From: Propionicimonas paludicola
Lineage (GTDB): Bacteria; Actinomycetota; Actinomycetes; Propionibacteriales; Propionibacteriaceae
Assembly: GCF_002563675.1 (NCBI RefSeq)
Contig: NZ_PDJC01000001.1
Location: 1,178,001 to 1,242,000, forward strand
Direction: 5' to 3'
DNA length: 64,000 nt
Under the pieces are notes generated by a model that was given only the letters and a program-made list of their open reading frames with translations, did not search any database and was not told where the DNA came from. Positions within the stretch are counted from its first letter, which is position 1. Each line of letters starts with the position of its first letter. This document shows, piece after piece, positions 1-64,000 of the stretch. The position numbers were made by a program, and so were the translations under genes.

Positions 1-257
1 GGGCCGGCCGTCGCTAGCAGCCGATCCTCGCCAGCCGCGGAGGCCAGTTCGGTCAGCCGCGGACCCAGTACAAAGCGTCCCTGCAGATCGCGGCTGACGA
101 GACGGTGGTGTTCGAGGGCGACCGCCAGGCGGTGCGCAGTCGGACGGGCCAAGCCGGTCGCGGTCACCAAGCCGGCCAGTGTCGTCGGGCCCTGTTCCAG
201 AGCCGTCAGAACCAGAGCCGCCTTGTCGAGAACGCCGACGCCACTCGAGTTGTCCAT
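1..257 (-). CDS. ltbR: IclR-family transcriptional regulator (LtbR-like), N-terminal part
   Basis: Only the first 85 codons are in the window; the gene runs off the left edge. Translation from the ATG at 257 gives an IclR-type winged helix: MDNSSGVGVLDKA, then TLAGLVTATGLARPTAHRL (helix-turn-helix, about residues 31-49) and the wing GRFVLGPRLTELA. It is divergent from leuC. In Actinobacteria the IclR protein beside leuCD is LtbR/LeuR, which represses leucine (and tryptophan) biosynthesis genes, so the name rests on family plus position. The ligand-binding domain is not visible. A CAGTCT hexamer six bases before the ATG could be a weak -10. Confidence 0.82.
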   Translation of the reverse strand, partial: MDNSSGVGVLDKAALVLTALEQGPTTLAGLVTATGLARPTAHRLAVALEHHRLVSRDLQGRFVLGPRLTELASAAGEDRLLATAG

Positions 258-301
258 GTACTAAGACTGCCGTCTCGGATCCTGATATGCAAGCGCTACG
301 C

Positions 302-318
302 TGTTTGAGACGCAAACA
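302..318. promoter_or_regulatory. Inverted repeat in ltbR-leuC intergenic region, candidate operator
   Basis: TGTTTG-AGACG-CAAACA is a perfect 6-bp inverted repeat 28 bases before leuC. It lies just downstream of a possible -10 TACGCT (297-302). A GTCTC (272-276) and GAGAC (307-311) pair flanks that promoter. Position between an IclR gene and its usual target makes it a candidate LtbR operator; the assignment is inference. Confidence 0.4.
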
Positions 319-345
319 AACGGCTCACGAAGCAATGGAGATCCG

Positions 346-1743
346 ATGGGCAAGACCCTGAGTGACAAGGTATGGGAGAACCACGTCGTCCGTACAGCGG
401 ACGGAGAGCCCGACCTGCTGTACATCGACCTGCATCTGGTGCATGAAGTCACCAGCCCCCAGGCCTTCGACGGCCTCCGGCTGGCCGGACGGTCGGTGCG
501 CCGCACTGACCTGACCATGGCCACGGAGGACCACAACACCCCGACCGTGAACATCCTGGCGCCGATCGCCGATCCGGTCTCCAAGCTGCAGGTGGACACC
601 CTGCGCGCCAATGCCGCCGAGTTCGGCGTGCGGATCCACAGCCTCGGTGATCTCGACCAGGGCGTGGTGCACATCATCGGGCCGCAGCTGGGCCTGACCC
701 AGCCCGGGCTGACCGTCGTCTGCGGCGACTCGCACACCTCCACCCATGGCGCCTTCGGCGCGCTGGCCTTCGGCATCGGCACCTCCGAGGTCGAGCATGT
801 GCTGGCCACCCAGACCCTGCAGCAGGCCCGTCCCAAGACAATGGCGGTCAACATCAACGGCACCCTGGCTGACGGCGTTACCGCCAAGGACATCGTGCTG
901 GCGCTGATCGCCAAGGTCGGCACCGGCGGTGGCCAGGGCTACGTCGTGGAGTATCGCGGCGACACCATCCGCAACCTCTCCATGGAGGGCCGGATGACCA
1001 TCTGCAATATGAGCATCGAGTGGGGAGCCAAGGCCGGCATGATCGCGCCGGACGAGACCACCTTCGCCTACCTCAAGGGACGTCCGCACGCCCCCGAGGG
1101 TGCCGACTGGGACGCCGCAGTGGCCGCCTGGAGCACGCTGTACACCGATGAGGACGCCGTCTTCGACCGTGAGGTCGACATCGACGCGTCCGCGCTGACC
1201 CCGTTCGTCACCTGGGGCACCAACCCGGGCCAGGGCGTCCCGCTGGGCGCTGCTGTGCCCAGTCCCGCCGACTTCGACGACCCGGTCGACCGGTCCGCGG
1301 CCGAGCGGGCGCTGGAGTACATGGGGCTGACCGCCGGAACGCCGATGCGCGAGGTCCGGGTGGACACCGTCTTCCTGGGCTCGTGCACCAACGGCCGGAT
1401 CGAGGACCTGCGGCTGGCCGCCTCGGTGATCAAGGGACACAAGATCGCCGACGGACTGCGGATGCTGGTCGTCCCGGGCTCGGCTCGGGTCCGGCTGCAA
1501 GCCATGAGCGAGGGCCTGGACAAGGTCTTCACCGAAGCCGGCGCCGAATGGCGGGAGGCCGGCTGCTCGATGTGCCTGGGCATGAACCCCGACCAGCTGG
1601 CACCGGGCGAGCGCTCGGCGTCCACCTCCAATCGCAACTTCGAAGGCCGCCAGGGCAAGGGCGGTCGCACCCACCTGGTCTCGCCCGCGGTTGCCGCCGC
1701 CACTGCGATCCGCGGCACCCTGAGCTCCCCGGCCGATCTGTAA
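346..1743 (+). CDS. leuC: 3-isopropylmalate dehydratase large subunit
   Basis: 465 residues, the normal LeuC length. With LeuD it isomerises 2-isopropylmalate to 3-isopropylmalate in leucine synthesis, in the cytoplasm. The 4Fe-4S ligands are visible as C347 (SCTNGR) and C407/C410 (GCSMC). Active-site motifs such as [13 protein letters not shown] and [11 protein letters not shown] are intact. The ATG at 346 follows AATGGAGATCCG. leuD starts 9 bases after the stop, and the divergent IclR gene supports leucine-responsive control. Nothing is unusual in the protein. Confidence 0.98.
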
Positions 1744-1752
1744 GGAAGAGAA

Positions 1753-2358
1753 ATGGACAAGTTCAGTTCCCACACCGGGATCGCGGTGCCGCTGCGCCGC
1801 AGCAACGTCGATACCGACCAGATCATCCCTGCGGTCTACCTGAAGCGGGTCACCCGGACCGGCTTCGAGGACGGCCTGTTCGCCGCCTGGCGCAACGACC
1901 CTGACTTCGTGCTGAACCAGCCGGCCTACACCCAGGGTTCGATCCTGGTGGCCGGACCCGACTTCGGCACCGGCTCGTCCCGCGAGCACGCGGTCTGGGC
2001 CCTGCAGAACTACGGCTTCCGGGTGATCATCGGCTCCCGGTTCGGCGACATCTTCCGCTCGAACTCCGGCAAGGCCGGCCTGGTCATCGCCAGCGTCAGC
2101 CAGGACGTGGTCGAGCAGCTGTGGGCCATCGCCGAGGCCACTCCGGGGACCGAGTTCAGCGTCGACCTGGTGGCCAAGACCATCACCGCTGGTGAGAGCA
2201 CCTTTGAGTTCACCATCGACGACTACACCCGGCATCGCCTGCTGGAAGGTCTGGACGATATCGGGATCACCTTGACCCACGCCGACAAGATCGCCGCCTA
2301 CGAGGCGCGCCGTCCGGCTTGGCTACCCAAGACCTTGCCTGCCAAGATCGCGGGGTGA
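1753..2358 (+). CDS. leuD: 3-isopropylmalate dehydratase small subunit
   Basis: 201 residues, standard length. LeuD supplies the swivelling domain that completes the isopropylmalate isomerase active site with LeuC. Recognisable family segments are [15 protein letters not shown] near the N-terminus and [13 protein letters not shown], the substrate-recognition loop. An AAGGAAGAGAA ribosome site precedes the ATG. The stop overlaps the GTG start of the acyltransferase gene by 4 bases (GTGA), so translation is probably coupled into the downstream phospholipid and cell wall genes. Confidence 0.97.
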
Positions 2359-3161
2359 CCTCGACCGACGACCATCGCCCGCAGCCGCTGCCGATCACCT
2401 CTGATCCGGCGCGGGTTCCCCTGCGGATCGCCAACTCGACTCCGGTCCAGCCGACCTACCGTCGACTGGTCCGGTTCGCCGGCTGGCTGCTGCGGCTGAT
2501 GGTCGATCGGGACTGGGACGACGCCGCGAACCTGCCGGCCACCGGCGGTGTGATCGTGGTGTCGAACCACATCTCCTACTTCGATCCGCCCAATCTGGCC
2601 CACTACCTGGTCTGGAACGGACGCTGGCCGCGTGCCCTGGGGAAGGCCGACCTGTGGCAGGTGCCGATCATCGGCCGCCTGGCCCGGGCCACCGGACAGA
2701 TTCCGGTGGAGCGCGGCACTGAGCGGGCCAAGGACGCCCTCGTGCACGCCCGGGAGGCGCTGGAGCAGGGCGAATGCGTGGTGATCTACCCCGAGGGGAC
2801 GGTCACCGCCGACCCGGAGACCTGGCCGATGACCCCGCGTCCGGGCGCGGCCCGGCTGGCGCTGGCCAGCGGAGCCCCGGTGATCCCGGTGGGCCAGTGG
2901 GGAGCCAACCTGGTGATGCCGGGCAAGCACCCCGGCTGGCCGAAGCTGCGTCCGCGGCGGACGGTTTCCTTCCGGTCCGGAGCCCCGGTGGATCTCAGCG
3001 ATCTGCAGGGTCGCACCGATGCAGAAGCCGAGGCGCAGGCCGGCGCCCGGATCATGGCAGCGGTCACCGAACTGGTCGCCCAGCTGCGGCACGAAACGGC
3101 TCCGGCCGACGTCTACGACATCCGGGTGGGCCGGCGAGTCCCTCGCCTGGACGCCCGCTAG
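2355..3161 (+). CDS. plsC: 1-acyl-sn-glycerol-3-phosphate acyltransferase (PlsC family)
   Basis: 268 residues from the GTG at 2355, which overlaps the leuD stop as GTGA; an in-frame ATG at 2319 lies inside leuD and is less likely. Family marks are the HX4D catalytic box (H72-D77, NHISYFD) and the phosphate-binding EGT (E147-T149, YPEGTVT). The enzyme would transfer an acyl chain to lysophosphatidic acid at the membrane to make phosphatidic acid. It sits between leuD and ddl, a common actinobacterial order. The exact acyl acceptor cannot be read from sequence. Confidence 0.88.
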
Positions 3162-3192
3162 GGTGGAAGTCCGACCAGGGAGGCAGGAACTG

Positions 3193-4311
3193 ATGACCGG
3201 ACATCCACAGCGAACTCGAGTGGCTCTGGTCTTCGGTGGAGTCAGCCCCGAACACCCGGTGAGCTGTCTGACCGCGGGCAGTGTGGCGCGGGCCATTGAT
3301 GCCGAGCGCTACCAGGTGATCGGTGTGGGAATCACCACCGACGGCGCCTGGGTGCGGATCCCCACCGACGAGTTGATCGGCTTCGAGGTCAAGGACGGCC
3401 ACCTGCCGCAGGTGGCTGAGGACCGTCCGGCCGCGCTGCTGGTGCCGGTGGACGGCGGTGCGGCCATCGCCACTCGGGTCGAGGACCGGCTCACCGACCT
3501 GGAGCCCTTCGACGTGGCCTTCGCGCTGCTGCACGGCCCGTACGGCGAGGACGGCACCATCCAGGGCCTGTTCGAGATGCTCGGGGTCCGCTATGTCGGT
3601 GCCGGAGTGGCGGCCAGCGCCATCGGCATGGACAAGGACCTGATGAAGCGCTCAATGGCGGCCGCCGGGCTGCCGGTCGGGCCCTGGGTGGCGATCACCC
3701 CCTCGGAGTGGACCCATGACCAGGCCGGCTGCCTGGCCCGGATCGCCGAGCTGAGCTATCCGCTGTTCGTGAAGCCGGCCCGCGGCGGCTCGAGCCTGGG
3801 AATCAGCCAGGTCGATGCGATCGAGCAGCTGATTCCGGCCATCGAGGCCGCTCGCGCGCTGGACCCGAAGGTGGTCATCGAGCAGGGCTTCACCGGCGTC
3901 CGCGAGATCGAGTGCGCCGTCCTGGGCGACCCGGACCGCCAGCCGAAGGTCAGCCAGCCCGGCGAGATCGTCATGCACGGTGCGTCGGCCTTCTACGACT
4001 TCGACGCCAAGTACCTCCCCGAGGACCAGGTCCGTCTGGACGTCCCGGCCAAGCTCGACCCGGCCGTCGCCGATCAGCTGCGCGACCTGGCCCGGCGCAC
4101 TTTCGTGGCCATGGACGTCGAGGGCCTGGCCCGGGTCGACCTGTTCCTGGATGCCGACGGCAAGGCCTGGGTGAACGAGCTGAACACCATGCCCGGCTTC
4201 ACCCGGACCTCGATGTTCCCGATGATGTGGGCCGAGGCCGGGCTGTCCTACTCGGAGCTGATCGGCACGCTGCTGGAGCTGGCGCTGCGCCGTCCGCTCG
4301 GCCTGCGATGA
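3193..4311 (+). CDS. ddl: D-alanine--D-alanine ligase
   Basis: 372 residues, an ATP-grasp enzyme that joins two D-alanines for peptidoglycan. The N-terminal VALVFGGVSPEHPVS is the Ddl signature. LHGPYGEDGTIQGL, VKPARGGSSLGI (ATP-grasp) and WVNELNTMPGFT near the C-terminus (metal and substrate binding) are all present. The start at 3193 is chosen because GGGAGGCAGGAAC precedes it; the reading frame is open further upstream but overlaps plsC. Its stop overlaps the thiL start as ATGA. Confidence 0.97.
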   Translation: MTGHPQRTRVALVFGGVSPEHPVSCLTAGSVARAIDAERYQVIGVGITTDGAWVRIPTDELIGFEVKDGHLPQVAEDRPAALLVPVDGGAAIATRVEDRLTDLEPFDVAFALLHGPYGEDGTIQGLFEMLGVRYVGAGVAASAIGMDKDLMKRSMAAAGLPVGPWVAITPSEWTHDQAGCLARIAELSYPLFVKPARGGSSLGISQVDAIEQLIPAIEAARALDPKVVIEQGFTGVREIECAVLGDPDRQPKVSQPGEIVMHGASAFYDFDAKYLPEDQVRLDVPAKLDPAVADQLRDLARRTFVAMDVEGLARVDLFLDADGKAWVNELNTMPGFTRTSMFPMMWAEAGLSYSELIGTLLELALRRPLGLR

Positions 4312-5267
4312 GCGGACGCCGGGTCGCCGACCTCGGCGAGTTCGAACTCATCGACCTGATTACTGCCGGCCTCGGCCGTGGTGAGCAGGTGGTGCTCGGC
4401 GCCGGTGATGACGCCGCCGTGCTGCGGTTGCGCGGCGACCTGGCTGTGTCCACCGACACCATGGTCGAGAACGTCCACTTCCGCCGGGACTGGTCTTCGG
4501 CCCACGACGTCGGACGTAAGTCGGTGGCGGCCTGCGTGGCCGACGCCGAGGCCATGGGGGCCACCGGAGTCGGAGTGGTGGTCAGCCTGTCGGTGCCCGG
4601 CGAGCTCGAGGTCGAGTGGTTCAGCGACTTCGCCGCCGGCGTCCGCGCCGAGTGCGACAACGCCGGGGTGTCTCTGGTCGGCGGCGATCTGACCCGCGCC
4701 GAGCAGATCGTGATCACCGTGACCGTGCTGGCCGACCTGGCCGGGCGCGAGCCGCTGCGCCGGGCGGGTGCGCAGCCGGGCGATGACGTGGCCTTCTGCG
4801 GACGGCTGGGCTGGGCCGCGGCCGGGCTGGCCGTGCTGAGCCGCGGCTTCCGCTCGCCACGGGCTGTGGTGGTCGCTCAACGCGTCCCCGAGCCGCCCTA
4901 CGGCCAGGGCGTGGTGGCCGCACAGGCCGGTGCCCACTGCCTGATCGACGTCTCCGACGGACTGCTGGCCGATCTGGGTCACATCGCGGCCGCCTCGCAG
5001 GTGCAGATCGACCTGGACAGCTCCCGCTTCGAGATCGCCGAGCCGCAGCAAGCCGTGGCCGCGGCCTTGGGCGGAGGCAACCCGCTGATCTACCAGCTGA
5101 CCGGGGGAGAGGACCATGCCCTGGTCGGCAGCTTTCCGCCCGGCCGGGTGCCCAGCGGGTGGACGGTGATCGGACGGGTCAACGACGGTCCAGCGCAGGT
5201 GCTGGTGGACGGTGCCGTCCCCGACGTCGAGGCGGCCGGCTGGCAGCACTTCGGGCCGGCCAGGTGA
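4308..5267 (+). CDS. thiL: Thiamine-monophosphate kinase
   Basis: 319 residues. ThiL phosphorylates thiamine monophosphate to thiamine diphosphate with ATP. The PurM/ThiL fold marks are GAGDDAAVL (residues 26-34), STDTMVENVHF (metal binding), GGDLTRAEQ and DVSDGLLADLGH, followed by the C-terminal TGGEDHALV. The ATG overlaps the ddl stop (ATGA), so it is translationally coupled. ddl-thiL adjacency is common in Actinobacteria. Confidence 0.96.
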   Translation: MSGRRVADLGEFELIDLITAGLGRGEQVVLGAGDDAAVLRLRGDLAVSTDTMVENVHFRRDWSSAHDVGRKSVAACVADAEAMGATGVGVVVSLSVPGELEVEWFSDFAAGVRAECDNAGVSLVGGDLTRAEQIVITVTVLADLAGREPLRRAGAQPGDDVAFCGRLGWAAAGLAVLSRGFRSPRAVVVAQRVPEPPYGQGVVAAQAGAHCLIDVSDGLLADLGHIAAASQVQIDLDSSRFEIAEPQQAVAAALGGGNPLIYQLTGGEDHALVGSFPPGRVPSGWTVIGRVNDGPAQVLVDGAVPDVEAAGWQHFGPAR

Positions 5268-5311
5268 GCCGCTCCCGGCGTGGACTCCAGGCGTTGACAA
5301 CCATCGTGGCT

Positions 5312-5323
5312 TAGGTTGGCGAC
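5312..5323 (+). promoter_or_regulatory. -10 element for leaderless ftsK start
   Basis: TAGGTT (5312-5317) is followed by exactly six bases and the ftsK ATG, so transcription should begin at or near the start codon. A TTGACA at 5294-5299 is only 12 bases upstream of this -10, too close for a standard pair. No ribosome site precedes the ATG. Confidence 0.5.
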
Positions 5324-7726
5324 ATGGCGACCCGCGCGTCTTCCCCCTCGCGGAGCCGCAGCAGCGCATCAGCGCGGCCCAGCGGATCCCGAGCCAGTGG
5401 AAGCAAGAAGAAGCCCCCGGCCCCCCAGGGGCCCTCTGGTGTGTCCAAGTTCTTCTCTGCTGTCGGACGTGGCCTGGCCGCCGTGTGGCGTGGACTCGCG
5501 ACCGGACTGGGCACTGTGGTCCGGGCGGTTCCGCCCGCCGTCAAGGACCTGGCTCCCGAGCAGCGTCACGACGGTGCCGGACTGTTCCTGACGCTGGCCG
5601 GTGGGATCGTGGCGGCGCAGTTCTGGTTCGGCCTGCCGGCGCCGGTCGGTGAGTGGATCCAGATCGCAGCGGCAACGCCGGTCGGTTCGGCCGCCTACGT
5701 GCTGCCGGTGCTGGCCCTGGGCGTGGCGTGGCGCACCTGGCGACATCCGGAGCGACACGGCAATGCCGGCCGCCAAGCGGTGGGCTGGATCGCGGCCACC
5801 TTCGGAGTGCTCGGCGTCCTGCACATCGCCCGTGGCCTACCCCGCGGTGGGCATCCGGAGCTGGTCCGTGAGGCCGGCGGCTACCTGGGTTTCATCTCCT
5901 CCTCGTTCACCGTCGACTTGCTCACCGTGTGGCTGGCCGTGCCGCTGCTGGTGATCCTGGCCGGCTTCGGGATCTTGGTGATCGCCGGAATCCCGATCGG
6001 CGACGTGCCGCGCCTGCTCGGCGAGTGGCGCGCCAAGCTGAAGCGTCCGGCCAAGCCGGAGATCGAGTACGGGACCAGCCACCGGGCTTTCGACACGCCC
6101 CTGGTGGCCGAGGAGGAGCCGATCGCACCGGAGGACGAGGCCACCGTGGCCTTCACCCCGGCTGATCTGCCCAGCCCGAAGAAGACGCCCCGGCCGCCGC
6201 TGGAGGCTCCGGTGATGTCGCCGGGGCCGCTGCGCGCCGAGCAGCCGCCGATCAGCGGGGACGTGGCCTATGTGCTGCCCGACCCGTCGGTGCTGCGGGC
6301 CGGCACCGTCCCCAAGGCTCGGACCACCGCCAACGAGCAGATCGTGCAGAGCCTGACCGAGGTGCTGCGCCAGTTCGAGATCGACGCCACCGTCACCGGC
6401 TACACCCGCGGCCCGACGGTCACCCGCTACGAGGTGGAGCTCGGCAATGCCGTGAAGGTCGAGAAGGTCACCGCACTGGGCAAGAACATCGCCTACGCGG
6501 TCGCGTCCGCCGACGTCCGGATCCTGTCGCCGATCCCCGGCAAGTCGGCGATCGGCATCGAGATCCCCAATGCCGACAAGGAGATCGTCTCGCTGGGCGA
6601 CGTGCTGCGCTCGCCGCGAGCCCGGGGCGATCACCATCCGCTGACCGTCGGCCTGGGCAAGGACGTCGAGGGCGGCTACGTCGTGGCCAACCTGGCGAAG
6701 ATGCCGCACCTGCTGGTGGCCGGTGCCACCGGCTCGGGCAAGTCCAGCTTCGTGAATTCGATGATCACCTCGATCCTGATGCGGTCCACCCCGGACGAGG
6801 TCCGGATGATGCTGGTTGACCCCAAGCGAGTCGAACTGACTCACTATGAGGGCATCCCGCACCTGGTCACGCCGATCATCACCAACCCGAAGAAGGCCGC
6901 AGAGGCGCTGCAGTGGGTGGTCCGCGAGATGGATGCCCGCTACGACGATCTGGCCGCCTTCGGCTTCCGGCACGTCGACGACTTCAACAAGGCCGTCCGG
7001 GCCAACCAGGTGAAGCTGCCGCCGGGCTCGGAGCGCGTGCTGGCGCCCTACCCGTACCTGCTGGTGATCGTGGACGAGTTGGCCGACTTGATGATGGTGG
7101 CCCCCCGCGACGTGGAGGACTCGATCGTCCGGATCACTCAGCTGGCCCGAGCTGCCGGTATCCACCTGGTACTGGCCACCCAGCGTCCGTCCACCGACGT
7201 GGTGACCGGCCTGATCAAGGCCAACGTCCCGTCCCGGCTGGCCTTCGCCACCAGCTCGATGACCGACTCCCGCGTCATTCTGGACACCCCAGGTGCGGAG
7301 AAGCTGGTTGGCCAAGGCGACGGTCTGTTCCTGCCGATGGGCCAGTCCAAGCCGTTGCGCGTGCAGGGCGCCTGGGTGACCGAGGCCGAGATCCGGGCCG
7401 TGGTCAAGCAGGTCAGCGACCAGCTGCCCCCGCAGTACCGCGAGGACGTCACCGCAGTGGCCGACACATCCCGCGCCGTGGCCGAGGACATCGGCGACGA
7501 CCTGGAGCTGGTCCTGGAGGCCGCCCAGCTGGTGGTGAACCTGCAACTGGGTTCCACCTCGATGCTGCAGCGCAAGCTGCGGGTCGGCTTCGCCAAGGCC
7601 GGACGGCTGATGGACATCCTGGAGACCAGGGGAGTGGTCGGCCCGTCGGAGGGCTCCAAGCCGCGCGAAGTGCTGGTCAAGCCCGATGATTTGGACGAGG
7701 TACTGGCTTCACTTCGCCTTGGCTGA
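5324..7726 (+). CDS. ftsK: DNA translocase FtsK
   Basis: 800 residues. A basic Ser/Pro-rich N-terminus is followed by about four membrane segments (roughly residues 85-230), an acidic-proline linker, the alpha/beta motor and a C-terminal gamma winged helix. Walker A is GATGSGKSS (467-475), Walker [14 protein letters not shown]. The gamma domain has [13 protein letters not shown]. FtsK pumps DNA at the closing septum to resolve chromosome dimers and clear the terminus. The ATG is six bases after a TAGGTT -10, giving a probable leaderless mRNA. rimO follows 23 bases downstream. Confidence 0.97.
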
Positions 7727-7737
7727 GGTTTGCCGGG

Positions 7738-7749
7738 TACCGTGTAGAA
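7738..7749 (+). promoter_or_regulatory. -10 element for leaderless rimO start
   Basis: TACCGT (7738-7743) ends six bases before the GTG of rimO at 7750. The spacing equals that at ftsK, clgR and others in this window, supporting both the GTG choice and a promoter separate from ftsK. Confidence 0.5.
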
Positions 7750-9180
7750 GTGCGCGAATCAGCTGGCGGCAAAGTCGCGGTCCATCTGATCGGGTTGGGC
7801 TGTGCCCGAAACGACGTAGATACCGAAGAGTTGGCCGGCCGACTGTCGGCGGACGGCTTCGAACTGACCGATGACCCACGGGCCGCTTCGGCGATCGTGG
7901 TGAACACCTGCGGCTTCATCGAGGCCGCCAAGAAGGACTCGATCGACACCATCCTCGACGCGGCCGATCTCGGTGGCCCGAAGAAGGCCGTGGTAGCCGT
8001 CGGCTGCCTGGCAGAGCGCTACGGTGCCGAACTGGCCCAGGCGCTGCCCGAGGCGGACGCGGTGCTCGGCTTCGACGACTATCCCGATATCGCCGACCGG
8101 CTGCGGTTCATCCTGGCCGGCGGACGTCCGGCCAGTCATCAGCCTCGGGATCGCCGCTCCCTGCTGCCGTTGGCGCCGGCTGCCCGGCAGGCCCGCAGCG
8201 GACAGGTCACCGTGCCCGGGCATCTCAGCCTGCCGGACGGGACGGCACCGGCCAGCGGGCCGCGGCCGATCCGCAAGCGGCTCAGCACGGCCCCCAGTGC
8301 TCCGCTGAAGATCGCCTCAGGCTGCGACCGGCGCTGCACTTTCTGCGCGATCCCCGCCTTCCGCGGGTCGTATCTGTCCCGGCCGATCGCCGAAGTGGTG
8401 GCCGAGGCCGAGTGGCTGGTCGGCGAGGGCGTCCGCGAGCTCGTCCTGGTCAGCGAGAACTCGACCGGCTACGGCAAGGATCTGGGCTCCAATCTGGAGA
8501 CTCTGCTCACCGAGATGGTCGGTGCGGTGCCGATCGACTGGCTGCGAGTCTCGTACCTGCAGCCGGCCGAAGTGCGTCCGTCGCTGCTCGAGGCCATGAT
8601 CACCCTGCCTGGCGTGGTGCCGTACTTCGATCTGCCCTTCCAGCACGCCTCGCCGCCGGTGCTGCGGCGGATGCGCCGGTTCGGCGATCCGGAGTCTTTC
8701 CTTGACCTGATCGAACGGATCCGCGACGGACGCCCGCAGGCCGGCATCCGCAGCAATGTGATCGTGGGCTTCCCCGGCGAGACCGCCGAGGACTTCGAAA
8801 TCCTGTGTGAGTTCATCGCCGCGGCCAATCTGGACGCCGTCGGCGTCTTCGGCTACTCCGACGAAGAGGGCACCGAGGCGTCCGGGCTGGGCGGGAAGTT
8901 GTCGCCGGAGCTGATCTCCGAGCGGGTGGACCGGCTCTCCTCCCTGGTGGACGAGGTGTCGGCGCAGCGGGCCGAGGACCGGATCGGCGAGCGGGTGCAG
9001 ATTCTGCTGGAGGGCAGGGACAGCACCGACGGCTGGTTCGGACGGGCCGCGCATCAGGGTCCCGAGACCGACGGTCACGTCAGTCTCGGCCAGCTGGTGG
9101 GCGTCGGCTCGGGGGACCTGGTCTGGGGTAGGGTCACCGGCACCGACGGCGTCGATCTGGTCGCCGACTTGGAGGACTGA
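7750..9180 (+). CDS. rimO: Ribosomal protein S12 (aspartate) methylthiotransferase RimO
   Basis: 476 residues. RimO adds a methylthio group to an Asp of ribosomal protein S12. The N-terminal methylthiotransferase domain has C18, C54 and C86 for one 4Fe-4S cluster. The radical SAM site is C192-X3-C196-X2-C199 (CDRRCTFC). A C-terminal TRAM domain follows. The [15 protein letters not shown] segment is typical of RimO rather than MiaB, which is separately encoded at 14281. A proline/arginine-rich linker (about 125-185) separates the first two domains. The stop overlaps the pgsA ATG by one base. Confidence 0.96.
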
Positions 9181-9797
9181 TGACCCAGGAAACGCCGACT
9201 CGCGGCGTGCCAGCAAACCTGCCGAACGCCCTGACCGTGCTCCGGCTGATCCTCGTACCCGTCTTCGTGACGCTGCTGTTCATCGATGCGTCCAGCCTGA
9301 GTTGGCGGTTGGCGGCCACCCTGGCTTTCGGCGTGGCCATCCTGACCGACTACTTCGACGGACGGCTGGCCCGCAAGCACAACCTGATCAGCGACTTCGG
9401 CAAGATCTGGGACCCGATCGCGGACAAGGCCCTCACCGGTGCGGCCTTCATCAGTCTGAGCATCCTGGGCGAGCTCCCCTGGTGGGTCACCATCGTGATC
9501 CTGGTCCGGGAGTGGGGCATCACCTGGATGCGCGTGATCATGCTGCGCTACGAGGTGATGGCCGCTGCGGCCGGCGGAAAGCTGAAGACGCTGCTGCAGT
9601 CGATCGCCCTGCTGATGTTCCTGCCCTACAACATCTGGTCCACTGAGGCCGTCTGGCCGTTCTGGTTCTGGCTGGGCTGGCTGGTGATGGGTGCCGCCTT
9701 CGTGCTCACCGTGGTCACTGGGGTGATGTACGTGTTCGACGCGCTCCGGCTGCGGGCTGCGGCCCAAGCCGGCCGAGATCGCGATGACTCTGCCTGA
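9180..9797 (+). CDS. pgsA: CDP-diacylglycerol--glycerol-3-phosphate 3-phosphatidyltransferase
   Basis: 205 residues with several membrane helices. The CDP-alcohol phosphatidyltransferase signature is intact in TDYFDGRLAR, followed by DFGKIWDPIADK, giving the D-X2-DG-X2-AR-X8-G-X3-D-X3-D pattern. It would make phosphatidylglycerophosphate, the phosphatidylglycerol/cardiolipin precursor. Start TGATG overlaps the rimO stop and the gene overlaps cinA by 14 bases, so rimO-pgsA-cinA is one operon. A different CDP-alcohol substrate is possible, but the rimO-pgsA-cinA order is the usual PgsA context. Confidence 0.93.
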   Translation: MTQETPTRGVPANLPNALTVLRLILVPVFVTLLFIDASSLSWRLAATLAFGVAILTDYFDGRLARKHNLISDFGKIWDPIADKALTGAAFISLSILGELPWWVTIVILVREWGITWMRVIMLRYEVMAAAAGGKLKTLLQSIALLMFLPYNIWSTEAVWPFWFWLGWLVMGAAFVLTVVTGVMYVFDALRLRAAAQAGRDRDDSA

Positions 9798-10281
9798 TCC
9801 CCGGGTCGAGGCACTGGTGGCCGGACTCAGCGCGTCCGGCCAGACCGTGGCCACCGCCGAGTCGCTGACCGGGGGACTGATTGGGGCAACCCTCACCGAA
9901 GTGCCCGGCGCCTCTGCGGTCTATCTGGGCGGAGTGATCGTCTATCAGACGGCCCTCAAAGCTCGGCTGGGTGGTGTTCCGGACGCCATCCTGGAGCGGG
10001 ACGGGCCGGTGGCCGGCAGCACGGCCGAAGCGCTCGCCGTGGGCGTGCGTGATTCCACGGGAGCCACCTGGGGACTGTCTGTCACGGGCGTGGCCGGGCC
10101 CACCAGTCAGGCCGGGCAGCCGCCGGGCACGGTCTGGATCGGATTGGCCGGGCCGTCCGGGGTGATCAGTCGTCACCTGCAGCTGGACGGCGACCGGTCC
10201 CAGGTGCGCGCGGCAACGGTGGACGCCGCACTGTCCTGGCTGGCCGGGCAGGCGCTGGGCAAAGACTGGAGTTGTAGTTGA
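9784..10281 (+). CDS. cinA: CinA C-terminal domain protein (nicotinamide-nucleotide amidase)
   Basis: 165 residues containing only the PncC/CinA-C domain: TVATAESLTGGLIGATLTEV, the YLGGVIVYQ segment and the SVTGVAGPT loop with catalytic-type Ser/Thr residues. The family deamidates nicotinamide mononucleotide in NAD recycling. The N-terminal MoeA-like domain of full-length CinA is absent, as in many short Actinobacterial forms. The start lies inside pgsA (14-base overlap), implying translational coupling. clgR follows after 73 bases with its own promoter. Confidence 0.92.
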   Translation: MTLPDPRVEALVAGLSASGQTVATAESLTGGLIGATLTEVPGASAVYLGGVIVYQTALKARLGGVPDAILERDGPVAGSTAEALAVGVRDSTGATWGLSVTGVAGPTSQAGQPPGTVWIGLAGPSGVISRHLQLDGDRSQVRAATVDAALSWLAGQALGKDWSCS

Positions 10282-10342
10282 GGAACATCACGACTACCGC
10301 GTGGCGTTGTATCAGCTGACCGGGGGGACTTCCGGGGACAGG

Positions 10343-10354
10343 TAGAGTCGGACT
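10343..10354 (+). promoter_or_regulatory. -10 element for leaderless clgR start
   Basis: TAGAGT (10343-10348) is followed by six bases and the clgR ATG. I see no good -35, consistent with an activated or autoregulated promoter. Confidence 0.5.
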
Positions 10355-10666
10355 ATGGCCCATGATGTGCGTGAGCGCCCGCTGCTGATGCGGGAGTTGC
10401 TCGGCGAGACCCTGCGCGAGGTGCGTACCGGGTCGAAGCTCACTTTGCGCGAGGTGTCCGGGCGGGCCAGGGTCAGCCTCGGCTACCTGTCCGAGATCGA
10501 GCGTGGCCAGAAGGAAGCGTCTTCGGAGCTCCTGAACGCGGTCTGCTCGGCACTGGACGTCCCGCTGGCGGAGGTGCTCCGTTCGGTCTCCGATCGCCTC
10601 GACGAGCACGCGGCCGACAACGTCACTCAGCTGCGGCCGGCCGGCCCGCGCGTTTACGCGGCCTGA
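10355..10666 (+). CDS. clgR: ClgR-type XRE-family transcriptional regulator
   Basis: 103 residues dominated by one Cro/CI-type helix-turn-helix: TLREVSGRARVSLGYLSEIERGQKEAS at about residues 30-56. ClgR activates clp protease and chaperone genes in Actinobacteria and is itself a Clp substrate; the C-terminus here ends in VYAA, an Ala-Ala ending of the sort recognised by ClpXP. Location between cinA and recA is the conserved actinobacterial position. It is probably leaderless. DUF3046 follows 3 bases after the stop. Confidence 0.92.
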   Translation: MAHDVRERPLLMRELLGETLREVRTGSKLTLREVSGRARVSLGYLSEIERGQKEASSELLNAVCSALDVPLAEVLRSVSDRLDEHAADNVTQLRPAGPRVYAA

Positions 10667-10669
10667 GGT

Positions 10670-10864
10670 ATGCGCGAGGGCGAGCTTCGCGGCAAGCTGG
10701 CTCACCATCTGGGAGCCACCTATTCCCTGGCTTGGGCCGACACCGTGGTGATCGGGCAGCTGGAGCACCGAACCGTCTCTCAAGCATTGGCGGCCGGGCT
10801 TCCGTGCCGCCGGATCTGGCTGGCTGCGTGGGCTGCATTGGAGCTTCCTGACAGCGAGCGCTGA
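10670..10864 (+). CDS. DUF3046 family protein
   Basis: 64 residues, an actinobacterial family of unknown function commonly found between clgR and recA. It starts MREGELRGKLAHHLG, has the conserved SLAWADTVVIGQLEHRTVSQAL core and ends with a WLAAW segment. No membrane segment or metal site is seen. The 3-base spacing to clgR suggests co-transcription. Family assignment is from the characteristic length, core and position. Confidence 0.85.
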   Translation: MREGELRGKLAHHLGATYSLAWADTVVIGQLEHRTVSQALAAGLPCRRIWLAAWAALELPDSER

Positions 10865-10882
10865 TCGATTTCGGTGTGTCGC

Positions 10883-10911
10883 ATGATTTCGAACACCTGT
10901 TCGCCTAGGCT
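10883..10911 (+). promoter_or_regulatory. recA promoter with LexA (SOS) box
   Basis: CGAACACCTGTTCG at 10890-10903 matches the actinobacterial/Bacillus SOS box CGAAC-N4-GTTCG with perfect arms. It lies in the 17-base spacer between a -35 ATGATT (10883-10888) and a -10 TAGGCT (10906-10911), so LexA binding would occlude RNA polymerase. The implied leader before recA is about 115 bases. Confidence 0.88.
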
Positions 10912-11032
10912 GTGGATGACACGCAGGCCGGACCGGAGATTTCCACAAGCCCATCTGCGCCTGAAGAAGTGTCAGCGACCGTCCCTACAGTGATGGCGAA
11001 CTGTACGAGAAGATCTTAGGAAGGACGCCGAC

Positions 11033-12082
11033 ATGGCGATTGCGGACCGGGAAAAGGCGCTGGCTGCGGCGTTGGCGCAGATCGAGAAGGCGCACGGCAA
11101 GGGCTCGGTGATGCGCCTGGGCGACGAGACCAGGCTGCCGATCGAGGTGATCCCCACCGGGTCGATCGCTTTGGACGTGGCGCTGGGCATCGGCGGCCTG
11201 CCGCGGGGGCGAGTGGTCGAGATCTACGGCCCGGAGTCCAGCGGTAAGACCACGGTGGCTCTGCACGCGATCGCCAACGCCCAGGCGGGCGGCGGCATCT
11301 GCGCCTTCATCGACGCTGAGCACGCCCTCGACCCGGATTACGCCGGGAAGCTGGGCGTGGACACCGATGCGCTCCTGGTCAGCCAGCCGGACAACGGCGA
11401 GCAGGCCCTGGAGATCGCTGACACGCTGGTCCGGTCCGGGGCGCTGGCCCTGATCGTGATCGACTCGGTGGCCGCGCTGACCCCGCGTGCTGAGATCGAG
11501 GGCGAGATGGGCGACAGCCACGTCGGCCTGCAGGCCCGGCTGATGAGCCAGGCGCTGCGCAAGATGACCGGTGCGCTCTCCGGAGCGAACACCACGGCCA
11601 TCTTCATCAACCAGCTACGCGAGAAGATCGGCGTGATGTTCGGCTCGCCGGAGACCACCACCGGTGGCCGCGCGCTGAAGTTCTACTCCTCGGTGCGGCT
11701 GGACGTGCGCCGGATCGAGACCCTGAAGGACGGCGCCGAGATGGTCGGCAACCGGACCCGGGTCAAGGTCGTCAAGAACAAGGTGGCGCCCCCGTTCAAG
11801 CAGGCCGAGTTCGACATCATCTACGGCCAGGGGATCAGCCGCGAAGGCAGCCTGATCGACCTGGGTGTCGACACCGGGATCATTCGCAAGGCCGGAGCCT
11901 GGTTCACCTACGAGGCCGATCAGCTCGGCCAGGGCAAGGAGAACGCGCGCACCTACCTGAAGAACAACCCGGCGGTGGCCGACGAGATCGAGAAGCGGAT
12001 CCTGGCCCACCTGGGTGTGGGGGCTGCGCCAGCCGGAGTCCCCGAGGGCATCGACCCGGTGACCGGCGAGGTGGAGTTCTGA
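11033..12082 (+). CDS. recA: Recombinase RecA
   Basis: 349 residues, uninterrupted (no intein, unlike some mycobacterial recA). RecA forms the presynaptic filament, drives strand exchange and triggers LexA self-cleavage. Walker A is GPESSGKT (66-73); loop segments such as [18 protein letters not shown] and [15 protein letters not shown] are intact. AGGAAGGA precedes the ATG at 11033. The upstream promoter contains a LexA box. recX begins 4 bases after the stop, the usual operon. Confidence 0.99.
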
Positions 12083-12086
12083 TCCG

Positions 12087-12653
12087 ATGAGTGCCAGAAC
12101 GCCGGCCGGACGGGTGCTCAGCGAACAGCCTGAGGACAGCCCTACGGCCGTCGATCAGGCCGCTGATCCACTGGCGGTGGCCCGTGAGATTGCCCTGCGG
12201 CAACTCACGGTGCGAGCCCGCAGCCGGCAGGAGTTGGCCAAGGCACTGGCCCGCAAGGGCGTCCCGGAGGCGACCGCCGAGCAGGTGCTGGACCGGCTGA
12301 CTGAGGTCGGTCTGATCGACGACGCGGCCTTCGCCAGGGACTGGTTGGCCGCCGGTGGCCGACGCCAGCGCAGCCGGCGCGCATTGATGGCCGAGCTGGG
12401 TGAGAAGGGTGTGGATCGGGAGATCATCCAGGACGCAGTGGCCGAGCTCGACTCCGATCAGGACTACGCGGTGGCCCGGGCCTATGCCGAGCGTAAGGCG
12501 GTCAGCTTGGCCCGGCTCGAGCCCCAGGTTCGCTATCGCCGCTTGACTGGTGCGCTGGCCCGCCGCGGCTTCCCGAGTTCGGTGGTGGCCCAAGTGGCGC
12601 GCGAGGTTCTGGCCGACCTGGACGTGCTGGACGGCGGCGAGCTAGAGGTTTAG
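12087..12653 (+). CDS. recX: Regulatory protein RecX
   Basis: 188 residues with the three-helix RecX repeats: ALRQLTVRARSRQELAKALARKG, then TEVGLIDDAAFARDWL and RRYRRLTGAL-type C-terminal helices. RecX binds the RecA filament and limits its activity. It starts 4 bases after recA, so dosage is tied to RecA and to SOS control. A Pro/Ser-rich N-terminal extension of about 30 residues precedes the fold. Confidence 0.94.
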   Translation: MSARTPAGRVLSEQPEDSPTAVDQAADPLAVAREIALRQLTVRARSRQELAKALARKGVPEATAEQVLDRLTEVGLIDDAAFARDWLAAGGRRQRSRRALMAELGEKGVDREIIQDAVAELDSDQDYAVARAYAERKAVSLARLEPQVRYRRLTGALARRGFPSSVVAQVAREVLADLDVLDGGELEV

Positions 12654-12817
12654 CCTGCCTGTGGACGCGCGAGCGCCACTCTTGGCTGCTGACATCGATC
12701 CGGGGACTGATACCCCAAGATTTGACCTACCCAGAAGGCCTGATGCCTTCCTGCGGTGAGGTTCTGCGTGCAAGGTGCGGGCGATTCGCCGTTCCCTGAT
12801 TCGGGAAGGGAGAGGCC
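12654..12817. other. Intergenic region recX-rny
   Basis: 164 bases without a supportable gene. It holds GGGG-N7-CCCC near 12702 and a perfect 6-bp hairpin GAAGGC-CTGAT-GCCTTC (12734-12750), too weak to call a terminator. A TTGACC at 12722-12727 lacks a matching -10. GGGAAGGGAGAG just before 12818 is the rny ribosome site. Confidence 0.5.
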
Positions 12818-14269
12818 GTGGACATCCCACTTCTGCTCACTGTGGTCACCGTGCTGGCGGTCTCGGTGGTGCTGCTGGTGGTCGGACTCGCCCTGGTGAT
12901 GCGACAGGCCGGGGTCGGCCGTGGCGCATCGACCGCGGCAGAGTCGCTGCGTCAGTCGGTGGAGCGCCGAGAGGCGGCCCTCGAACTGCGTGAGCATGAC
13001 CTGACTGCGGCTCAGGCCGAACTGAGCGAGGCGAAGGCCGCATTGGCGCAGGCCGAGTCGGCCCTACACGCCCGTGCCGACCAGGTCGAACACCTGCTGG
13101 CCGCTCGTGAGCAGGCACTGGTCGACGTGGCCGGGCTGACCCAAGCTGAGGCCCGCGCCGAGGTGTTGGCTGCAGCCGAGCGTGAGGCCCGACTCCAGGC
13201 CGCCCAGCAGGCGCGGGAGATCGAGGCGGAAGCCAAGCAGGGCGCGGAGACCAAGGCACGTGCCCTGATCACCACGGCCGTGCAGCGGCTGGCCGCCGAG
13301 CAGACCTCGGAGTCGGTGGTGACTGCCGTGGCCCTGCCCAGTGAGGAGATGAAGGGCCGCCTGATCGGCCGTGAAGGCCGCAACATCCGATCGTTCGAAC
13401 AGATCACCGGGGTGAACCTGCTGATCGACGACAATCCGGAGAGCGTCCTGCTGTCCTGCTTCGACCCGGTCCGCCGGGAGACCGCTCGGCTCACCCTGGT
13501 CGAGCTGATCGAGGACGGCCGGATTCACCCGGCCCGGATCGAGGAGGCCCACGAGCGCAGTCGCGAGCGGCTCAGCCAGGCGAGCCTGCGGGCCGCCGAG
13601 GACGCCGTCCTCGAGATGGGGATCACCGACCTGTCGCCCGAACTGCTGCCAGTGCTCGGCTCGCTGCAGTTCCGCACCTCCTACGGCCAGAACGTGCTGC
13701 GGCACCTGATCGAGTGTGGCCACATCGCCGGCCTGCTGGCCGCCGAGCTCGGCCTGGACGAGGCAACCTGCCGCCGGGCCGCGTTCCTGCACGACATCGG
13801 CAAGGGGCTGAGCCATCAGGAGCCGGGCTCCCATGCGCTGGCCGGGGCGGCGCTGGCCCGTCGGGCCGGGGAGCACCCCGACATCGTCCACGCCATCGAG
13901 GCGCACCACAACGAGGTCGAGCCACGCACCGTCGAGGCGATCCTCACCCAGGCCGCCGACGCCATCAGCGGCAGCCGCCCGGGCGCCCGCCGGGAGAGCG
14001 TCGAGCTCTACGTGAAGCGGCTGGCCAAGCTGGAGGAGCTGGCCGGCGCGCATCGCGGCGTCCAGAAGGTCTTCGCCATGCAGGCCGGCCGGGAGATCCG
14101 GGTGATGGTCGCCCCCGAGCAGGTCAGCGACGCCGAAGCCGCGGCCATCGCCAAGGACATCGCCAAGCAGGTCGAGCTGCAACTCACCTACCCGGGCAAC
14201 ATCCGGGTGACCGTGGTGCGGGAGTCGCGGGCCACGGCGCTGGCCCGACGTCCGGTCAACGCCGGGTAA
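12818..14269 (+). CDS. rny: Ribonuclease Y
   Basis: 483 residues. An N-terminal membrane anchor (about 4-28) is followed by a long Ala/Glu/Gln coiled coil (45-160), a KH domain with [15 protein letters not shown] (from G180) and an HD domain whose metal pair is H325-D326 in FLHDIGKG. RNase Y is the membrane-anchored endonuclease that starts mRNA decay in many Gram-positives; it is patchy in Actinobacteria. The start is GTG at 12818 after GGGAAGGGAGAGGCC. It is shorter than the Bacillus enzyme (about 520), mainly in the coiled coil. miaB follows by 11 bases. Confidence 0.95.
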
Positions 14270-14280
14270 AGTCTGCGCCC
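14267..14280 (+). promoter_or_regulatory. -10-like element just before miaB
   Basis: TAAAGT (14267-14272) overlaps the rny stop codon and lies eight bases before the miaB ATG. A start site here would give a leader of one or two bases, so miaB may be expressed partly as a near-leaderless mRNA. Confidence 0.38.
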
Positions 14281-15696
14281 ATGCGTACCTACGAGGTGGT
14301 CACCTATGGCTGCCAAATGAACGTCCACGACTCCGAGCGGATCCAGGGCGTCCTGGAGGAAGCCGGCTATGTGGCCGCAGAGCCGGGCAGCCAGGCCGAC
14401 GTGGTGGTGTTCAACACCTGCGCGGTCCGGGAGAACGCCGACAACCGGCTCTACGGCAACCTCGGTCACCTGGCGCCGGTGAAGGGTGCCCATCCGGGGA
14501 TGCAGATCGCCGTCGGCGGCTGTATGGCCCAGAAGGACCGGCAGATCGTGGTCGACAAGGCGCCGTGGGTGGACGTCGTCTTCGGCACCCACAACCTCGG
14601 CTCGCTGCCGGTGCTGCTGGAGCGGGCCCGGGTGCAGCAGGAGGCCCAGGTGGAGATCCTGGAGTCGCTGGAGCGGTTCCCGTCCACCCTGCCGACCCGC
14701 CGTGACTCCGCCTACGCAGCCTGGGTGTCGATCAGTGTGGGCTGCAACAACACCTGCACCTTCTGCATCGTCCCGGCGCTGCGCGGCAAGGAGACCGACC
14801 GGCGTCCCGGCGACATCCTGGCCGAGATCCAGACGCTGGTCGCCGAGGGGGTCCAGGAGATCACCCTGCTCGGCCAGAACGTGAACAGCTACGGCGTCGA
14901 GTTCGGCGACCGGGGCGCGTTCGCCAAGCTGCTACGCGCCTGTGGCGAGGTGGACGGCCTGGAGCGGGTCCGGTTCACCTCCCCGCATCCGGCCGCCTTC
15001 ACCGACGACGTGATCGCGGCAATGGCCGAGACCCCGAATGTGATGCCATCGCTGCACATGCCGCTGCAGTCCGGCTCGGACCGGGTGCTGAAGGCCATGC
15101 GCCGCTCCTACCGCAGCGAGAAGTTCCTGGGCATCCTGGATCGAGTGCGCGCGGCCATGCCCGCCGCGGCCATCACCACCGACATCATCGTCGGCTTCCC
15201 GGGCGAGACAGAGGAGGACTTCCAGGCGACCCTGGACGTGGTCCGCGCCTCCCGCTTCGCCGCGGCGTTCACCTTCCAGTACTCGATCCGCCCCGGCACG
15301 CCTGCGGCGACCATGCCCGATCAGGTGCCGCGCGAGGTGGTCCAGGAGCGCTACGAGCGGCTGGTCGAGCTGGTCGGCGAGATCAGCTGGGCGGAGAACC
15401 GTGCGCTGGTCGGCCAGACGGTCGAGGTCATGTTCGCCGAGGGTGAGGGACGCAAGGACGAAGCCACGGCCCGGATGTCGGGCCGGGCCAAGGACAACCG
15501 GCTGGTCCACGTCCGAGTGCCGGAGGAGCCGGAGCTGCGTCCGCGTCCGGGCGACTTCGCCGAGGTGGAGATCACCTACGCTGCGCCGCACCACCTGAAC
15601 GCGGACGCCGGGTTGCTCAGCCTGCGCCGGGCCGCCTCGGGTGCTGCACCGGCTGCGTCGCGCGGCCGGCAGCTGAGCATTCAGCCCAAGAACTAA
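14281..15696 (+). CDS. miaB: tRNA-2-methylthio-N6-dimethylallyladenosine synthase MiaB
   Basis: 471 residues. MiaB methylthiolates i6A37 of tRNAs reading UNN codons. N-terminal cluster ligands are C11, C47 and C81; the radical SAM cluster is C155-X3-C159-X2-C162 (CNNTCTFC); a C-terminal TRAM domain follows. The start at [14 protein letters not shown] is chosen because this is the family N-terminus; the open frame upstream is within rny. miaA, which makes its substrate, lies 350 bases downstream with only a small minus-strand gene between. Confidence 0.97.
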
Positions 15697-15699
15697 GCC

Positions 15700-15727
15700 G
15701 GGGAGCCGGCCACTGGGCCGACCCCCC
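15700..15727. terminator. Hairpin after miaB
   Basis: GGGGAGCCGGCC (15700-15711), loop ACTG, GGCCGACCCCCC (15716-15727) pairs 10 of 12 positions. It lies 4 bases after the miaB stop, between convergent genes. No clear T-run follows. A smaller GCGGGC-ATGCC-GCCCGC hairpin is at 15742-15758. Confidence 0.5.
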
Positions 15728-15777
15728 GGGATCGTCGTACTGCGGGCATGCCGCCCGCTCAGATCAGGTGGACGCGA

Positions 15778-15948
15778 CTACTTGTCGCCACCCAGTTGGT
15801 CAGCGATGAACTGCTGGGCCTGATCCACCTGGGCCGTGAACTTCCCGTCGGTCTTCTCATCAATGAAGTCACCCAACTGCTCGACGCCTTCCTTGATCTC
15901 GTCCGCATGGTCAGCAACGGCTCCCTTGATCTGTTCGACGAAGTCCAT
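15778..15948 (-). CDS. Small antitoxin-like protein (MT0933/Rv0909 family)
   Basis: 56 residues, highly charged and helical: MDFVEQIKGAVADHADEI, then GDFIDEKTDGKFT and QVDQAQQFIADQLGGDK. This matches the short actinobacterial family annotated as antitoxin after mycobacterial Rv0909 (Pfam MT0933_antitoxin), often between miaB and miaA. AAAGGAGG lies 4 bases before the ATG, a near-perfect ribosome site. No toxin partner is adjacent on either side, so a toxin-antitoxin role is not supported here; a general stress (CsbD-like) role is equally possible. Confidence 0.87.
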   Translation of the reverse strand: MDFVEQIKGAVADHADEIKEGVEQLGDFIDEKTDGKFTAQVDQAQQFIADQLGGDK

Positions 15949-16048
15949 GCGACCTCCTTTCTGTTCACGGCACCGGGACGATCCCGAGCAGCACCATTGT
16001 GCGCGCGGATGGGCTCGCGCGTCCGGCAAGTGCGAAAGAATAGGCAGA

Positions 16049-17002
16049 ATGTCTGCTGTGAGCATTCCGGTGGTGGTGATCAACGGGCCCACCGCCAGCG
16101 GCAAGACCGGCCTGGCGGTCACGGTGGCCCAGGCGCTGCGGGCGCAGGGCCGTCCGGCCGAGGTGGTGAACACCGACTCGATGCTGGTCTACCGCGGCAT
16201 GGATATCGGAACCGCCAAGCCGAGCCTGGCCGAGCGGGCCGGAGTGCCGCACCATCTGATCGACATTCTCGAGATCACCGAAGAGGCCAGTGTCGCCCGG
16301 CTGCAGGAGCTGGCCCGGGCGGCGATCGCCGACTGCCGCGGACGTGGCGTGGTGCCGATCCTGGTCGGCGGGTCGGCCCTGTACGTCCATGCCATCGTGG
16401 ACGAGTTCAGCTTCCCGGCCACCGATCCGGTGGTCCGGTCCCGACTGGAGGCCGAGCTGGAGCAGTTGGGCAACGCCGAACTTCATGCGCGGCTGGCGGC
16501 CCGGGCACCCGAGGTGGCCGCCGGGATCCTGCCCGGCAACGGGCGCCGGATCGTCCGCGCCCTGGAGGTGCTGGAGCTGACCGGCAGCTTCAGCTCGCAG
16601 CTGCCGCAGTGGCGCTACGCGCTCGAGCCGGTCCTGCAGTACGCCCTGGACGTGCCTCGCGACGAGCTGGACGCCCGGATCGGCGAGCGGGTGGAGGCCA
16701 TGTGGGCGGCGGGCCTGGTGGCCGAGGTCGCTGAACTGGAGCGTCGCGGGCTGCGCGAAGGCCGGACCGCATGCCGGGCCATCGGCTACCGGCAGGTGCT
16801 GGCCTTCCTGGCCGGTGAGTGTGGTGAGGCCGAGGCCAAGCAGGCGATCGTCCAGGTCACCCGCCGGTTCGCCCGCAAGCAGCTGGGCTGGCTGCGCCGC
16901 GACCCGCGGATCGTCTGGCTGAGCCCGGGACGGGCGGCGGGCGAGGCGATTGTGTCCGAGGTCCAAGGTAGGCTTCAGAACGGTCGACAGGAGAATCAGT
17001 GA
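16049..17002 (+). CDS. miaA: tRNA dimethylallyltransferase
   Basis: 317 residues from the ATG at 16049; the open frame further upstream overlaps the minus-strand antitoxin-like gene and lacks family homology. The P-loop is GPTASGKT (13-20). NTDSMLVYRGMDIGTAKP binds the dimethylallyl donor and tRNA, and later HHLIDI and VGGSALYVHAI segments are typical. MiaA isopentenylates A37 before MiaB acts. The ribosome site is weak (AGGCAG). The stop overlaps the dapF start as GTGA. Confidence 0.96.
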   Translation: MSAVSIPVVVINGPTASGKTGLAVTVAQALRAQGRPAEVVNTDSMLVYRGMDIGTAKPSLAERAGVPHHLIDILEITEEASVARLQELARAAIADCRGRGVVPILVGGSALYVHAIVDEFSFPATDPVVRSRLEAELEQLGNAELHARLAARAPEVAAGILPGNGRRIVRALEVLELTGSFSSQLPQWRYALEPVLQYALDVPRDELDARIGERVEAMWAAGLVAEVAELERRGLREGRTACRAIGYRQVLAFLAGECGEAEAKQAIVQVTRRFARKQLGWLRRDPRIVWLSPGRAAGEAIVSEVQGRLQNGRQENQ

Positions 17003-17820
17003 GCAGCATCAGCTTCGCGAAGGGTCATGGCACCCGGAACGACTTCGTGCTGCTCCTGGATCCCTCCGGCGAGCTCGAGTTGAGCGCCGCACACGTCCGC
17101 TTCCTCTGCGACCGCAGGGCCGGAGTGGGCGCGGACGGCATCCTGCGCGCGGTGCGGGCCGAGGCGGTCCCCGAGTGGGACGGGCCCGGTGACCAGTGGT
17201 TCATGGACTACCGCAACGCCGACGGGTCGATCGCCGAGATGTGCGGCAACGGCCTGCGGGTCTTCCTGCGCTACCTGGCTGAGCAGGGGCTGGTCGACAG
17301 CGCCGAGCGCGTTCCGGTGGCCACCCGGGCCGGGGCTCGGACCGGATGGTTCCTGCCCGACGGCCGGGTCGCGGTGACCATGGGCCGGGTGCAGCTCGGT
17401 GAGCAGGTCGAGGTTCGGCTCGGCGAGCATTCCTGGCCGGCTCGTGCGGTCTCGGTGGGCAACCCGCATGCGGTGAGTGCCCTGAGGTCTGACGAGAGCC
17501 TGTCCGAGCTCGACCTGCAGAGCGCTCCGATCGCTGCGCCGGCCGAGGTGTTCCCGGCCGGTGCCAACTTCGAGTTCGTGGTGTCGTCCGGCCCCGGTGA
17601 GATTTCGATGCGCGTTCACGAGCGGGGCGTCGGCGAGACGGCATCCTGCGGTACCGGGGTAGTTGCGGCCGCGGCCGCAGCCGGCGGCTCCGAGCATTGC
17701 CGGGTCCGGGTGCGTGGCGGCGAGCTGGAGGTCGACCTCAGCGGGGACGAGGCGGTGCTGATCGGGCCGGCCGTGATCGTGGCTCACGGCGTCGTCGACT
17801 GGCCGGACGAGCTGGGCTGA
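16999..17820 (+). CDS. dapF: Diaminopimelate epimerase
   Basis: 273 residues. DapF interconverts LL- and meso-diaminopimelate for lysine and peptidoglycan. Both catalytic cysteines are present: C82 in EMCGNG and C217 in ASCGTGV. The start GTG overlaps the miaA stop and is preceded by ACAGGAGAATCA. miaA-dapF-hflX is a conserved actinobacterial order. The N-terminal KGHGTRNDFVLL is the family signature. Confidence 0.97.
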   Translation: MSSISFAKGHGTRNDFVLLLDPSGELELSAAHVRFLCDRRAGVGADGILRAVRAEAVPEWDGPGDQWFMDYRNADGSIAEMCGNGLRVFLRYLAEQGLVDSAERVPVATRAGARTGWFLPDGRVAVTMGRVQLGEQVEVRLGEHSWPARAVSVGNPHAVSALRSDESLSELDLQSAPIAAPAEVFPAGANFEFVVSSGPGEISMRVHERGVGETASCGTGVVAAAAAAGGSEHCRVRVRGGELEVDLSGDEAVLIGPAVIVAHGVVDWPDELG

Positions 17821-17840
17821 GCTGCGCAGCTTCGCGCAGC
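17821..17840. terminator. Short hairpin between dapF and hflX
   Basis: GCTGCGC-AGCTTC-GCGCAGC begins immediately after the dapF stop and ends five bases before the hflX ATG. A 7-bp GC stem without a T-run could be a partial terminator or RNA structure masking the hflX start. No clear promoter separates the genes. Confidence 0.4.
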
Positions 17841-17845
17841 AGACT

Positions 17846-19264
17846 ATGGAGAAGATGATCGAAAACGACGAGTGGGACGACGACCTGCCCAGTCCGGACG
17901 GCGAGCAGCTGGATCTGGCAGCTCGACACTCGCTGCGGCGGGTGGCTGGCATGTCCACTCAGCTGGCCGACATCAGCGAGGTCGAGTACCGCGAACTCCA
18001 GCTGGAGCGCGTCGTCCTGGTCAGCGTATGGACCGGCGGCAGCCAGGCTGACGCCGACAATGCCATGGCCGAACTGAAGCTACTGGCCGAGACGGCCGGT
18101 TCCGAGGTGCTCGAAGGGCTGGTCCAGCGGCGGGGGACCCCCGACCCGGCGACCTTCATCGGCCGAGGCAAGGTGGACGAGCTGCGTGAGGTGGTGATCG
18201 CCACCGGCGCCGACACGGTGATCTGTGACGGCGAGCTCGAGCCGGCCCAGTTGCGCAACCTGGAGGATCGGGTCGGGGTCAAGGTGATCGACCGCACTGC
18301 GCTGATCCTGGACATCTTCGCCTCCCACGCCAAGAGCGCCGAAGGTAAGGCACAGGTCGAACTGGCTCAGCTGCAGTATCTGCGCCAGCGGCTGCGCGGC
18401 TGGGGCGGCAACCTGTCCCGTCAGGTCGGCGGACGTGCTGCTGCCGGAGCCGGCATCGGCGGTCGTGGCCCTGGTGAGACCAAGATCGAGACCGACCGGC
18501 GGCGGATCAAGACGCGGATCGCCATCCTGAAGCGGCGGCTGCGTGACCTGGACGAGGTGCGGGCCACCAAGCGAGCCCAGCGCACCCGCAACCAGGTGCC
18601 CAGCGTGGCCATCGTCGGCTACACCAATGCCGGCAAGAGCTCCCTGCTGAACCGGCTCACCAATGCCGGAGTGCTGGTCGAGGACGCCCTGTTCGCCACC
18701 CTGGATCCGACAACGCGGCGCTGGCAGACCTCGGACGGCCGGGTATTCACCCTCACCGATACGGTCGGCTTCATCCGGCACCTTCCGCACGACCTGGTGG
18801 AGGCCTTCCGCTCGACCCTGGAGGAGTCGGTGTCCGCCGATCTGCTGCTGCACGTGGTCGACGGCTCCGATCCGGATCCGTTCGGCCAGGTGGCGGCGGT
18901 GCGGACGGTACTGGGCGAGATCGGTGCGTCCGGGGTGGCCGAACAGCTGGTGATCAACAAGATCGATGCCGCCACTGACGATGTGCTGCTGGCTCTGCGC
19001 GGCCGGTTCCCGGACGCTCTGCTGGTCTCGGCGCGCACCGGTGAAGGCGTGTCGGAGTTGCTGGCTCGGATCGAAGAGCGGTTGCCTCGCCCGTCGGTCG
19101 AGGTAAGGGCGCTGGTGCCCTATGCCCGCGGCGATCTGATCGACCGGATCCACAATGCCGGGGAGTTCCTATCGGCCGAGCACACGGCGAGCGGCACCCT
19201 GGTGGTGGCGCGGGTGAATGCCGATCTGGCCGGTGAGCTGGCTCGGTTCGCCACCGATGACTGA
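17846..19264 (+). CDS. hflX: GTPase HflX
   Basis: 472 residues. HflX is a ribosome-associated GTPase that rescues stalled or heat-damaged ribosomes. The N-terminal HflX domain contains GRGKVDEL, the glycine-rich LSRQVGGRAAAGAGIGGRGPGETKIE linker region is clear, and the G domain has GYTNAGKSSL (G1), DTVGFI (G3) and NKID (G4). Start ATG at 17846 keeps the acidic N-terminal extension shared with actinobacterial HflX; a second ATG is three codons in. It overlaps dinG by 8 bases. Confidence 0.95.
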   Translation: MEKMIENDEWDDDLPSPDGEQLDLAARHSLRRVAGMSTQLADISEVEYRELQLERVVLVSVWTGGSQADADNAMAELKLLAETAGSEVLEGLVQRRGTPDPATFIGRGKVDELREVVIATGADTVICDGELEPAQLRNLEDRVGVKVIDRTALILDIFASHAKSAEGKAQVELAQLQYLRQRLRGWGGNLSRQVGGRAAAGAGIGGRGPGETKIETDRRRIKTRIAILKRRLRDLDEVRATKRAQRTRNQVPSVAIVGYTNAGKSSLLNRLTNAGVLVEDALFATLDPTTRRWQTSDGRVFTLTDTVGFIRHLPHDLVEAFRSTLEESVSADLLLHVVDGSDPDPFGQVAAVRTVLGEIGASGVAEQLVINKIDAATDDVLLALRGRFPDALLVSARTGEGVSELLARIEERLPRPSVEVRALVPYARGDLIDRIHNAGEFLSAEHTASGTLVVARVNADLAGELARFATDD

Positions 19265-21206
19265 CCCTGACCTGACCGGGCAGATTCTGGCGGCGGCCGT
19301 CGAGGAACTCGGCGGCCAGCAGCGTCCCGGCCAGGTGGAGATGGCTGCCGAGGTGAGCACCACCTTCGCCACCGGCGAGCACCTACTCGTCCAGGCGGGC
19401 ACCGGAACCGGTAAGTCGCTGGGCTACCTGGCACCGGCCGTGGCCGAGCTGGCCGGCAATCCGCAGGCGCGGATCGTGATCGCCACGGCCACGCTGGCCC
19501 TGCAGAGCCAGCTGGCCAACAAGGACATTCCCACCGCGGTCGCCGCAGCCCAGCAGCTCACCGGCACCACGGTCAGTCATGCCGTGCTCAAGGGGCGCAG
19601 CAACTACGTGTGCCTGCAGCGAGTCCGGGACGGCTCGGGGCTCGAGCAGGATGCCCTGGTGGCCGACCCCAGCGAGGCGTCCGGCCTGGGCGCAGAGGTG
19701 GTGGCGCTGCGGCGCTGGGCAGAGGAAGAGGCCGAGGCCGACGGACTGGCCGATCGCGACGACGCCCCGGACCACACTCCGGCAGCCTGGAGCCAGGTGT
19801 CGGTGCCGGTCCGGGAGTGCCTGGGCGCACAGAAGTGTCCCTTCGGCGAGGTCTGCTTCGTCGAGGAGTCCCGGCGCCGAGCCCGGGCCAGCCAGCTGGT
19901 GGTGACCAACCATGCGCTGCTGGCCATCGACGCCATGCACGGCGGCACAGCATTGCCCGAGTACGACGCCCTGGTCATCGACGAGGCCCACGAACTCGTG
20001 GCCCGGGTCACCGGAGCGGCATCGGTGGAGCTCGGTCCGGTGCAGGTGGAGCGGGTCGCCAAACGCTGCCTGCCCTGGTTGGCCGACCAGACCGGGTTGG
20101 AGTTTCTGGACGCGGCCGACACCCTGCAGGAGGGCCTGGACGAGGCCGAGGTCGGCCGGATCCCCGGCGGTGAGCCGGCGGTGCTGGCCGCCGTCCGCAG
20201 CGTCCGGGACGCCGCCCGGCAGGCGGTCACCGGGCTGGCCGGCGGTGCTGCCGAGGAGGTCGAGCGCAACCAGGCCCAGGCTGCCGCCCAGGAGATCTTC
20301 GACATCGCCGAACGGATGGCCAAGCTGTCGGAGTTCGATGTGATCTGGGTCTCGGAGTCGGAGCGGTTCGGGCGGCAGCTGAACTGCGCGCCGCTGTCGG
20401 TGGCCGGCCTGCTGCGCGACCGGGTGTTCGCCGACCATGCCGTGGTGCTGACGTCGGCCACCCTGAAGCTGGGCGGCGAGTTCCGAGCCATCGCGGCCTC
20501 GGTGGGCCTGGACGCCACCGGCGCCGACTATCGCGGGGTGGATGTCGGCTCGCCGTTCGACTACCGCAGCCAAGGCATCCTCTACGTCGCCACCCGGCTG
20601 GCCCCGCCGACCCGGGAGGGGATCGCCCCCGACGCCTTGGCCGAGATCGCCGAGCTGCTGTGGGCCGCCGAAGGCAGGACTTTGGGCCTGTTCGCGTCCC
20701 AGCGGGCCGCGGAGGCTGCCGCCCGCTACTGCCGGGCCGAGGTCCCGGACCGGCTGATCCTGTGCCAGGGCGATGCGCATCTGCCGAAACTGACCGCCCA
20801 GTTCGTGGCCGATCCGGAGGCGTCGCTGTTCGGCACGCTCTCGCTGTGGCAGGGCTTGGACGTGCCCGGCGACACCTGCCGGCTGGTCGTGATCGACAAG
20901 ATCCCGTTCCCACGGCCCGACGACCCGCTGATGCAGGCCCGGCAGCAGGCGGTCACCCAGGCCGGCGGCAACGGCTTCATGGCCGTGGCGGCCAGCCATG
21001 CGGGTCTGCTGCTCGCCCAGGGCGCCGGACGGCTGATCCGCACGCTCGACGACCGCGGGGTGGTGGCCGTCCTCGACCCGCGGCTGGTCACGGCTCGCTA
21101 CGGCAGCTTCCTGCGGGCCTCGCTACCGGACTTCTGGATGACCACCGATCCCGAGGTGGCCGTGGCCGCCTTGCGCCGGCTGGGTGCAGCTGCGAACGAC
21201 GCCTGA
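19257..21206 (+). CDS. dinG: ATP-dependent DNA helicase DinG/XPD family
   Basis: 649 residues from the ATG at 19257, which overlaps the hflX stop by 8 bases; an open frame to 19218 lies inside hflX. Walker A is AGTGTGKSLGYL near residue 45. The Fe-S cysteine region includes NYVCLQR and CLGAQKCPFGEVCF. The DEAH box is VIDEAHEL. The family unwinds R-loops and damaged forks and is damage-inducible in E. coli; here no LexA box lies directly before it, so SOS control is not visible despite neighbouring lexA. Confidence 0.93.
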   Translation: MTDPDLTGQILAAAVEELGGQQRPGQVEMAAEVSTTFATGEHLLVQAGTGTGKSLGYLAPAVAELAGNPQARIVIATATLALQSQLANKDIPTAVAAAQQLTGTTVSHAVLKGRSNYVCLQRVRDGSGLEQDALVADPSEASGLGAEVVALRRWAEEEAEADGLADRDDAPDHTPAAWSQVSVPVRECLGAQKCPFGEVCFVEESRRRARASQLVVTNHALLAIDAMHGGTALPEYDALVIDEAHELVARVTGAASVELGPVQVERVAKRCLPWLADQTGLEFLDAADTLQEGLDEAEVGRIPGGEPAVLAAVRSVRDAARQAVTGLAGGAAEEVERNQAQAAAQEIFDIAERMAKLSEFDVIWVSESERFGRQLNCAPLSVAGLLRDRVFADHAVVLTSATLKLGGEFRAIAASVGLDATGADYRGVDVGSPFDYRSQGILYVATRLAPPTREGIAPDALAEIAELLWAAEGRTLGLFASQRAAEAAARYCRAEVPDRLILCQGDAHLPKLTAQFVADPEASLFGTLSLWQGLDVPGDTCRLVVIDKIPFPRPDDPLMQARQQAVTQAGGNGFMAVAASHAGLLLAQGAGRLIRTLDDRGVVAVLDPRLVTARYGSFLRASLPDFWMTTDPEVAVAALRRLGAAANDA

Positions 21207-21213
21207 ACGCACA

Positions 21214-21244
21214 ACGGGTGCGGACGACACCCGTCCGCACCCGT
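21214..21244. terminator. Bidirectional terminator between dinG and lexA
   Basis: ACGGGTGCGGACG (21214-21226), loop ACACC, CGTCCGCACCCGT (21232-21244): a perfect 13-bp stem centred between two convergent genes, 7 bases after the dinG stop and 14 before the lexA stop. No long T-run on either side, which is common in high-GC genomes. Confidence 0.82.
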
Positions 21245-21258
21245 CATCGCGCTATCGG

Positions 21259-22017
21259 CTAGACCCGCCGCAGGACAGCAACCACCTTGCCCAGAATGGA
21301 CGCCTCATTGCCGTCGATCGGTGAGTAGGCCGGGTTGTGGGGCAGCAGCCACACCTGACCGGGAGTGCGCTTGAAAGTCTTCACCGTGGCCTCGTCACCG
21401 AGCAGCGCGGCAACGATGTCGCCATTGGTGGCATCGGGCTGCTGGCGGACCACCACGTAGTCGCCGTCGCAGATGGCAGCCTCGATCATCGAATCGCCCT
21501 TGACCTCGAGCAGGAACAGGTTTCCTTCGCCGACCAGCTGCTTGGGCAGGGTGAAGACGTCCTCGACGGCCTGCTCGGCCAGGATCGGACCGCCGGCCGC
21601 GATCCGGCCCAGGATCGGCGCGGTCACCGATGGGGCAGTGGGGGCCGGCTCGTCCGGTTCGATGACCCGCAACTGCTCGCCGGGGCTGATCGAGGACGGC
21701 AGCCGCACCTCAAGGGCGCGCGGACGATGCGGGTCACGGAACAGGAAGCCCTTGGCCTGCAGCACCTTCAACTGGTGGGCGGCCGAGGACGAACTGGCCA
21801 GCCCGACCCGGTCGGCGATCTCGCGAATGCTCGGCGGGTAGCCACGCTCGGCAAGCTCGTCCCGGATCACTTCCAGGATCCTCCGCTGTCGGGGGGTGAG
21901 CCCTTCGGCATCCACCGGGCCGTCGGGCAACTGGGACACCTTGGTGCCCAGCTGGGCGGCGATGTCCTCTTTGCGTGGCCGACCTCGCTTGCGGTCGGAG
22001 GTTGGGGTAGCTGCCAT
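21259..22017 (-). CDS. lexA: SOS repressor LexA
   Basis: 252 residues. The winged helix lies at about 41-106 ([25 protein letters not shown]). The self-cleavage site is A141-G142 and the catalytic pair is S176 (GDSM) and K213 (TVKTF). The N-terminal 35 residues are a basic, RGRPRK-containing extension typical of Actinobacteria. RecA filaments stimulate cleavage, relieving repression. The promoter carries a LexA box with one mismatch, so the gene is autoregulated. The ATG is six bases after the -10, giving a leaderless mRNA. Confidence 0.98.
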
Positions 22018-22023
22018 GCCTCG

Positions 22024-22063
22024 AAACTATCGGCTGCGCGGTCGCGAATCAAACATATGTTCG
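22024..22063 (-). promoter_or_regulatory. lexA promoter with LexA box
   Basis: On the minus strand: -35 TTGATT (22052-22047), 17-base spacer, -10 TAGTTT (22029-22024), then six bases and the lexA ATG. The SOS box CAAACATATGTTCG (22050-22063, plus-strand reading) overlaps the -35; it differs from the perfect palindrome by one base, which would make autorepression slightly weaker than at the neighbouring boxes. Confidence 0.85.
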
Positions 22064-22141
22064 AGCGTGTCTGGGGCTGATCCGGCCGGTCCGAAAAGTG
22101 TCAGAGCCGGGCAGCAGGATCAGTATCAGCCCGACACGCTA

Positions 22142-22155
22142 CGAACAAATGTTCG
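22142..22155 (+). promoter_or_regulatory. LexA box 1 of the small SOS gene
   Basis: CGAACAAATGTTCG has perfect CGAAC/GTTCG arms. It sits 7 bases upstream of a -35 TTGCAT, between lexA and the small membrane-protein gene at 22227. Confidence 0.85.
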
Positions 22156-22162
22156 ATAAGGC

Positions 22163-22191
22163 TTGCATCTGACGGCGCGGGGCACTAGAAC
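22163..22191 (+). promoter_or_regulatory. Promoter of the small SOS membrane-protein gene
   Basis: -35 TTGCAT (22163-22168), 17-base spacer, -10 TAGAAC (22186-22191). The expected start site is near 22198, inside LexA box 2, leaving a leader of about 29 bases with a strong ribosome site. Confidence 0.6.
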
Positions 22192-22196
22192 AGTAT

Positions 22197-22210
22197 CGAA
22201 CACACGTTCG
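22197..22210 (+). promoter_or_regulatory. LexA box 2 of the small SOS gene
   Basis: CGAACACACGTTCG has perfect arms and covers the predicted transcription start. With box 1, LexA would bracket the promoter, implying tight repression of the gene at 22227. Confidence 0.86.
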
Positions 22211-22226
22211 AGGAAAGGGGCAGGCG

Positions 22227-22511
22227 ATGAGCGCTCTAGCGATCACCGAGGCAGTGGACACCACGTGGGCCGAGGTTCCGAGTGTATGTCCGGCCGCGGA
22301 GCTCCGCCTGGTCCCGGCGGCGCCGTCCGTCCCGTCCGCGGGGGCGTCCGGCTGGCAGTTGACCGAGCGCGGCATCGCCGTGGCGGTGATCGGCTCGCTG
22401 ATGGTGTTCCTGACCGGCTTGGTCGTGCTGGTCGGCGCCTTCCTTGCCGTCCCGGATCGGCCGCTCGACGGCACTTCCGCTGCCGCCGCCTCGATCTCGG
22501 TGCAGCAGTGA
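22227..22511 (+). CDS. Small SOS-regulated single-pass membrane protein, candidate division inhibitor
   Basis: 94 residues: about 49 N-terminal residues predicted cytoplasmic, one membrane helix (about 50-74, from GIAVAVIGSLMVFLTGLVV), and a 20-residue tail ending SISVQQ. AGGAAAGGGG precedes the ATG. Two perfect LexA boxes flank its promoter. It lies between lexA and nrdR, exactly where mycobacteria carry Rv2719c (chiZ) and Corynebacterium carries divS, SOS inhibitors of division. Those proteins have a LysM domain after the helix; here the ORF stops about where it would begin and no LysM remnant follows in any frame I checked. Function is inferred from position and regulation only. Confidence 0.85.
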   Translation: MSALAITEAVDTTWAEVPSVCPAAELRLVPAAPSVPSAGASGWQLTERGIAVAVIGSLMVFLTGLVVLVGAFLAVPDRPLDGTSAAAASISVQQ

Positions 22512-22588
22512 TCTGCTCCTGATTGGCAACAGGGGGTCGGTGGGCACATCTGCCCCGTGGTGGCCCGCGACACGCCCTCAGGGCTGTC

Positions 22589-22617
22589 TTGCTTGTGGTC
22601 GAGACTCTGCGTAACCT
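22589..22617 (+). promoter_or_regulatory. nrdR promoter
   Basis: -35 TTGCTT (22589-22594), 17-base spacer, -10 TAACCT (22612-22617). The start site would be near 22624, leaving about 100 bases of leader before nrdR that contain the repeats described next. Confidence 0.55.
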
Positions 22618-22634
22618 CTACATGTAGTAGTTAC
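22611..22634. promoter_or_regulatory. 24-bp near-palindrome over the nrdR -10 and start site
   Basis: GTAAC-ct-CTACATGTAG-ta-GTTAC is symmetric except for the two inner dinucleotides. It covers the -10 and the expected start site, so a bound protein would block transcription. It resembles neither the LexA box nor a clear NrdR box. Confidence 0.5.
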
Positions 22635-22639
22635 AGCAA

Positions 22640-22686
22640 TGTGGTTTGTCCACAAATTGTGGTTCTTACTCCACAGTTCGTCCACA
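22640..22686. promoter_or_regulatory. Cluster of TGTGG/CCACA half-sites before nrdR (DnaA-box-like or NrdR operator)
   Basis: TGTGG occurs at 22640 and 22658, CCACA at 22650, 22671 and 22682. The 9-mer TTGTCCACA at 22646-22654 equals the high-GC DnaA box; TACTCCACA (22667) and TCGTCCACA (22678) have two and one mismatches, at offsets of 21 and 11 bases, whole helical turns. The half-sites also form inverted repeats such as CCACAA-A-TTGTGG (22650-22662), the sort of palindrome NrdR binds. Which protein binds cannot be settled from sequence. Confidence 0.5.
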
Positions 22687-22725
22687 TCCCCATCCACCGC
22701 CGCCACGACTGAGAAGGAGCGCCGG

Positions 22726-23184
22726 ATGCACTGCCCGTTCTGCCGGCACACCGACACCCGAGTCCTCGATTCCCGCGTAGCCGAGGACGGCACCAGCATT
22801 CGCCGTCGTCGGCAGTGCCCGCTCTGCGAGCGCCGGTTCACGACGCTTGAGCAGATGCAGCTGGTCGTGGTCAAGCGCTCGGGAGTGGTCGAGCCCTTCT
22901 CCCGCGAGAAGGTGATCACCGGAGTCGCGAAGGCCTGCAAGGGCCGTCCGGTTTCGGAGAGCGATCTGGCTCGCCTCGGCCAACGGGTCGAAGAGACGCT
23001 GCGCGCGTCCGGGCAAGCCGAGATTCCGGCCGACGAGGTCGGCCTGACCATCTTGGGCCCGCTGAGCGAGCTGGATCCGGTGGCGTACCTGCGGTTCGCC
23101 AGCGTGTACAAGCACTACGACACGGTCGAAGACTTCGAGACCGAGATCGACAACCTGCGCCGGGCGGCGCTGGTCACCAACTGA
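22726..23184 (+). CDS. nrdR: Transcriptional repressor NrdR
   Basis: 152 residues from the ATG at 22726 (MHCPFC), preceded by GAGAAGGAGC; the longer open frame begins in the operator region. The zinc ribbon is CPFC...CPLC (C3, C6, C31, C34) and an ATP-cone follows ([16 protein letters not shown] onward). NrdR senses ATP/dATP and represses ribonucleotide reductase genes. nrdJ begins 44 bases downstream, and the leader holds the candidate operators. Confidence 0.97.
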
Positions 23185-23228
23185 AGCGTCGAAGACACAC
23201 CTCCCACCCTACGAAAGGCAGTTCACCC

Positions 23229-26066
23229 ATGACCGAGACCGCGAAAGCCGCCACTAAGGGCGGTCGGAAGTCGCCCGGGCTGAAGATCAGCCCGGTGTTC
23301 ACCACCCCCGGGGTGCACCCTTATGACGAGGTCACCTGGGAGTCGCGCGATGTCGTGCAGACCAACTGGAAGACCGGTGAGACCGTCTTCGAGCAGCGCG
23401 CGGTGGAGTTCCCCGACTTCTGGAGCGTCAACGCGTCCACCATCGTCACCACGAAGTACTTCCGCGGCGCACTGGGCACCGCGGCTCGTGAGACCAGCCT
23501 CAAGGCGCTGATCGACCGGGTGGTGACCACCTACCGCAAGGCCGGGGAGGATTACGGCTACTTCGCCGCTCCCGAGGACGCGGAGGTGTTCGAGCAGGAG
23601 CTGCGCTGGATGCTGCTGCACCAGTACTTCAGCTTCAACTCCCCGGTCTGGTTCAACGTGGGCACCACCAGCCCGCAGCAGGTCAGCGCCTGCTTCATCT
23701 TGTCGGTCGACGACTCGATGGACTCGATCCTGAACTGGTACAAGGAAGAGGGCTTCATCTTCAAGGGCGGCTCCGGTGCCGGCCTGAACCTGTCTCGGAT
23801 CCGTTCCAGCAAGGAGCTGCTGTCTTCCGGCGGCACGGCCTCTGGCCCGGTTTCCTTCATGCGTGGCGCGGACGCGTCCGCAGGCACCATCAAGTCCGGC
23901 GGGGCCACCCGGCGCGCGGCGAAGATGGTCGTGCTGGACGTCGATCACCCCGACATCGAGGAGTTCGTCGAGACCAAGGCTCGCGAAGAGGACAAGATTC
24001 GCGCCCTGCGTGATGCCGGCTTCGACATGGACCTGGGCGGCAAGGACATCGTCAGCGTCCAGTATCAGAACGCCAACAACTCGGTCCGGGTCAGTGACGA
24101 GTTCATGCGTGCTGTCGTGGACGGCACCGAGTTCGGGCTGCGGGCCCGGATGACCGGCGAGGTGATCGAGACCATCGACGCTCGTCAGCTGTTCGACAAG
24201 ATCGCCAAGGCGGCCTGGGAGTGCGCCGATCCGGGGCTGCAGTACGACGACACGATCAACGCCTGGCACACCAACCCGGAGTCCGGCCGGATCAACGCGT
24301 CCAACCCGTGCAGCGAGTACATGAGCCTGGACAACTCGTCCTGCAACCTGGCCAGCCTGAACCTGCTGAAGTTCCTGCGTGATGACGACACCTTCGATGT
24401 GGCCAAGTTCGTCAAGGCCGTCGAGCTGATCATCACGGCCATGGACATCTCGATCTGCTTCGCCGACTTCCCGACCGAGGCGATCGGCGAGACCACCCGC
24501 AACTACCGCCAGCTGGGCATCGGCTACGCCAACCTGGGTGCGCTGCTGATGGCAGTCGGACGGGGCTACGACTCCGACGGTGGCCGGGCCCTGGCCGCGG
24601 CGATCACCTCGCTGATGACCGGCACCTCCTACCGTCGCTCGGCCGAGCTGGCCTCGGTGGTCGGCGCCTACGCCGGCTACGCCCGCAACGCGTCCGCGCA
24701 TCAGCGGGTGATGCGCAAGCACCAGGCCGCCAACGACGACCTGCGCACCTACGCCCCGATCGATGAGCAGATCCACGCCGCTGCCACCACCGAGTGGGAT
24801 CAGGTGGTCAAGCTGGGCGCCAAGGATGGTTTCCGCAACGCCCAGGCCTCGGTGCTGGCCCCGACCGGCACCATCGGCTTCATGATGGACTGCGACACCA
24901 CCGGAATCGAGCCGGACTTCTCGCTGGTGAAGTTCAAGAAGCTGGTCGGCGGTGGCTCCATGCAGATCGTCAACCAGACGATCCCGCGGGCGCTGGAGAA
25001 GCTCGGCTACCCGGCCGAGACCGTCGAGGCCATCGTCGAGTTCATCTCCACCAACGGCCACGTGGTCAACGCCCCGGGCCTGAAGCCGGAGCACTACGAG
25101 ATCTTCGACACCGCCATGGGCCTGCGCTCGATCCGGCCGATGGGCCACGTCCGGATGATGGCTGCCGTGCAGCCGTTCCTGTCCGGTGCCATCTCCAAGA
25201 CCGTCAACCTGCCCGAGACCGCCACGGTCGAAGAGATCGCCGATGTCTACCTGCAGGGCTGGCAGCTCGGCCTGAAGGCGCTGGCCGTCTACCGCGACAA
25301 CTGCAAGGTCGGCCAGCCGCTGAGCGACGGCAAGAAGCCGGAGGAGATGGCCGAGGCCAAGGCCGCACCGGAAGTTCGGGTCGAGTACCGTCCCCGCCGC
25401 AACCGGCTGCCCAAGTCGCGGGTCAGCCGCACCACCTCCTTCTCGGTGGCCGGTGCCGAGGGCTACATGACCTCGGGGCAGTACGAGGACGGCAAGCTCG
25501 GTGAGGTCTTCCTGAAGCTCGGCAAGCAGGGTTCGACCCTGGCCGGCGTGATGGACGCCTTCTCGATCGCGGTCTCGATCGGCCTGCAGTACGGGGTGCC
25601 GCTGGAGCAGTTCGCCCAGAAGTTCACCAACCTGAAGTTCGAGCCGGCCGGTATGACCGACGACCCGGACGTCCGGATGGCGCAGTCGATCATGGACTAC
25701 ATCTTCCGCAGGCTGGCTCTGGATTACTTGTCCTTCGACGAGCGAGCCGAGCTGGGCATCTACACGGCCAGCGAGCGGGCTCGTTACGTGGAGACCGGCA
25801 AGTACCTGTCCGAAGAGGACGAGGCCGATCTGATCGAGTCCGAGTCGCTGAAGAACGATGCGGCTGACGACATCCAGGTGCACGCCGAGGGTCCGAACCA
25901 GCCGGCTCTGGTCGAGGTCGAGGCGCACTCCACCGCAGAGGTCCTGGAGAAGATCTCCGGGCTGAGCGTGGACGCCCCGCTGTGCCTCACCTGCGGCACC
26001 AAGATGCGCCGGTCCGGCTCCTGCTACATCTGCGAGGGTTGCGGCGCCACCAGCGGCTGCAGCTGA
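23229..26066 (+). CDS. nrdJ: Vitamin B12-dependent ribonucleoside-diphosphate reductase (class II)
   Basis: 945 residues, the long class II form. It makes deoxyribonucleotides with adenosylcobalamin as radical source, oxygen-independently. Catalytic-barrel segments include the QQVSACFILSVDDSMDSI region, NPCSEYMSLDNSSCNLASLN and LAPTGTIGFMMDCDTTGIEP. The C-terminus has cysteine pairs CLTCG...CYICEGC, a zinc-ribbon/redox tail. ACGAAAGGCAGTTCACCC precedes the ATG. No second RNR class is present in the window and there is no room for a cobalamin riboswitch before it; control is likely through NrdR upstream. Confidence 0.97.
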   Translation: MTETAKAATKGGRKSPGLKISPVFTTPGVHPYDEVTWESRDVVQTNWKTGETVFEQRAVEFPDFWSVNASTIVTTKYFRGALGTAARETSLKALIDRVVTTYRKAGEDYGYFAAPEDAEVFEQELRWMLLHQYFSFNSPVWFNVGTTSPQQVSACFILSVDDSMDSILNWYKEEGFIFKGGSGAGLNLSRIRSSKELLSSGGTASGPVSFMRGADASAGTIKSGGATRRAAKMVVLDVDHPDIEEFVETKAREEDKIRALRDAGFDMDLGGKDIVSVQYQNANNSVRVSDEFMRAVVDGTEFGLRARMTGEVIETIDARQLFDKIAKAAWECADPGLQYDDTINAWHTNPESGRINASNPCSEYMSLDNSSCNLASLNLLKFLRDDDTFDVAKFVKAVELIITAMDISICFADFPTEAIGETTRNYRQLGIGYANLGALLMAVGRGYDSDGGRALAAAITSLMTGTSYRRSAELASVVGAYAGYARNASAHQRVMRKHQAANDDLRTYAPIDEQIHAAATTEWDQVVKLGAKDGFRNAQASVLAPTGTIGFMMDCDTTGIEPDFSLVKFKKLVGGGSMQIVNQTIPRALEKLGYPAETVEAIVEFISTNGHVVNAPGLKPEHYEIFDTAMGLRSIRPMGHVRMMAAVQPFLSGAISKTVNLPETATVEEIADVYLQGWQLGLKALAVYRDNCKVGQPLSDGKKPEEMAEAKAAPEVRVEYRPRRNRLPKSRVSRTTSFSVAGAEGYMTSGQYEDGKLGEVFLKLGKQGSTLAGVMDAFSIAVSIGLQYGVPLEQFAQKFTNLKFEPAGMTDDPDVRMAQSIMDYIFRRLALDYLSFDERAELGIYTASERARYVETGKYLSEEDEADLIESESLKNDAADDIQVHAEGPNQPALVEVEAHSTAEVLEKISGLSVDAPLCLTCGTKMRRSGSCYICEGCGATSGCS

Positions 26067-26072
26067 GTCAGG

Positions 26073-26270
26073 TCATTCAGCCTCAGTCTCGTCCTTCGTG
26101 ACGAGGCTGAGGCTGATCCATGCCGGGGTGGCGGCAGGCTCAGGTTCGCTGGGCTTATCGGACGCCGTCTGTCCGGGAGTGGCCGGACGAATGGGGTCAC
26201 CCATGGCGGCGCGCAACGCCTCGGCGATGGCATTGCCTTTCGACGGGTCGTACTTGCGGATCTCGGCCAT
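26073..26270 (-). CDS. Hypothetical small protein, 65 residues
   Basis: I do not recognise it. It begins MAEIRKYDPSKGNAIAEAL, has a Pro/Glu-rich middle (DKPSEPEPAATPAW) and an acidic end (KDETEAE). Third-codon GC is high (roughly 75 percent by eye) and a weak AGGA precedes the ATG, so it may be real. It lies 44 bases downstream of the VTT-domain gene on the same strand. Its last codons form one arm of the nrdJ terminator hairpin. No membrane segment or metal motif is seen. Confidence 0.55.
   Translation of the reverse strand: MAEIRKYDPSKGNAIAEALRAAMGDPIRPATPGQTASDKPSEPEPAATPAWISLSLVTKDETEAE
26077..26116. terminator. Bidirectional terminator after nrdJ
   Basis: TCAGCCTCAGTCTCGTC (26077-26093), loop CTTCGT, GACGAGGCTGAGGCTGA (26100-26116): a 17-bp stem with one G-T wobble, 11 bases after the nrdJ stop. 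Its sequence also encodes the C-terminal residues of the minus-strand ORF at 26073. Confidence 0.85.
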
Positions 26271-26314
26271 GGTCGCATCCTAGGCGAGCCGGCTGTGCGG
26301 CGACGAGCCCTCGG

Positions 26315-26788
26315 TCAGGCCTTGGCGGCCCGGTGGTGTTGCCAGGTGATGTACCCGGCGATCAGGGCGACCACGGCCACCAGCGCACTGATGGCGCCGA
26401 CGGGAGAAAGTGCGTACAGCCGGCCGAACAGATCCAGGCCCACGGTTCCGATGGTGGCGTAGATCAAGGCCCAGGCCAGCCCGCCCAGAGCCAGGGCCGG
26501 CAGGTAGTGGATCCAGCGCATCCGGGTGGCTCCGGCGGCCAGGTTGGCCAGGGTCTGGAAGCCGATGGTGAGGAACGACAGGCCCACCACCGGTGCCCCG
26601 TAACGGTCCACCCGCGCGCTTGCCGCAGCGAAGGCGGGGGAGTCGAGCAGCCTGGCCAGCCGGGTTTTGCGGGCACCATAGGCGGCCAGCCGTCCGACCA
26701 GGTAGGTGCTTCCGGCTCGCAGGACGACGATGGCGAAGAGCGCGGCGACGATCGCCGGGAACGGGACGTTCCACTTGGTCGGGTCCAC
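26315..26788 (-). CDS. VTT/DedA-type small membrane protein
   Basis: 157 residues from a GTG at 26788, preceded by AAGGGAGG. ATG codons further upstream are excluded because a -10 TAGAAT (26822-26817) overlaps the one at 26818. There are about four membrane segments with a VTT-domain core (ARVDRYGAPVVGLSF, GFQTLANLAAGATRMRW, LPALALGGLAWALIY). The Arg of the canonical DedA motif (F-X3-R) is replaced in SFLTIGFQT, as in the actinobacterial subfamily. DedA proteins are lipid scramblases or flippases; the role of this branch is unknown. Confidence 0.8.
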   Translation of the reverse strand: MDPTKWNVPFPAIVAALFAIVVLRAGSTYLVGRLAAYGARKTRLARLLDSPAFAAASARVDRYGAPVVGLSFLTIGFQTLANLAAGATRMRWIHYLPALALGGLAWALIYATIGTVGLDLFGRLYALSPVGAISALVAVVALIAGYITWQHHRAAKA

Positions 26789-26913
26789 CCGGCCTCCCTT
26801 GCTCGGCGAAGGGTTCATTCTAGTGGGAGGGGTACCCGGGCCGTACAGATCCACCTACGCATTGGCACCACGCCGAACGCCTTGTCAGGGCTTCCCGGGC
26901 GGAGCGGAGTACC

Positions 26914-27336
26914 ATGCGCGAAATGGACTATCAAGGGCACTTGACCAGCCTGGCTGAGGACGAATGTCGCCAGCTGCTGGCCGAGCATTGCGTCGGTCGG
27001 GTGTGCTGGCTGGACGGCGAGCAGCTACAGGTGCTGCCGGTGACCTACGCCCTGCACGGCGACCAGATCGTGTTCACTGCCAACCCGGCCAGTGCGCTGG
27101 GTCGGCTGAGCGGTCCGGTGGAGGTCTGCTTCGAGGTGGACGACATCGACGAGCCGACCGCGTCCGGCTGGAGCGTGGTGGCCCGCGGCACCGCCGTGGG
27201 GTCCAGTTCCGGCACCCCGGGCGGGCTGGCTTTGCCTCGAGCCTGGGCGCCCGGTACCCATGAGTTCGCCGTGGTGATCACTCCGGCCGGATACTCCGGA
27301 CGAGCGGTCTCCGGCGCCCTAGCGGAAAGCAGGTAA
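26914..27336 (+). CDS. Pyridoxamine 5'-phosphate oxidase-like (FMN-binding split barrel) protein
   Basis: 140 residues. The split-barrel begins with LAEDECRQLLAEHCVGRVCW and continues VLPVTYALHGDQIVFTANPASALGRL, then VCFEVDDID and GWSVVARGTA, the arrangement of small actinobacterial flavin/F420 binding proteins of the PNPOx-like fold. Substrate is not predictable. The first ATG (26914) is preceded by GGAGCGGAG; a second ATG is three codons in. A universal stress gene follows by 5 bases, a pairing seen in dormancy and stress regulons. Confidence 0.83.
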   Translation: MREMDYQGHLTSLAEDECRQLLAEHCVGRVCWLDGEQLQVLPVTYALHGDQIVFTANPASALGRLSGPVEVCFEVDDIDEPTASGWSVVARGTAVGSSSGTPGGLALPRAWAPGTHEFAVVITPAGYSGRAVSGALAESR

Positions 27337-27341
27337 TCAGC

Positions 27342-28220
27342 GTGACCACACAGTCCCCGGTTCGAGTGCTGGCCGGTTTCGACGGCTCCGACGACGCCTA
27401 TGTGGCGCTGAGTTATGCCATCGCCGAAGCCAAGCATCGCGACGCCGACCTGGTGTTGGCTCACGCCATCGACGACATCGTCTTGAACAGCGCCTGGGGA
27501 GTGGTCTTCGATCCCGAGGAGATCAAGCTCAACGCGGCGGAGATGCTGGCCCGCGCCGTCGATGACGCCGTCGCTGCCGGGCTGGAACGCAGCCGGGTGC
27601 ACACCGAAGTCGTCCTGGGTAACCCGGCGGCCGGCCTGACCAAGCTCAGCCAGAACGCCGCCGTGGTGGTCGTCGGCCGGCGTTCGAGCGAGCAGGGTGA
27701 CAAGCCCTTCGTCGGCTCCACCACGCTGGGCGTGGTCGGCGCGTCCCACGCTCCGGTGATCGCGGTGTCGACCAGTGACGACCCCCATGAGCTGCGCACC
27801 GGGGTGATCGGGGTCGGAGTGGATACCTCGGCCCGCGGTGCCGACGCCCTGCGCTGGGCGCTGGCCGAAGCCAGGGATCACGGCGGACGGGTCGTGGTGA
27901 TGAGCGTGTGCCGGGTTCCGTCGGGTCGATGGCTGCTCGGTGGTCAGCTGACCGTCGAGCAGCAGGACGCGGCGATCGAGGTGACCCGGCAGCGGGTTGC
28001 CGAACTGATCGACCAGCTGAGCCCGGAGTTCCCGGACGTCCCGGTGGACCTCGAGGTGTCCTGTGGCAGCCCGCTGGATGTCCTGACCGTCGAGAGCGCC
28101 GAACTGGACCTGCTGGTGCTCGAGGTGCACGCCTCGTTCCCGACCTACTCGGTCGGTGGGCTGATTCGTGGCTTGCTGGCGCATGGTCGGTGCCCGATCG
28201 GGACCATCACGCCCCGCTGA
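27342..28220 (+). CDS. Universal stress protein with tandem USP domains
   Basis: 292 residues with two USP domains (about 6-140 and 152-290). The first has VLAGFDGSDDAYVALSYA and the nucleotide loop VVVGRRSSEQ followed by GST. The second begins VIGVGVDTSARGADALRWA but its C-terminal loop (LEVHASFPTYSVGG) lacks the G-X9-G-S/T ATP motif, so only the first is likely to bind nucleotide. GTG start, 5 bases after the PNPOx-like gene. Role is general stress or energy limitation survival by family. Confidence 0.93.
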   Translation: MTTQSPVRVLAGFDGSDDAYVALSYAIAEAKHRDADLVLAHAIDDIVLNSAWGVVFDPEEIKLNAAEMLARAVDDAVAAGLERSRVHTEVVLGNPAAGLTKLSQNAAVVVVGRRSSEQGDKPFVGSTTLGVVGASHAPVIAVSTSDDPHELRTGVIGVGVDTSARGADALRWALAEARDHGGRVVVMSVCRVPSGRWLLGGQLTVEQQDAAIEVTRQRVAELIDQLSPEFPDVPVDLEVSCGSPLDVLTVESAELDLLVLEVHASFPTYSVGGLIRGLLAHGRCPIGTITPR

Positions 28221-28244
28221 GCGGACTTCCGTCCGGCGGATCGG

Positions 28245-28259
28245 TAGTCTTGGCCGGCT
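28245..28259 (+). promoter_or_regulatory. -10-like element before hrpA
   Basis: TAGTCT (28245-28250) lies nine bases before the hrpA ATG, giving a leader of two or three bases at most; no ribosome site is visible. Weaker than the six-base cases. Confidence 0.35.
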
Positions 28260-31200
28260 ATGGATCCCGAACTGCCTGAGCTTCACTTCGATGAGGCGCT
28301 GCCGATCAGCGCCCATGTCGAGGAGATCCGCAACGCCCTGATCGCCCACCAGGTGCTGATCGTGGCCGGCGAGACCGGCTCGGGCAAGACCACCCAACTG
28401 CCTAAGATCTGCCTGCTGGCCGGACGCCGCCAGATCGGCCACACCCAGCCCCGACGCCTGGCTGCCCGCAGCGTGGCCGCCCGGATGGCTGAGGAGCTGG
28501 GCGAGCCGCTGGGCCAGACGGTCGGCTTCCAGGTCCGGTTCTCCTCCCAGCGCAGCCGACAGACTCGGGTCAAGGTGATGACCGACGGCATCATGCTGGC
28601 CGAGATCTCCAAGGACCGGGAGCTGCGCCGCTACGACACGATCATCATCGACGAGGCCCACGAGCGCAGCCTGAACATCGACTTCCTACTCGGCTACCTC
28701 AAGCAGCTGCTGCCGCGGCGTCCCGATCTGAAGGTGATCATCACCTCGGCCACCATCGACACCCAGCGGTTCAGCGAGCACTTCGGCGGCGCACCGATCA
28801 TCGAGGTGTCCGGACGCAGCTACCCGGTGGATCTGCGCTACCGGCCGGTGGCCGGAGCCGCCGATCAGCGCGACCGCGACCAGATCGACGCGATCTGTGA
28901 CGCGGTTACCGAGCTGACCGCTCGGCTGGACGGCGACATCCTGGTCTTCTGCTCCGGGGAGCGGGAGATTCGCGATGCCGCCGACGCCATCAATGCCATG
29001 GACCTGCGGTTCACCGAAGTGGTGCCGTTGTACGCCCGGCTGTCGGCAGAGGAGCAGCATCGGGTCTTCGCGGCGCACACCGGACGCCGCATCGTGCTGG
29101 CCACCAATGTGGCCGAGACCTCGATCACGGTGCCCGGAATCCGGTTCGTGATCGACCCCGGCTTCGCCCGGATCTCCCGCTACTCGGCCCGGACCAAGGT
29201 GCAACGGTTGCCGATCGAGCCGATCTCGCAGGCCTCGGCCAACCAGCGGGCCGGCCGCTGCGGACGACTGGGGCCGGGCATCTGCATCCGGCTGTACAGC
29301 GAGGAGGACTTCGCGGCCCGTCCGGAGTTCACCCAGCCGGAGATCCTGCGGACGAACTTGGCCTCGGTCATCCTGCAGATGGCGGAGGCCGGACTCGGCG
29401 ACGTGGAAGGCTTCCCGTTCGTCGAGCCCCCCGACGCCAGTCAGGTCCGCGACGGCGTCCGGCTACTCACCGAGCTGGGGGCGATCGCCGGACGTGACCG
29501 CGGCCACACCAAGACCGGAGTGCGACTGACCGCGATCGGGCGCAAGCTGGCCCGGCTTCCGGTCGACCCGCGACTGGGCCGGATGCTGATCGAAGCCGAC
29601 CGGCTGGGCTGTCTGCGAGAGGTGCTGCCGATCGTGGCCGGGATCACGATTCCCGACGTTCGGGAGCGTCCACTGGACCAGGCCGCGACCGCAGATGCCC
29701 TGCATCGCCGCTTCTGGGCACCGCTGGGCGAGGGCGACCAGGCCAGCCCGGACGGCTCGGACGTGGCCGCGCTGCTCCGGCTGTGGCAGTACCTCAAGGC
29801 GCAACGCAAGGAGCTGTCCGGCAACGCCTTTCGGCGGATGTGCCGCGACGAGTATCTGAACTTCCTGCGGGTGCGGGAGTGGCAGGACCTGCACAGTCAG
29901 CTGCTGGAGGCCGGCAAGGAACTGGGCCTGCACCGCAACGATGCGCCGGCCGACCTGGATCGGGTGCACATCGCCATCCTGTCTGGCCTGGCCTCGCAGA
30001 TCGGCCTGCTCGATCCGCTGAGCCTGGCCAAGCCGGAGCGGGGCCGGCGTCGGGGGCCGGCGGAGTACCTGGGCACCCGCGGGGCGCGGTTCGCGATCAA
30101 CCCGGGATCCAGTGCGGCCCGCAGCAATCCCGAACTGGTGATGGCCGTCGAGCTGGTCGAGACCACGAGACTGTGGGCCCGAACCGTGGCACCGATCAAG
30201 GCCGAGTGGGTCGAGCAGGTGGCCGAGCACCTGATCAAGCGCAGCTACTCAGAGCCGCGCTGGTCGGCCAAGGGTGGGCAGTGCGTTGCCACCGAGCGGG
30301 TCACGCTGCTGGGCGTCCCGATCGTGGCCGGACGGACGGTCAGCTACGCGCGGATCGATCCGGTGGTGGCCCGCGAGGTCTTCATCCAGGCGGCCCTGGT
30401 CGAGGGCCAGTGGCGGACCCGGCATCACTTCTGGGCACGCAATCAGGCGGTCCGCGCCGAGGCCGAGGATCTGGCCGATCGGAACCGTCGTCGCGATCTG
30501 CTGGTCGACGACGCCACCATCGCCGCGTTCTACGCCGCTCGGGTCCCCGCCGACGTGGTCAGCGTCGCGCACTTCGATCGCTGGTGGTCCACGGCGCGGC
30601 GGCAGGATCCGCACCTGCTGGACCTGAGCGTGGACGATCTGGTCGACCCCGAGGTGGCCGTCGATCAGGGTGGCTTCCCGGACGTCTGGTCCACCGGTGA
30701 CCTGGAACTCCCGATCGACTACGCCTTCGACCCGGGCAGCGGTCACGACGGTGTGACTGTCGAGGTGCCGCTGGCCAGGTTGGCCGGCCTCGACCCGGCC
30801 GAGTTCAGCTGGCAGGTGCCCGGGCTGCGCGCCCAGCTGGCCGCCGAGCTGCTGCGCGGCTTGCCCAAGCAGACCAGGACTCGGCTGGTGCCGGTGCCCG
30901 ACACCGCAGCCCGCGCTCTGGCGTGGCTGGAGGATCAGCCCCGGGTCGCCGGCGAGCCGCTGTGGACCGCTCTGGGCCGAGCCGTGCAGGTGCTGGTCGG
31001 GGTGCAGGTGGCCGCCGGCGACTGGGCGCCGGACAAGGTGCCTGAGCATCTACAGGTCCGGTTCCGGATCCAGCAGCAGGGTGCGGCTCCGGTGGTGGGT
31101 CGTGATTTGGGGGAGCTGCAGCGCAGCCTGGCCCCGCGAGTGCAGCGCACGTTGAACGCTGCGGCCGCCCATGTGACTCACCCAGGTGCGACCCGCTGGG

Positions 31201-32027
31201 AGTTCGGCACGCTGCCGATCAGCGTCGAGGCCCCCGAACCGGTGCCGGTGGCATTGGTGGACCGGGTGGATCGGGTGGGGGTAGCGGTCTTCACCGATCT
31301 CGCGGAGGCGAGCCGGTCGCACCGGGCGGGGCTACGTCGGCTGATCGCCTTGACCACAGTGGACCCGACCAACTGGGTGGTCTCCCGGATGTCCAACCAG
31401 ACCAAGCTGGCCTTGGCCACCTCGCCCTATCCGAGCGTGCCGACGCTGCTGGCCGATGCCCGGCTACGGGCGATCGGAGATCTGATGGATCGGGTCGGGG
31501 GACTGGCCGAGGTCCGCGATCAGGCTGGGCTGACTCGACTCACCGACGCGGTGCGCGGTGACGTGGCTGCGTTGATGGCGCAACTGGTCGACACCACGGC
31601 GACCGTGCTCACGCTGGCCGGGCAGGTGCGAGCGCAGTTGCCGCGGGCCGGTCAGGCCACGGCGACCGACGTGGCAGAGCAGTTGCGCGGGCTGGTCTTC
31701 GCCGGATTCATCGCGGCGACCTCGGCCAACGCCTGGCCACACCTGCCGCGGTACTTGCGGGGCGCGTTGCGCCGGCTGGAGACCGACGGCAGCAATCCGA
31801 AACGGGAGGCGGAGGCTGCGGCGGTCATCGCCGAACTGGAGGACGAGTATGGCCAGCTGTGCGACCGGATCACCGGGCCGCTCCCGGTCGAGGTGGCCGA
31901 CCTGGGCTGGCTGCTGGAAGAGTTGCGAGTGAGCCTCTTTGCTCAGTCGCTGGGGACGTCCGTCCCGGTCTCGCCGAAGCGAGTGCGAGCCGCAGTGGCG
32001 GCTGCGGCTCGCAGTCTTGGAATCTAG
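28260..32027 (+). CDS. hrpA: ATP-dependent RNA helicase HrpA
   Basis: 1255 residues, close to E. coli HrpA. Walker A is AGETGSGKTTQLPK, the DEAH box IIIDEAHERSLN, followed by SATIDTQRFS, the helicase C domain with NVAETSITVPG and QRAGRCGR, HA2 and OB domains, and the large HrpA-specific C-terminal DUF3418 region. HrpA resolves collided ribosomes and unwinds structured mRNA in E. coli. Independently transcribed, 39 bases after the universal stress gene. Confidence 0.96.
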   Translation: MDPELPELHFDEALPISAHVEEIRNALIAHQVLIVAGETGSGKTTQLPKICLLAGRRQIGHTQPRRLAARSVAARMAEELGEPLGQTVGFQVRFSSQRSRQTRVKVMTDGIMLAEISKDRELRRYDTIIIDEAHERSLNIDFLLGYLKQLLPRRPDLKVIITSATIDTQRFSEHFGGAPIIEVSGRSYPVDLRYRPVAGAADQRDRDQIDAICDAVTELTARLDGDILVFCSGEREIRDAADAINAMDLRFTEVVPLYARLSAEEQHRVFAAHTGRRIVLATNVAETSITVPGIRFVIDPGFARISRYSARTKVQRLPIEPISQASANQRAGRCGRLGPGICIRLYSEEDFAARPEFTQPEILRTNLASVILQMAEAGLGDVEGFPFVEPPDASQVRDGVRLLTELGAIAGRDRGHTKTGVRLTAIGRKLARLPVDPRLGRMLIEADRLGCLREVLPIVAGITIPDVRERPLDQAATADALHRRFWAPLGEGDQASPDGSDVAALLRLWQYLKAQRKELSGNAFRRMCRDEYLNFLRVREWQDLHSQLLEAGKELGLHRNDAPADLDRVHIAILSGLASQIGLLDPLSLAKPERGRRRGPAEYLGTRGARFAINPGSSAARSNPELVMAVELVETTRLWARTVAPIKAEWVEQVAEHLIKRSYSEPRWSAKGGQCVATERVTLLGVPIVAGRTVSYARIDPVVAREVFIQAALVEGQWRTRHHFWARNQAVRAEAEDLADRNRRRDLLVDDATIAAFYAARVPADVVSVAHFDRWWSTARRQDPHLLDLSVDDLVDPEVAVDQGGFPDVWSTGDLELPIDYAFDPGSGHDGVTVEVPLARLAGLDPAEFSWQVPGLRAQLAAELLRGLPKQTRTRLVPVPDTAARALAWLEDQPRVAGEPLWTALGRAVQVLVGVQVAAGDWAPDKVPEHLQVRFRIQQQGAAPVVGRDLGELQRSLAPRVQRTLNAAAAHVTHPGATRWEFGTLPISVEAPEPVPVALVDRVDRVGVAVFTDLAEASRSHRAGLRRLIALTTVDPTNWVVSRMSNQTKLALATSPYPSVPTLLADARLRAIGDLMDRVGGLAEVRDQAGLTRLTDAVRGDVAALMAQLVDTTATVLTLAGQVRAQLPRAGQATATDVAEQLRGLVFAGFIAATSANAWPHLPRYLRGALRRLETDGSNPKREAEAAAVIAELEDEYGQLCDRITGPLPVEVADLGWLLEELRVSLFAQSLGTSVPVSPKRVRAAVAAAARSLGI

Positions 32028-32036
32028 GAGGGCTGC

Positions 32037-32216
32037 TTACACAACCCAGGCAGCTCGCCGGTCCCGCTCGGCGAGGAGCGGGACACGGCGGGTCCGCCGA
32101 TCGTCACCGAGGAGGTGGTGGCGACCGAGGCTTCGGGGGGCATCTTCTTGACCGATGAGTTCGAGCTCAGCAATGAGGCGCTCGTAGTCGCGATCGGTCA
32201 CACGTCGGCTCAACAT
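32037..32216 (-). CDS. Hypothetical 59-residue ORF divergent from LysR gene
   Basis: I do not recognise it. It begins MLSRRVTDRDYERLIAEL and is Arg/Leu-rich, ending RRAAWVV. It fills most of the otherwise empty 270-base gap between hrpA and the LysR gene, convergent with hrpA and divergent from LysR, the classic place for a LysR target. Third-codon GC is moderate and no good ribosome site precedes the ATG, so it may be spurious. The hrpA terminator hairpin lies inside it. Confidence 0.33.
   Translation of the reverse strand: MLSRRVTDRDYERLIAELELIGQEDAPRSLGRHHLLGDDRRTRRVPLLAERDRRAAWVV
32061..32084. terminator. Hairpin after hrpA
   Basis: GTCCCGCTC-GGCGAG-GAGCGGGAC is a perfect 9-bp stem 33 bases after the hrpA stop. 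No T-run follows. Confidence 0.55.
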
Positions 32217-32240
32217 GGGAAAATCATCTCGGGTTTTACT

Positions 32241-32297
32241 GTTCGGGACAAGCTGACTTTTCCGAACAATCGTTCGGCAATGCCTTATAATGTGGTC
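32241..32297 (+). promoter_or_regulatory. LysR-gene promoter with CCGAAC/GTTCGG palindrome (LexA-box-like)
   Basis: TATAAT (32286-32291), a perfect -10, ends six bases before the LysR ATG at 32298. In the -35 zone, CCGAAC-AATC-GTTCGG (32262-32277) is a perfect 6-bp-arm palindrome whose core CGAACAATCGTTCG fits the SOS box CGAAC-N4-GTTCG. A third half-site GTTCGG at 32241 is 31 bases upstream, three helical turns. Either LexA or the LysR protein itself may bind. Confidence 0.65.
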
Positions 32298-33200
32298 ATG
32301 CTGGATTTGAACCGACTTCGCATCTTCCGTTCGGTGGTTGCCAGTGGCTCGGTGAACGACACCGCGCGGCTGCTGGGCTACACGCCATCCACCGTCAGTC
32401 AGCACCTGCACACCTTGGAGCGGGAGGTGGGTTTCCCGCTGGTGGAGCGGGTCGGACGCGGCATTCGTCCGACCGCAGCCGGCCACTCCCTGGCCGCAGC
32501 GAGCGCGCCGGTGCTGGAGGCCATGGCCGAGCTGGAAGCCCAGGCCCGCGACCTGCGGCACGGTGCTTCGACCCGACTGACCGTGCGCTCATTCGCCTCG
32601 GCGGCCTACACCTGGATGCCGGCCGTGGCCCGGACGCTCCGAGTGGAGTACCCGGAGATCGCCTTCGAGCTGTCGATCAACGAGGCCGACACCTCCGAGG
32701 CCGCCGGCCAGGCCGACATCGAGGTGCACACCGAGTTGCCGTCCGACCCGGTGGTGGTGCCTTCGGCCTATGCCCGGATCGAGCTGGCCACCGACGACTT
32801 CCTGGTGGCGCTCCCGCCCGACCATCCCAAGGCGGGCGCGGACACCATCGACCTGGCCGAGTTCGCCCAGGACGACTGGGTGCAGTACGACTTCCGTGAT
32901 CCGATGGCGAACCGGCTCTACGAGCAGGCCTGTGCGCAGGCCGGCTTCACGCCGCGGTTGGCCGCACGAGCCCAGGACCACGTCACCGGGCTGGCCTTCG
33001 TTGCGGCCGGGGTCGGCATCGCCCTGGTGCCGCAGTTGGCACTGCGCTGGTCGGGCTTCGATGTGGCCTATGTGCGCCCGATCAACCCGACTCCGCAGCG
33101 TCGGATCGTGGCCCTGGTCCGAGACAGTGTGCGCAACAATGCCGCCGCCATGCGCGCGGTAGGCGTCCTGGCTGAACTGGGGCGCAAACTCCAGCGATGA
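32298..33200 (+). CDS. LysR-family transcriptional regulator
   Basis: 300 residues. The N-terminal winged helix is MLDLNRLRIFRSVVASGSVN with ARLLGYTPSTVSQHLHTLER (about 20-40), followed by the substrate-binding domain (about 88-295). The ATG at 32298 is chosen because the helix-turn-helix starts there and TATAAT lies six bases before; the open frame upstream runs through the promoter. The ligand is unknown. The lysR-PAC2-tesB gene spacing (18 and 3 bases) allows some co-transcription, but PAC2 has its own -10. Confidence 0.93.
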   Translation: MLDLNRLRIFRSVVASGSVNDTARLLGYTPSTVSQHLHTLEREVGFPLVERVGRGIRPTAAGHSLAAASAPVLEAMAELEAQARDLRHGASTRLTVRSFASAAYTWMPAVARTLRVEYPEIAFELSINEADTSEAAGQADIEVHTELPSDPVVVPSAYARIELATDDFLVALPPDHPKAGADTIDLAEFAQDDWVQYDFRDPMANRLYEQACAQAGFTPRLAARAQDHVTGLAFVAAGVGIALVPQLALRWSGFDVAYVRPINPTPQRRIVALVRDSVRNNAAAMRAVGVLAELGRKLQR

Positions 33201-33206
33201 GCCGGG

Positions 33207-33218
33207 TACAGTGGCGGA
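33207..33218 (+). promoter_or_regulatory. -10 element for leaderless PAC2 gene start
   Basis: TACAGT (33207-33212) ends six bases before the ATG at 33219, repeating the leaderless geometry. Confidence 0.48.
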
Positions 33219-34118
33219 ATGCTTGACCCACGGCAGCTGTACTCCTTGGACCCGGATCTGGCGGCGTCCTTGGGTGGCTCACGTCCGGCCCTCCTGCACC
33301 TGCTGGACGGGTACATCGACGCCGGCTCGGTGACCCACCAGGCCGCGGCGTATCTGCTCAGTGTCTGTGAGCACGAGGTGCTGGCCGAGTTCGATCACGA
33401 TCAGCTTCACGACTATCGCTCGCGCCGGCCACAGCTGGTCTTCGACACCAACTCCTGGGTCTCGCTGACCGACTACTCGCTGGTCCTGCACCGACTGCTG
33501 GACGCCACCGGCAAGCCCTTCTTGCTGTTCACCGGCCCGGAGCCGGACACGCAGTGGAACCGGACGTGTGCGGCCGTGCTTGGTCTGGCCGAGCAGCTGC
33601 AGGTTTCCCGGCTGATCACCGTGTCCGGAGTGCCGATGGCGGTTCCGCACAGCCGTCCGACCCTGGTCACGGCACATGCCACCGACCCGGCCGTGGTCTC
33701 GGGCAACCCGATGTGGATCGACCGGGTGCAGCTTCCGGGCAGCTTCTCGCACGTCTTGGAGTACCGGGCCGGCCAGGCCGGTCTGCTGGCTCAGGGCTTC
33801 GTGGCCCACGTCCCGCACTACCTGGCGCAGGCCACCTTCCCGCAGGCCGTCCGGGCCGTGCTGGAGCGGGTCGCGGCTACCGCCGAGCTGACCATCGACT
33901 TCCAGCCGCTGGCCGAGCAGGCGGCAGCGAACCTGGCCACGATCGCAGCAGAGACCTCCGACGACGCCGAGTTCCCGGCCGTGGTCGCCGCTCTGGAAGA
34001 GCAGTACGACCGGCTGGCCGCCAATGGTGCCGCCTCGCTGCCCACGGCGGAGGAGATCGGTGCTGCCGTCGAGCAGTTCCTGGCCGAGCAGGATCCGCCC
34101 CCGGACTTCCGGAGATAG
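33219..34118 (+). CDS. PAC2 family protein
   Basis: 299 residues related to the archaeal/eukaryotic proteasome assembly chaperone 2 fold: YIDAGSVTHQAAAYLL, then FDHDQLHDYRSRRP, LLFTGPEPDTQWNRTCAAV and ITVSGVPMAVPHSRP. PAC2 proteins are universal in Actinobacteria, including species without proteasomes, and their role is not established. No proteasome gene is in this window. tesB starts 3 bases after the stop. Confidence 0.92.
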   Translation: MLDPRQLYSLDPDLAASLGGSRPALLHLLDGYIDAGSVTHQAAAYLLSVCEHEVLAEFDHDQLHDYRSRRPQLVFDTNSWVSLTDYSLVLHRLLDATGKPFLLFTGPEPDTQWNRTCAAVLGLAEQLQVSRLITVSGVPMAVPHSRPTLVTAHATDPAVVSGNPMWIDRVQLPGSFSHVLEYRAGQAGLLAQGFVAHVPHYLAQATFPQAVRAVLERVAATAELTIDFQPLAEQAAANLATIAAETSDDAEFPAVVAALEEQYDRLAANGAASLPTAEEIGAAVEQFLAEQDPPPDFRR

Positions 34119-34121
34119 CCG

Positions 34122-34985
34122 GTGCCGGGCAGCGTCGCTGAGTTCATCAGCCTGCTCGAGCTGGAGCAGCTCTCCACCGACGAGTTCGTCGCGGTCGGAG
34201 CCGACCCGCAGTCAGGGATGTTGCAGCGGGTCTTCGGTGGCCAGGTGCTGGCTCAGGCGCTGACCGCCGGCTATCGGACCGTCGCCGATGATCGAGTCGC
34301 TCACTCGCTGGGCGCCTACTTCCTTCGGGCCGGAATCTTCGGCGTTCCGATCAGCTACCGGGTGGAGCGCACCCGGGACGGTGGCAGCTTCTCCACCCGG
34401 CGGGTGCTGGCCAGCCAGCAGGGCAAGCCGATCTTCTCGATGGTGGCCTCCTTCCACGTGGACGAGCCCGGGCTGGACCACTCCGATGTGATGCCACTGG
34501 ACGTCCCCGCACCGGAGGACTGCCCGCCGCTGTCGGAGGTGCTCGGCGCCCGCGGCGGACGAGCTGCGGCGGCCTGGCAGAGCGAATGGGGAGTGATCGA
34601 GACCCGCTTCGCCTCGGACACCTCCAGCTTCGACCCCACAGCGCGCCGAGACGCCGAGATGAAGGTCTGGGTACGGGCCAGTAGTCCGCTGCCCGATGTC
34701 GGATGGTTGCACCAGGCGATGCTGGCGTACGCCAGCGACTTGACCCTGCTCGCGGTGAGCACGGTGCCGCATCCGGTGGAGTTCGCCGGCCCGAAGATGC
34801 AGGTGGCCTCGGTGAATCACTCGATGTGGTTCCACCGGCCGGCCCGCGCGGATGAGTGGCTGCTCTACGACCAGGTGTCGCCGTCGGCCTCGTCCGGGCT
34901 CGGCTTCAGCTTCGGGCGGATGTTCGCCGGTGGCGGGCTGGCCGCGTCCTGCGCCCAGGAGGGCCTGATCCGGCTGATCGACTAA
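34122..34985 (+). CDS. tesB: Acyl-CoA thioesterase II
   Basis: 287 residues with the double hot-dog fold. The catalytic Asp/Ser/Gln set is present in order: YASDLTLL, NHSMWFHR and AQEGLIR. RVFGGQVLAQAL in the N-terminal half is the TesB signature. It hydrolyses medium and long acyl-CoAs. GTG start 3 bases after PAC2, so coupled. A strong terminator follows. Confidence 0.95.
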   Translation: MPGSVAEFISLLELEQLSTDEFVAVGADPQSGMLQRVFGGQVLAQALTAGYRTVADDRVAHSLGAYFLRAGIFGVPISYRVERTRDGGSFSTRRVLASQQGKPIFSMVASFHVDEPGLDHSDVMPLDVPAPEDCPPLSEVLGARGGRAAAAWQSEWGVIETRFASDTSSFDPTARRDAEMKVWVRASSPLPDVGWLHQAMLAYASDLTLLAVSTVPHPVEFAGPKMQVASVNHSMWFHRPARADEWLLYDQVSPSASSGLGFSFGRMFAGGGLAASCAQEGLIRLID

Positions 34986-35030
34986 ACGGCGCCGGCCCCG
35001 GGCGAGCGCGGTGCCCGGGGCCGACGCCGT
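34986..35030. terminator. Bidirectional terminator between tesB and sigma factor gene
   Basis: ACGGCG-C-CGGCCCCGGGC (34986-35003), loop GAGCGCGGT, GCCCGGGGCCG-A-CGCCGT (35013-35030): 17 of 18 positions pair with a single C-A mismatch. It starts right after the tesB stop and precedes the minus-strand sigma stop. Confidence 0.85.
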
Positions 35031-35046
35031 CGGCTTGGTGCTGCGG

Positions 35047-35997
35047 TCAGGCCGCTTCGGCCCCGCTGCGCAGCTTGTTGATCGCGTGCCGCTCGATCTG
35101 GCGGACCCGCTCGGCGGTGATTCCCCAGATCTCGGCGATGTCGGCGAGCTTGGCCTGACGGCCGTCCAGGAGCCCGTAGCGACGGCGGACGACATCAGCC
35201 GAGCGCTCGTCGAGAGTCTCCAGCATCGCCTCCAGCCGGGCCCGATCCTCGGCGTCCAACACGACTTCGTCGGGTCCGGGGGAGAGCTCACGGGCCAACA
35301 GATCACCCAGGGCGGTGTCGCCGTCCTCTTCGATCGGGGCGTCCAGGCTGACGTGGTCACGGGCCAGCCGGAGCAGATCGATGACCTGCTCCTCGGTGAT
35401 CCCCAGCTCGGCGGCGATCTCGACCAGCTCCGGGTCGCGACCCAGGCGACGCTCCAGGGTGCGGCGGACCGCCGAGACCTGGTTCACCTGCTCGGCCACG
35501 TGCACCGGGAGCCGGACGATGCGTCCCTGCTGGGCGATGCCGCGGGAGATCGACTGACGCACCCACCAGGTGGCGTAGGTCGAGAACTTGAAGCCCTTGG
35601 TGTAGTCGAACTTCTCGACGGCCCGGATCAGGCCGGTGTTGCCTTCCTGGACCAGGTCGAGCAGCGGAAGCTGGGAGCGTCCGTATTTGCGAGCGACCGA
35701 GACGACCAGGCGCAGGTTCGCGGTGATGAACCGCTGCATGGCGCGTTCGCCCTCGTCGGCGATGGCGTGAAGCTCTTCGTCGGTGGCGTCGCCGCGGAGC
35801 CGGACTGCCTCTTCGGCGCTGATGGTGCCGTCGAGCAGGGCCTGGGCGAACCGACCGGCCTCGATCAGCCGAGCGAGCTCGACTTCCTCCGGCGCGGTGA
35901 GCAGCGGGGTCTTGGCGATCCCGTCGAGGTAGAGGCCGACTGCGTCCTTACCGTCGATGCCATCGGTGCTGCGGACTCGGTGTGCGGTAGCAATCAC
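35047..35997 (-). CDS. sigB: RNA polymerase sigma factor, SigB-type (group 2)
   Basis: 316 residues from a GTG at 35997 that follows AAGGGAGTTCAC; the open frame extends 8 codons upstream. Region 1.2 is DAVGLYLDGIAKTPLL, region 2 has [20 protein letters not shown] and YATWWVRQSISRGI, and region 4 ends ITAERVRQIERHAINKL. The acidic N-terminal region 1.1 of a principal sigma is missing, so it is a primary-like alternative factor such as SigB/HrdD, usually for stress and stationary phase. Close to rpoD (38419), as sigA and sigB are in Corynebacteria and mycobacteria. Confidence 0.9.
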   Translation of the reverse strand: MIATAHRVRSTDGIDGKDAVGLYLDGIAKTPLLTAPEEVELARLIEAGRFAQALLDGTISAEEAVRLRGDATDEELHAIADEGERAMQRFITANLRLVVSVARKYGRSQLPLLDLVQEGNTGLIRAVEKFDYTKGFKFSTYATWWVRQSISRGIAQQGRIVRLPVHVAEQVNQVSAVRRTLERRLGRDPELVEIAAELGITEEQVIDLLRLARDHVSLDAPIEEDGDTALGDLLARELSPGPDEVVLDAEDRARLEAMLETLDERSADVVRRRYGLLDGRQAKLADIAEIWGITAERVRQIERHAINKLRSGAEAA

Positions 35998-36118
35998 GTG
36001 AACTCCCTTTCGCTGTCTCACTCAGTACAACGTGTGGGAGGGGTGGTTTTGTGCCACTGACGTGGCCGAAGCTACCCAGAAGGCAACCTGGAGGGCCAGA
36101 TCAAGACTGTGGTCTGAT

Positions 36119-36145
36119 GTCCGCCCTACCTCAGCGGTAGGGGAC
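36119..36145. terminator. Hairpin after ptrB
   Basis: CCCTACC-TCAGC-GGTAGGG (36124-36142) is a perfect 7-bp stem extended by GTC/GAC with a two-base bulge. It lies 9 bases past the ptrB stop on the minus strand and upstream of the sigma gene. Confidence 0.6.
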
Positions 36146-36153
36146 ACCACCGA

Positions 36154-38265
36154 TCAGGGGCGAATCCGGTCCAACAGCCAGCCCCATTCGAAGGCGATGT
36201 CGTGCCAGGCCTGATAGCGGCCGGAGCGTCCGCCGTGCCCGGCCACCAGCTCAGTGCGTAGCAGCACCTCGCCGCCCGCGCTGTCGTGACGCAGCCGGGC
36301 CACCCACTTGGCCGGCTCGGTGATCTCGACCCGGGTGTCGTTCAGGTTGGCGGTGACCAGGATCGCCGGGTATCGGGCCGGGCGGATGTTCTCGTAGGGG
36401 GAGTAGCTGCGCATCAGCCGGTAGATCTTCGGGTCGTGCACCGGGTCGCCCCACTCCTCCCACTCCATCACGGTGAGCGGGAGGTCGGGGTTCAGGATCG
36501 TGTTCAGCGCGTCCACGAAGGGGACCGCGGCCAGAGCGGCCGCGCAGCAGCCCGGGTCCAGGTTGAGCACGGCTCCGATCAGCAGCCCGCCGGCGCTGCC
36601 GCCCTCGATGCCGAGCCGGTCACGGCTGGTGTAGCCGGCGCTGACCAGGTGGTCAGCACAGGCGAGGAAGTCGGTGAAGGTGTTCTGCTTGTGTTCCAGT
36701 CGGCCGTCTTCGTACCAGGAGCGACCCCGTTCACCGCCGCCGCGGACGTGCGCGATGGCGTAGACGCAGCCGCGGTCGAGCAGGCTGAGCCGGGCGATCG
36801 AGAACGACGGCGGAACGCTGACCTCGTAGGCGCCGTAGCCGTACAGCAGGCAGGGCGCGGTGCCGTCCAGGGGGGTGTCGGCCCGATAGACCAGCGAAAT
36901 CGGGACTCGGGTGCCGTCGGCAGCGGTGGCCCACTCCCGGCGCTGCCGGTAGTCGCTGGGACGGTAGGGGCCGAGCTGGGGGTGGTCGAGCACGGGACGG
37001 GCCCGCAGCAGCCGCCGGGAGCCGTCCACCAGGCTGATCTCGATCACCTGATCCGGGGTCACCATCGACTGGTAGGCGATCCGAATCCGATCGGTGTCGG
37101 CCTCATCACCGTCGTCGGCGTCAACCTGATAGATCGGCTCGTCGAAGCCGAGTTCGGTCTCCGGACCGACATTGCCGTCCGCATCGCGATGCCGCAGGGT
37201 CACCGTGGCCAGCCCGTCGCGGCGCACGGCCGCCACCAGGCACCGGTCGTAGGCGGTCACGCCGAGCAGCCGGACGCCCTTCTCTCCCGGCCACAGCGAA
37301 CGCCACTGCGCCACGCTGCGGCAGTCGAAGTCGGCCTCGGCGAGGGCGAAGTCCTCGGCATCACGGTTGTGGACGATGAAGAGCCGGTCGTTGGCGACCT
37401 CGACGTCGTACTCCAGCCCCTCGGTGCGTCCGCCGATGCTGAACAACTCAGCCCCAGGAACGGTGAGGTCGGCCAGCCAGCATTCGGTGGTGTTCTTGCT
37501 GGCCACGCTCACCACCAGCCAGCGATGGTTGCGGGAGGCGTCCACGCCGAGCCAGAACCGCTCGTCCGGCTCGGTCAACAGCAGTTCGTCGGGCTCGGTG
37601 CTACCCAGCCGATGCCGCCACAGCCGGTCCGGGCGCCAAGCGTCGTCCACGGTCAGATAACAGAAGGCGTCGTCCAGGGCCCAATCGCCGCCGGCGGCCA
37701 CCTCCTCGATCCGGTCGGGCAGCAACTCGCCGGTGGCCAGGTCGAGGAACTGCAGCTGGTAGCGCTCGTCCCCGGTGCGATCCACCGAGTAGGCGGCCAG
37801 CCGCCCGTTCGGGGAGACGGCGAAGGTGCCCAACGCCAGGAACTCCGAGCCGGTGGCCAGGGCTTGGACATCGATCAGCAGCTCTTCACCGTCCACCCGG
37901 CCCTGGCTGGGATCGGGAATCTGGTCGCGGGAGGCGGCCGGGCAGCGGTGGTAGCTGGGGTAGTCCAGCCCGTCGGTGGTCCGGGCGTAGTACCAGTAGT
38001 CGCCCAGCCCCGGGTGGTGGACGAACTCCGGCACGCTCATGTCGGTCTGCTGGGTGCGGGCCGCCAGGTCGTCGAAAATGGACTGGCGCAGCTCGGCCAG
38101 CTCGGCTGTGGCCTGCTCGGTGTAGTGATTCTCCTGATCCAGGTAACTCAGCAGGCGCGGGTCCTGCTTGTCCCGCATCCAGGCGTAGTAGTCGTCGACC
38201 ACCTCGCCGTGACGGCGGCGACGAGAACGCACGCGGGGGGCGATCGGCGGCCGGGCGACAGGCAT
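36154..38265 (-). CDS. ptrB: Oligopeptidase B (S9A prolyl oligopeptidase family)
   Basis: 703 residues, the normal length. An N-terminal seven-bladed propeller is followed by the alpha/beta hydrolase. The nucleophile is in EGGSAGGLLIGAV, and the C-terminal VAGHGGRSGRYQAW carries the catalytic His. N-terminal VDDYYAWMRDKQDPRLLSYL is typical of PtrB, which cleaves short peptides after basic residues. No signal peptide, so cytoplasmic. The ATG is seven bases after a -10 TAGGCT. It lies between two sigma factor genes without evident functional link. Confidence 0.94.
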   Translation of the reverse strand: MPVARPPIAPRVRSRRRRHGEVVDDYYAWMRDKQDPRLLSYLDQENHYTEQATAELAELRQSIFDDLAARTQQTDMSVPEFVHHPGLGDYWYYARTTDGLDYPSYHRCPAASRDQIPDPSQGRVDGEELLIDVQALATGSEFLALGTFAVSPNGRLAAYSVDRTGDERYQLQFLDLATGELLPDRIEEVAAGGDWALDDAFCYLTVDDAWRPDRLWRHRLGSTEPDELLLTEPDERFWLGVDASRNHRWLVVSVASKNTTECWLADLTVPGAELFSIGGRTEGLEYDVEVANDRLFIVHNRDAEDFALAEADFDCRSVAQWRSLWPGEKGVRLLGVTAYDRCLVAAVRRDGLATVTLRHRDADGNVGPETELGFDEPIYQVDADDGDEADTDRIRIAYQSMVTPDQVIEISLVDGSRRLLRARPVLDHPQLGPYRPSDYRQRREWATAADGTRVPISLVYRADTPLDGTAPCLLYGYGAYEVSVPPSFSIARLSLLDRGCVYAIAHVRGGGERGRSWYEDGRLEHKQNTFTDFLACADHLVSAGYTSRDRLGIEGGSAGGLLIGAVLNLDPGCCAAALAAVPFVDALNTILNPDLPLTVMEWEEWGDPVHDPKIYRLMRSYSPYENIRPARYPAILVTANLNDTRVEITEPAKWVARLRHDSAGGEVLLRTELVAGHGGRSGRYQAWHDIAFEWGWLLDRIRP

Positions 38266-38278
38266 GAGGTTCAGCCTA
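38266..38278 (-). promoter_or_regulatory. -10 element for (near-)leaderless ptrB start
   Basis: On the minus strand TAGGCT (38278-38273) is followed by seven bases and the ptrB ATG at 38265. The intervening GAACCTC is not a ribosome site. Confidence 0.47.
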
Positions 38279-38368
38279 GGCCAGCAGCGCTCGACTCGCC
38301 TGCGCAGAAGGGCTGAGTGGAGTTGGGAGATCGGGTAGGGCGTGCCAGAATAGATCCCTGAGGCGTTG

Positions 38369-38383
38369 ACAACACCCGGTTGT
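38369..38383. promoter_or_regulatory. Inverted repeat upstream of rpoD
   Basis: ACAAC-ACCCG-GTTGT overlaps a TTGACA (38366-38371) that could be an rpoD -35, though I find no matching -10 at 16-18 bases. Lies 36 bases before the rpoD GTG in the 153-base region divergent from ptrB. Confidence 0.35.
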
Positions 38384-38418
38384 TGTGCGCCCTGAAACGC
38401 ATTATCGAGAGGTTGCCC

Positions 38419-39786
38419 GTGTCACCCCGTTCCAAGGCCGCGTCGGTGTCCGAACCAGTGGACAGCTCTGAAAGCGTAGTCAAGAGGCGCGGTCGCAAGC
38501 CGGCTCAGGCCGCTGCGGCGCCCGTGAAGAAGGTCGCCACCGATGAGGTGATCGAGGATGATCTCGAGCTTGCCGAGGATAGCGAACCCACCGAGGACGT
38601 CCTGGCCGATGACGAGGTCATCGAGGAGGACGTCGAGGTCGAGGACGTCACCGTCGAAGAGGTGCTGGTCGCTCCCAGCGAGGCGGTTCGGTTCGAGCGG
38701 GAGGGCGACGACGTCGTCCTGACCGTCGGCGGACGCAAGCGCACCCTGGACGATGTCGACGAGGCCAGCTTCGAGCCCGCCGAGGCGGCCAAGACCGAGC
38801 AGGAGCTGGTCGAGGACGGCGGCTTCAGCCTCTCTGACGCCGATGACGCCGACGAGCCCGAGCAGCAGGTCATGGTGGCCGGCGCTACCGCCGACCCGGT
38901 GAAGGACTACCTCAAGCAGATCGGCAAGGTCGCCCTGCTGAACGCCGAGATGGAGGTCCAGCTGGCCAAGCGGATCGAAGCCGGCCTGTTCGCCGAGGAG
39001 ACCGTCAACGAGGCCAACGCCGGCGCCGACCTGGAAGACCTGGAGTGGATCGCCGAAGACGGACGCCGCGCCAAGAACCACCTGCTGGAGGCCAACCTGC
39101 GACTGGTGGTCTCGCTGGCCAAGCGGTACACCGGCCGCGGCATGCTGTTCCTGGACCTGATCCAGGAGGGCAACCTCGGTCTGATCCGTGCGGTCGAGAA
39201 GTTCGACTACACCAAGGGCTACAAGTTCTCCACCTACGCGACCTGGTGGATCAAGCAGGCCATCACCCGGGCCATGGCCGACCAGGCGCGCACCATCCGC
39301 ATCCCGGTGCACATGGTCGAGGTCATCAACAAGCTGGCCCGCGTGCAGCGCCAGATGCTGCAGGATCTGGGCCGCGAACCAACTCCGGAGGAGCTGGCCA
39401 AGGAACTCGACATGACCCCGGAGAAGGTCGTCGAGGTCCAGAAGTACGGCCGCGAGCCGATTTCGCTGCACACCCCGCTGGGCGAGGACGGCGATTCCGA
39501 GTTCGGTGACCTGATCGAGGACTCCGAGGCGGTCGTTCCGGCCGAAGCGGTGAACTTCACCCTGCTGCAGGAGCAGCTGCACGACGTGCTGGACACCCTC
39601 AGTGAGCGTGAAGCCGGCGTGGTCAGCATGCGGTTCGGGCTCACCGACGGTCAGCCGAAGACCCTGGACGAGATCGGCAAGGTCTACGGTGTGACCCGCG
39701 AGCGGATCCGGCAGATCGAGTCCAAGACCATGAGCAAGCTGCGTCACCCGTCCCGCTCGCAGGTGCTGCGCGACTACCTCGACTGA
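38419..39786 (+). CDS. rpoD: Principal RNA polymerase sigma factor RpoD (SigA/HrdB)
   Basis: 455 residues from the GTG at 38419, which follows GAGAGGTTGCCC; the frame is open 13 codons further to a TTG at 38380. A basic N-terminus (KRRGRKP) precedes a very acidic stretch (about residues 40-90), then region 1.2 ([11 protein letters not shown]), region 2 ([30 protein letters not shown]), region 3 and region 4 ([17 protein letters not shown], ending RDYLD). This is the housekeeping sigma. Confidence 0.96.
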
Positions 39787-39800
39787 GGTCGGCTGCGGAC

Positions 39801-39819
39801 GGGTCGGCTCAGCCGGCCC
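39801..39819. terminator. Short hairpin between rpoD and HAD gene
   Basis: GGGTCGGC-TCA-GCCGGCCC forms an 8-bp stem with one G-T pair. The TCA loop is the minus-strand stop codon of the HAD gene, so the element is shared by two convergent genes. Confidence 0.5.
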
Positions 39820-40453
39820 GGACCAGCTCGGCGACCTGGCGAAGGTCGTCGATTACCGGCACCGGGAATGACTCAAGGTGCTGACGGGACTGGTGCCCGC
39901 CGCTGTACAGGGCGCACCGCGCACCAAGGCCGGCAGCGATCTCGTAGTCGTGCTCGGAGTCTCCGACGAACAGCACCTGCGCGGGATCCGCACCCGTGCT
40001 CTCCAGCCAACGCTCGGCCAGCATCCGCTTGGATGCGGCGTAGATGTCGCTGAGCCCCAGCGCCTGCTCCAGCCAGCCGTCCAGGCCGAACGGGGTCACT
40101 TGTGTGGTCAGGTTGGTCTGCTCCGAGGCGGAGATGAGCACTTGGCCGATGCCATCGGAGTGCAGCGCAGCCATCGTCTGAGTGGCTCCGTCGTGCAGCT
40201 CGCAGCCGCGGGCCGCGGCCAAGTACAGCTCCAGGAAGCGCCGTGAAGCGGCATCGAAGTTGCCCTCCGGGGACACGTCGAAGCCCAGGTCGGCGTAGTA
40301 ATCGCGGACCGGGAACCGGAACACCTGGTGGTAGGCGGCGACGCCGGCGAGGCGGGGGAGCCTGAACTCGTCCAGCAGCTGATTGGTGGCCGAGACCGCG
40401 CAGGCCAGGTCGTTCAGCAGCGTTCCATTCCAGTCCCAGACCACATAGCGCAT
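39809..40453 (-). CDS. HAD-superfamily hydrolase (phosphoglycolate phosphatase-like)
   Basis: 214 residues. HAD motif I is VWDWNGTLLND, where the usual second Asp of DXD is replaced by Asn-Gly as in DXNGTL variants; motif II is LISASEQ and motif IV LFVGDSEHDYEIA. A helical cap lies between I and II. Substrate is unknown; phosphoglycolate or a sugar phosphate is plausible. It has its own leaderless promoter, with the -10 overlapping the upstream peptidase stop codon. Confidence 0.87.
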   Translation of the reverse strand: MRYVVWDWNGTLLNDLACAVSATNQLLDEFRLPRLAGVAAYHQVFRFPVRDYYADLGFDVSPEGNFDAASRRFLELYLAAARGCELHDGATQTMAALHSDGIGQVLISASEQTNLTTQVTPFGLDGWLEQALGLSDIYAASKRMLAERWLESTGADPAQVLFVGDSEHDYEIAAGLGARCALYSGGHQSRQHLESFPVPVIDDLRQVAELVRAG

Positions 40454-40465
40454 CCGATCAGCCTA
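40454..40465 (-). promoter_or_regulatory. -10 element for leaderless HAD gene start
   Basis: On the minus strand TAGGCT (40465-40460) ends six bases before the ATG at 40453. Its TAG is also the stop codon of the S9 peptidase gene, so promoter and stop share bases. Confidence 0.5.
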
Positions 40466-42343
40466 GCGACCGGCCGGAGTGAAGCCGTGCACCTCGGCCA
40501 GGAAGTCCAGGGCCTGCTCAGCCACCTCGATGATCGTGTCGGCCCGCCGGAACCCGTGGCTCTCGCCGTCGAAGATCCGTAGCCGGACCGGCAACCCCTT
40601 GGCCCGGACGGCCTCGGCCATTGCCGTGGCCTGGCCCGGCGGAACCACGGGATCGTCCGCGCCCTGCAGGATCAGCATCGGGCAGTCCAGCCGGTCGAGG
40701 TGGTGGATGGGGGACCGCTCCTGATACTCGGCGATCGCCTCCGGATAGGGTCCGACCAGGCCGTCAAGGTAGTGGGACTCGAACTTGTGGGTGTCGGTGG
40801 CCAAGGTCTCGAGGTCGCCGATCCCGTACAGGCTGATCCCCGCAGCGAACACGTCGGTGCTGGTCAGCGCGGCCAAGGTGGTGTACCCGCCGGCCGACCC
40901 GCCGCGGATGCTGAGCCGCCGCGGATCAGCCAGCCCGGCCGCGACCAGGCTGCTCACCCCGCCCACGCAGTCGCGGACGTCGGCGATCCCCCAACTGCCG
41001 CGCAGCCGCTCGCGATAGGCCCGGCCATAGCCGGTGGAGCCGGAGTAGTTCACGTCGAGGATGCCGATCCCTCGGGAGGTCCAGAACTGGACGGCCAGGC
41101 TGAACTCGGGCCCGGAGAAGGCGGTCGGACCGCCGTGGGTCCACACCTGCACCGGCGGCAGCTCGCCGTCGGGGGCCCGATGGGTGGTCGAGGCCGGCGG
41201 GTAGAACCAGCCGTGCACCGGGCCGTCCGGGGATCCCCAGCTGACCGGCTGGGCGATCGAGACGGCCAGCGTGGCCGGCGCCGGAGCACCGGTGCGCCGG
41301 ATGGTGGCCCAGTGTCCGGTCGCCCAGTCCAACTCAACGAGCTCCGCGGGCCGGTCGGCGAAGCCGAACAACGCAAGGCAGATCCGGCCCCGTCCGCCCA
41401 GAGCCGCGCTTACCGCCGGGCAGTCCCGCTCCTCCAGCTGGGGCGTGTCGCTGAAGTCCAGCACACCGAGACGGGCGAAGCCGTCGACCAGCCAACTGCA
41501 GCCCAGATGGGTGGCGTCGATGATGGTGTACGGCACCGGGGTGAGCACCCACAGCGGCCCACAGAAGTCGTAGGGCGCCGGCCACAGGCTCTGGCTGAGG
41601 CCGTCCTGCCAGCGCTGGAAGTTCCAGAAGCCGGTGGCGTCGCTGAGGTAGATCAGGGCGCCGTCCGGAGCCCAGGCCGGGTAGAGCGCCGAGACGCCGG
41701 GGCCAGCCTCGACCTCGGTGCGCCGGGTCGGCTCGGTGAGCGGAGCCACGACGATGGCGGCCTGTTCCCAGGGCATCTGCGGGTGGTTCCATTCGCACCA
41801 GGCCAGCTGCCCGGACCCGTTCAGGCTCGGGTGGGCGTAGAAGTCGGCGCCGTGCACCAGCACCCGTCCGCCGTCGGCATTCTCGCCGTCCAATGCGAGG
41901 GCCACGATCGTCTGCGGCGGCTCACCCGATCCGCGGTGATCCTCGCGAACAGCCAGCAGGAGACCGTGCTCGGGAGCCAGCGACAGGCTGGCGTAGCGAT
42001 AGCCGTCGCCGGGGGCCAGTTGCCGGGCCGGGCCGTCCCCGGTGTCCAGCCAGACCGAGCCGTCGGGGGCGCTGCAGTAGGCGACCAGGCCGTCGGCCAC
42101 CGTCCACTCACCGCCGCCGTACTCGTTCACTCGGGTGCGGACGTTCACGCCGGGGTCGGTGCGCTCGGCGGCCGGCTCGCCGGGGCGGTGCTGCCACAGG
42201 CTGACCCGGCCGCTCTGCTCGGGATGACCTTCGGTCCAGTACCGGACGCCTGCGTCGATGATGCCGGGGCTGAGCCGCAGCGCGGCTGCGGTGAGATCCT
42301 GCGGTGTGATCGGGGACGGCCAACTGCCGTAGCTGCTGATCAT
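40463..42343 (-). CDS. S9 family peptidase (acylaminoacyl/dipeptidyl peptidase-like)
   Basis: 626 residues. A beta-propeller-like N-terminal half is followed by an alpha/beta hydrolase with nucleophile in IRGGSAGGYTTLAAL, the Asp in LILQGADDPVVPP and the His in DGESHGFRR. No signal peptide, so likely cytoplasmic. Substrate specificity within S9C is not predictable. The start overlaps the macrodomain gene stop by 4 bases (ATGA), so the two are coupled. Confidence 0.93.
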   Translation of the reverse strand: MISSYGSWPSPITPQDLTAAALRLSPGIIDAGVRYWTEGHPEQSGRVSLWQHRPGEPAAERTDPGVNVRTRVNEYGGGEWTVADGLVAYCSAPDGSVWLDTGDGPARQLAPGDGYRYASLSLAPEHGLLLAVREDHRGSGEPPQTIVALALDGENADGGRVLVHGADFYAHPSLNGSGQLAWCEWNHPQMPWEQAAIVVAPLTEPTRRTEVEAGPGVSALYPAWAPDGALIYLSDATGFWNFQRWQDGLSQSLWPAPYDFCGPLWVLTPVPYTIIDATHLGCSWLVDGFARLGVLDFSDTPQLEERDCPAVSAALGGRGRICLALFGFADRPAELVELDWATGHWATIRRTGAPAPATLAVSIAQPVSWGSPDGPVHGWFYPPASTTHRAPDGELPPVQVWTHGGPTAFSGPEFSLAVQFWTSRGIGILDVNYSGSTGYGRAYRERLRGSWGIADVRDCVGGVSSLVAAGLADPRRLSIRGGSAGGYTTLAALTSTDVFAAGISLYGIGDLETLATDTHKFESHYLDGLVGPYPEAIAEYQERSPIHHLDRLDCPMLILQGADDPVVPPGQATAMAEAVRAKGLPVRLRIFDGESHGFRRADTIIEVAEQALDFLAEVHGFTPAGR

Positions 42344-42864
42344 TGGGCAGTGTCCTCCAGGGCGGTGCGGAAGGCGGCCAGAAGCGGGTCGTTGAACAGC
42401 ACGAACCGGATCAGTTCCAGTCCGTCGGTCGGATGGCTGCGCACGGCGTGGACGGCCACCTCGGCAGCCGTGGCCGGATCCCAGCCGTAGACCCCGGCTC
42501 CGATGGCCGGGAAGGCGATCGAGGTTGCGCCGAGCCGGACCGCAAGGTCGAGGCTGTGGGTATAGCAGGCGGCGAGTTGGGCAGGATCGGTCTGCCCTGC
42601 GTTGCGATTGGGGCCGACGGTGTGGATCACCCAGCGGGCCGACAGCAGGCCGGCCTCGGTGGCGACGGCCTCACCGACCGGGAGACCGTCGGGGAGCTGT
42701 TCGGCGCGGAGTCGGCGGCAGGCGGCCAGCAGGGCCGGGCCGGCAGCGGCGTGCAGGGCTCCGTCCACCCCGCCACCTCCGAGCAGGCTGGAGTTGGCGG
42801 CGTTGACCAGGACATCGGCGTGCTGCCGGGTCAGGTCGCCACGCACGGCTTCGACGACGGTCAT
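42340..42864 (-). CDS. Macrodomain protein (O-acetyl-ADP-ribose deacetylase type)
   Basis: 174 residues, a single macrodomain. DVLVNAANSSLLGGGGVDGALHAAAG is the MacroD/YmdB substrate loop, with the catalytic-type Asn and Asp, and AFPAIGAGVYGWD the phosphate loop. It would remove ADP-ribose from proteins or hydrolyse O-acetyl-ADP-ribose. It is coupled to the S9 peptidase. A possible -10 AATACT lies six bases before the ATG. Confidence 0.93.
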   Translation of the reverse strand: MTVVEAVRGDLTRQHADVLVNAANSSLLGGGGVDGALHAAAGPALLAACRRLRAEQLPDGLPVGEAVATEAGLLSARWVIHTVGPNRNAGQTDPAQLAACYTHSLDLAVRLGATSIAFPAIGAGVYGWDPATAAEVAVHAVRSHPTDGLELIRFVLFNDPLLAAFRTALEDTAQ

Positions 42865-42892
42865 GGACGCAGTATTTCAGCCGGACAAGGCA

Positions 42893-42925
42893 CGAGGGCC
42901 CCGGGAGTCGCTCCCGGGGCCCTCG
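42893..42925. terminator. Strong terminator after DUF7455 gene
   Basis: CGAGGGCCCCGGGAG (42893-42907), loop TCG, CTCCCGGGGCCCTCG (42911-42925): a perfect 15-bp GC-rich stem, 11 bases beyond the minus-strand stop at 42937 and upstream of the macrodomain gene. Confidence 0.86.
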
Positions 42926-42936
42926 GTCAGTCGTGA

Positions 42937-43128
42937 TCAGTTGAGCTTGCTGGTCTCGTCCTGGATCGACAAGGCGACCTGGCTGAGCTTCGCGGAATGT
43001 GCCTTGGCGTGGTGCCCGCAGAAGAGCAATTCACCACCGGAGGGGAGCGTTACCCGAAGATAGGCCTGCGCGCCACAACGATCACAGCGATCCGCAGCGG
43101 TCAAGGGTTCGGCAAAACTGGTACTCAT
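42937..43128 (-). CDS. DUF7455 family protein
   Basis: 63 residues. Cysteines and histidines form a probable zinc site: CDRCGAQAYLRV, then LLFCGHHAKAH. The family is conserved in Actinobacteria near the second topoisomerase locus (parE); function unknown. The ATG at 43128 follows GAGGAGCGAG; longer readings of the frame run into the divergent parE promoter region. It is divergent from parE, with a 178-base intergenic region; a TACACT at 43221-43216 (minus) may be its -10. Confidence 0.88.
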   Translation of the reverse strand: MSTSFAEPLTAADRCDRCGAQAYLRVTLPSGGELLFCGHHAKAHSAKLSQVALSIQDETSKLN

Positions 43129-43294
43129 CTCGCTCCTCACTTTCTCACCCACGTCAGCAGAGCTTCCGGCATCGAGAGCAACATGAACTGAGGCCAGATT
43201 GTTCCCGTGGCGTCCAGTGTAGGCAGCCCGACGGCGAAGTCCCTCTTTCCACGACACCGTTACCCGAATGCAAAGAACTGTCACACGTCCGAGA

Positions 43295-43306
43295 TACCCT
43301 TCGGCG
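43295..43306 (+). promoter_or_regulatory. -10 element for leaderless parE start
   Basis: TACCCT (43295-43300) ends six bases before GTG at 43307; no ribosome site is seen. This supports the GTG start over the upstream ATG at 43268. Confidence 0.5.
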
Positions 43307-45379
43307 GTGAGCACGGGCAAGCCAGGCGAGGGCAGAGAGTACGAGGCGAGGCACCTTTTGGTGCTCGAGGGCCTGGAGGCGGTTCGCAAGCGGCCGGCCA
43401 TGTACATCGGCTCAACGGACACTCGCGGCCTGATGCACTGCCTGTGGGAAATCATCGACAACGCCGTTGACGAGGCGCTGGCCGGCTTCGGCGACCGGAT
43501 CGAGGTGCGGCTCAACGCGGACGGCAGCATCCAGGTCTTCGACGTGGCGCGTGGCATCCCGGTCGACATCGAACCGCGAACCGGGCTGAGCGGCGTCGAG
43601 GTGGTCTTCACCAAGCTGCACGCCGGCGGAAAGTTCGGCGCCGGAACCTACAACGCCACCGGCGGCCTGCACGGCGTGGGCGCCTCAGTGGTGAACGCGC
43701 TGAGCACCCGGCTCGATGTCGAGGTGGATCGCAACGGCGCCATCTGGGCCATGAGCTTCCGACGCGGCGTCCCGGGCATCTTCGACGGTGACGGCCCGGA
43801 TGCGCCGTTCACTCCGTCGAACGAGTTGCGCAAGGTCGGACGGGTCGGCAAGAACGTCACCGGCACCCGGATCCGCTACTGGCCTGATCGCCAGATCTTC
43901 CTCAAGGACGCTCAGCTCTCCCGCACCCAGCTGCTGGCTCGGGCTCGGCAGACCAGCTTCCTGGTTCCCGGCCTGGAGCTGCGGGTGACCGACGCTCGCG
44001 GCGAGACCGAGGAAGTCGAGGTCTTCAAGCACGACGGCGGCATCGGTGAGTTCTGCGACTTCCTGTCCACCGGCGCGGCGGTCACCGACGTGCTGCGGCT
44101 GCAGGGCAGCGACCAGTTCACCGAGACCGTGCCGATGCTCGACGACCACGGCGCCATGACCCCGACCGATGTCGAGCGCACCCTGGAGGTCGACGTCGCG
44201 CTGCGCTGGGGCAATGGCTACGACAGCCAGGTCGTCTCCTTCGTGAACATCATCGCCACCCCCAAGGGCGGCACCCATGTCACCGGCTTCGAGCGCGGTC
44301 TGACCAGGGCTTTCCTTCGCGGCCTGGACGGCACCCGGCTGCTCAAGGCCGGCGAGGAGATCACCAAGGAGGATGTCCTGGAGGGCATCACGGCCGTGGT
44401 GACCGTCCGGCTGGCCGAGCCTCAGTTCGAAGGACAGACGAAGGAGGTGCTGGGCACCCCGCCGGTGGCCCGGCTGGTGGCCCGGATCGTCGAAGCCGAG
44501 CTCGGCGACTTCCTGACCTCGAACAAGGCCGCCCAGCGGCCGCAGGCCCGGGCCGTGATGGAGAAGGTGGTCTCGGCCTCCCGGACCCGGGTCCAGGCTC
44601 GGGCGCACAAGGAAGCCCAGCGCCGCAAGAACGCGCTGGAGTCCTCCACCCTGCCGGCCAAGCTGGCCGACTGCCGCAGCACCGAGCTGGATCGCACCGA
44701 ACTGTTCATCGTCGAGGGCGACTCGGCACTGGGCACCGCCAAGCTGGCCCGGGACTCGGAGTTCCAGGCGCTGCTGCCGATCCGGGGCAAGATCCTCAAC
44801 GTCCAGAAGGCCTCGGTCGGCGACATGCTGAAGAACGCCGAGTGCGCCTCGATCATCCAGGTGGTCGGCGCCGGTTCCGGGCGCACCTTCGATCTGGACG
44901 CGGCCCGCTACTCGAAGATCATCTTCATGGCCGACGCTGACGCCGACGGCGCGCACATCCGGACGCTGCTGGCCACGCTGTTCTTCAAGTACATGCGTCC
45001 CATGGTCGAGGCCGGCCGGGTCTACACGGCCGTCCCGCCGTTGCACCGCTTCGAACTGATCGGGCCGCGCAAGGGCACCGAGAAGTTCCTCTACACCTAC
45101 TCAGAGGCCGAGTATCGGCGCAAGCTGGCCGAGCTGACCAAGAAGGGGCAGTCCTTCAAGGAGCCGCAGCGCTACAAGGGCCTGGGCGAGATGGACGCCG
45201 ACCAGCTAGCAGACACCACCATGAACCCGCGCCGCCGGACGCTGCGCCGGCTGCGCGTGGACGAGGCCGCTGCGGCCGAGGCGGTCTTCGAGAAGCTGAT
45301 GGGCAACGACGTCGGCCCGCGCAAGGAGTTCATTGTCGAGGGCGCCTACGCCCTAGACGCCGGCCGGATCGATGCCTGA
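43307..45379 (+). CDS. parE: DNA topoisomerase IV / gyrase-like subunit B (ParE-type)
   Basis: 690 residues from GTG at 43307. The GHKL ATPase has EIIDNAVDEALAG, GGKFGAGTYNATGGLHGVGASVVNAL; the TOPRIM domain has FIVEGDSALGTAK and MADADADGAHIRTLL; it ends with the usual KEFIVEGA. With the subunit A gene at 46958 it forms a second type II topoisomerase, separate from the gyrBA normally beside dnaA. Name ParE is from gene context; a reader may see it labelled GyrB. Probably leaderless. Confidence 0.93.
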   Translation: MSTGKPGEGREYEARHLLVLEGLEAVRKRPAMYIGSTDTRGLMHCLWEIIDNAVDEALAGFGDRIEVRLNADGSIQVFDVARGIPVDIEPRTGLSGVEVVFTKLHAGGKFGAGTYNATGGLHGVGASVVNALSTRLDVEVDRNGAIWAMSFRRGVPGIFDGDGPDAPFTPSNELRKVGRVGKNVTGTRIRYWPDRQIFLKDAQLSRTQLLARARQTSFLVPGLELRVTDARGETEEVEVFKHDGGIGEFCDFLSTGAAVTDVLRLQGSDQFTETVPMLDDHGAMTPTDVERTLEVDVALRWGNGYDSQVVSFVNIIATPKGGTHVTGFERGLTRAFLRGLDGTRLLKAGEEITKEDVLEGITAVVTVRLAEPQFEGQTKEVLGTPPVARLVARIVEAELGDFLTSNKAAQRPQARAVMEKVVSASRTRVQARAHKEAQRRKNALESSTLPAKLADCRSTELDRTELFIVEGDSALGTAKLARDSEFQALLPIRGKILNVQKASVGDMLKNAECASIIQVVGAGSGRTFDLDAARYSKIIFMADADADGAHIRTLLATLFFKYMRPMVEAGRVYTAVPPLHRFELIGPRKGTEKFLYTYSEAEYRRKLAELTKKGQSFKEPQRYKGLGEMDADQLADTTMNPRRRTLRRLRVDEAAAAEAVFEKLMGNDVGPRKEFIVEGAYALDAGRIDA

Positions 45380-45401
45380 GCAGCTCCCAGGGCTGACGTA
45401 G

Positions 45402-45418
45402 GCTGCCGACAAGGCAGC
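45402..45418. terminator. Weak hairpin between parE and pirin gene
   Basis: GCTGCC-GACAA-GGCAGC, a 6-bp stem 22 bases after the parE stop. A -10-like TAGGCT (45399-45404) overlaps its left arm, so this may instead be part of the pirin promoter and leader. Confidence 0.35.
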
Positions 45419-45437
45419 AGCGGACCCAGGAGGTGCG

Positions 45438-46418
45438 ATGAGCAACACCGAAGCCAGATCCGAGATGGTGGACGCTCCGGTGACCGAGGAGCACGACGCC
45501 GACGGCATCCAGGTCATCGAACCCAAGGACGTCGCCCTGGGCGGCGCGGATGCGCTGCGAGTGCGCCGGACGTTGCCGTCGCTACGCCGCTCCTTCGTGG
45601 GCGCCTGGTGTTTCGCCGATCACTACGGCCCCGAGCAGGGCGTCTGCATGGACGTCCCGCCGCATCCGCACACCGGCCTGCAGACGGTGAGCTGGCTCTT
45701 CGACGGCGAGATCGAGCATCGTGACTCCGGCGGCGTCCATTCGATGGTGCGTCCGGGTGAGGTGAACCTGATGACCTCCGGCTACGGGATCGCCCATTCC
45801 GAGGTGTCGACGCCGGCCACCGACCGGCTGCACGGCGTCCAGCTGTGGGTGGTGCTTCCGCAGGAGAGCAAGGATCTGGTCCGGGAGTTCCAGCACCACG
45901 TGCCGGAGGTCTACGACGAGCAGGGCGTGCGGGCGAAGGTGCTGATCGGCAGCCTGGCTTCGGTGGTCTCGCCGATCCGCACCGAGACCCCGCTGTTGGG
46001 CGCCGAAGTGATCCTCGACGCCGGCGCCACCTGGGAGGTGGCCGTCGAGGCCGGCCACGAGCACGGCGTGCTGGTGGACAGCGGGCAGGTCGACTTCGAC
46101 GGTGTCCGGCTGGACCGCAGTGTGCTGGGGGTGCGGGACGCCGGGCTGGATCACCTGCGACTGACCAACCCGACCGATCGCCCGGCCCGGATCATGCTGC
46201 TCGGCGGTGAGCCGTTCGACGAGGGCGTTGTGATGTGGTGGAACTTCATCGGCCGAAGCCACGAGGACATCGTCCGGCTGCGTGAGGAGTGGAATCAGGC
46301 TCCCGAAGACCGCTTCGGAGCCGTGTCCGGCTACCGCGGCGCCACGCCACGGCTGGAGGCGCCGCCGCTGCCGGCCGACCTGCGCCTGAAGCGTCGGTTC
46401 CGCAGAGGCCGCCAGTAG
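45438..46418 (+). CDS. Pirin family protein
   Basis: 326 residues, bicupin. The N-terminal metal site is PPHPHTGLQTVSW with the following EIEHRDSGG and GIAHSE histidines. The C-terminal cupin half has GGEPFDEGVVMWWNF. Pirins act as quercetinases or redox-sensitive regulators; the role here is unknown. AGGAGGTGCG precedes the ATG. The gene ends 2 bases from the carbonic anhydrase gene that converges on it, with no terminator between. Confidence 0.92.
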   Translation: MSNTEARSEMVDAPVTEEHDADGIQVIEPKDVALGGADALRVRRTLPSLRRSFVGAWCFADHYGPEQGVCMDVPPHPHTGLQTVSWLFDGEIEHRDSGGVHSMVRPGEVNLMTSGYGIAHSEVSTPATDRLHGVQLWVVLPQESKDLVREFQHHVPEVYDEQGVRAKVLIGSLASVVSPIRTETPLLGAEVILDAGATWEVAVEAGHEHGVLVDSGQVDFDGVRLDRSVLGVRDAGLDHLRLTNPTDRPARIMLLGGEPFDEGVVMWWNFIGRSHEDIVRLREEWNQAPEDRFGAVSGYRGATPRLEAPPLPADLRLKRRFRRGRQ

Positions 46419-46420
46419 CC

Positions 46421-46915
46421 TCAGCAGACCCGGCTCAGCAGCCCGCTGTCGACGTCGTAGTGGAAGCCGCCCACCGTGGCCTGCCCGGCGATCAGTGGGT
46501 GCGCGGCGAGCAGCGCCACATCGGCGCGGAGTCGTCCGTCCTGGTCGGGATCGGCACCGAACTGATAGTCGGAGGCATCGACGCCACGCTCGGTGCGGAT
46601 CCGGTCGCGCAACGCCTGGTCGTCACCAGAGGCCATGGCGCACCGGCTGTGACTGATCACCAGAATCCGGTCCACCTTCAGCAGCTGGACGCCCAGCGCA
46701 CAGCCCAACAGCGCGTCGGGAGTGACGTGGCCGCCGGGGGTGCGCAGGATCTTGGCCTCACCGAGGAACAACCCGAGCATCTCCAGCGGCTGCAGCCGCG
46801 AGTCCATGCAGGTCACCACGGCGATGCCGGCATGGGCATAGCCGTCGAAGTTGCGCGGTGCCGAGGTGGCGTAGCGCTGGTTCGCCTCCAGCAGATCGTC
46901 GAACGATGCATCCAC
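46421..46915 (-). CDS. Beta-carbonic anhydrase
   Basis: 164 residues from GTG at 46915 (VDASFDDLLEANQRYA), the usual short family N-terminus; an in-frame GTG at 46924 gives 167 residues but overlaps the -10. Zinc ligands and dyad are in VVTCMDSRL and the HSRC motif (VISHSRCAMA). It belongs to the short mycobacterial Rv1284-like group. It interconverts CO2 and bicarbonate in the cytoplasm. The promoter and start lie within a 12-bp-arm palindrome. Confidence 0.92.
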   Translation of the reverse strand: MDASFDDLLEANQRYATSAPRNFDGYAHAGIAVVTCMDSRLQPLEMLGLFLGEAKILRTPGGHVTPDALLGCALGVQLLKVDRILVISHSRCAMASGDDQALRDRIRTERGVDASDYQFGADPDQDGRLRADVALLAAHPLIAGQATVGGFHYDVDSGLLSRVC

Positions 46916-46943
46916 ACCGGTCACCTTAGGCGGTGACCGGTGT
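46914..46943. promoter_or_regulatory. 12-bp-arm perfect palindrome over carbonic anhydrase promoter and start
   Basis: ACACCGGTCACC (46914-46925), spacer TTAGGC, GGTGACCGGTGT (46932-46943) is perfect in all 12 pairs. On the minus strand it contains a -10 TAAGGT (46928-46923) seven bases before the GTG at 46915. It also lies just past the parC stop, so it may serve as operator, terminator of parC, or both. Confidence 0.65.
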
Positions 46944-46957
46944 CGCAGCTCAGCGGC

Positions 46958-49408
<2,451 letters not shown>

Positions 49409-50470
49409 CTAGCGGTCCCCCTTCTCTTCGACCTCGTGTGGATCAGCCTCCAGGCTGCGCAGACCGGCCAGCAGCCCGCGTCCGTCCGGAGCGAGGACCA
49501 AGGGTATCTCCGGGGCGATGTCGTCTTGCTCATTCAAGGTCGTGTTGGTGCCATGAGCCAGAACTTGTTCGGTGGGGGAGAGCTGCCGGATGGCGATGGC
49601 GCGGACCCGATCGGGTGCGACCCGGGCGAAGTCGGAGTAGATCGACAGGTCGTGCTGGCCGTCGTCACCGACCAGCACCCAGGAGATGTTGGGGAAGTCC
49701 CTGGTCAACTGCAGCAAGGTCTCGGTCTTGTGGGCCATCCCGGAGCGGAACCAACCGGTGTTGGTCGGGCCCCAGTCGGTGAGCAGCATCGGGCCGGACG
49801 GGAAGCCGTGCCGGGACAAGAAGCGATCCAGGAAGCCATGGGTGTTCCAGGCGCCGGTGGAGATGTACATCACCGGGGCGCCGGGATGCTCGGCGAGCGC
49901 CTGCTGGTAGAGCCGAGCCATCCCCGGGACGGCCTGGCGGGCCGACTCGTCGCGGATGAACGAGTTCCAGGCGGCGATCAGCGGACGGGGCAGCCAGGTG
50001 GAGATCACCGTGTCATCGATGTCGGAGACCATCCCGAACCGGACGTCGTCGGCGATGATCTGGACCCGTCCCTTGGCCACCTCGGAGCCGGCACTGCGGA
50101 CTCGGAAGCTCTGCCAGCCCGGCTCCAGGTTGGGTTGGCGCACTCGCAGGTCGATGTAGCCGCCCCGGTCGGTGACGGTGTGCACCTCCTGGTCGCCGAT
50201 CCAGATGGTCACCGGAACCCGGACGCAGGCCGCCCCGACGAAGTTGCGGAAGCCGCGCCGGCGGATGATCTCCTCGGTGGCCTTGCCGATCCCGGTGCGG
50301 GCTCGGCGCGGTACCAGGATCACCCGGCCCAGTACCCGAGCGCTGGCGGCAGTCCCGTAGCCGGTGTAGCAAATCACCTTCTCGGTCCAGCCGAGCGCGC
50401 GCAGAAACGACTCCACGCGGCGATCGAAGAACTCCTCCATGCGCGCGGCGAAGAACGGGCGGGTGCTCAC
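49409..50470 (-). CDS. App1 family phosphatase (DUF2183)
   Basis: 353 residues from GTG at 50470. The HAD-type catalytic motif is FGMVSDIDDTVIST (DXDXT) in the middle, with YISTGAW and VLVGDDGQHDLSIY later. App1 in yeast is a phosphatidate phosphatase; bacterial substrates are unknown. A -10 TAGGGT ends six bases before the GTG, suggesting leaderless transcription and excluding the GTG at 50476. parC follows with zero spacing. Confidence 0.9.
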   Translation of the reverse strand: MSTRPFFAARMEEFFDRRVESFLRALGWTEKVICYTGYGTAASARVLGRVILVPRRARTGIGKATEEIIRRRGFRNFVGAACVRVPVTIWIGDQEVHTVTDRGGYIDLRVRQPNLEPGWQSFRVRSAGSEVAKGRVQIIADDVRFGMVSDIDDTVISTWLPRPLIAAWNSFIRDESARQAVPGMARLYQQALAEHPGAPVMYISTGAWNTHGFLDRFLSRHGFPSGPMLLTDWGPTNTGWFRSGMAHKTETLLQLTRDFPNISWVLVGDDGQHDLSIYSDFARVAPDRVRAIAIRQLSPTEQVLAHGTNTTLNEQDDIAPEIPLVLAPDGRGLLAGLRSLEADPHEVEEKGDR

Positions 50471-50482
50471 TCCCACACCCTA
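50471..50482 (-). promoter_or_regulatory. -10 element for leaderless App1-parC operon
   Basis: On the minus strand TAGGGT (50482-50477) ends six bases before GTG at 50470. As parC abuts App1, this is the likely promoter for both. Confidence 0.48.
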
Positions 50483-50535
50483 AATGAGCCGACCGGAATT
50501 GGGGCTGAGCCGACCCCGCGTGGGAAGATGGTTCA

Positions 50536-51123
50536 ATGACGCCGCACGCCGAGCCGCGACTGCCGCAGGCTCTGGAAGCCGAGATTCGCGCCTGCGGCTA
50601 CTTTCCTGAGCTGGTCAGCGAGTCAATCGCCTTCGCCCTGGGTAGCGAGACCGCTACGGCGCATCTGGTTCACCACGAGGCCACCTTCAACCGCGACGAG
50701 ATCCAGCGGCACCTGTCGGTACTGGTGCTGACCGACTCGCGGCTGATCGTGTCCCACACCGACGAGAACGACAGCGCGGGTGGACCGCCGCAGGCGCTGA
50801 CCACGACCGAGTCGGTGCCGCTGGTCCGGGTCGCCTCGGTGGCGCTGAGCCAGGTGGTCTCTCATCCTGAGCACTACGGCTCGCGCAAGTCCGGAACTGA
50901 CGAGGCCTGGCTGACCGTCACCTGGGGCACGGTGCGCCGGGTGGATCTGGAGCCGGCTCACTGCGCCGATCCCGAGTGTGAGGCCGATCACGGCTACTCC
51001 GGGATGCTGGCCGGTGACGACCTGACCGTCCGGATCAGCCTGGCCGGCGACGGTCCGGCCAAGGTCGCCGAGCTCATCGCCTTCGGCTCAGCCCTTCAGC
51101 AGGCCAGCGGTGGCCATCGGTGA
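50536..51123 (+). CDS. DUF5998 family protein
   Basis: 195 residues, an actinobacterial family of unknown function normally found upstream of an alkaline phosphatase-type phosphodiesterase gene, as here. Recognisable stretches are IRACGYFPELVSESIAFAL, LVHHEATFNRDEIQRHL and LTDSRLIVSHTDE; a CADPECEADHGY segment offers two Cys and a His that might bind metal. The next gene overlaps its stop by 4 bases. Confidence 0.87.
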   Translation: MTPHAEPRLPQALEAEIRACGYFPELVSESIAFALGSETATAHLVHHEATFNRDEIQRHLSVLVLTDSRLIVSHTDENDSAGGPPQALTTTESVPLVRVASVALSQVVSHPEHYGSRKSGTDEAWLTVTWGTVRRVDLEPAHCADPECEADHGYSGMLAGDDLTVRISLAGDGPAKVAELIAFGSALQQASGGHR

Positions 51124-52226
51124 AGCCGCGGCTGCCTGACTACGGCGGAGCCAGCCTGGCTGATCTGCTGCCCGGTGTCGGAGCCCAGCTGGGCGTGCCG
51201 AATGCCGTCGACACGATCGGTCTGCCGGCGGCCGAGAAGTACCTGGTCTTCCTGGTGGACGGCCTGGGCGCGGCGCTGCTGGACGAGTACGCCGAGCACG
51301 CCCCCTACCTGGCCTCACTGCGCGGACGCCAGCTGACCTGCGGCGTGCCCAGCACCACGGCCACCTCGATCACCAGCCTGGGTACCGGGCTGCCGCCGGG
51401 CCGGCATGGACTGGCCGGCTACTCGTTCTGGTATCCGCCCAGCGGCCAGGTACTGGCCACCCTGCGCTGGCCGGCCGAGATCAGTGCCCTGGACGTCCAG
51501 CCCCAGCTGACCTACTTCGAGCGCCTGCAGGATGCCGGGGTGGCCACCGCCGTGATCGCTCCGGCACACTTCGCCGGCAGCGGGCTGAGCACAGCCGCGC
51601 TGCGCGGCCCGGCCTTCCTGCCGGTCCGCGACGAGTCTGATCAGCCGCGGCGGGTCGAGCTCGCCGTGGAGGCGATGAGCCGCGGGCAGCGCGCGGTCGG
51701 CTATCTGTACGAGCGCAACCTCGATCACGCCGGCCACGAGCGCGGCGTGGGCTCCACGGCGTGGCTGCGTCGGCTGGCCGAGGTGGACGCGCTGGCTCAG
51801 GCGCTGCGCTCAGGACTGTCCGACGAGGTCGTCGTGCTGATCACCGGCGACCACGGCATGGTGAACGTGCCCAAGACCAACCGGCTGATCGTCGAGGACG
51901 AGCCGGAGCTGCTGACCGGCGTGCGGGCGCTGGCCGGCGAGGGCCGGCTGCGTCAGCTGATGACCGCTGAGCCGGACGCCGTAGCCGCGCGCTGGCGGGA
52001 TCGGCTGGGCGAGCAGGCCTGGGTCCGCACCCGGGCCGAGGCGGAGGCCGAGGGCTGGTTCGGCCCGCTGAGCCCCAGCCTGGCCCCGCGGTTCGGGGAC
52101 GTCCTGGTGGCTCGCAGCGACGATGGCGCCGTGATGACCCGGACCCTGCCGCGGGAGATGTCCCTGGTCGGCATGCACGGCTCGCTGACCGCAGCCGAGA
52201 TGGACATCCCGCTCCTGATCGGCTGA
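51120..52226 (+). CDS. Alkaline phosphatase superfamily nucleotide pyrophosphatase/phosphodiesterase
   Basis: 368 residues. N-terminal metal site LVFLVDGLGAALLDEY and nucleophile region CGVPSTTATSITSLGTG (Thr), later NLDHAGHERG and LITGDHGM for metal ligands: the type I phosphodiesterase arrangement. No signal peptide, so probably cytoplasmic. Substrate unknown. GTG start overlaps the DUF5998 stop (GTGA), so the pair is translationally coupled and likely works together. Confidence 0.91.
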   Translation: MKPRLPDYGGASLADLLPGVGAQLGVPNAVDTIGLPAAEKYLVFLVDGLGAALLDEYAEHAPYLASLRGRQLTCGVPSTTATSITSLGTGLPPGRHGLAGYSFWYPPSGQVLATLRWPAEISALDVQPQLTYFERLQDAGVATAVIAPAHFAGSGLSTAALRGPAFLPVRDESDQPRRVELAVEAMSRGQRAVGYLYERNLDHAGHERGVGSTAWLRRLAEVDALAQALRSGLSDEVVVLITGDHGMVNVPKTNRLIVEDEPELLTGVRALAGEGRLRQLMTAEPDAVAARWRDRLGEQAWVRTRAEAEAEGWFGPLSPSLAPRFGDVLVARSDDGAVMTRTLPREMSLVGMHGSLTAAEMDIPLLIG

Positions 52227-52248
52227 GGCTCGGTCCCGGCCGAGCCGC

Positions 52249-53241
52249 TCACCACAGTGGGTGAATGGCCGTCCGCAGCAGGTCGTCGTAGGTCTGGTGG
52301 ATCACCGCGTCGAAACCGTCCAGATCGAAGCCACCCTCGATCAGCTCGGCAGCGGCCGCATTGGCTGCGGCCTGAGCGACGTTCCGGGCGCCGGGGATCA
52401 CCGTGGTCACCCCGGGTCGGGAGGCGATCCAGGCGAGCGTCGCGGCCGGCAGGCTCACCCCGTCCGGGAGCGCGGCGGCAAGCCGGGCAGCCGCGGCCAG
52501 GCCGACCTGGTAGTCCACCCCGGAGAAGGTCTCGCCTCGATCGAAGGCCTCGCCGTGACGGTTGTAGCTGCGATGGTCGTTGGCGGCGAACGAGGTGTCG
52601 GCGGTGTAGCGGCCCGACAGCAGGCCCGAGGCCAGCGGCACCCGGGCGAAGACGGCCACGCCGGCGGCCGCGGCGGCCGGCAGCACCTCGTCCAGCGGCT
52701 TGAGCCGGAACGGGTTCACGATGATCTGCACATTGGTCAGGTTCGGCCGGGCGATCGCGGCCAGGGCCTGGTCACAGGTCTCCACCGACACTCCATAGGC
52801 GGCGATGGTGCCGTCGGCCACCAACTCGTCCAAGGCCTGGTAGGTGGCGTCCGAGGTGATCACCTCGGTGGGCGGACAGTGCAGCTGGACCAGGTCGAGA
52901 GTCGCCACGCCGAGGTTGCGACGGGAACGGTCGGTCCAGGCCCGGAAGTTCTCGGGGACGTAGTTGGCCGGCACCTGGTCCATCCGGCGGCCCATCTTGG
53001 TGGCCACGGTGACCTGATGTCCGGGCCTGGTGGCCAGGAAGTCGGCGATCAGCGACTCGCTGCGTCCGTCGCCGTAGACGTCGGCGGTGTCGAACAAGGT
53101 GACCCCGGCGTCGAGCGAACCGGCCAGCACGGCCGCGGCATCGCTCGGGCTCACCTCGCCCCAGTCGGCGCCCAACTGCCAGGTGCCCAGGCCGATCGCG
53201 GAGATCTGGCGTCCGGTGCGTCCCAGGGGACGGTGCTGCAT
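52249..53241 (-). CDS. Aldo/keto reductase
   Basis: 330 residues. The AKR barrel starts MQHRPLGRTGRQISAIGLGTW; DTADVYGDGRSE carries the catalytic Asp and Tyr, the VATKMGR Lys and the LDLVQLHCPP His complete the tetrad. NADPH-binding is expected at the C-terminus (GVTTVIPGARN). Substrate is unknown. Start at 53241 has GAGAGG nine bases before; an ATG at 53250 lacks spacing. A -10 TAGGCT is at 53279-53274. Confidence 0.93.
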   Translation of the reverse strand: MQHRPLGRTGRQISAIGLGTWQLGADWGEVSPSDAAAVLAGSLDAGVTLFDTADVYGDGRSESLIADFLATRPGHQVTVATKMGRRMDQVPANYVPENFRAWTDRSRRNLGVATLDLVQLHCPPTEVITSDATYQALDELVADGTIAAYGVSVETCDQALAAIARPNLTNVQIIVNPFRLKPLDEVLPAAAAAGVAVFARVPLASGLLSGRYTADTSFAANDHRSYNRHGEAFDRGETFSGVDYQVGLAAAARLAAALPDGVSLPAATLAWIASRPGVTTVIPGARNVAQAAANAAAAELIEGGFDLDGFDAVIHQTYDDLLRTAIHPLW

Positions 53242-53273
53242 GGTCGGCATCCTCTCGATCGGCGACGCCAGGC

Positions 53274-53279
53274 AGCCTA
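53274..53279 (-). promoter_or_regulatory. -10 element of the aldo/keto reductase gene
   Basis: TAGGCT on the minus strand, about 33 bases before the ATG at 53241, leaving a leader with GAGAGG. No clear -35. Confidence 0.38.
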
Positions 53280-53328
53280 GCTCAGGCCGTCCGGGTGGCA
53301 TCCAAGTAGGCGGAGGAGTCGGTGGTGG

Positions 53329-53985
53329 GTGAGAATGACCGATGTGGCGGAACTGATCTTTTTCACCGGGCCGATGGACTGCGGCAAGTCGACGCTGGCG
53401 CTCCAGGTGGCCTACACCGAGAACTCCGCCGGGCGACAGGGACGTTTGTTCACGCGGCTGGACCGGGCCGGTGGCGCCACCATCAGCTCCCGGATCGGGT
53501 TGGACGCCCCCGCCCTCGAGGTGGATGACGAGCTGGACTTCTGGCGCTACGTGGTGACCGAGCTGACCGGCGGCAAGCGGATCGACTACCTGGTCTGCGA
53601 CGAGTCGCAGTTCTTCCTCAGCGAGCACATCGATCAGCTGGCCCGAATCGTCGATGAGCTCCAGATCGACGTGTTCTGCTTCGGAATTCTGACCGACTTC
53701 CGCACTCAGTTGTTCCCGGCCTCCCGGCGGCTGGTCGAGCTGTGCGATCGGATGGAGATCCTCCAGGTGCGGCCGCGCTGCTGGTGCGGGGAGCCGGCCA
53801 CGCATAATGCCCGGACCGTCAACGGGGTGATGGTCACCGAAGGCAACCAGGTGGTGGTCGGCGACACCGACTCCAGCGAGGTCTCCTACCAGGTGCTCTG
53901 CCGCCGACACCATCGACGCAAGCTGACCCGGGAGATCGCGGCCGTGACGCTCAACCCGGAGCCGCTGCCGTTCGAGCGCAGCTAG
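53329..53985 (+). CDS. tdk: Thymidine kinase
   Basis: 218 residues, type II thymidine kinase. Walker A FFTGPMDCGKSTLAL, Walker B YLVCDESQFF, and a zinc ribbon with RCWCGEPATHNAR and VLCRRHH. It phosphorylates thymidine for salvage. GTG at 53329 has GGAGGAG ten bases upstream; an ATG two codons later (53335) with GGTGAG close by is an alternative. The stop lies 3 bases from the convergent sepH stop. Confidence 0.94.
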   Translation: MRMTDVAELIFFTGPMDCGKSTLALQVAYTENSAGRQGRLFTRLDRAGGATISSRIGLDAPALEVDDELDFWRYVVTELTGGKRIDYLVCDESQFFLSEHIDQLARIVDELQIDVFCFGILTDFRTQLFPASRRLVELCDRMEILQVRPRCWCGEPATHNARTVNGVMVTEGNQVVVGDTDSSEVSYQVLCRRHHRRKLTREIAAVTLNPEPLPFERS

Positions 53986-53988
53986 CGC

Positions 53989-55056
53989 TCAGTCTCGCTT
54001 CTTGGGCGAGGGCGAGCCGAACATGATCTCGTCCCAGCTGGGCACCTGAGCGCGCTTGCGCTTGCCCCGGGCGGGTGCCTGAGGCTGCTCCTCGGGCTCG
54101 TCCGGGGGCAACGGGAGCTGTTCGGGCTCGGCCGGGTGCAGCCGGGTCACCGGATGCTCGGGCTCGGGTTCCGGCTCAGGCTCGTCGCTGAGTTCGTCGA
54201 CGGTGTCCAGCACCGGGACGGCCGCGCTGCCATCCAGCGGACGGATCAGCCCGGCGTAGATCTGGACGGAGTCCTCATCGAAGCTGGACAGCATGTCGTA
54301 GAGCACGTCGAGGTTGGAGTCCTGACCGGGGACGATGTCGTAGATCCCGTCCACCTCGGCCAGCTCGGCCTCGGTGTAGGCGTCGTCGGTGTACTCGCCG
54401 AGGTCCTCCTCGGGCAGCGGCTGGGTGTCGTCGGGGTCGGCGGCCTCGTCGACCCGCGGCTGGACCACCCGAACCAGGGCGAGATCCTCGTTGAGGCCCA
54501 CGGTCGGCTCGGCGTCCTCTTCGCGGCGCCGGCGTCCGGGCTGCGGTCCGTGGGAGGCCGAGTGCAGGCCGAGCAGCCAGCGGGCGTCGTCGTTCTCGGC
54601 CACCGAGAACCGGCCGCCGGTGTCGTAGCTGAACAGGGCCTCGCGGCGGGCCTTGCCGGACTCGTAGTCGACGCGGACCTGCCAGCGGCGTCCCTCGAGC
54701 TTCCAGGCGTCCCAGGTGACGCTGTCCAGCTCCACCCCGCGAGAGGCCAGCCGGTCGGCCACGACCTGGGCCAGGTTGCGGTGGGCGATGGTCTCGCCAC
54801 TGCGCCGCACCGGGTGCGACTGCGCCTGCGCGGCGACGTACTCCCGTTCGGCGATCACCGGTGCTGCGAAGGGTTCCACCCAGTCGGTGGTCATCCCGGC
54901 GAGGCGGGCGACATCGGCCAGACTCTCGCCGCCACGGATGCGCGCCTGAATCTCCCTCGGGGTCAGAGCGCTTTCCATTTCGATCTCCAGCGGTGAGCTC
55001 TCCGGCGACGGACGCAGAGTCGAGCCGGGCTCGGCCGGTGGCTCCTGGTGCGTCAT
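53989..55056 (-). CDS. sepH: Septation protein SepH (DUF3071)
   Basis: 355 residues from ATG at 55056, preceded by GAGAGGCG. The conserved N-terminal helix-turn-helix is clear: PLEIEMESALTPREIQARIR, GESLADVARLAGM, then PVIAEREYVAAQAQ. A long acidic/proline linker and a basic C-terminal end follow. SepH binds FtsZ and promotes ring assembly in Actinobacteria. The beta-rich segment of roughly 40 residues that normally precedes the helix-turn-helix is missing, and the upstream frame does not supply it. It converges on tdk with 3 bases between stops. Confidence 0.9.
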   Translation of the reverse strand: MTHQEPPAEPGSTLRPSPESSPLEIEMESALTPREIQARIRGGESLADVARLAGMTTDWVEPFAAPVIAEREYVAAQAQSHPVRRSGETIAHRNLAQVVADRLASRGVELDSVTWDAWKLEGRRWQVRVDYESGKARREALFSYDTGGRFSVAENDDARWLLGLHSASHGPQPGRRRREEDAEPTVGLNEDLALVRVVQPRVDEAADPDDTQPLPEEDLGEYTDDAYTEAELAEVDGIYDIVPGQDSNLDVLYDMLSSFDEDSVQIYAGLIRPLDGSAAVPVLDTVDELSDEPEPEPEPEHPVTRLHPAEPEQLPLPPDEPEEQPQAPARGKRKRAQVPSWDEIMFGSPSPKKRD

Positions 55057-55139
55057 CGCCTCTCTTTCGGCTTGCGTACGCAGGTAACCTACCAAGCCGA
55101 TGGACAGATGCCGGTGTGGACCGGCCGTGGATCTGCACA

Positions 55140-55185
55140 TGCATCACTCATGCGCGAGTAAGACGGGGCACGCATGTGGTATGCA
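55140..55185. promoter_or_regulatory. Imperfect inverted repeat in the sepH-DUF4193 intergenic region
   Basis: TGCATCACTCATGCG (55140-55154) and CGCATGTGGTATGCA (55171-55185) pair at 12 of 15 positions with a 16-base spacer. It lies about 60 bases before the DUF4193 ATG and could be an operator or leader hairpin. Confidence 0.4.
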
Positions 55186-55243
55186 TTCCTGGCACCATAA
55201 GGCCGCAATCAGCCGCCCCCGGAATGGAGATGAACGAAAAGTC

Positions 55244-55540
55244 ATGGCGACCGACTACGACGCCCCTCGCAAGACAGACGAGGAAAGCGAAGACTCGATC
55301 GAGGAACTCAAGACCCGGCGCAACGACAAGAACTCGGGCAAGGTCGACGAGGATGAGGTCGAAGCGGCCGAAGCCTTCGAGTTGCCCGGCGCAGACCTCT
55401 CTCACGAGGAACTGACTGTTCGAGTGCTGCCCCGACAGGCCGATGAGTTCACTTGCGGGTCTTGCTTCCTGGTGAAGCACCGCAGCCAGATTGCAGAAGT
55501 GCGTGGTGGCGTCAGCTACTGCGTGGACTGCGCTGGCTGA
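55244..55540 (+). CDS. DUF4193 family protein
   Basis: 98 residues starting MATDYDAPRKTDEESEDS. The N-terminal two thirds is acidic and probably disordered; the C-terminus has a zinc-ribbon: FTCGSCFLVKHRSQIA and YCVDCAG. The family is near-universal in Actinobacteria and of unknown function. The start at 55244 is the family N-terminus; the frame is open upstream but without similarity. Confidence 0.92.
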   Translation: MATDYDAPRKTDEESEDSIEELKTRRNDKNSGKVDEDEVEAAEAFELPGADLSHEELTVRVLPRQADEFTCGSCFLVKHRSQIAEVRGGVSYCVDCAG

Positions 55541-55562
55541 CCAACCTTCGGCAGGCCCGCGC

Positions 55563-55856
55563 TCAGATCCTGAGCGTGGTCTTGCCGACCCTCGGGGCGG
55601 GCTTGCCCGTGGCTGCCGCCCAGCGCGACGCAGCGAAGCGGTTGGCCAACAACTGGGTCAACCCGATCCCCACCCCACTGGCGAGCGCCCAGGTCAACGC
55701 ACGACGCAGCGGAACCTGGGGGTCGTTCGGCTCCGGCGGAGTCTCGCCCGTGGCCAGTTCCCAGGCGGCCGTGACCGCCTTGACCGCCACCGCAGTGGCG
55801 ATCGTCGAAGTGGCGGCCGTGACCAGGCCCCACACAAGCTTTTCCGAGATCTCCAC
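55563..55856 (-). CDS. DUF4235 family membrane protein
   Basis: 97 residues with a membrane helix near the N-terminus (WGLVTAATSTIATAVAVKAV) and a second hydrophobic stretch (ALTWALASGVGIGLTQLL). The PPEPNDPQVPLRRAL middle is the DUF4235 signature. GTG start preceded by AGTAGGAGG. Function unknown. It is divergent from dut and convergent with DUF4193, as is common in Actinobacteria. Confidence 0.9.
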   Translation of the reverse strand: MEISEKLVWGLVTAATSTIATAVAVKAVTAAWELATGETPPEPNDPQVPLRRALTWALASGVGIGLTQLLANRFAASRWAAATGKPAPRVGKTTLRI

Positions 55857-55917
55857 GATTACCTCCTACTGGGCATCATGCCTCGTGGCTGGGCATCGGG
55901 CAATGCATGGACGCCGC

Positions 55918-55929
55918 TAGACTGCGCCC
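55918..55929 (+). promoter_or_regulatory. -10 element for leaderless dut start
   Basis: TAGACT (55918-55923) ends six bases before the dut GTG at 55930; no ribosome site. Confidence 0.5.
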
Positions 55930-56430
55930 GTGACCAGCCAGAGCATCGAGGTCGGCTTCGTCCGGCTCGACCCCGGAGTGCCGCTGCCGCGCTACGCCCA
56001 TCACGGCGACGCAGGCGCCGATCTGGCTATCGCCGAAGACTGTGAGCTGGCCCCCGGAGAACGGAAGGTCGTCGGCACCGGGCTCGCCTTGGTGCTGCCG
56101 GACGGCTGGGCCGGCTTCGTCCACCCGCGCTCGGGCCTGGCTGCCCGCAGCGGGCTGACCATCGTCAACGCACCGGGCACCATCGACTCCGGCTATCGGG
56201 GCGAAGTGAAGATTTGCCTGCTGAACACCGATCGGCACACGCCGATCCGGCTCAGCAGGGGAGACCTGGTCGCCCAGCTGGTGGTGCAGCGGGTCGACGC
56301 AGTGAGTTTTGTGGAGCTGGACGCCCTGCCCGACAGCGATCGGGGCGCGGGCGGCTACGGTTCTACCGGTGGTGTGGCTCAGTGGCTGGGCCAGTCGACG
56401 CAGCGAACGGAAACTGAGGTGGGCAAGTGA
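55930..56430 (+). CDS. dut: dUTP diphosphatase
   Basis: 166 residues. All five dUTPase motifs are present, including DAGADLAI (1), PRSGLAARSG (2), GTIDSGYRGEV (3), the catalytic Asp in motif 3, and RGAGGYGSTG (5). It removes dUTP and supplies dUMP. The C-terminal extension after motif 5 is about 20 residues. It heads an operon: DUF3710 overlaps its stop and the OB-fold gene overlaps that one. Confidence 0.97.
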   Translation: MTSQSIEVGFVRLDPGVPLPRYAHHGDAGADLAIAEDCELAPGERKVVGTGLALVLPDGWAGFVHPRSGLAARSGLTIVNAPGTIDSGYRGEVKICLLNTDRHTPIRLSRGDLVAQLVVQRVDAVSFVELDALPDSDRGAGGYGSTGGVAQWLGQSTQRTETEVGK

Positions 56431-57179
56431 TCTTTGGGCGCAAGCGCAAGGCCGAGGAAGTGGACGCCGAGCCGGTGCCGGTCGAGGAGTCGTCGGCGGA
56501 GCTGGACGAGGCCGCCGACGTCGAGGAACTGGAGGCCGAGCTGACCGAGCTCGACGAGCCTGAAGAGCTCGATGAGGCCGACGGCGAACCGGTCGAGGCG
56601 CCGGAACTGGCCGACGTGGACTGGCGGGCCGAAGGTCCCTTCGACTACGACGAGGTCGAGTTGGCCCACGATGACGTCAACCGGATCGATCTGGGCTCGC
56701 TGATCGTCACCCCCTGGGACGGTCTGGGTGTCCAGCTCCAGGTGGACGAAGCAACCCGGGTGGTCCAGGCGATCACCTGCGTGTGGGAGGAGTCCGGGCT
56801 GGAAGTGGTGCTGTTCGCGGCACCCGGCAGCGGTGGACTGGCCCACGACTTGCGCGAGGAGCTGGTCGAGGAAGCCGAGGCGGCCGGAGGCAAGGTGTCG
56901 CTGGAGGACGGACCGTTCGGCCCGCAGCTGAAGCGAGTCATCCCGCAGGCCGGCCCGAAGGGCGAGCAGCTCTTCCACGTCTCCCAGGTGTGGTTCGCCG
57001 AGGGCCCGCGCTGGCTGCTCCGGGCCACCCTGCTGGGTGAGGCGGCGCTGGCCGAGGCCACCGACCCGAAGGTGGCGCCGTTCGTGGAGTTCTTCCGCAA
57101 CCTCGTGGTGCGGCGCGGAAGCAAGCCGATGGTCCCGGGCGAGGTGATCGGGCTCAAGCTGCCGGAAGGAGTCGCGTGA
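56427..57179 (+). CDS. DUF3710 family protein
   Basis: 250 residues. MIFGRKRKAEE is followed by a strongly acidic Glu/Asp/Ala stretch (about 10-70), then the conserved DUF3710 domain (GPFDYDEVELAHDDVNRIDLG to the C-terminus). The family is actinobacterial, always near dut and an OB-fold gene, and uncharacterised. GTG start overlaps the dut stop (GTGA). No membrane helix. Confidence 0.92.
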   Translation: MIFGRKRKAEEVDAEPVPVEESSAELDEAADVEELEAELTELDEPEELDEADGEPVEAPELADVDWRAEGPFDYDEVELAHDDVNRIDLGSLIVTPWDGLGVQLQVDEATRVVQAITCVWEESGLEVVLFAAPGSGGLAHDLREELVEEAEAAGGKVSLEDGPFGPQLKRVIPQAGPKGEQLFHVSQVWFAEGPRWLLRATLLGEAALAEATDPKVAPFVEFFRNLVVRRGSKPMVPGEVIGLKLPEGVA

Positions 57180-57547
57180 TGGCCAGTACCAACCGTCTAC
57201 TGAAGGCGCTTCGCCGCCTGGGTGCGTCCAACGCCGAACTGGAGTCGGAGGCGCGGCAGCGGGTGGTCGAGGAGGCCGGGGCGAATCCGATCAGCGAGGT
57301 CAAGGATCGTCAGTTCGCTCGGATGCGCGGCTCGATCGCCATCCTGAGCATGAAACCGCGCGGCGGGACGCCCTGGCTGGAGGCTGAGTTCACCGACGGC
57401 TCTGGGACGGTCACCCTGATCTGGATGGGACGTCGCTCGATTCCGGGCATCGCTGCCGGGCAGGAACTGATCGTGTCCGGCCGGGTCTCTTTCGTGGACG
57501 GCGAACGCCGGCTCTACAACCCGTTCTACGAACTGGTCGCGGCCTGA
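57179..57547 (+). CDS. OB-fold nucleic acid binding domain protein
   Basis: 122 residues. A helical N-terminus (NRLLKALRRLG) precedes a RecG-type OB fold: ARMRGSIAILSMKPRGGTPW, EAEFTDGSGTVTLIWMG, GQELIVSGRVSF. Partner of DUF3710 in a conserved dut-linked operon; function unknown, possibly DNA-related. The ATG at 57179 overlaps the DUF3710 stop (TGATG) and has AAGGAG seven bases before; a GTG one codon earlier is possible. One base separates its stop from the convergent TrkA gene. Confidence 0.9.
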   Translation: MASTNRLLKALRRLGASNAELESEARQRVVEEAGANPISEVKDRQFARMRGSIAILSMKPRGGTPWLEAEFTDGSGTVTLIWMGRRSIPGIAAGQELIVSGRVSFVDGERRLYNPFYELVAA

Positions 57548-57548
57548 G

Positions 57549-58223
57549 CTACTCGGCTGCGACCGCCCGCGGTGCCAGGTACTGGGCCAGCGCGGCCTCG
57601 TAGCTGGGGTTGGCCACGAACAGCAGCTCGTCGTCGGCTTCCAGAGCGGCATCCCGCTCCGGTGCCCGGGCGGCGCCGTCCCGGATGACCGTGACCAGCA
57701 CGGCGTCCCCGGGAAGGTCGAGGTCGGCAACCCGCGTCCCGACTCGCGGCGAATCCTCCGGCAGAGTCATCTCGACCAGGTTGGTGTGGCCGCCACGGAA
57801 GCTGAACAGTCGGACCAGGTCGCCGACGGTCACCGCCTCTTCGACCAGGGCGCACATCAGTCGCGGAGTGGAGACGGCGACGTCCACCCCCCACAGCTCG
57901 TCGAACATCCACTCGTTGCTCGGGTGGTTCACCCGGCCGACCGTGCGCGGCACTCCGAACTCGGTGCGGGCCAGCAGCGAATGAACCAGGTTGGCCTTGT
58001 CGTCGCCGGTCGCGGCGATGGCCACGTCACAGGACTCCAGGTTTGCCTCTTCGAGGCTGGTCAGCTCACAGGCGTCGGCCAGCAGCCATTCGGCCTCCGG
58101 GACGCTGTCGGGCTTGATCGCGTTCGGGTCGCGATCGATCAGCAAGACCGTGTGACCGTTGGCGATCAACTCACGGGCGATGGACCGGCCGACATTCCCG
58201 GCCCCAGCGATGGCTACGCGCAT
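57549..58223 (-). CDS. TrkA-family potassium uptake protein (CeoC-like)
   Basis: 224 residues. N-terminal Rossmann domain MRVAIAGAGNVGRSIARELI with LLIDRDP, then an RCK_C/TrkA-C domain at about 135-215. Such cytosolic proteins gate potassium transporters in response to NAD(H)/ATP. It lies 11 bases downstream of a second TrkA-like gene (ceoBC arrangement known from mycobacteria), and divergent from a KimA-like permease. Confidence 0.9.
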   Translation of the reverse strand: MRVAIAGAGNVGRSIARELIANGHTVLLIDRDPNAIKPDSVPEAEWLLADACELTSLEEANLESCDVAIAATGDDKANLVHSLLARTEFGVPRTVGRVNHPSNEWMFDELWGVDVAVSTPRLMCALVEEAVTVGDLVRLFSFRGGHTNLVEMTLPEDSPRVGTRVADLDLPGDAVLVTVIRDGAARAPERDAALEADDELLFVANPSYEAALAQYLAPRAVAAE

Positions 58224-58234
58224 CTATCTGCCTT

Positions 58235-58897
58235 TCAGTGCTCGACCGGGGCCTGGCCGAGGATGTCTTCGACGTCGGTGACCAGTTCGTTGGTCACCGC
58301 GGCGTAGATCAGGTCGCCGTCCTGGAAGACGGTCTGGTCATTGGGGACGGTTCCGGTGCCGAATCGCATCAGGAAGGGGATCTTGCAGGAGGACGCCTTC
58401 TCCATGGCCGACACCTTGGTGCCCACCCAGGCCGGGTCGACGTGGACCTCGACCAGCCGCACGGCCCCGGACGGATCGCGCCACTGCGGCTCGGAGCCGG
58501 AGGGGAGCAGTCGGCGCAGCACCATGTCGGCCGCCCAGCGGACGGTGGCCACCGAGGGGATGCCCAGCCGCTCGTACACCTCGGCGCGTCCCTGGTCGTA
58601 GATACGGGCGACCACATTGGTCACCTCGAAGGTCTCCCGGACCACCCGGGCGGCCAGAATGTTGGAGTTGTCGCCGCTGGACACCGCGGCGAAGCCGTCC
58701 GCCTTCTCGATGCCCGCCCGGATCAGCACCTGGCGGTCGAAACCGACGCCCTTGACCGTCTTGCCCTGGAAGTCGGGACCGAGCCGGCGGAAGGCGTCCT
58801 GGACGATGTCGATCACCGCGACGGAGTGCCCGCGGCGCTCCAAGGCTCGAGCCAGGGACGACCCGACACGTCCGCAACCCATGATGACGATGTGCAT
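58235..58897 (-). CDS. TrkA-family potassium uptake protein (CeoB-like)
   Basis: 220 residues from ATG at 58897, preceded by GGAGG at eight bases. Rossmann motif MHIVIMGCGRVGSSLARAL and AVIDIVQDAF, then TrkA-C (VRLVEVHVDPAWVG onward). A -10 TAAGGT (58944-58939, minus) fits a 35-base leader. It pairs with the gene at 57549; two distinct TrkA subunits suggest a heteromeric regulator of the divergent permease. Confidence 0.9.
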   Translation of the reverse strand: MHIVIMGCGRVGSSLARALERRGHSVAVIDIVQDAFRRLGPDFQGKTVKGVGFDRQVLIRAGIEKADGFAAVSSGDNSNILAARVVRETFEVTNVVARIYDQGRAEVYERLGIPSVATVRWAADMVLRRLLPSGSEPQWRDPSGAVRLVEVHVDPAWVGTKVSAMEKASSCKIPFLMRFGTGTVPNDQTVFQDGDLIYAAVTNELVTDVEDILGQAPVEH

Positions 58898-59074
58898 CGC
58901 CGACGCCTCCACTCGTAATGGCTACTGCTGCGTGGTTGACCTTACCGGTTTTCGCCGACCGGACCGCGTCAACATCTGGCCGCAGCAGACGCTACACCGA
59001 GCGCCGGGGCGGCTGGGGGAGCGGCGCCAAGCGGTGAGCGGGCGGGTGAGGTAGGTTTCGGTGCCCGGTTGGCA

Positions 59075-59088
59075 TAGGGTGCGTCTAC
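59075..59088 (+). promoter_or_regulatory. -10-like element before the KimA-like permease
   Basis: TAGGGT (59075-59080) lies eight bases before GTG at 59089, giving at most a one- or two-base leader. In the same 191-base divergent region GTTGAC (58935) and GTCAAC (58968), and CCGGT (58945) and ACCGG (58958), form nested inverted repeats. Confidence 0.4.
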
Positions 59089-61131
59089 GTGAACGTGCTG
59101 GACATGGTGAAGCGGCTTCTGGTGGGCCGCAAGCTGGCCAACGCCCAACTCGGCGAGACCCTGTTGCCCAAGCGCATCGCGTTGCCGGTTTTCGCTTCGG
59201 ACGCGCTGAGCTCGGTTGCGTACGCCCCCGACGAGATCCTGCTGACGCTCTCGCTGGCTGGCATGGCGGGCTTCTACTACTCCTGGCCGATCGCGCTCGC
59301 TGTAGCTGCGGTGATGCTGATCGTGGTGCTGTCGTATCGGCAGACCGTGCACGCGTATCCTTCCGGCGGTGGCGACTACGAGGTGGCCACGGTGAACCTC
59401 GGTCCGAACGCCGGCCTGGTGGTCGCCTCGGCCCTGTTGGTCGACTACATCCTCACCGTCGCGGTCTCGGTCTCCTCGGGCGTCCAGAACGCCAAAGCCA
59501 TCTTCCCGGCCCTGCAGGGCAATGAGGGCTGGGTGGCCGCACTCGGCATCCTGGCTCTGATGGCCATGAACCTGCGCGGGGTGCGCGAGTCGGGTTCCTT
59601 CTTCGCGATCCCCACCTACGGCTTCATGATCGGCGTGCTGGGCATGACCGGCTGGGGCCTGTTCCGGATCTTCGGTATGGGTGAGCACCTGCAGGCGCCG
59701 ACCGCCGGACTGGAAGTGATCGGCTCGCCGTCGTTCGAACCACTGGCCGGAGTGGCCATGGTGGTCCTCCTGGCCCGGGCATTCTCTTCCGGCTGTGCGG
59801 CTCTGACCGGGGTCGAGGCCATCTCCAACGGCGTCCCTGCCTTCCGGGAGCCGAAGAGCCACAACGCGGCCACCACCTTGGCCCTGCTCGGCGGAATCGC
59901 CGTCACCATGCTCGCCGGCATCATCGTGCTGGCCAACCTGACCGGCCTGAAGCTGGTCGACCCGGAGGGCCACTCGCACTTCGCGAAGAACGGCATCCCG
60001 ACCGAGGTCGCGCACGAGACTGCGATGGGCCAGCTGGCGCGGACGGTCTTCGACACCTTCCCGCCGGGCTTCTACTTCGTGATCGCCATGACCATGATCA
60101 TCTTGATCCTGGCCGCGAACACCGCCTTCAACGGCTTCCCGGTGCTGGGCTCGATCCTGGCCCGGGACGGCTTCCTGCCCAAGGCGCTGCACACCCGTGG
60201 CGATCGGCTGGCCTACTCGAACGGCATCATCGCTCTGGCTGCGGCCGCGATCGTGCTGGTGCTGATCTACAACGCCTCGGTGACCTCGCTGATCCAGCTC
60301 TATGTGGTCGGCGTGTTCGTCTCGTTCACGGTCAGCCAGTTCGGAATGATGCGGCACTGGACCCGGCACCTGGCCACCGAGCGTGATCCCAAGGTGCGGG
60401 CACGGATGCAGCGTTCTCGGGTGATCAACGCGATCGGGCTGACCGGCACCGGCATCGTGCTGGTGATCGTCCTGGCCTCCAAGTTCATCTACGGCGCCTA
60501 CCTGGCCGTGCTGGCCATGGCCGCCGTGTTCCTGCTGATGCGCTCGATCCGCCGACACTACGAGAAGGTCAGCCGGGAGACCGCGGTCAGCCCGACCGAG
60601 GCTCGGCTGCTGCCCAGCCGAGTGCGGGCCGTGATCATGGTGCAGGAAGTGAACAAGCCGACCATGCGTGCGGTGAACTTCGCTCGAGCGACCCGGGCCA
60701 GCTCGATCGAGGCGGTGACCGTCTCCATCGACGAGGCCGAGACGCGGTCGATCATGGCCGAGTGGGAGGCCCAGGGCCTGGAAGTCCCGCTGCGCGTGAT
60801 CGCCTCGCCGTACCGCGAGGTGACCGGGCCGTTCCTGAACTACGTGAAGGGCATCCGCTCGGACAACCCGCGGGACGTGGTCTGTGTCTACATCCCCGAG
60901 TACGTGGTCGGGCACTGGTGGGAGAGCCTGCTGCACAACCAGACCGGTCTGATCCTGAAGGCACGGCTGAACTTCATGCAGGGCGTGATGGTCACCTCGG
61001 TGCCCTACCTGCTGGCGTCCTCCCGCTACGCGATCAACCGCGCCAAGCGGGACAACGTGGCCGCCTGGCGGCGTCCGGGAAGCGGCCAAGTGCGGATGTC
61101 CGACACTGACGATCGTCCGGCGCAGAAGTGA
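59089..61131 (+). CDS. APC-superfamily permease, KimA-like (potassium importer candidate)
   Basis: 680 residues: about 12 membrane helices followed by a cytosolic C-terminal domain (about 500-660). LPVFASDALSSVAYAPDEILL in helix 1 and SYRQTVHAYPSGGGDYEVA near helix 3 resemble the KimA/YdaO group of proton-coupled potassium importers rather than amino-acid permeases. The divergent pair of TrkA-like genes supports potassium as substrate. GTG start at 59089. The stop overlaps the methyltransferase start (GTGA). Substrate remains inference. Confidence 0.85.
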   Translation: MNVLDMVKRLLVGRKLANAQLGETLLPKRIALPVFASDALSSVAYAPDEILLTLSLAGMAGFYYSWPIALAVAAVMLIVVLSYRQTVHAYPSGGGDYEVATVNLGPNAGLVVASALLVDYILTVAVSVSSGVQNAKAIFPALQGNEGWVAALGILALMAMNLRGVRESGSFFAIPTYGFMIGVLGMTGWGLFRIFGMGEHLQAPTAGLEVIGSPSFEPLAGVAMVVLLARAFSSGCAALTGVEAISNGVPAFREPKSHNAATTLALLGGIAVTMLAGIIVLANLTGLKLVDPEGHSHFAKNGIPTEVAHETAMGQLARTVFDTFPPGFYFVIAMTMIILILAANTAFNGFPVLGSILARDGFLPKALHTRGDRLAYSNGIIALAAAAIVLVLIYNASVTSLIQLYVVGVFVSFTVSQFGMMRHWTRHLATERDPKVRARMQRSRVINAIGLTGTGIVLVIVLASKFIYGAYLAVLAMAAVFLLMRSIRRHYEKVSRETAVSPTEARLLPSRVRAVIMVQEVNKPTMRAVNFARATRASSIEAVTVSIDEAETRSIMAEWEAQGLEVPLRVIASPYREVTGPFLNYVKGIRSDNPRDVVCVYIPEYVVGHWWESLLHNQTGLILKARLNFMQGVMVTSVPYLLASSRYAINRAKRDNVAAWRRPGSGQVRMSDTDDRPAQK

Positions 61132-62264
61132 GCCCGCTGCAGCCCGGTGAGGTGGTGACCGGGCTCGAGATCGGCCCGGTGGCCCATGGCGGCCATTTCG
61201 TGGCACGCCATGAAGGCCAAGTCATCTTCGTCCGGCATGCGCTCAGCGGCGAGCTGGTGGACGTCCAGATCACCGACGTGAACCGGCGCTTCGCGCGCGG
61301 CTTCGTGGTGGCCGTGCAGCGCGCAAGTGAGCATCGGGTCACCCCGCCCTGCCCGGTGGCCGGGCGGTGCGGCGGCTGCGACTTCCAACACGTCAGCGCT
61401 GCGCACAGCCGTGAGTTGAAGCGTCAAGTGGTGGCCGAACAGCTGGCGCACCTGGCCGGCTATCAGTTCACCGGGACGGTGGCCGAGGTGCTGCCGGCGC
61501 CGCTGCAGTGGCGCTCGCGAATGCGCTACCGGCTCGACGGCCAGGGGCGTCCCGGGCTGCTGGCCCATCGCTCCCGCGAGATCGTCCCTCTGCCCGAGGG
61601 TGGCTGCCGGATCGCGCTGCCGCAGATCGCCAGCCCCGGAGTCCAGGCCAGGGCCGATGGGGGAGAGTTGCTCGCCATCGCCACGGCGGACGGGCTGTTC
61701 ATCGACCCGAACGACCCCACCGAGGTGACCGAGCGGGTCGGCGAGCGGAGCTACCAGGTGGCCGGTGACGGCTTCTGGCAGCCGCACACGTCCGCAGCCG
61801 CCACCCTGAGTGAGGCCGTGGTCGCCGCACTGGCTCCACAGCCAGGCGAGGTGGCGTTCGACCTGTATTGCGGCGTGGGCCTGTTCGCCGGCGCGCTGGC
61901 CGCAGCCGGCTGCATGGTGTGGGGGATCGAAGGTTCGACGAAGGCGGTCGAGCTGGCTCGCCGCAACGTGCCCACGGCTCGCTTCCTGGCCGGGGACGTG
62001 GCCCGGCGGCTGACCCGGTTGCCCGGTCGCGCCGATCTGGTGGTCCTCGATCCGCCGCGCACCGGTACGGATGCGGACGTGCTGGCCCAACTCGTCCGCC
62101 GCTCTCCGCGCCGGATCGCCTACGTGGCCTGCGACCCGGCGGCACTGGGTCGCGACCTGCTCACTTTGGACCAGTTGGGGTATGTCCCCTCCGCGGTGAG
62201 CGCCTACGACTTGTTCCCGTTGACCCACCATGTTGAATGCCTTGCCATCCTGGAACCGAGATGA
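61128..62264 (+). CDS. Class I SAM-dependent RNA methyltransferase (TrmA/RlmD family)
   Basis: 378 residues. N-terminal TRAM domain (GLEIGPVAHGGHFVARHEG), a Fe-S cysteine cluster (PPCPVAGRCGGCDFQH), central domain, then the SAM fold with FDLYCGVGLFAGAL and VVLDPPRTGTD; the catalytic Cys is in VACDPAALGRDL. It makes 5-methyluridine in tRNA or rRNA; the exact target is not readable. Coupled to the permease by GTGA, and the next small gene overlaps its stop (ATGA). Confidence 0.93.
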   Translation: MSPLQPGEVVTGLEIGPVAHGGHFVARHEGQVIFVRHALSGELVDVQITDVNRRFARGFVVAVQRASEHRVTPPCPVAGRCGGCDFQHVSAAHSRELKRQVVAEQLAHLAGYQFTGTVAEVLPAPLQWRSRMRYRLDGQGRPGLLAHRSREIVPLPEGGCRIALPQIASPGVQARADGGELLAIATADGLFIDPNDPTEVTERVGERSYQVAGDGFWQPHTSAAATLSEAVVAALAPQPGEVAFDLYCGVGLFAGALAAAGCMVWGIEGSTKAVELARRNVPTARFLAGDVARRLTRLPGRADLVVLDPPRTGTDADVLAQLVRRSPRRIAYVACDPAALGRDLLTLDQLGYVPSAVSAYDLFPLTHHVECLAILEPR

Positions 62265-62440
62265 GTGAGACCAAGACCCGCCGGGTGATCGAGGCGAAGT
62301 GCCCGATCCGTCCCGGTGACGTCTGCAATCTGTGTCAGCTGGACGTCACCGGCCCACAGGACTGCCCGCTGGTGTACCTGGTTCGCAGTGATCCGGACCT
62401 CCAGGAGGAGTGGATCGCGCAGCGTCGCCAGGCCCGATGA
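62261..62440 (+). CDS. Small cysteine-containing protein (DUF6767-like)
   Basis: 59 residues: MSETKTRRVIEAKCPIRPG, then DVCNLCQLDVTGPQDC, giving four cysteines in a zinc-binding-like spacing, and a helical end. It fits an actinobacterial small family, which I take to be DUF6767 from memory. The ATG overlaps the methyltransferase stop (ATGA), so it is coupled. Function unknown. Confidence 0.8.
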   Translation: MSETKTRRVIEAKCPIRPGDVCNLCQLDVTGPQDCPLVYLVRSDPDLQEEWIAQRRQAR

Positions 62441-62489
62441 GTTCGGTCTCGGTACCGTCGTGGTGCTGGCCGACTGAGCTAGGCTGAGT

Positions 62490-62510
62490 TAGTATCTCGA
62501 CATCGAGATA
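62490..62510 (+). promoter_or_regulatory. acnA promoter region with perfect palindrome
   Basis: TATCTCGA-CA-TCGAGATA (62493-62510) has perfect 8-bp arms and is followed by TCTTGGGG. It overlaps a -10-like TAGTAT (62490-62495) and ends 22 bases before the acnA ATG, an operator-like position. Another -10-like TAGGCT is at 62480-62485. The binding protein is unknown. Confidence 0.58.
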
Positions 62511-62532
62511 TCTTGGGGACGATGGAGGTCCA

Positions 62533-64000
62533 ATGAGCATCGACAGCTTCCGAGCAGCGACTGAACTTGAGGTGGCCGGGAAGACGTACCAGATCTTCCA
62601 GGTGGGTGCCGTGGAAGGCGCCGCGACGTTGCCGTTCAGCCTGAAGGTGCTCCTGGAGAACCTGTTGCGCACCGAGGACGGTGCGAACATCACCGCCGCC
62701 GACATCACGGCGCTGGGCGCGTGGGACCCGGCCGCCGAGCCGAACCGCGAGATCCAGTTCACCCCGGCCCGGGTGATCATGCAGGACTTCACCGGGGTTC
62801 CGTGTGTTGTCGACCTGGCCACCATGCGTGAGGCCATCGCCGAACTTGGTGGCGACCCGGCCAAGGTTAACCCGCTGTCTCCGGCCGAGATGGTGATCGA
62901 TCACTCGGTGGTGGCCGACCTGTTCGGCACCCAGGACGCGTTCGCCCGCAACGTCGAGCTGGAGTACCAGCGCAACCGCGAGCGCTACCAGTTCCTGCGC
63001 TGGGGCCAGACCGCGTTCGACGACTTCGTGGTGGTCCCGCCGGGCACCGGCATCGTCCATCAGGTCAACATCGAGCACCTGGCCCGCGTGGTCTTCCCCC
63101 GCGAGGTCAACGGCGTTCTGCAGGCCTACCCGGACACCTGTGTGGGCACCGACTCGCACACCACCATGGTCAACGGCCTCGGGGTCGTCGGCTGGGGCGT
63201 GGGTGGCATCGAGGCCGAGGCAGCCATGCTCGGCCAGCCGGTGTCCATGCTGATTCCGCGGGTGGTCGGCTTCAAGCTGTCCGGCAAGCTGCCCGAGGGC
63301 ACCACAGCCACCGACCTGGTGTTGACCATCACCGAGATGCTGCGCACCCACAAGGTGGTCGGCAAGTTCGTCGAGTTCTACGGCTCCGGCGTGGCCGAGG
63401 TGCCGCTGGCCAACCGGGCCACCATCGGCAACATGAGCCCCGAGTACGGCTCGACCATCGCCATCTTCCCGATCGACGACAAGACCATCGACTACCTGCG
63501 GCTGACCGGACGTCCGGCCGAGCAGCTGGAACTGGTCGAGGCCTACGCCAAGGCCCAGGGTCTGTGGCACGACGCCAACCACGAGCCGCGCTACTCGGAG
63601 TATCTCGAACTGGATCTCTCCACCGTGGTGCCCAGCATCGCCGGGCCCAAGCGTCCGCAGGATCGGGTGATCCTGGCCAACGCCAAGCAGGGCTTCGCCG
63701 AGGCGTTGCGTGACTACGTGGTGGACGAGAAGCCGGTTGGCTACGACGAGGCCGTGGCCGAGTCCTTCCCGGCATCGGACGTCCCCTCCCAGACCGGGAC
63801 GAACGGGTCGGCGGCCCCGCACGCCTACGGCGAGGGCGCCTCGCTGAGCCGGCCGTCCAAGCCGACCCAGGTCAGTCTGGCCGACGGCACCAGCTTCACC
63901 ATCGACCACGGCGCAGTGACCATCGCGGCGATCACCTCGTGCACCAACACCTCCAACCCGAGCGTGATGATCGGTGCGGCGCTGGTGGCCAAGAAGGCCG
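62533..64000 (+). CDS. acnA: Aconitate hydratase, N-terminal part
   Basis: 489 codons are visible and the gene leaves the window on the right. It is AcnA-type: [38 protein letters not shown] and the first cluster cysteine C470 in [10 protein letters not shown]. Aconitase converts citrate to isocitrate in the citric acid cycle. GGAGGTCCA precedes the ATG at 62533. The segment at about 400-450 is variable in Actinobacteria and Ser/Pro-rich here. A palindrome overlies the promoter. Confidence 0.97.

Follow-up and report, generated by a model that had tools for sequence, protein, structure and literature searches.

A candidate LysM-less SOS division inhibitor beside lexA in Propionicimonas paludicola and its family

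From our analysis of a 64,000-nucleotide stretch of the Propionicimonas paludicola genome (hereafter the window), a gene for a 94-residue single-pass membrane protein is likely to be the occupant of the lexA-adjacent slot for an SOS division inhibitor. Judged from its sequence and those of its relatives, it would descend from an inhibitor of the ChiZ/Rv2719c kind, which joins a transmembrane helix to a LysM domain, and would serve as a brake on the late divisome that does without LysM. The gene is conserved and is not a LysM gene broken by a frameshift. The novelty, so far as our searches go, is a derivative without LysM that spans a whole family and stems from a LysM-bearing lineage. The features of the locus are as follows (window coordinates).

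21259 to 22017, minus strand: lexA (open reading frame list; TIGR00498 match)
22049 to 22064, no strand: third LexA-like site TCAAACATATGTTCGA, upstream of lexA by 31 nt, with one mismatch against the 16-mer
22142 to 22155, no strand: LexA box 1, CGAACAAATGTTCG, perfect 14-base core, one spacer change in the nearest relative
22163 to 22191, plus strand: possible promoter TTGCAT-17-TAGAAC between the boxes, found by eye, both hexamers identical in the nearest relative
22197 to 22210, no strand: LexA box 2, CGAACACACGTTCG, perfect 14-base core, its end 16 nt upstream of the start codon
22212 to 22220, plus strand: ribosome-binding site GGAAAGGGG, read from sequence, identical in the nearest relative
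22227 to 22511, plus strand: open reading frame of the 94-residue single-pass membrane protein, proposed LysM-less SOS division inhibitor (ORF call; relatives in the genus; dN 0.26 and dS 1.17 against the nearest relative)
22227 to 22358, plus strand: codons 1-44, short and probably disordered N-terminus (low pLDDT), presumably cytoplasmic, 2 basic residues before the helix
22359 to 22373, plus strand: LTERG juxtamembrane motif, residues 45-49, common to LysM-bearing slot proteins
22365 to 22445, plus strand: predicted transmembrane helix, residues 47-73 (AlphaFold2; hydropathy)
22440 to 22466, plus strand: FLAVPDRPL, residues 72-80, conserved membrane-proximal segment (alignment), presumably extracellular
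22467 to 22508, plus strand: variable tail ending in SISVQQ, at the point where LysM starts in LysM forms (pair comparison; tail lengths)
22726 to 23184, plus strand: nrdR (TIGR00244 match; start read from sequence)

The gene, its LexA boxes and its conservation

The open reading frame is divergent from lexA and lies inside the lexA-nrdR interval, as expected of the ChiZ/Rv2719c kind, and its translation ends in ...ASISVQQ*. A pattern scan placed perfect CGAACNNNNGTTCG cores at 22142 and 22197 ahead of it, which bears out the first-pass annotation's account of a 94-residue single-helix ORF (22227-22511) between lexA and nrdR with two perfect LexA boxes. A LexA box in the promoter region, as in the ChiZ/Rv2719c kind, is thus predicted from the sequence; against the 16-mer TCGAACNNNNGTTCGA, box 1 has one mismatch and box 2 none. 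Sites with up to two mismatches number 10 in the window (shuffled mean 2.3), a count that none of 100 shuffles attained. Across the single-contig genome of 3.26 Mb, perfect cores occur 14 times and the reversed pattern 4 times, which indicates that two perfect cores 55 bp apart right before one start codon are not a product of chance. Three other perfect-core sites stand before genes that we read by eye as recA, ruvC and imuA', and it is therefore very probable that this motif serves as the organism's SOS box; beside several of the remaining sites no SOS gene was evident on the same reading. A further perfect core is present at window positions 32263-32276; an ORF resembling a LysR-type regulator begins 17 nt past its first base.

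That the promoter is bracketed by the two boxes, as had been proposed, is plausible from the TTGCAT-17-TAGAAC pair seen by eye but is a weaker part of the proposal, since no promoter ahead of the ORF reached the threshold of the consensus scan. The nearest relative (G028) retains the start codon, the ribosome site, both boxes at their 55-bp spacing and the hexamer pair. Among the 58 family genes having 200 nt of upstream sequence, a perfect box was found within that distance in 42 and a box with at most one mismatch in 52. These counts are to be read with a choice of method in mind: wherever a box was visible, the start codon was placed at the first ATG following the last box, and this makes boxes inside the counted region more likely. 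For the same genes the reversed pattern gave 0 and 2, and the 200 nt downstream of the stop codon gave 0 and 0. Ahead of nrdR (window 22640-22690) we also noticed TTTGTCCACAAATTGTGG and more TCCACA repeats, mostly kept between P. paludicola and G028, which to our eye resemble NrdR-type palindromes or DnaA boxes (TTGTCCACA).

Over 89 aligned codons, the window gene and its counterpart in G028 differ with dN 0.26 and dS 1.17 (dN/dS ∼0.22). The N-terminus (42 codons; 0.17/1.17, ∼0.15) and the region from LTxRG through the helix (33 codons; 0.20/0.71) are constrained, and the tail is unconstrained and saturated with changes in this pair. With an E cut-off of 1, the protein search had matches in 58 of 60 related genomes, the weak matches being mostly meaningless, and the mean column identity across the family alignment is 12%. 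The open frame is nevertheless retained in 28 genera of Propionibacteriaceae. An ORF arising by chance is ruled out by the relatives, by the dN/dS ratio and by the boxes upstream of the gene in relatives; the check on conservation that accompanied the initial proposal was thus run, and the proposal withstood it.

AlphaFold2, run with 10 aligned sequences, gave one confident helix at residues 47-73, low-confidence ends and a mean pLDDT of 66, and the predicted layout of a disordered N-terminus and a single transmembrane helix is that of the ChiZ/Rv2719c kind. Arginine and lysine residues before the helix number 2 in the window protein, 4 in the nearest relative and 9-11 in several congeners. 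The best 20 relatives of the protein search share LTxRG, the helix and a short tail; FL(A/S)(V/I) is found in the genus members, and most start with MSA. LTxRG is absent in three genus members (G011, G013 and G016) and in some genera. In two genera (g4 and g19; L047, L126, L214 and L215), the proteins have in common a divergent N-terminus with GPW...(D/N)R and no LTxRG before the helix, which may represent a separate sub-lineage or a replacement.

LysM within and outside Propionibacteriaceae

We located nrdR in 145 of 147 family genomes (29 genera) and lexA in 22 chosen genomes, and fetched part of the neighbourhoods. Together with the loci from the protein search, the sample comprises 83 family genomes, in 62 of which, from 28 of the 29 genera, a slot transmembrane ORF was tabulated. 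These 62 proteins and 38 outgroup proteins were chosen by hand from hydropathy listings, one per genome, and are not a random sample; some have a cut or misplaced N-terminus (e.g., L126, L128, L129). Pfam found LysM in none of the 62 family proteins. A home-made LysM profile was run over all six frames of each gene together with 100 nt before it and 700 nt after it, and gave no match in the 62 genomes (best E 0.35). Scans of the entire loci of these and 21 further family genomes likewise gave none, the slot being out of reach in four of the 21. The profile was trained on outgroup proteins, the 31 outgroup proteins that it matches being the training set itself, and it does match LysM in 20 outgroup loci outside that set. 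Non-tabulated family loci without LysM are G003, G007, G009, G015, G085, G102, G116, G117, G119, G131, G133, G142, G146, G159, G170 and G172 (sixteen); G062 and G096 stop at a contig end, the slot lies beyond reach in G121 and G123, and G074 yielded no candidate for the slot gene.

In the P. paludicola genome, LysM was found in one long frame only (G000:3104797-3105168), ∼78 kb from the nearest perfect LexA box. The window protein thus has no extracellular LysM domain, which sets it apart from the ChiZ/Rv2719c kind. A frameshifted or relocated LysM is ruled out by the scans of the 62 genes and the 21 further loci; this was the refutation foreseen in the first-pass annotation, and the scans came back empty. 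The locus, the boxes and these scans together uphold its central description of an SOS-box-controlled single-helix protein at the divS/Rv2719c position without LysM. Pfam and NCBIfam gave scattered weak matches on the 62 proteins, none of them common to more than two members.

Two further features of the interval were seen. In several genera (L033, L036, L048, L054, L118, L122, L133 and others), a second membrane protein with a TGWxCPxCGxTRxG-like motif, which we take to be probably DUF2752, is encoded between the slot gene and nrdR. In genus g22 (L129, L130 and L209), the interval is up to ∼2 kb wider and contains low-complexity, coding-like sequence with LAVAGLPV-type repeats.

The outgroup comprised 38 slot proteins of other Actinomycetia from 16 families, and LysM was found in 30 of them by Pfam and in 31 by the home-made profile. 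It is present in 12 of 13 tabulated proteins from three other sampled families of the same order as P. paludicola. The seven outgroup proteins without LysM are L086 (same order), four taken for Corynebacterium (genomes of 2.3-2.9 Mb) and two mycobacterial-family proteins of other genera. Among 63 further outgroup loci scanned whole, 20 had LysM (19 of them in genomes outside the 38) and 43 had none, most of the latter having no lexA in reach and being uninformative. Some of the 43, however, do not fit a simple picture: L149, L151 and L155 have lexA and nrdR, with neither LysM nor a clear transmembrane candidate in the interval. In the Nocardioidaceae-like family f3, a LysM form lies beside lexA in 7 of 9 genomes (L169 has a different ORF and L172 none); no slot gene was seen in G050 of family f4, and the locus taken from G036 of family f2 surrounds a second lexA-like gene, not the right one. 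The extract of the S. venezuelae LexA paper describes Streptomyces as having no clear homologues of known inhibitors (PMC9380542). Slot proteins apparently without LysM in other actinobacterial lineages (L196-L199, L201, L204, L086) suggest that loss of LysM is probably recurrent across these lineages.

Homology to LysM-bearing forms and the junction

Outside LysM, sequence homology to the ChiZ/Rv2719c kind was found against 12 LysM-bearing slot proteins of the same order. A profile built from 14 of the 19 genus members, without five divergent sequences, aligned to these with a probability of 93.6 (E 2.1e-7) over 40 columns spanning LTxRG and the helix, and the reversed-sequence control gave 6.8 (E 5e-3). 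A profile of the other family proteins (38 of 43, restricted to those containing RG) gave 87.9 (E 3.2e-6). The link of profile A3 to all 38 outgroup proteins is weaker (70.8, E 3.8e-5), and none was found to the five mycobacterial-family LysM forms alone (0.6) or to the four Corynebacterium-like slot proteins (1.6, only four sequences). On this profile evidence, the LysM-less proteins and the LysM-bearing slot proteins of the same order are one protein family. One relative, G146, carries LTRRGR, the exact motif of LysM forms, followed by a stop after SNAPLP.

We then compared the distance from LTxRG to the end of the LysM-less proteins with the distance to the start of LysM, the motif being measurable in 44 of 62 LysM-less proteins (at least one, L140, anchored on a wrong motif) and in 26 of 31 LysM forms (five lack it). 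The G of G[DEQ]TL follows LTxRG by 45-53 residues in 24 of the 26 measured LysM forms, the other two (L067 and L077) being mis-anchored. In the 44 LysM-less proteins the C-terminal end follows at 33-63 residues (median 49), with 26 ending within 45-53, 13 earlier and 5 later. The window protein ends at 50, in agreement with the first-pass remark that it ends in SISVQQ where LysM would begin. Nine of the 44 tails, six of them from one genus, end in hydrophobic-x-hydrophobic-Q (e.g., SISVQQ, TVLVQP, AVSVQP, VTMQG), comparable to VxVQP in the first LysM strand, VVVQPGETLW; when the last 20 residues were shuffled, the mean was 0.94 and nine was reached in 0 of 2000 trials. Because the window protein and 26 of the 44 relatives end at the LysM start point, a single loss of LysM at its junction, in the family's ancestor, is probable. 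The simplest history that the tails suggest is one junction loss, after which the tail eroded in many genera.

Known inhibitors and the proposed function

The window protein shares with ChiZ/Rv2719c and the LysM-bearing slot proteins of Actinomycetia its place beside lexA (often before nrdR), LexA boxes and an N-terminal region followed by one transmembrane helix. LTxRG is common to it and the LysM forms outside the mycobacterial family, whereas mycobacterial-family LysM forms lack the motif. It differs from ChiZ/Rv2719c in having no LysM, a short tail and a short, weakly charged N-terminus, that of ChiZ being arginine-rich. With only two basic residues before the helix of so short a segment, this species is unlikely to have an N-terminus that works through charge as in ChiZ. 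SosA belongs to Staphylococcus, a genus of another phylum.

The published inhibitors are taken here as described in extracts of the cited papers. In ChiZ, the disordered N-terminus and the transmembrane helix are reported sufficient for filamentation (PMC7355643) and LysM is called unnecessary (PMC3989709). YneA of Bacillus is an SOS-induced single-helix inhibitor encoded near lexA (PMC13396833, PMC3989709); its helix docks on FtsW TM7, LysM is then needed to stop septal synthesis, and the transmembrane segment alone reaches the septum without inhibiting (PMC13396833). By this description YneA differs from the window protein, which has no LysM. AlphaFold 3 models place ChiZ and SosA on FtsW TM7 as well, though not with high confidence according to their authors (PMC13396833). 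DivS is SOS-induced, adjoins lexA and has a single transmembrane helix (PMC6851548, PMC3989709); it lacks LysM (PMC6851548), and it resembles the window protein in this absence, in the single helix and in the lexA neighbour. SosA, also without LysM, has a single helix, an extracellular C-terminus and lexA as neighbour; its membrane-proximal extracellular segment is essential, and no clear homology to known Gram-positive inhibitors is described for it in that extract (PMC6851548). By description it resembles the window protein in the single helix, the lack of LysM, the C-terminus (presumably extracellular in the window protein) and the lexA neighbour. A conserved FLxVxxxPL segment lies near the membrane in the window protein and its relatives and may correspond to the segment of SosA. 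SosA differs in that its N-terminus is short and its extracellular part longer (PMC6851548).

LysM-less SOS division inhibitors are thus already known as a kind (DivS, SosA), and the earlier suggestion of a distinct, undescribed type was too strong; the gene is better described as a LysM-less derivative of a known kind. The accompanying statement that divS carries a LysM domain was wrong by the extract of PMC6851548, and the four Corynebacterium-like slot proteins also lack the domain. Similarity to DivS was gauged through these four proteins and not DivS itself, and none was detectable (probability 1.6); the loss of LysM in them looks independent. In the extracts of open-licence literature that we searched, no published account of such an inhibitor in Propionibacteriaceae was found.

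In the proposed mechanism, LexA would repress the 94-residue gene and DNA damage would induce its product, which would insert with its N-terminus inside and its C-terminus outside. The helix and its flanks (LTxRG inside, FLxVxxxPL outside) would bind to proteins of the late divisome, the FtsW/FtsI/FtsQ group being the likeliest, and the bound protein would hold septal wall synthesis until repair, with no LysM clamp on new glycan. LysM-free action of this sort would call for an N-terminus that is disordered, a helix whose flanks are conserved and a conserved segment close to the membrane, and the protein has each of these by prediction or alignment; we therefore infer a damage-induced brake on the late divisome, acting within or at the membrane. 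By analogy with the transmembrane segment of YneA, which in the extract reaches the septum without inhibiting (PMC13396833), the LysM-less form might only localise, without inhibiting.

Small SOS-induced membrane peptides with other roles exist, such as TisB of E. coli, which depolarises the membrane, and the slot protein could likewise act in depolarisation or as an envelope-stress adaptor off the divisome. Neither Pfam nor NCBIfam recognises a family here, and the divisome as target is our inference; we still hold such a role to be unlikely, given the profile link to LysM-bearing slot proteins, the same lexA-adjacent place and a 44-residue hydrophilic N-terminus unlike that of TisB. More improbable again is a decaying remnant, that is, a non-functional or purely vestigial peptide left after LysM was lost. 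The fast-changing sequence (12% identity), the variable tail and the missing candidate in G074 would fit such decay, but not the open frame in 28 genera, the box with at most one mismatch at 52 of 58 genes or the low dN/dS in the nearest pair (∼0.22 overall, 0.15 in the N-terminus). That the ORF or the loss of LysM is a sequencing error or frameshift in the source genome has a negligible chance: the shortness of the protein and its end close to a LysM-like start would fit, but LysM appeared in any of the six frames around the gene in 0 of 62 genomes (best E 0.35) and in none of the loci of 21 more, and the idea is already refuted unless all assemblies share the same error.

The LysM-less late-divisome brake remains our preferred reading of the slot gene. 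A bolder version of it, which we advance tentatively and consider somewhat doubtful, is that LysM was cut at its first strand in the Propionibacteriaceae ancestor, that the helix with its short flank on either side then came to inhibit the FtsW/FtsI synthase by itself, and that this switch is recurrent, LysM having been lost independently in Corynebacterium-like lineages. If true, the same ancestral protein went from clamping new glycan, as the model for YneA has it, to working solely within the membrane. In the extracts cited, the need of SOS division inhibitors for LysM is disputed, the domain being essential in YneA (PMC13396833), dispensable in ChiZ (PMC3989709, PMC7355643) and absent from DivS and SosA (PMC6851548). 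A family that keeps the gene, the LexA boxes and the helix, and is without LysM at one junction, is a natural experiment, and it offers a natural test of the 2026 claim, as given in the extract, that YneA needs LysM (PMC13396833). In essence, these genes provide candidate checkpoint proteins for Propionibacteriaceae, for which the extracts of the literature searched gave none described, and the lexA-adjacent slot is worth reading even where it holds no recognised domain.
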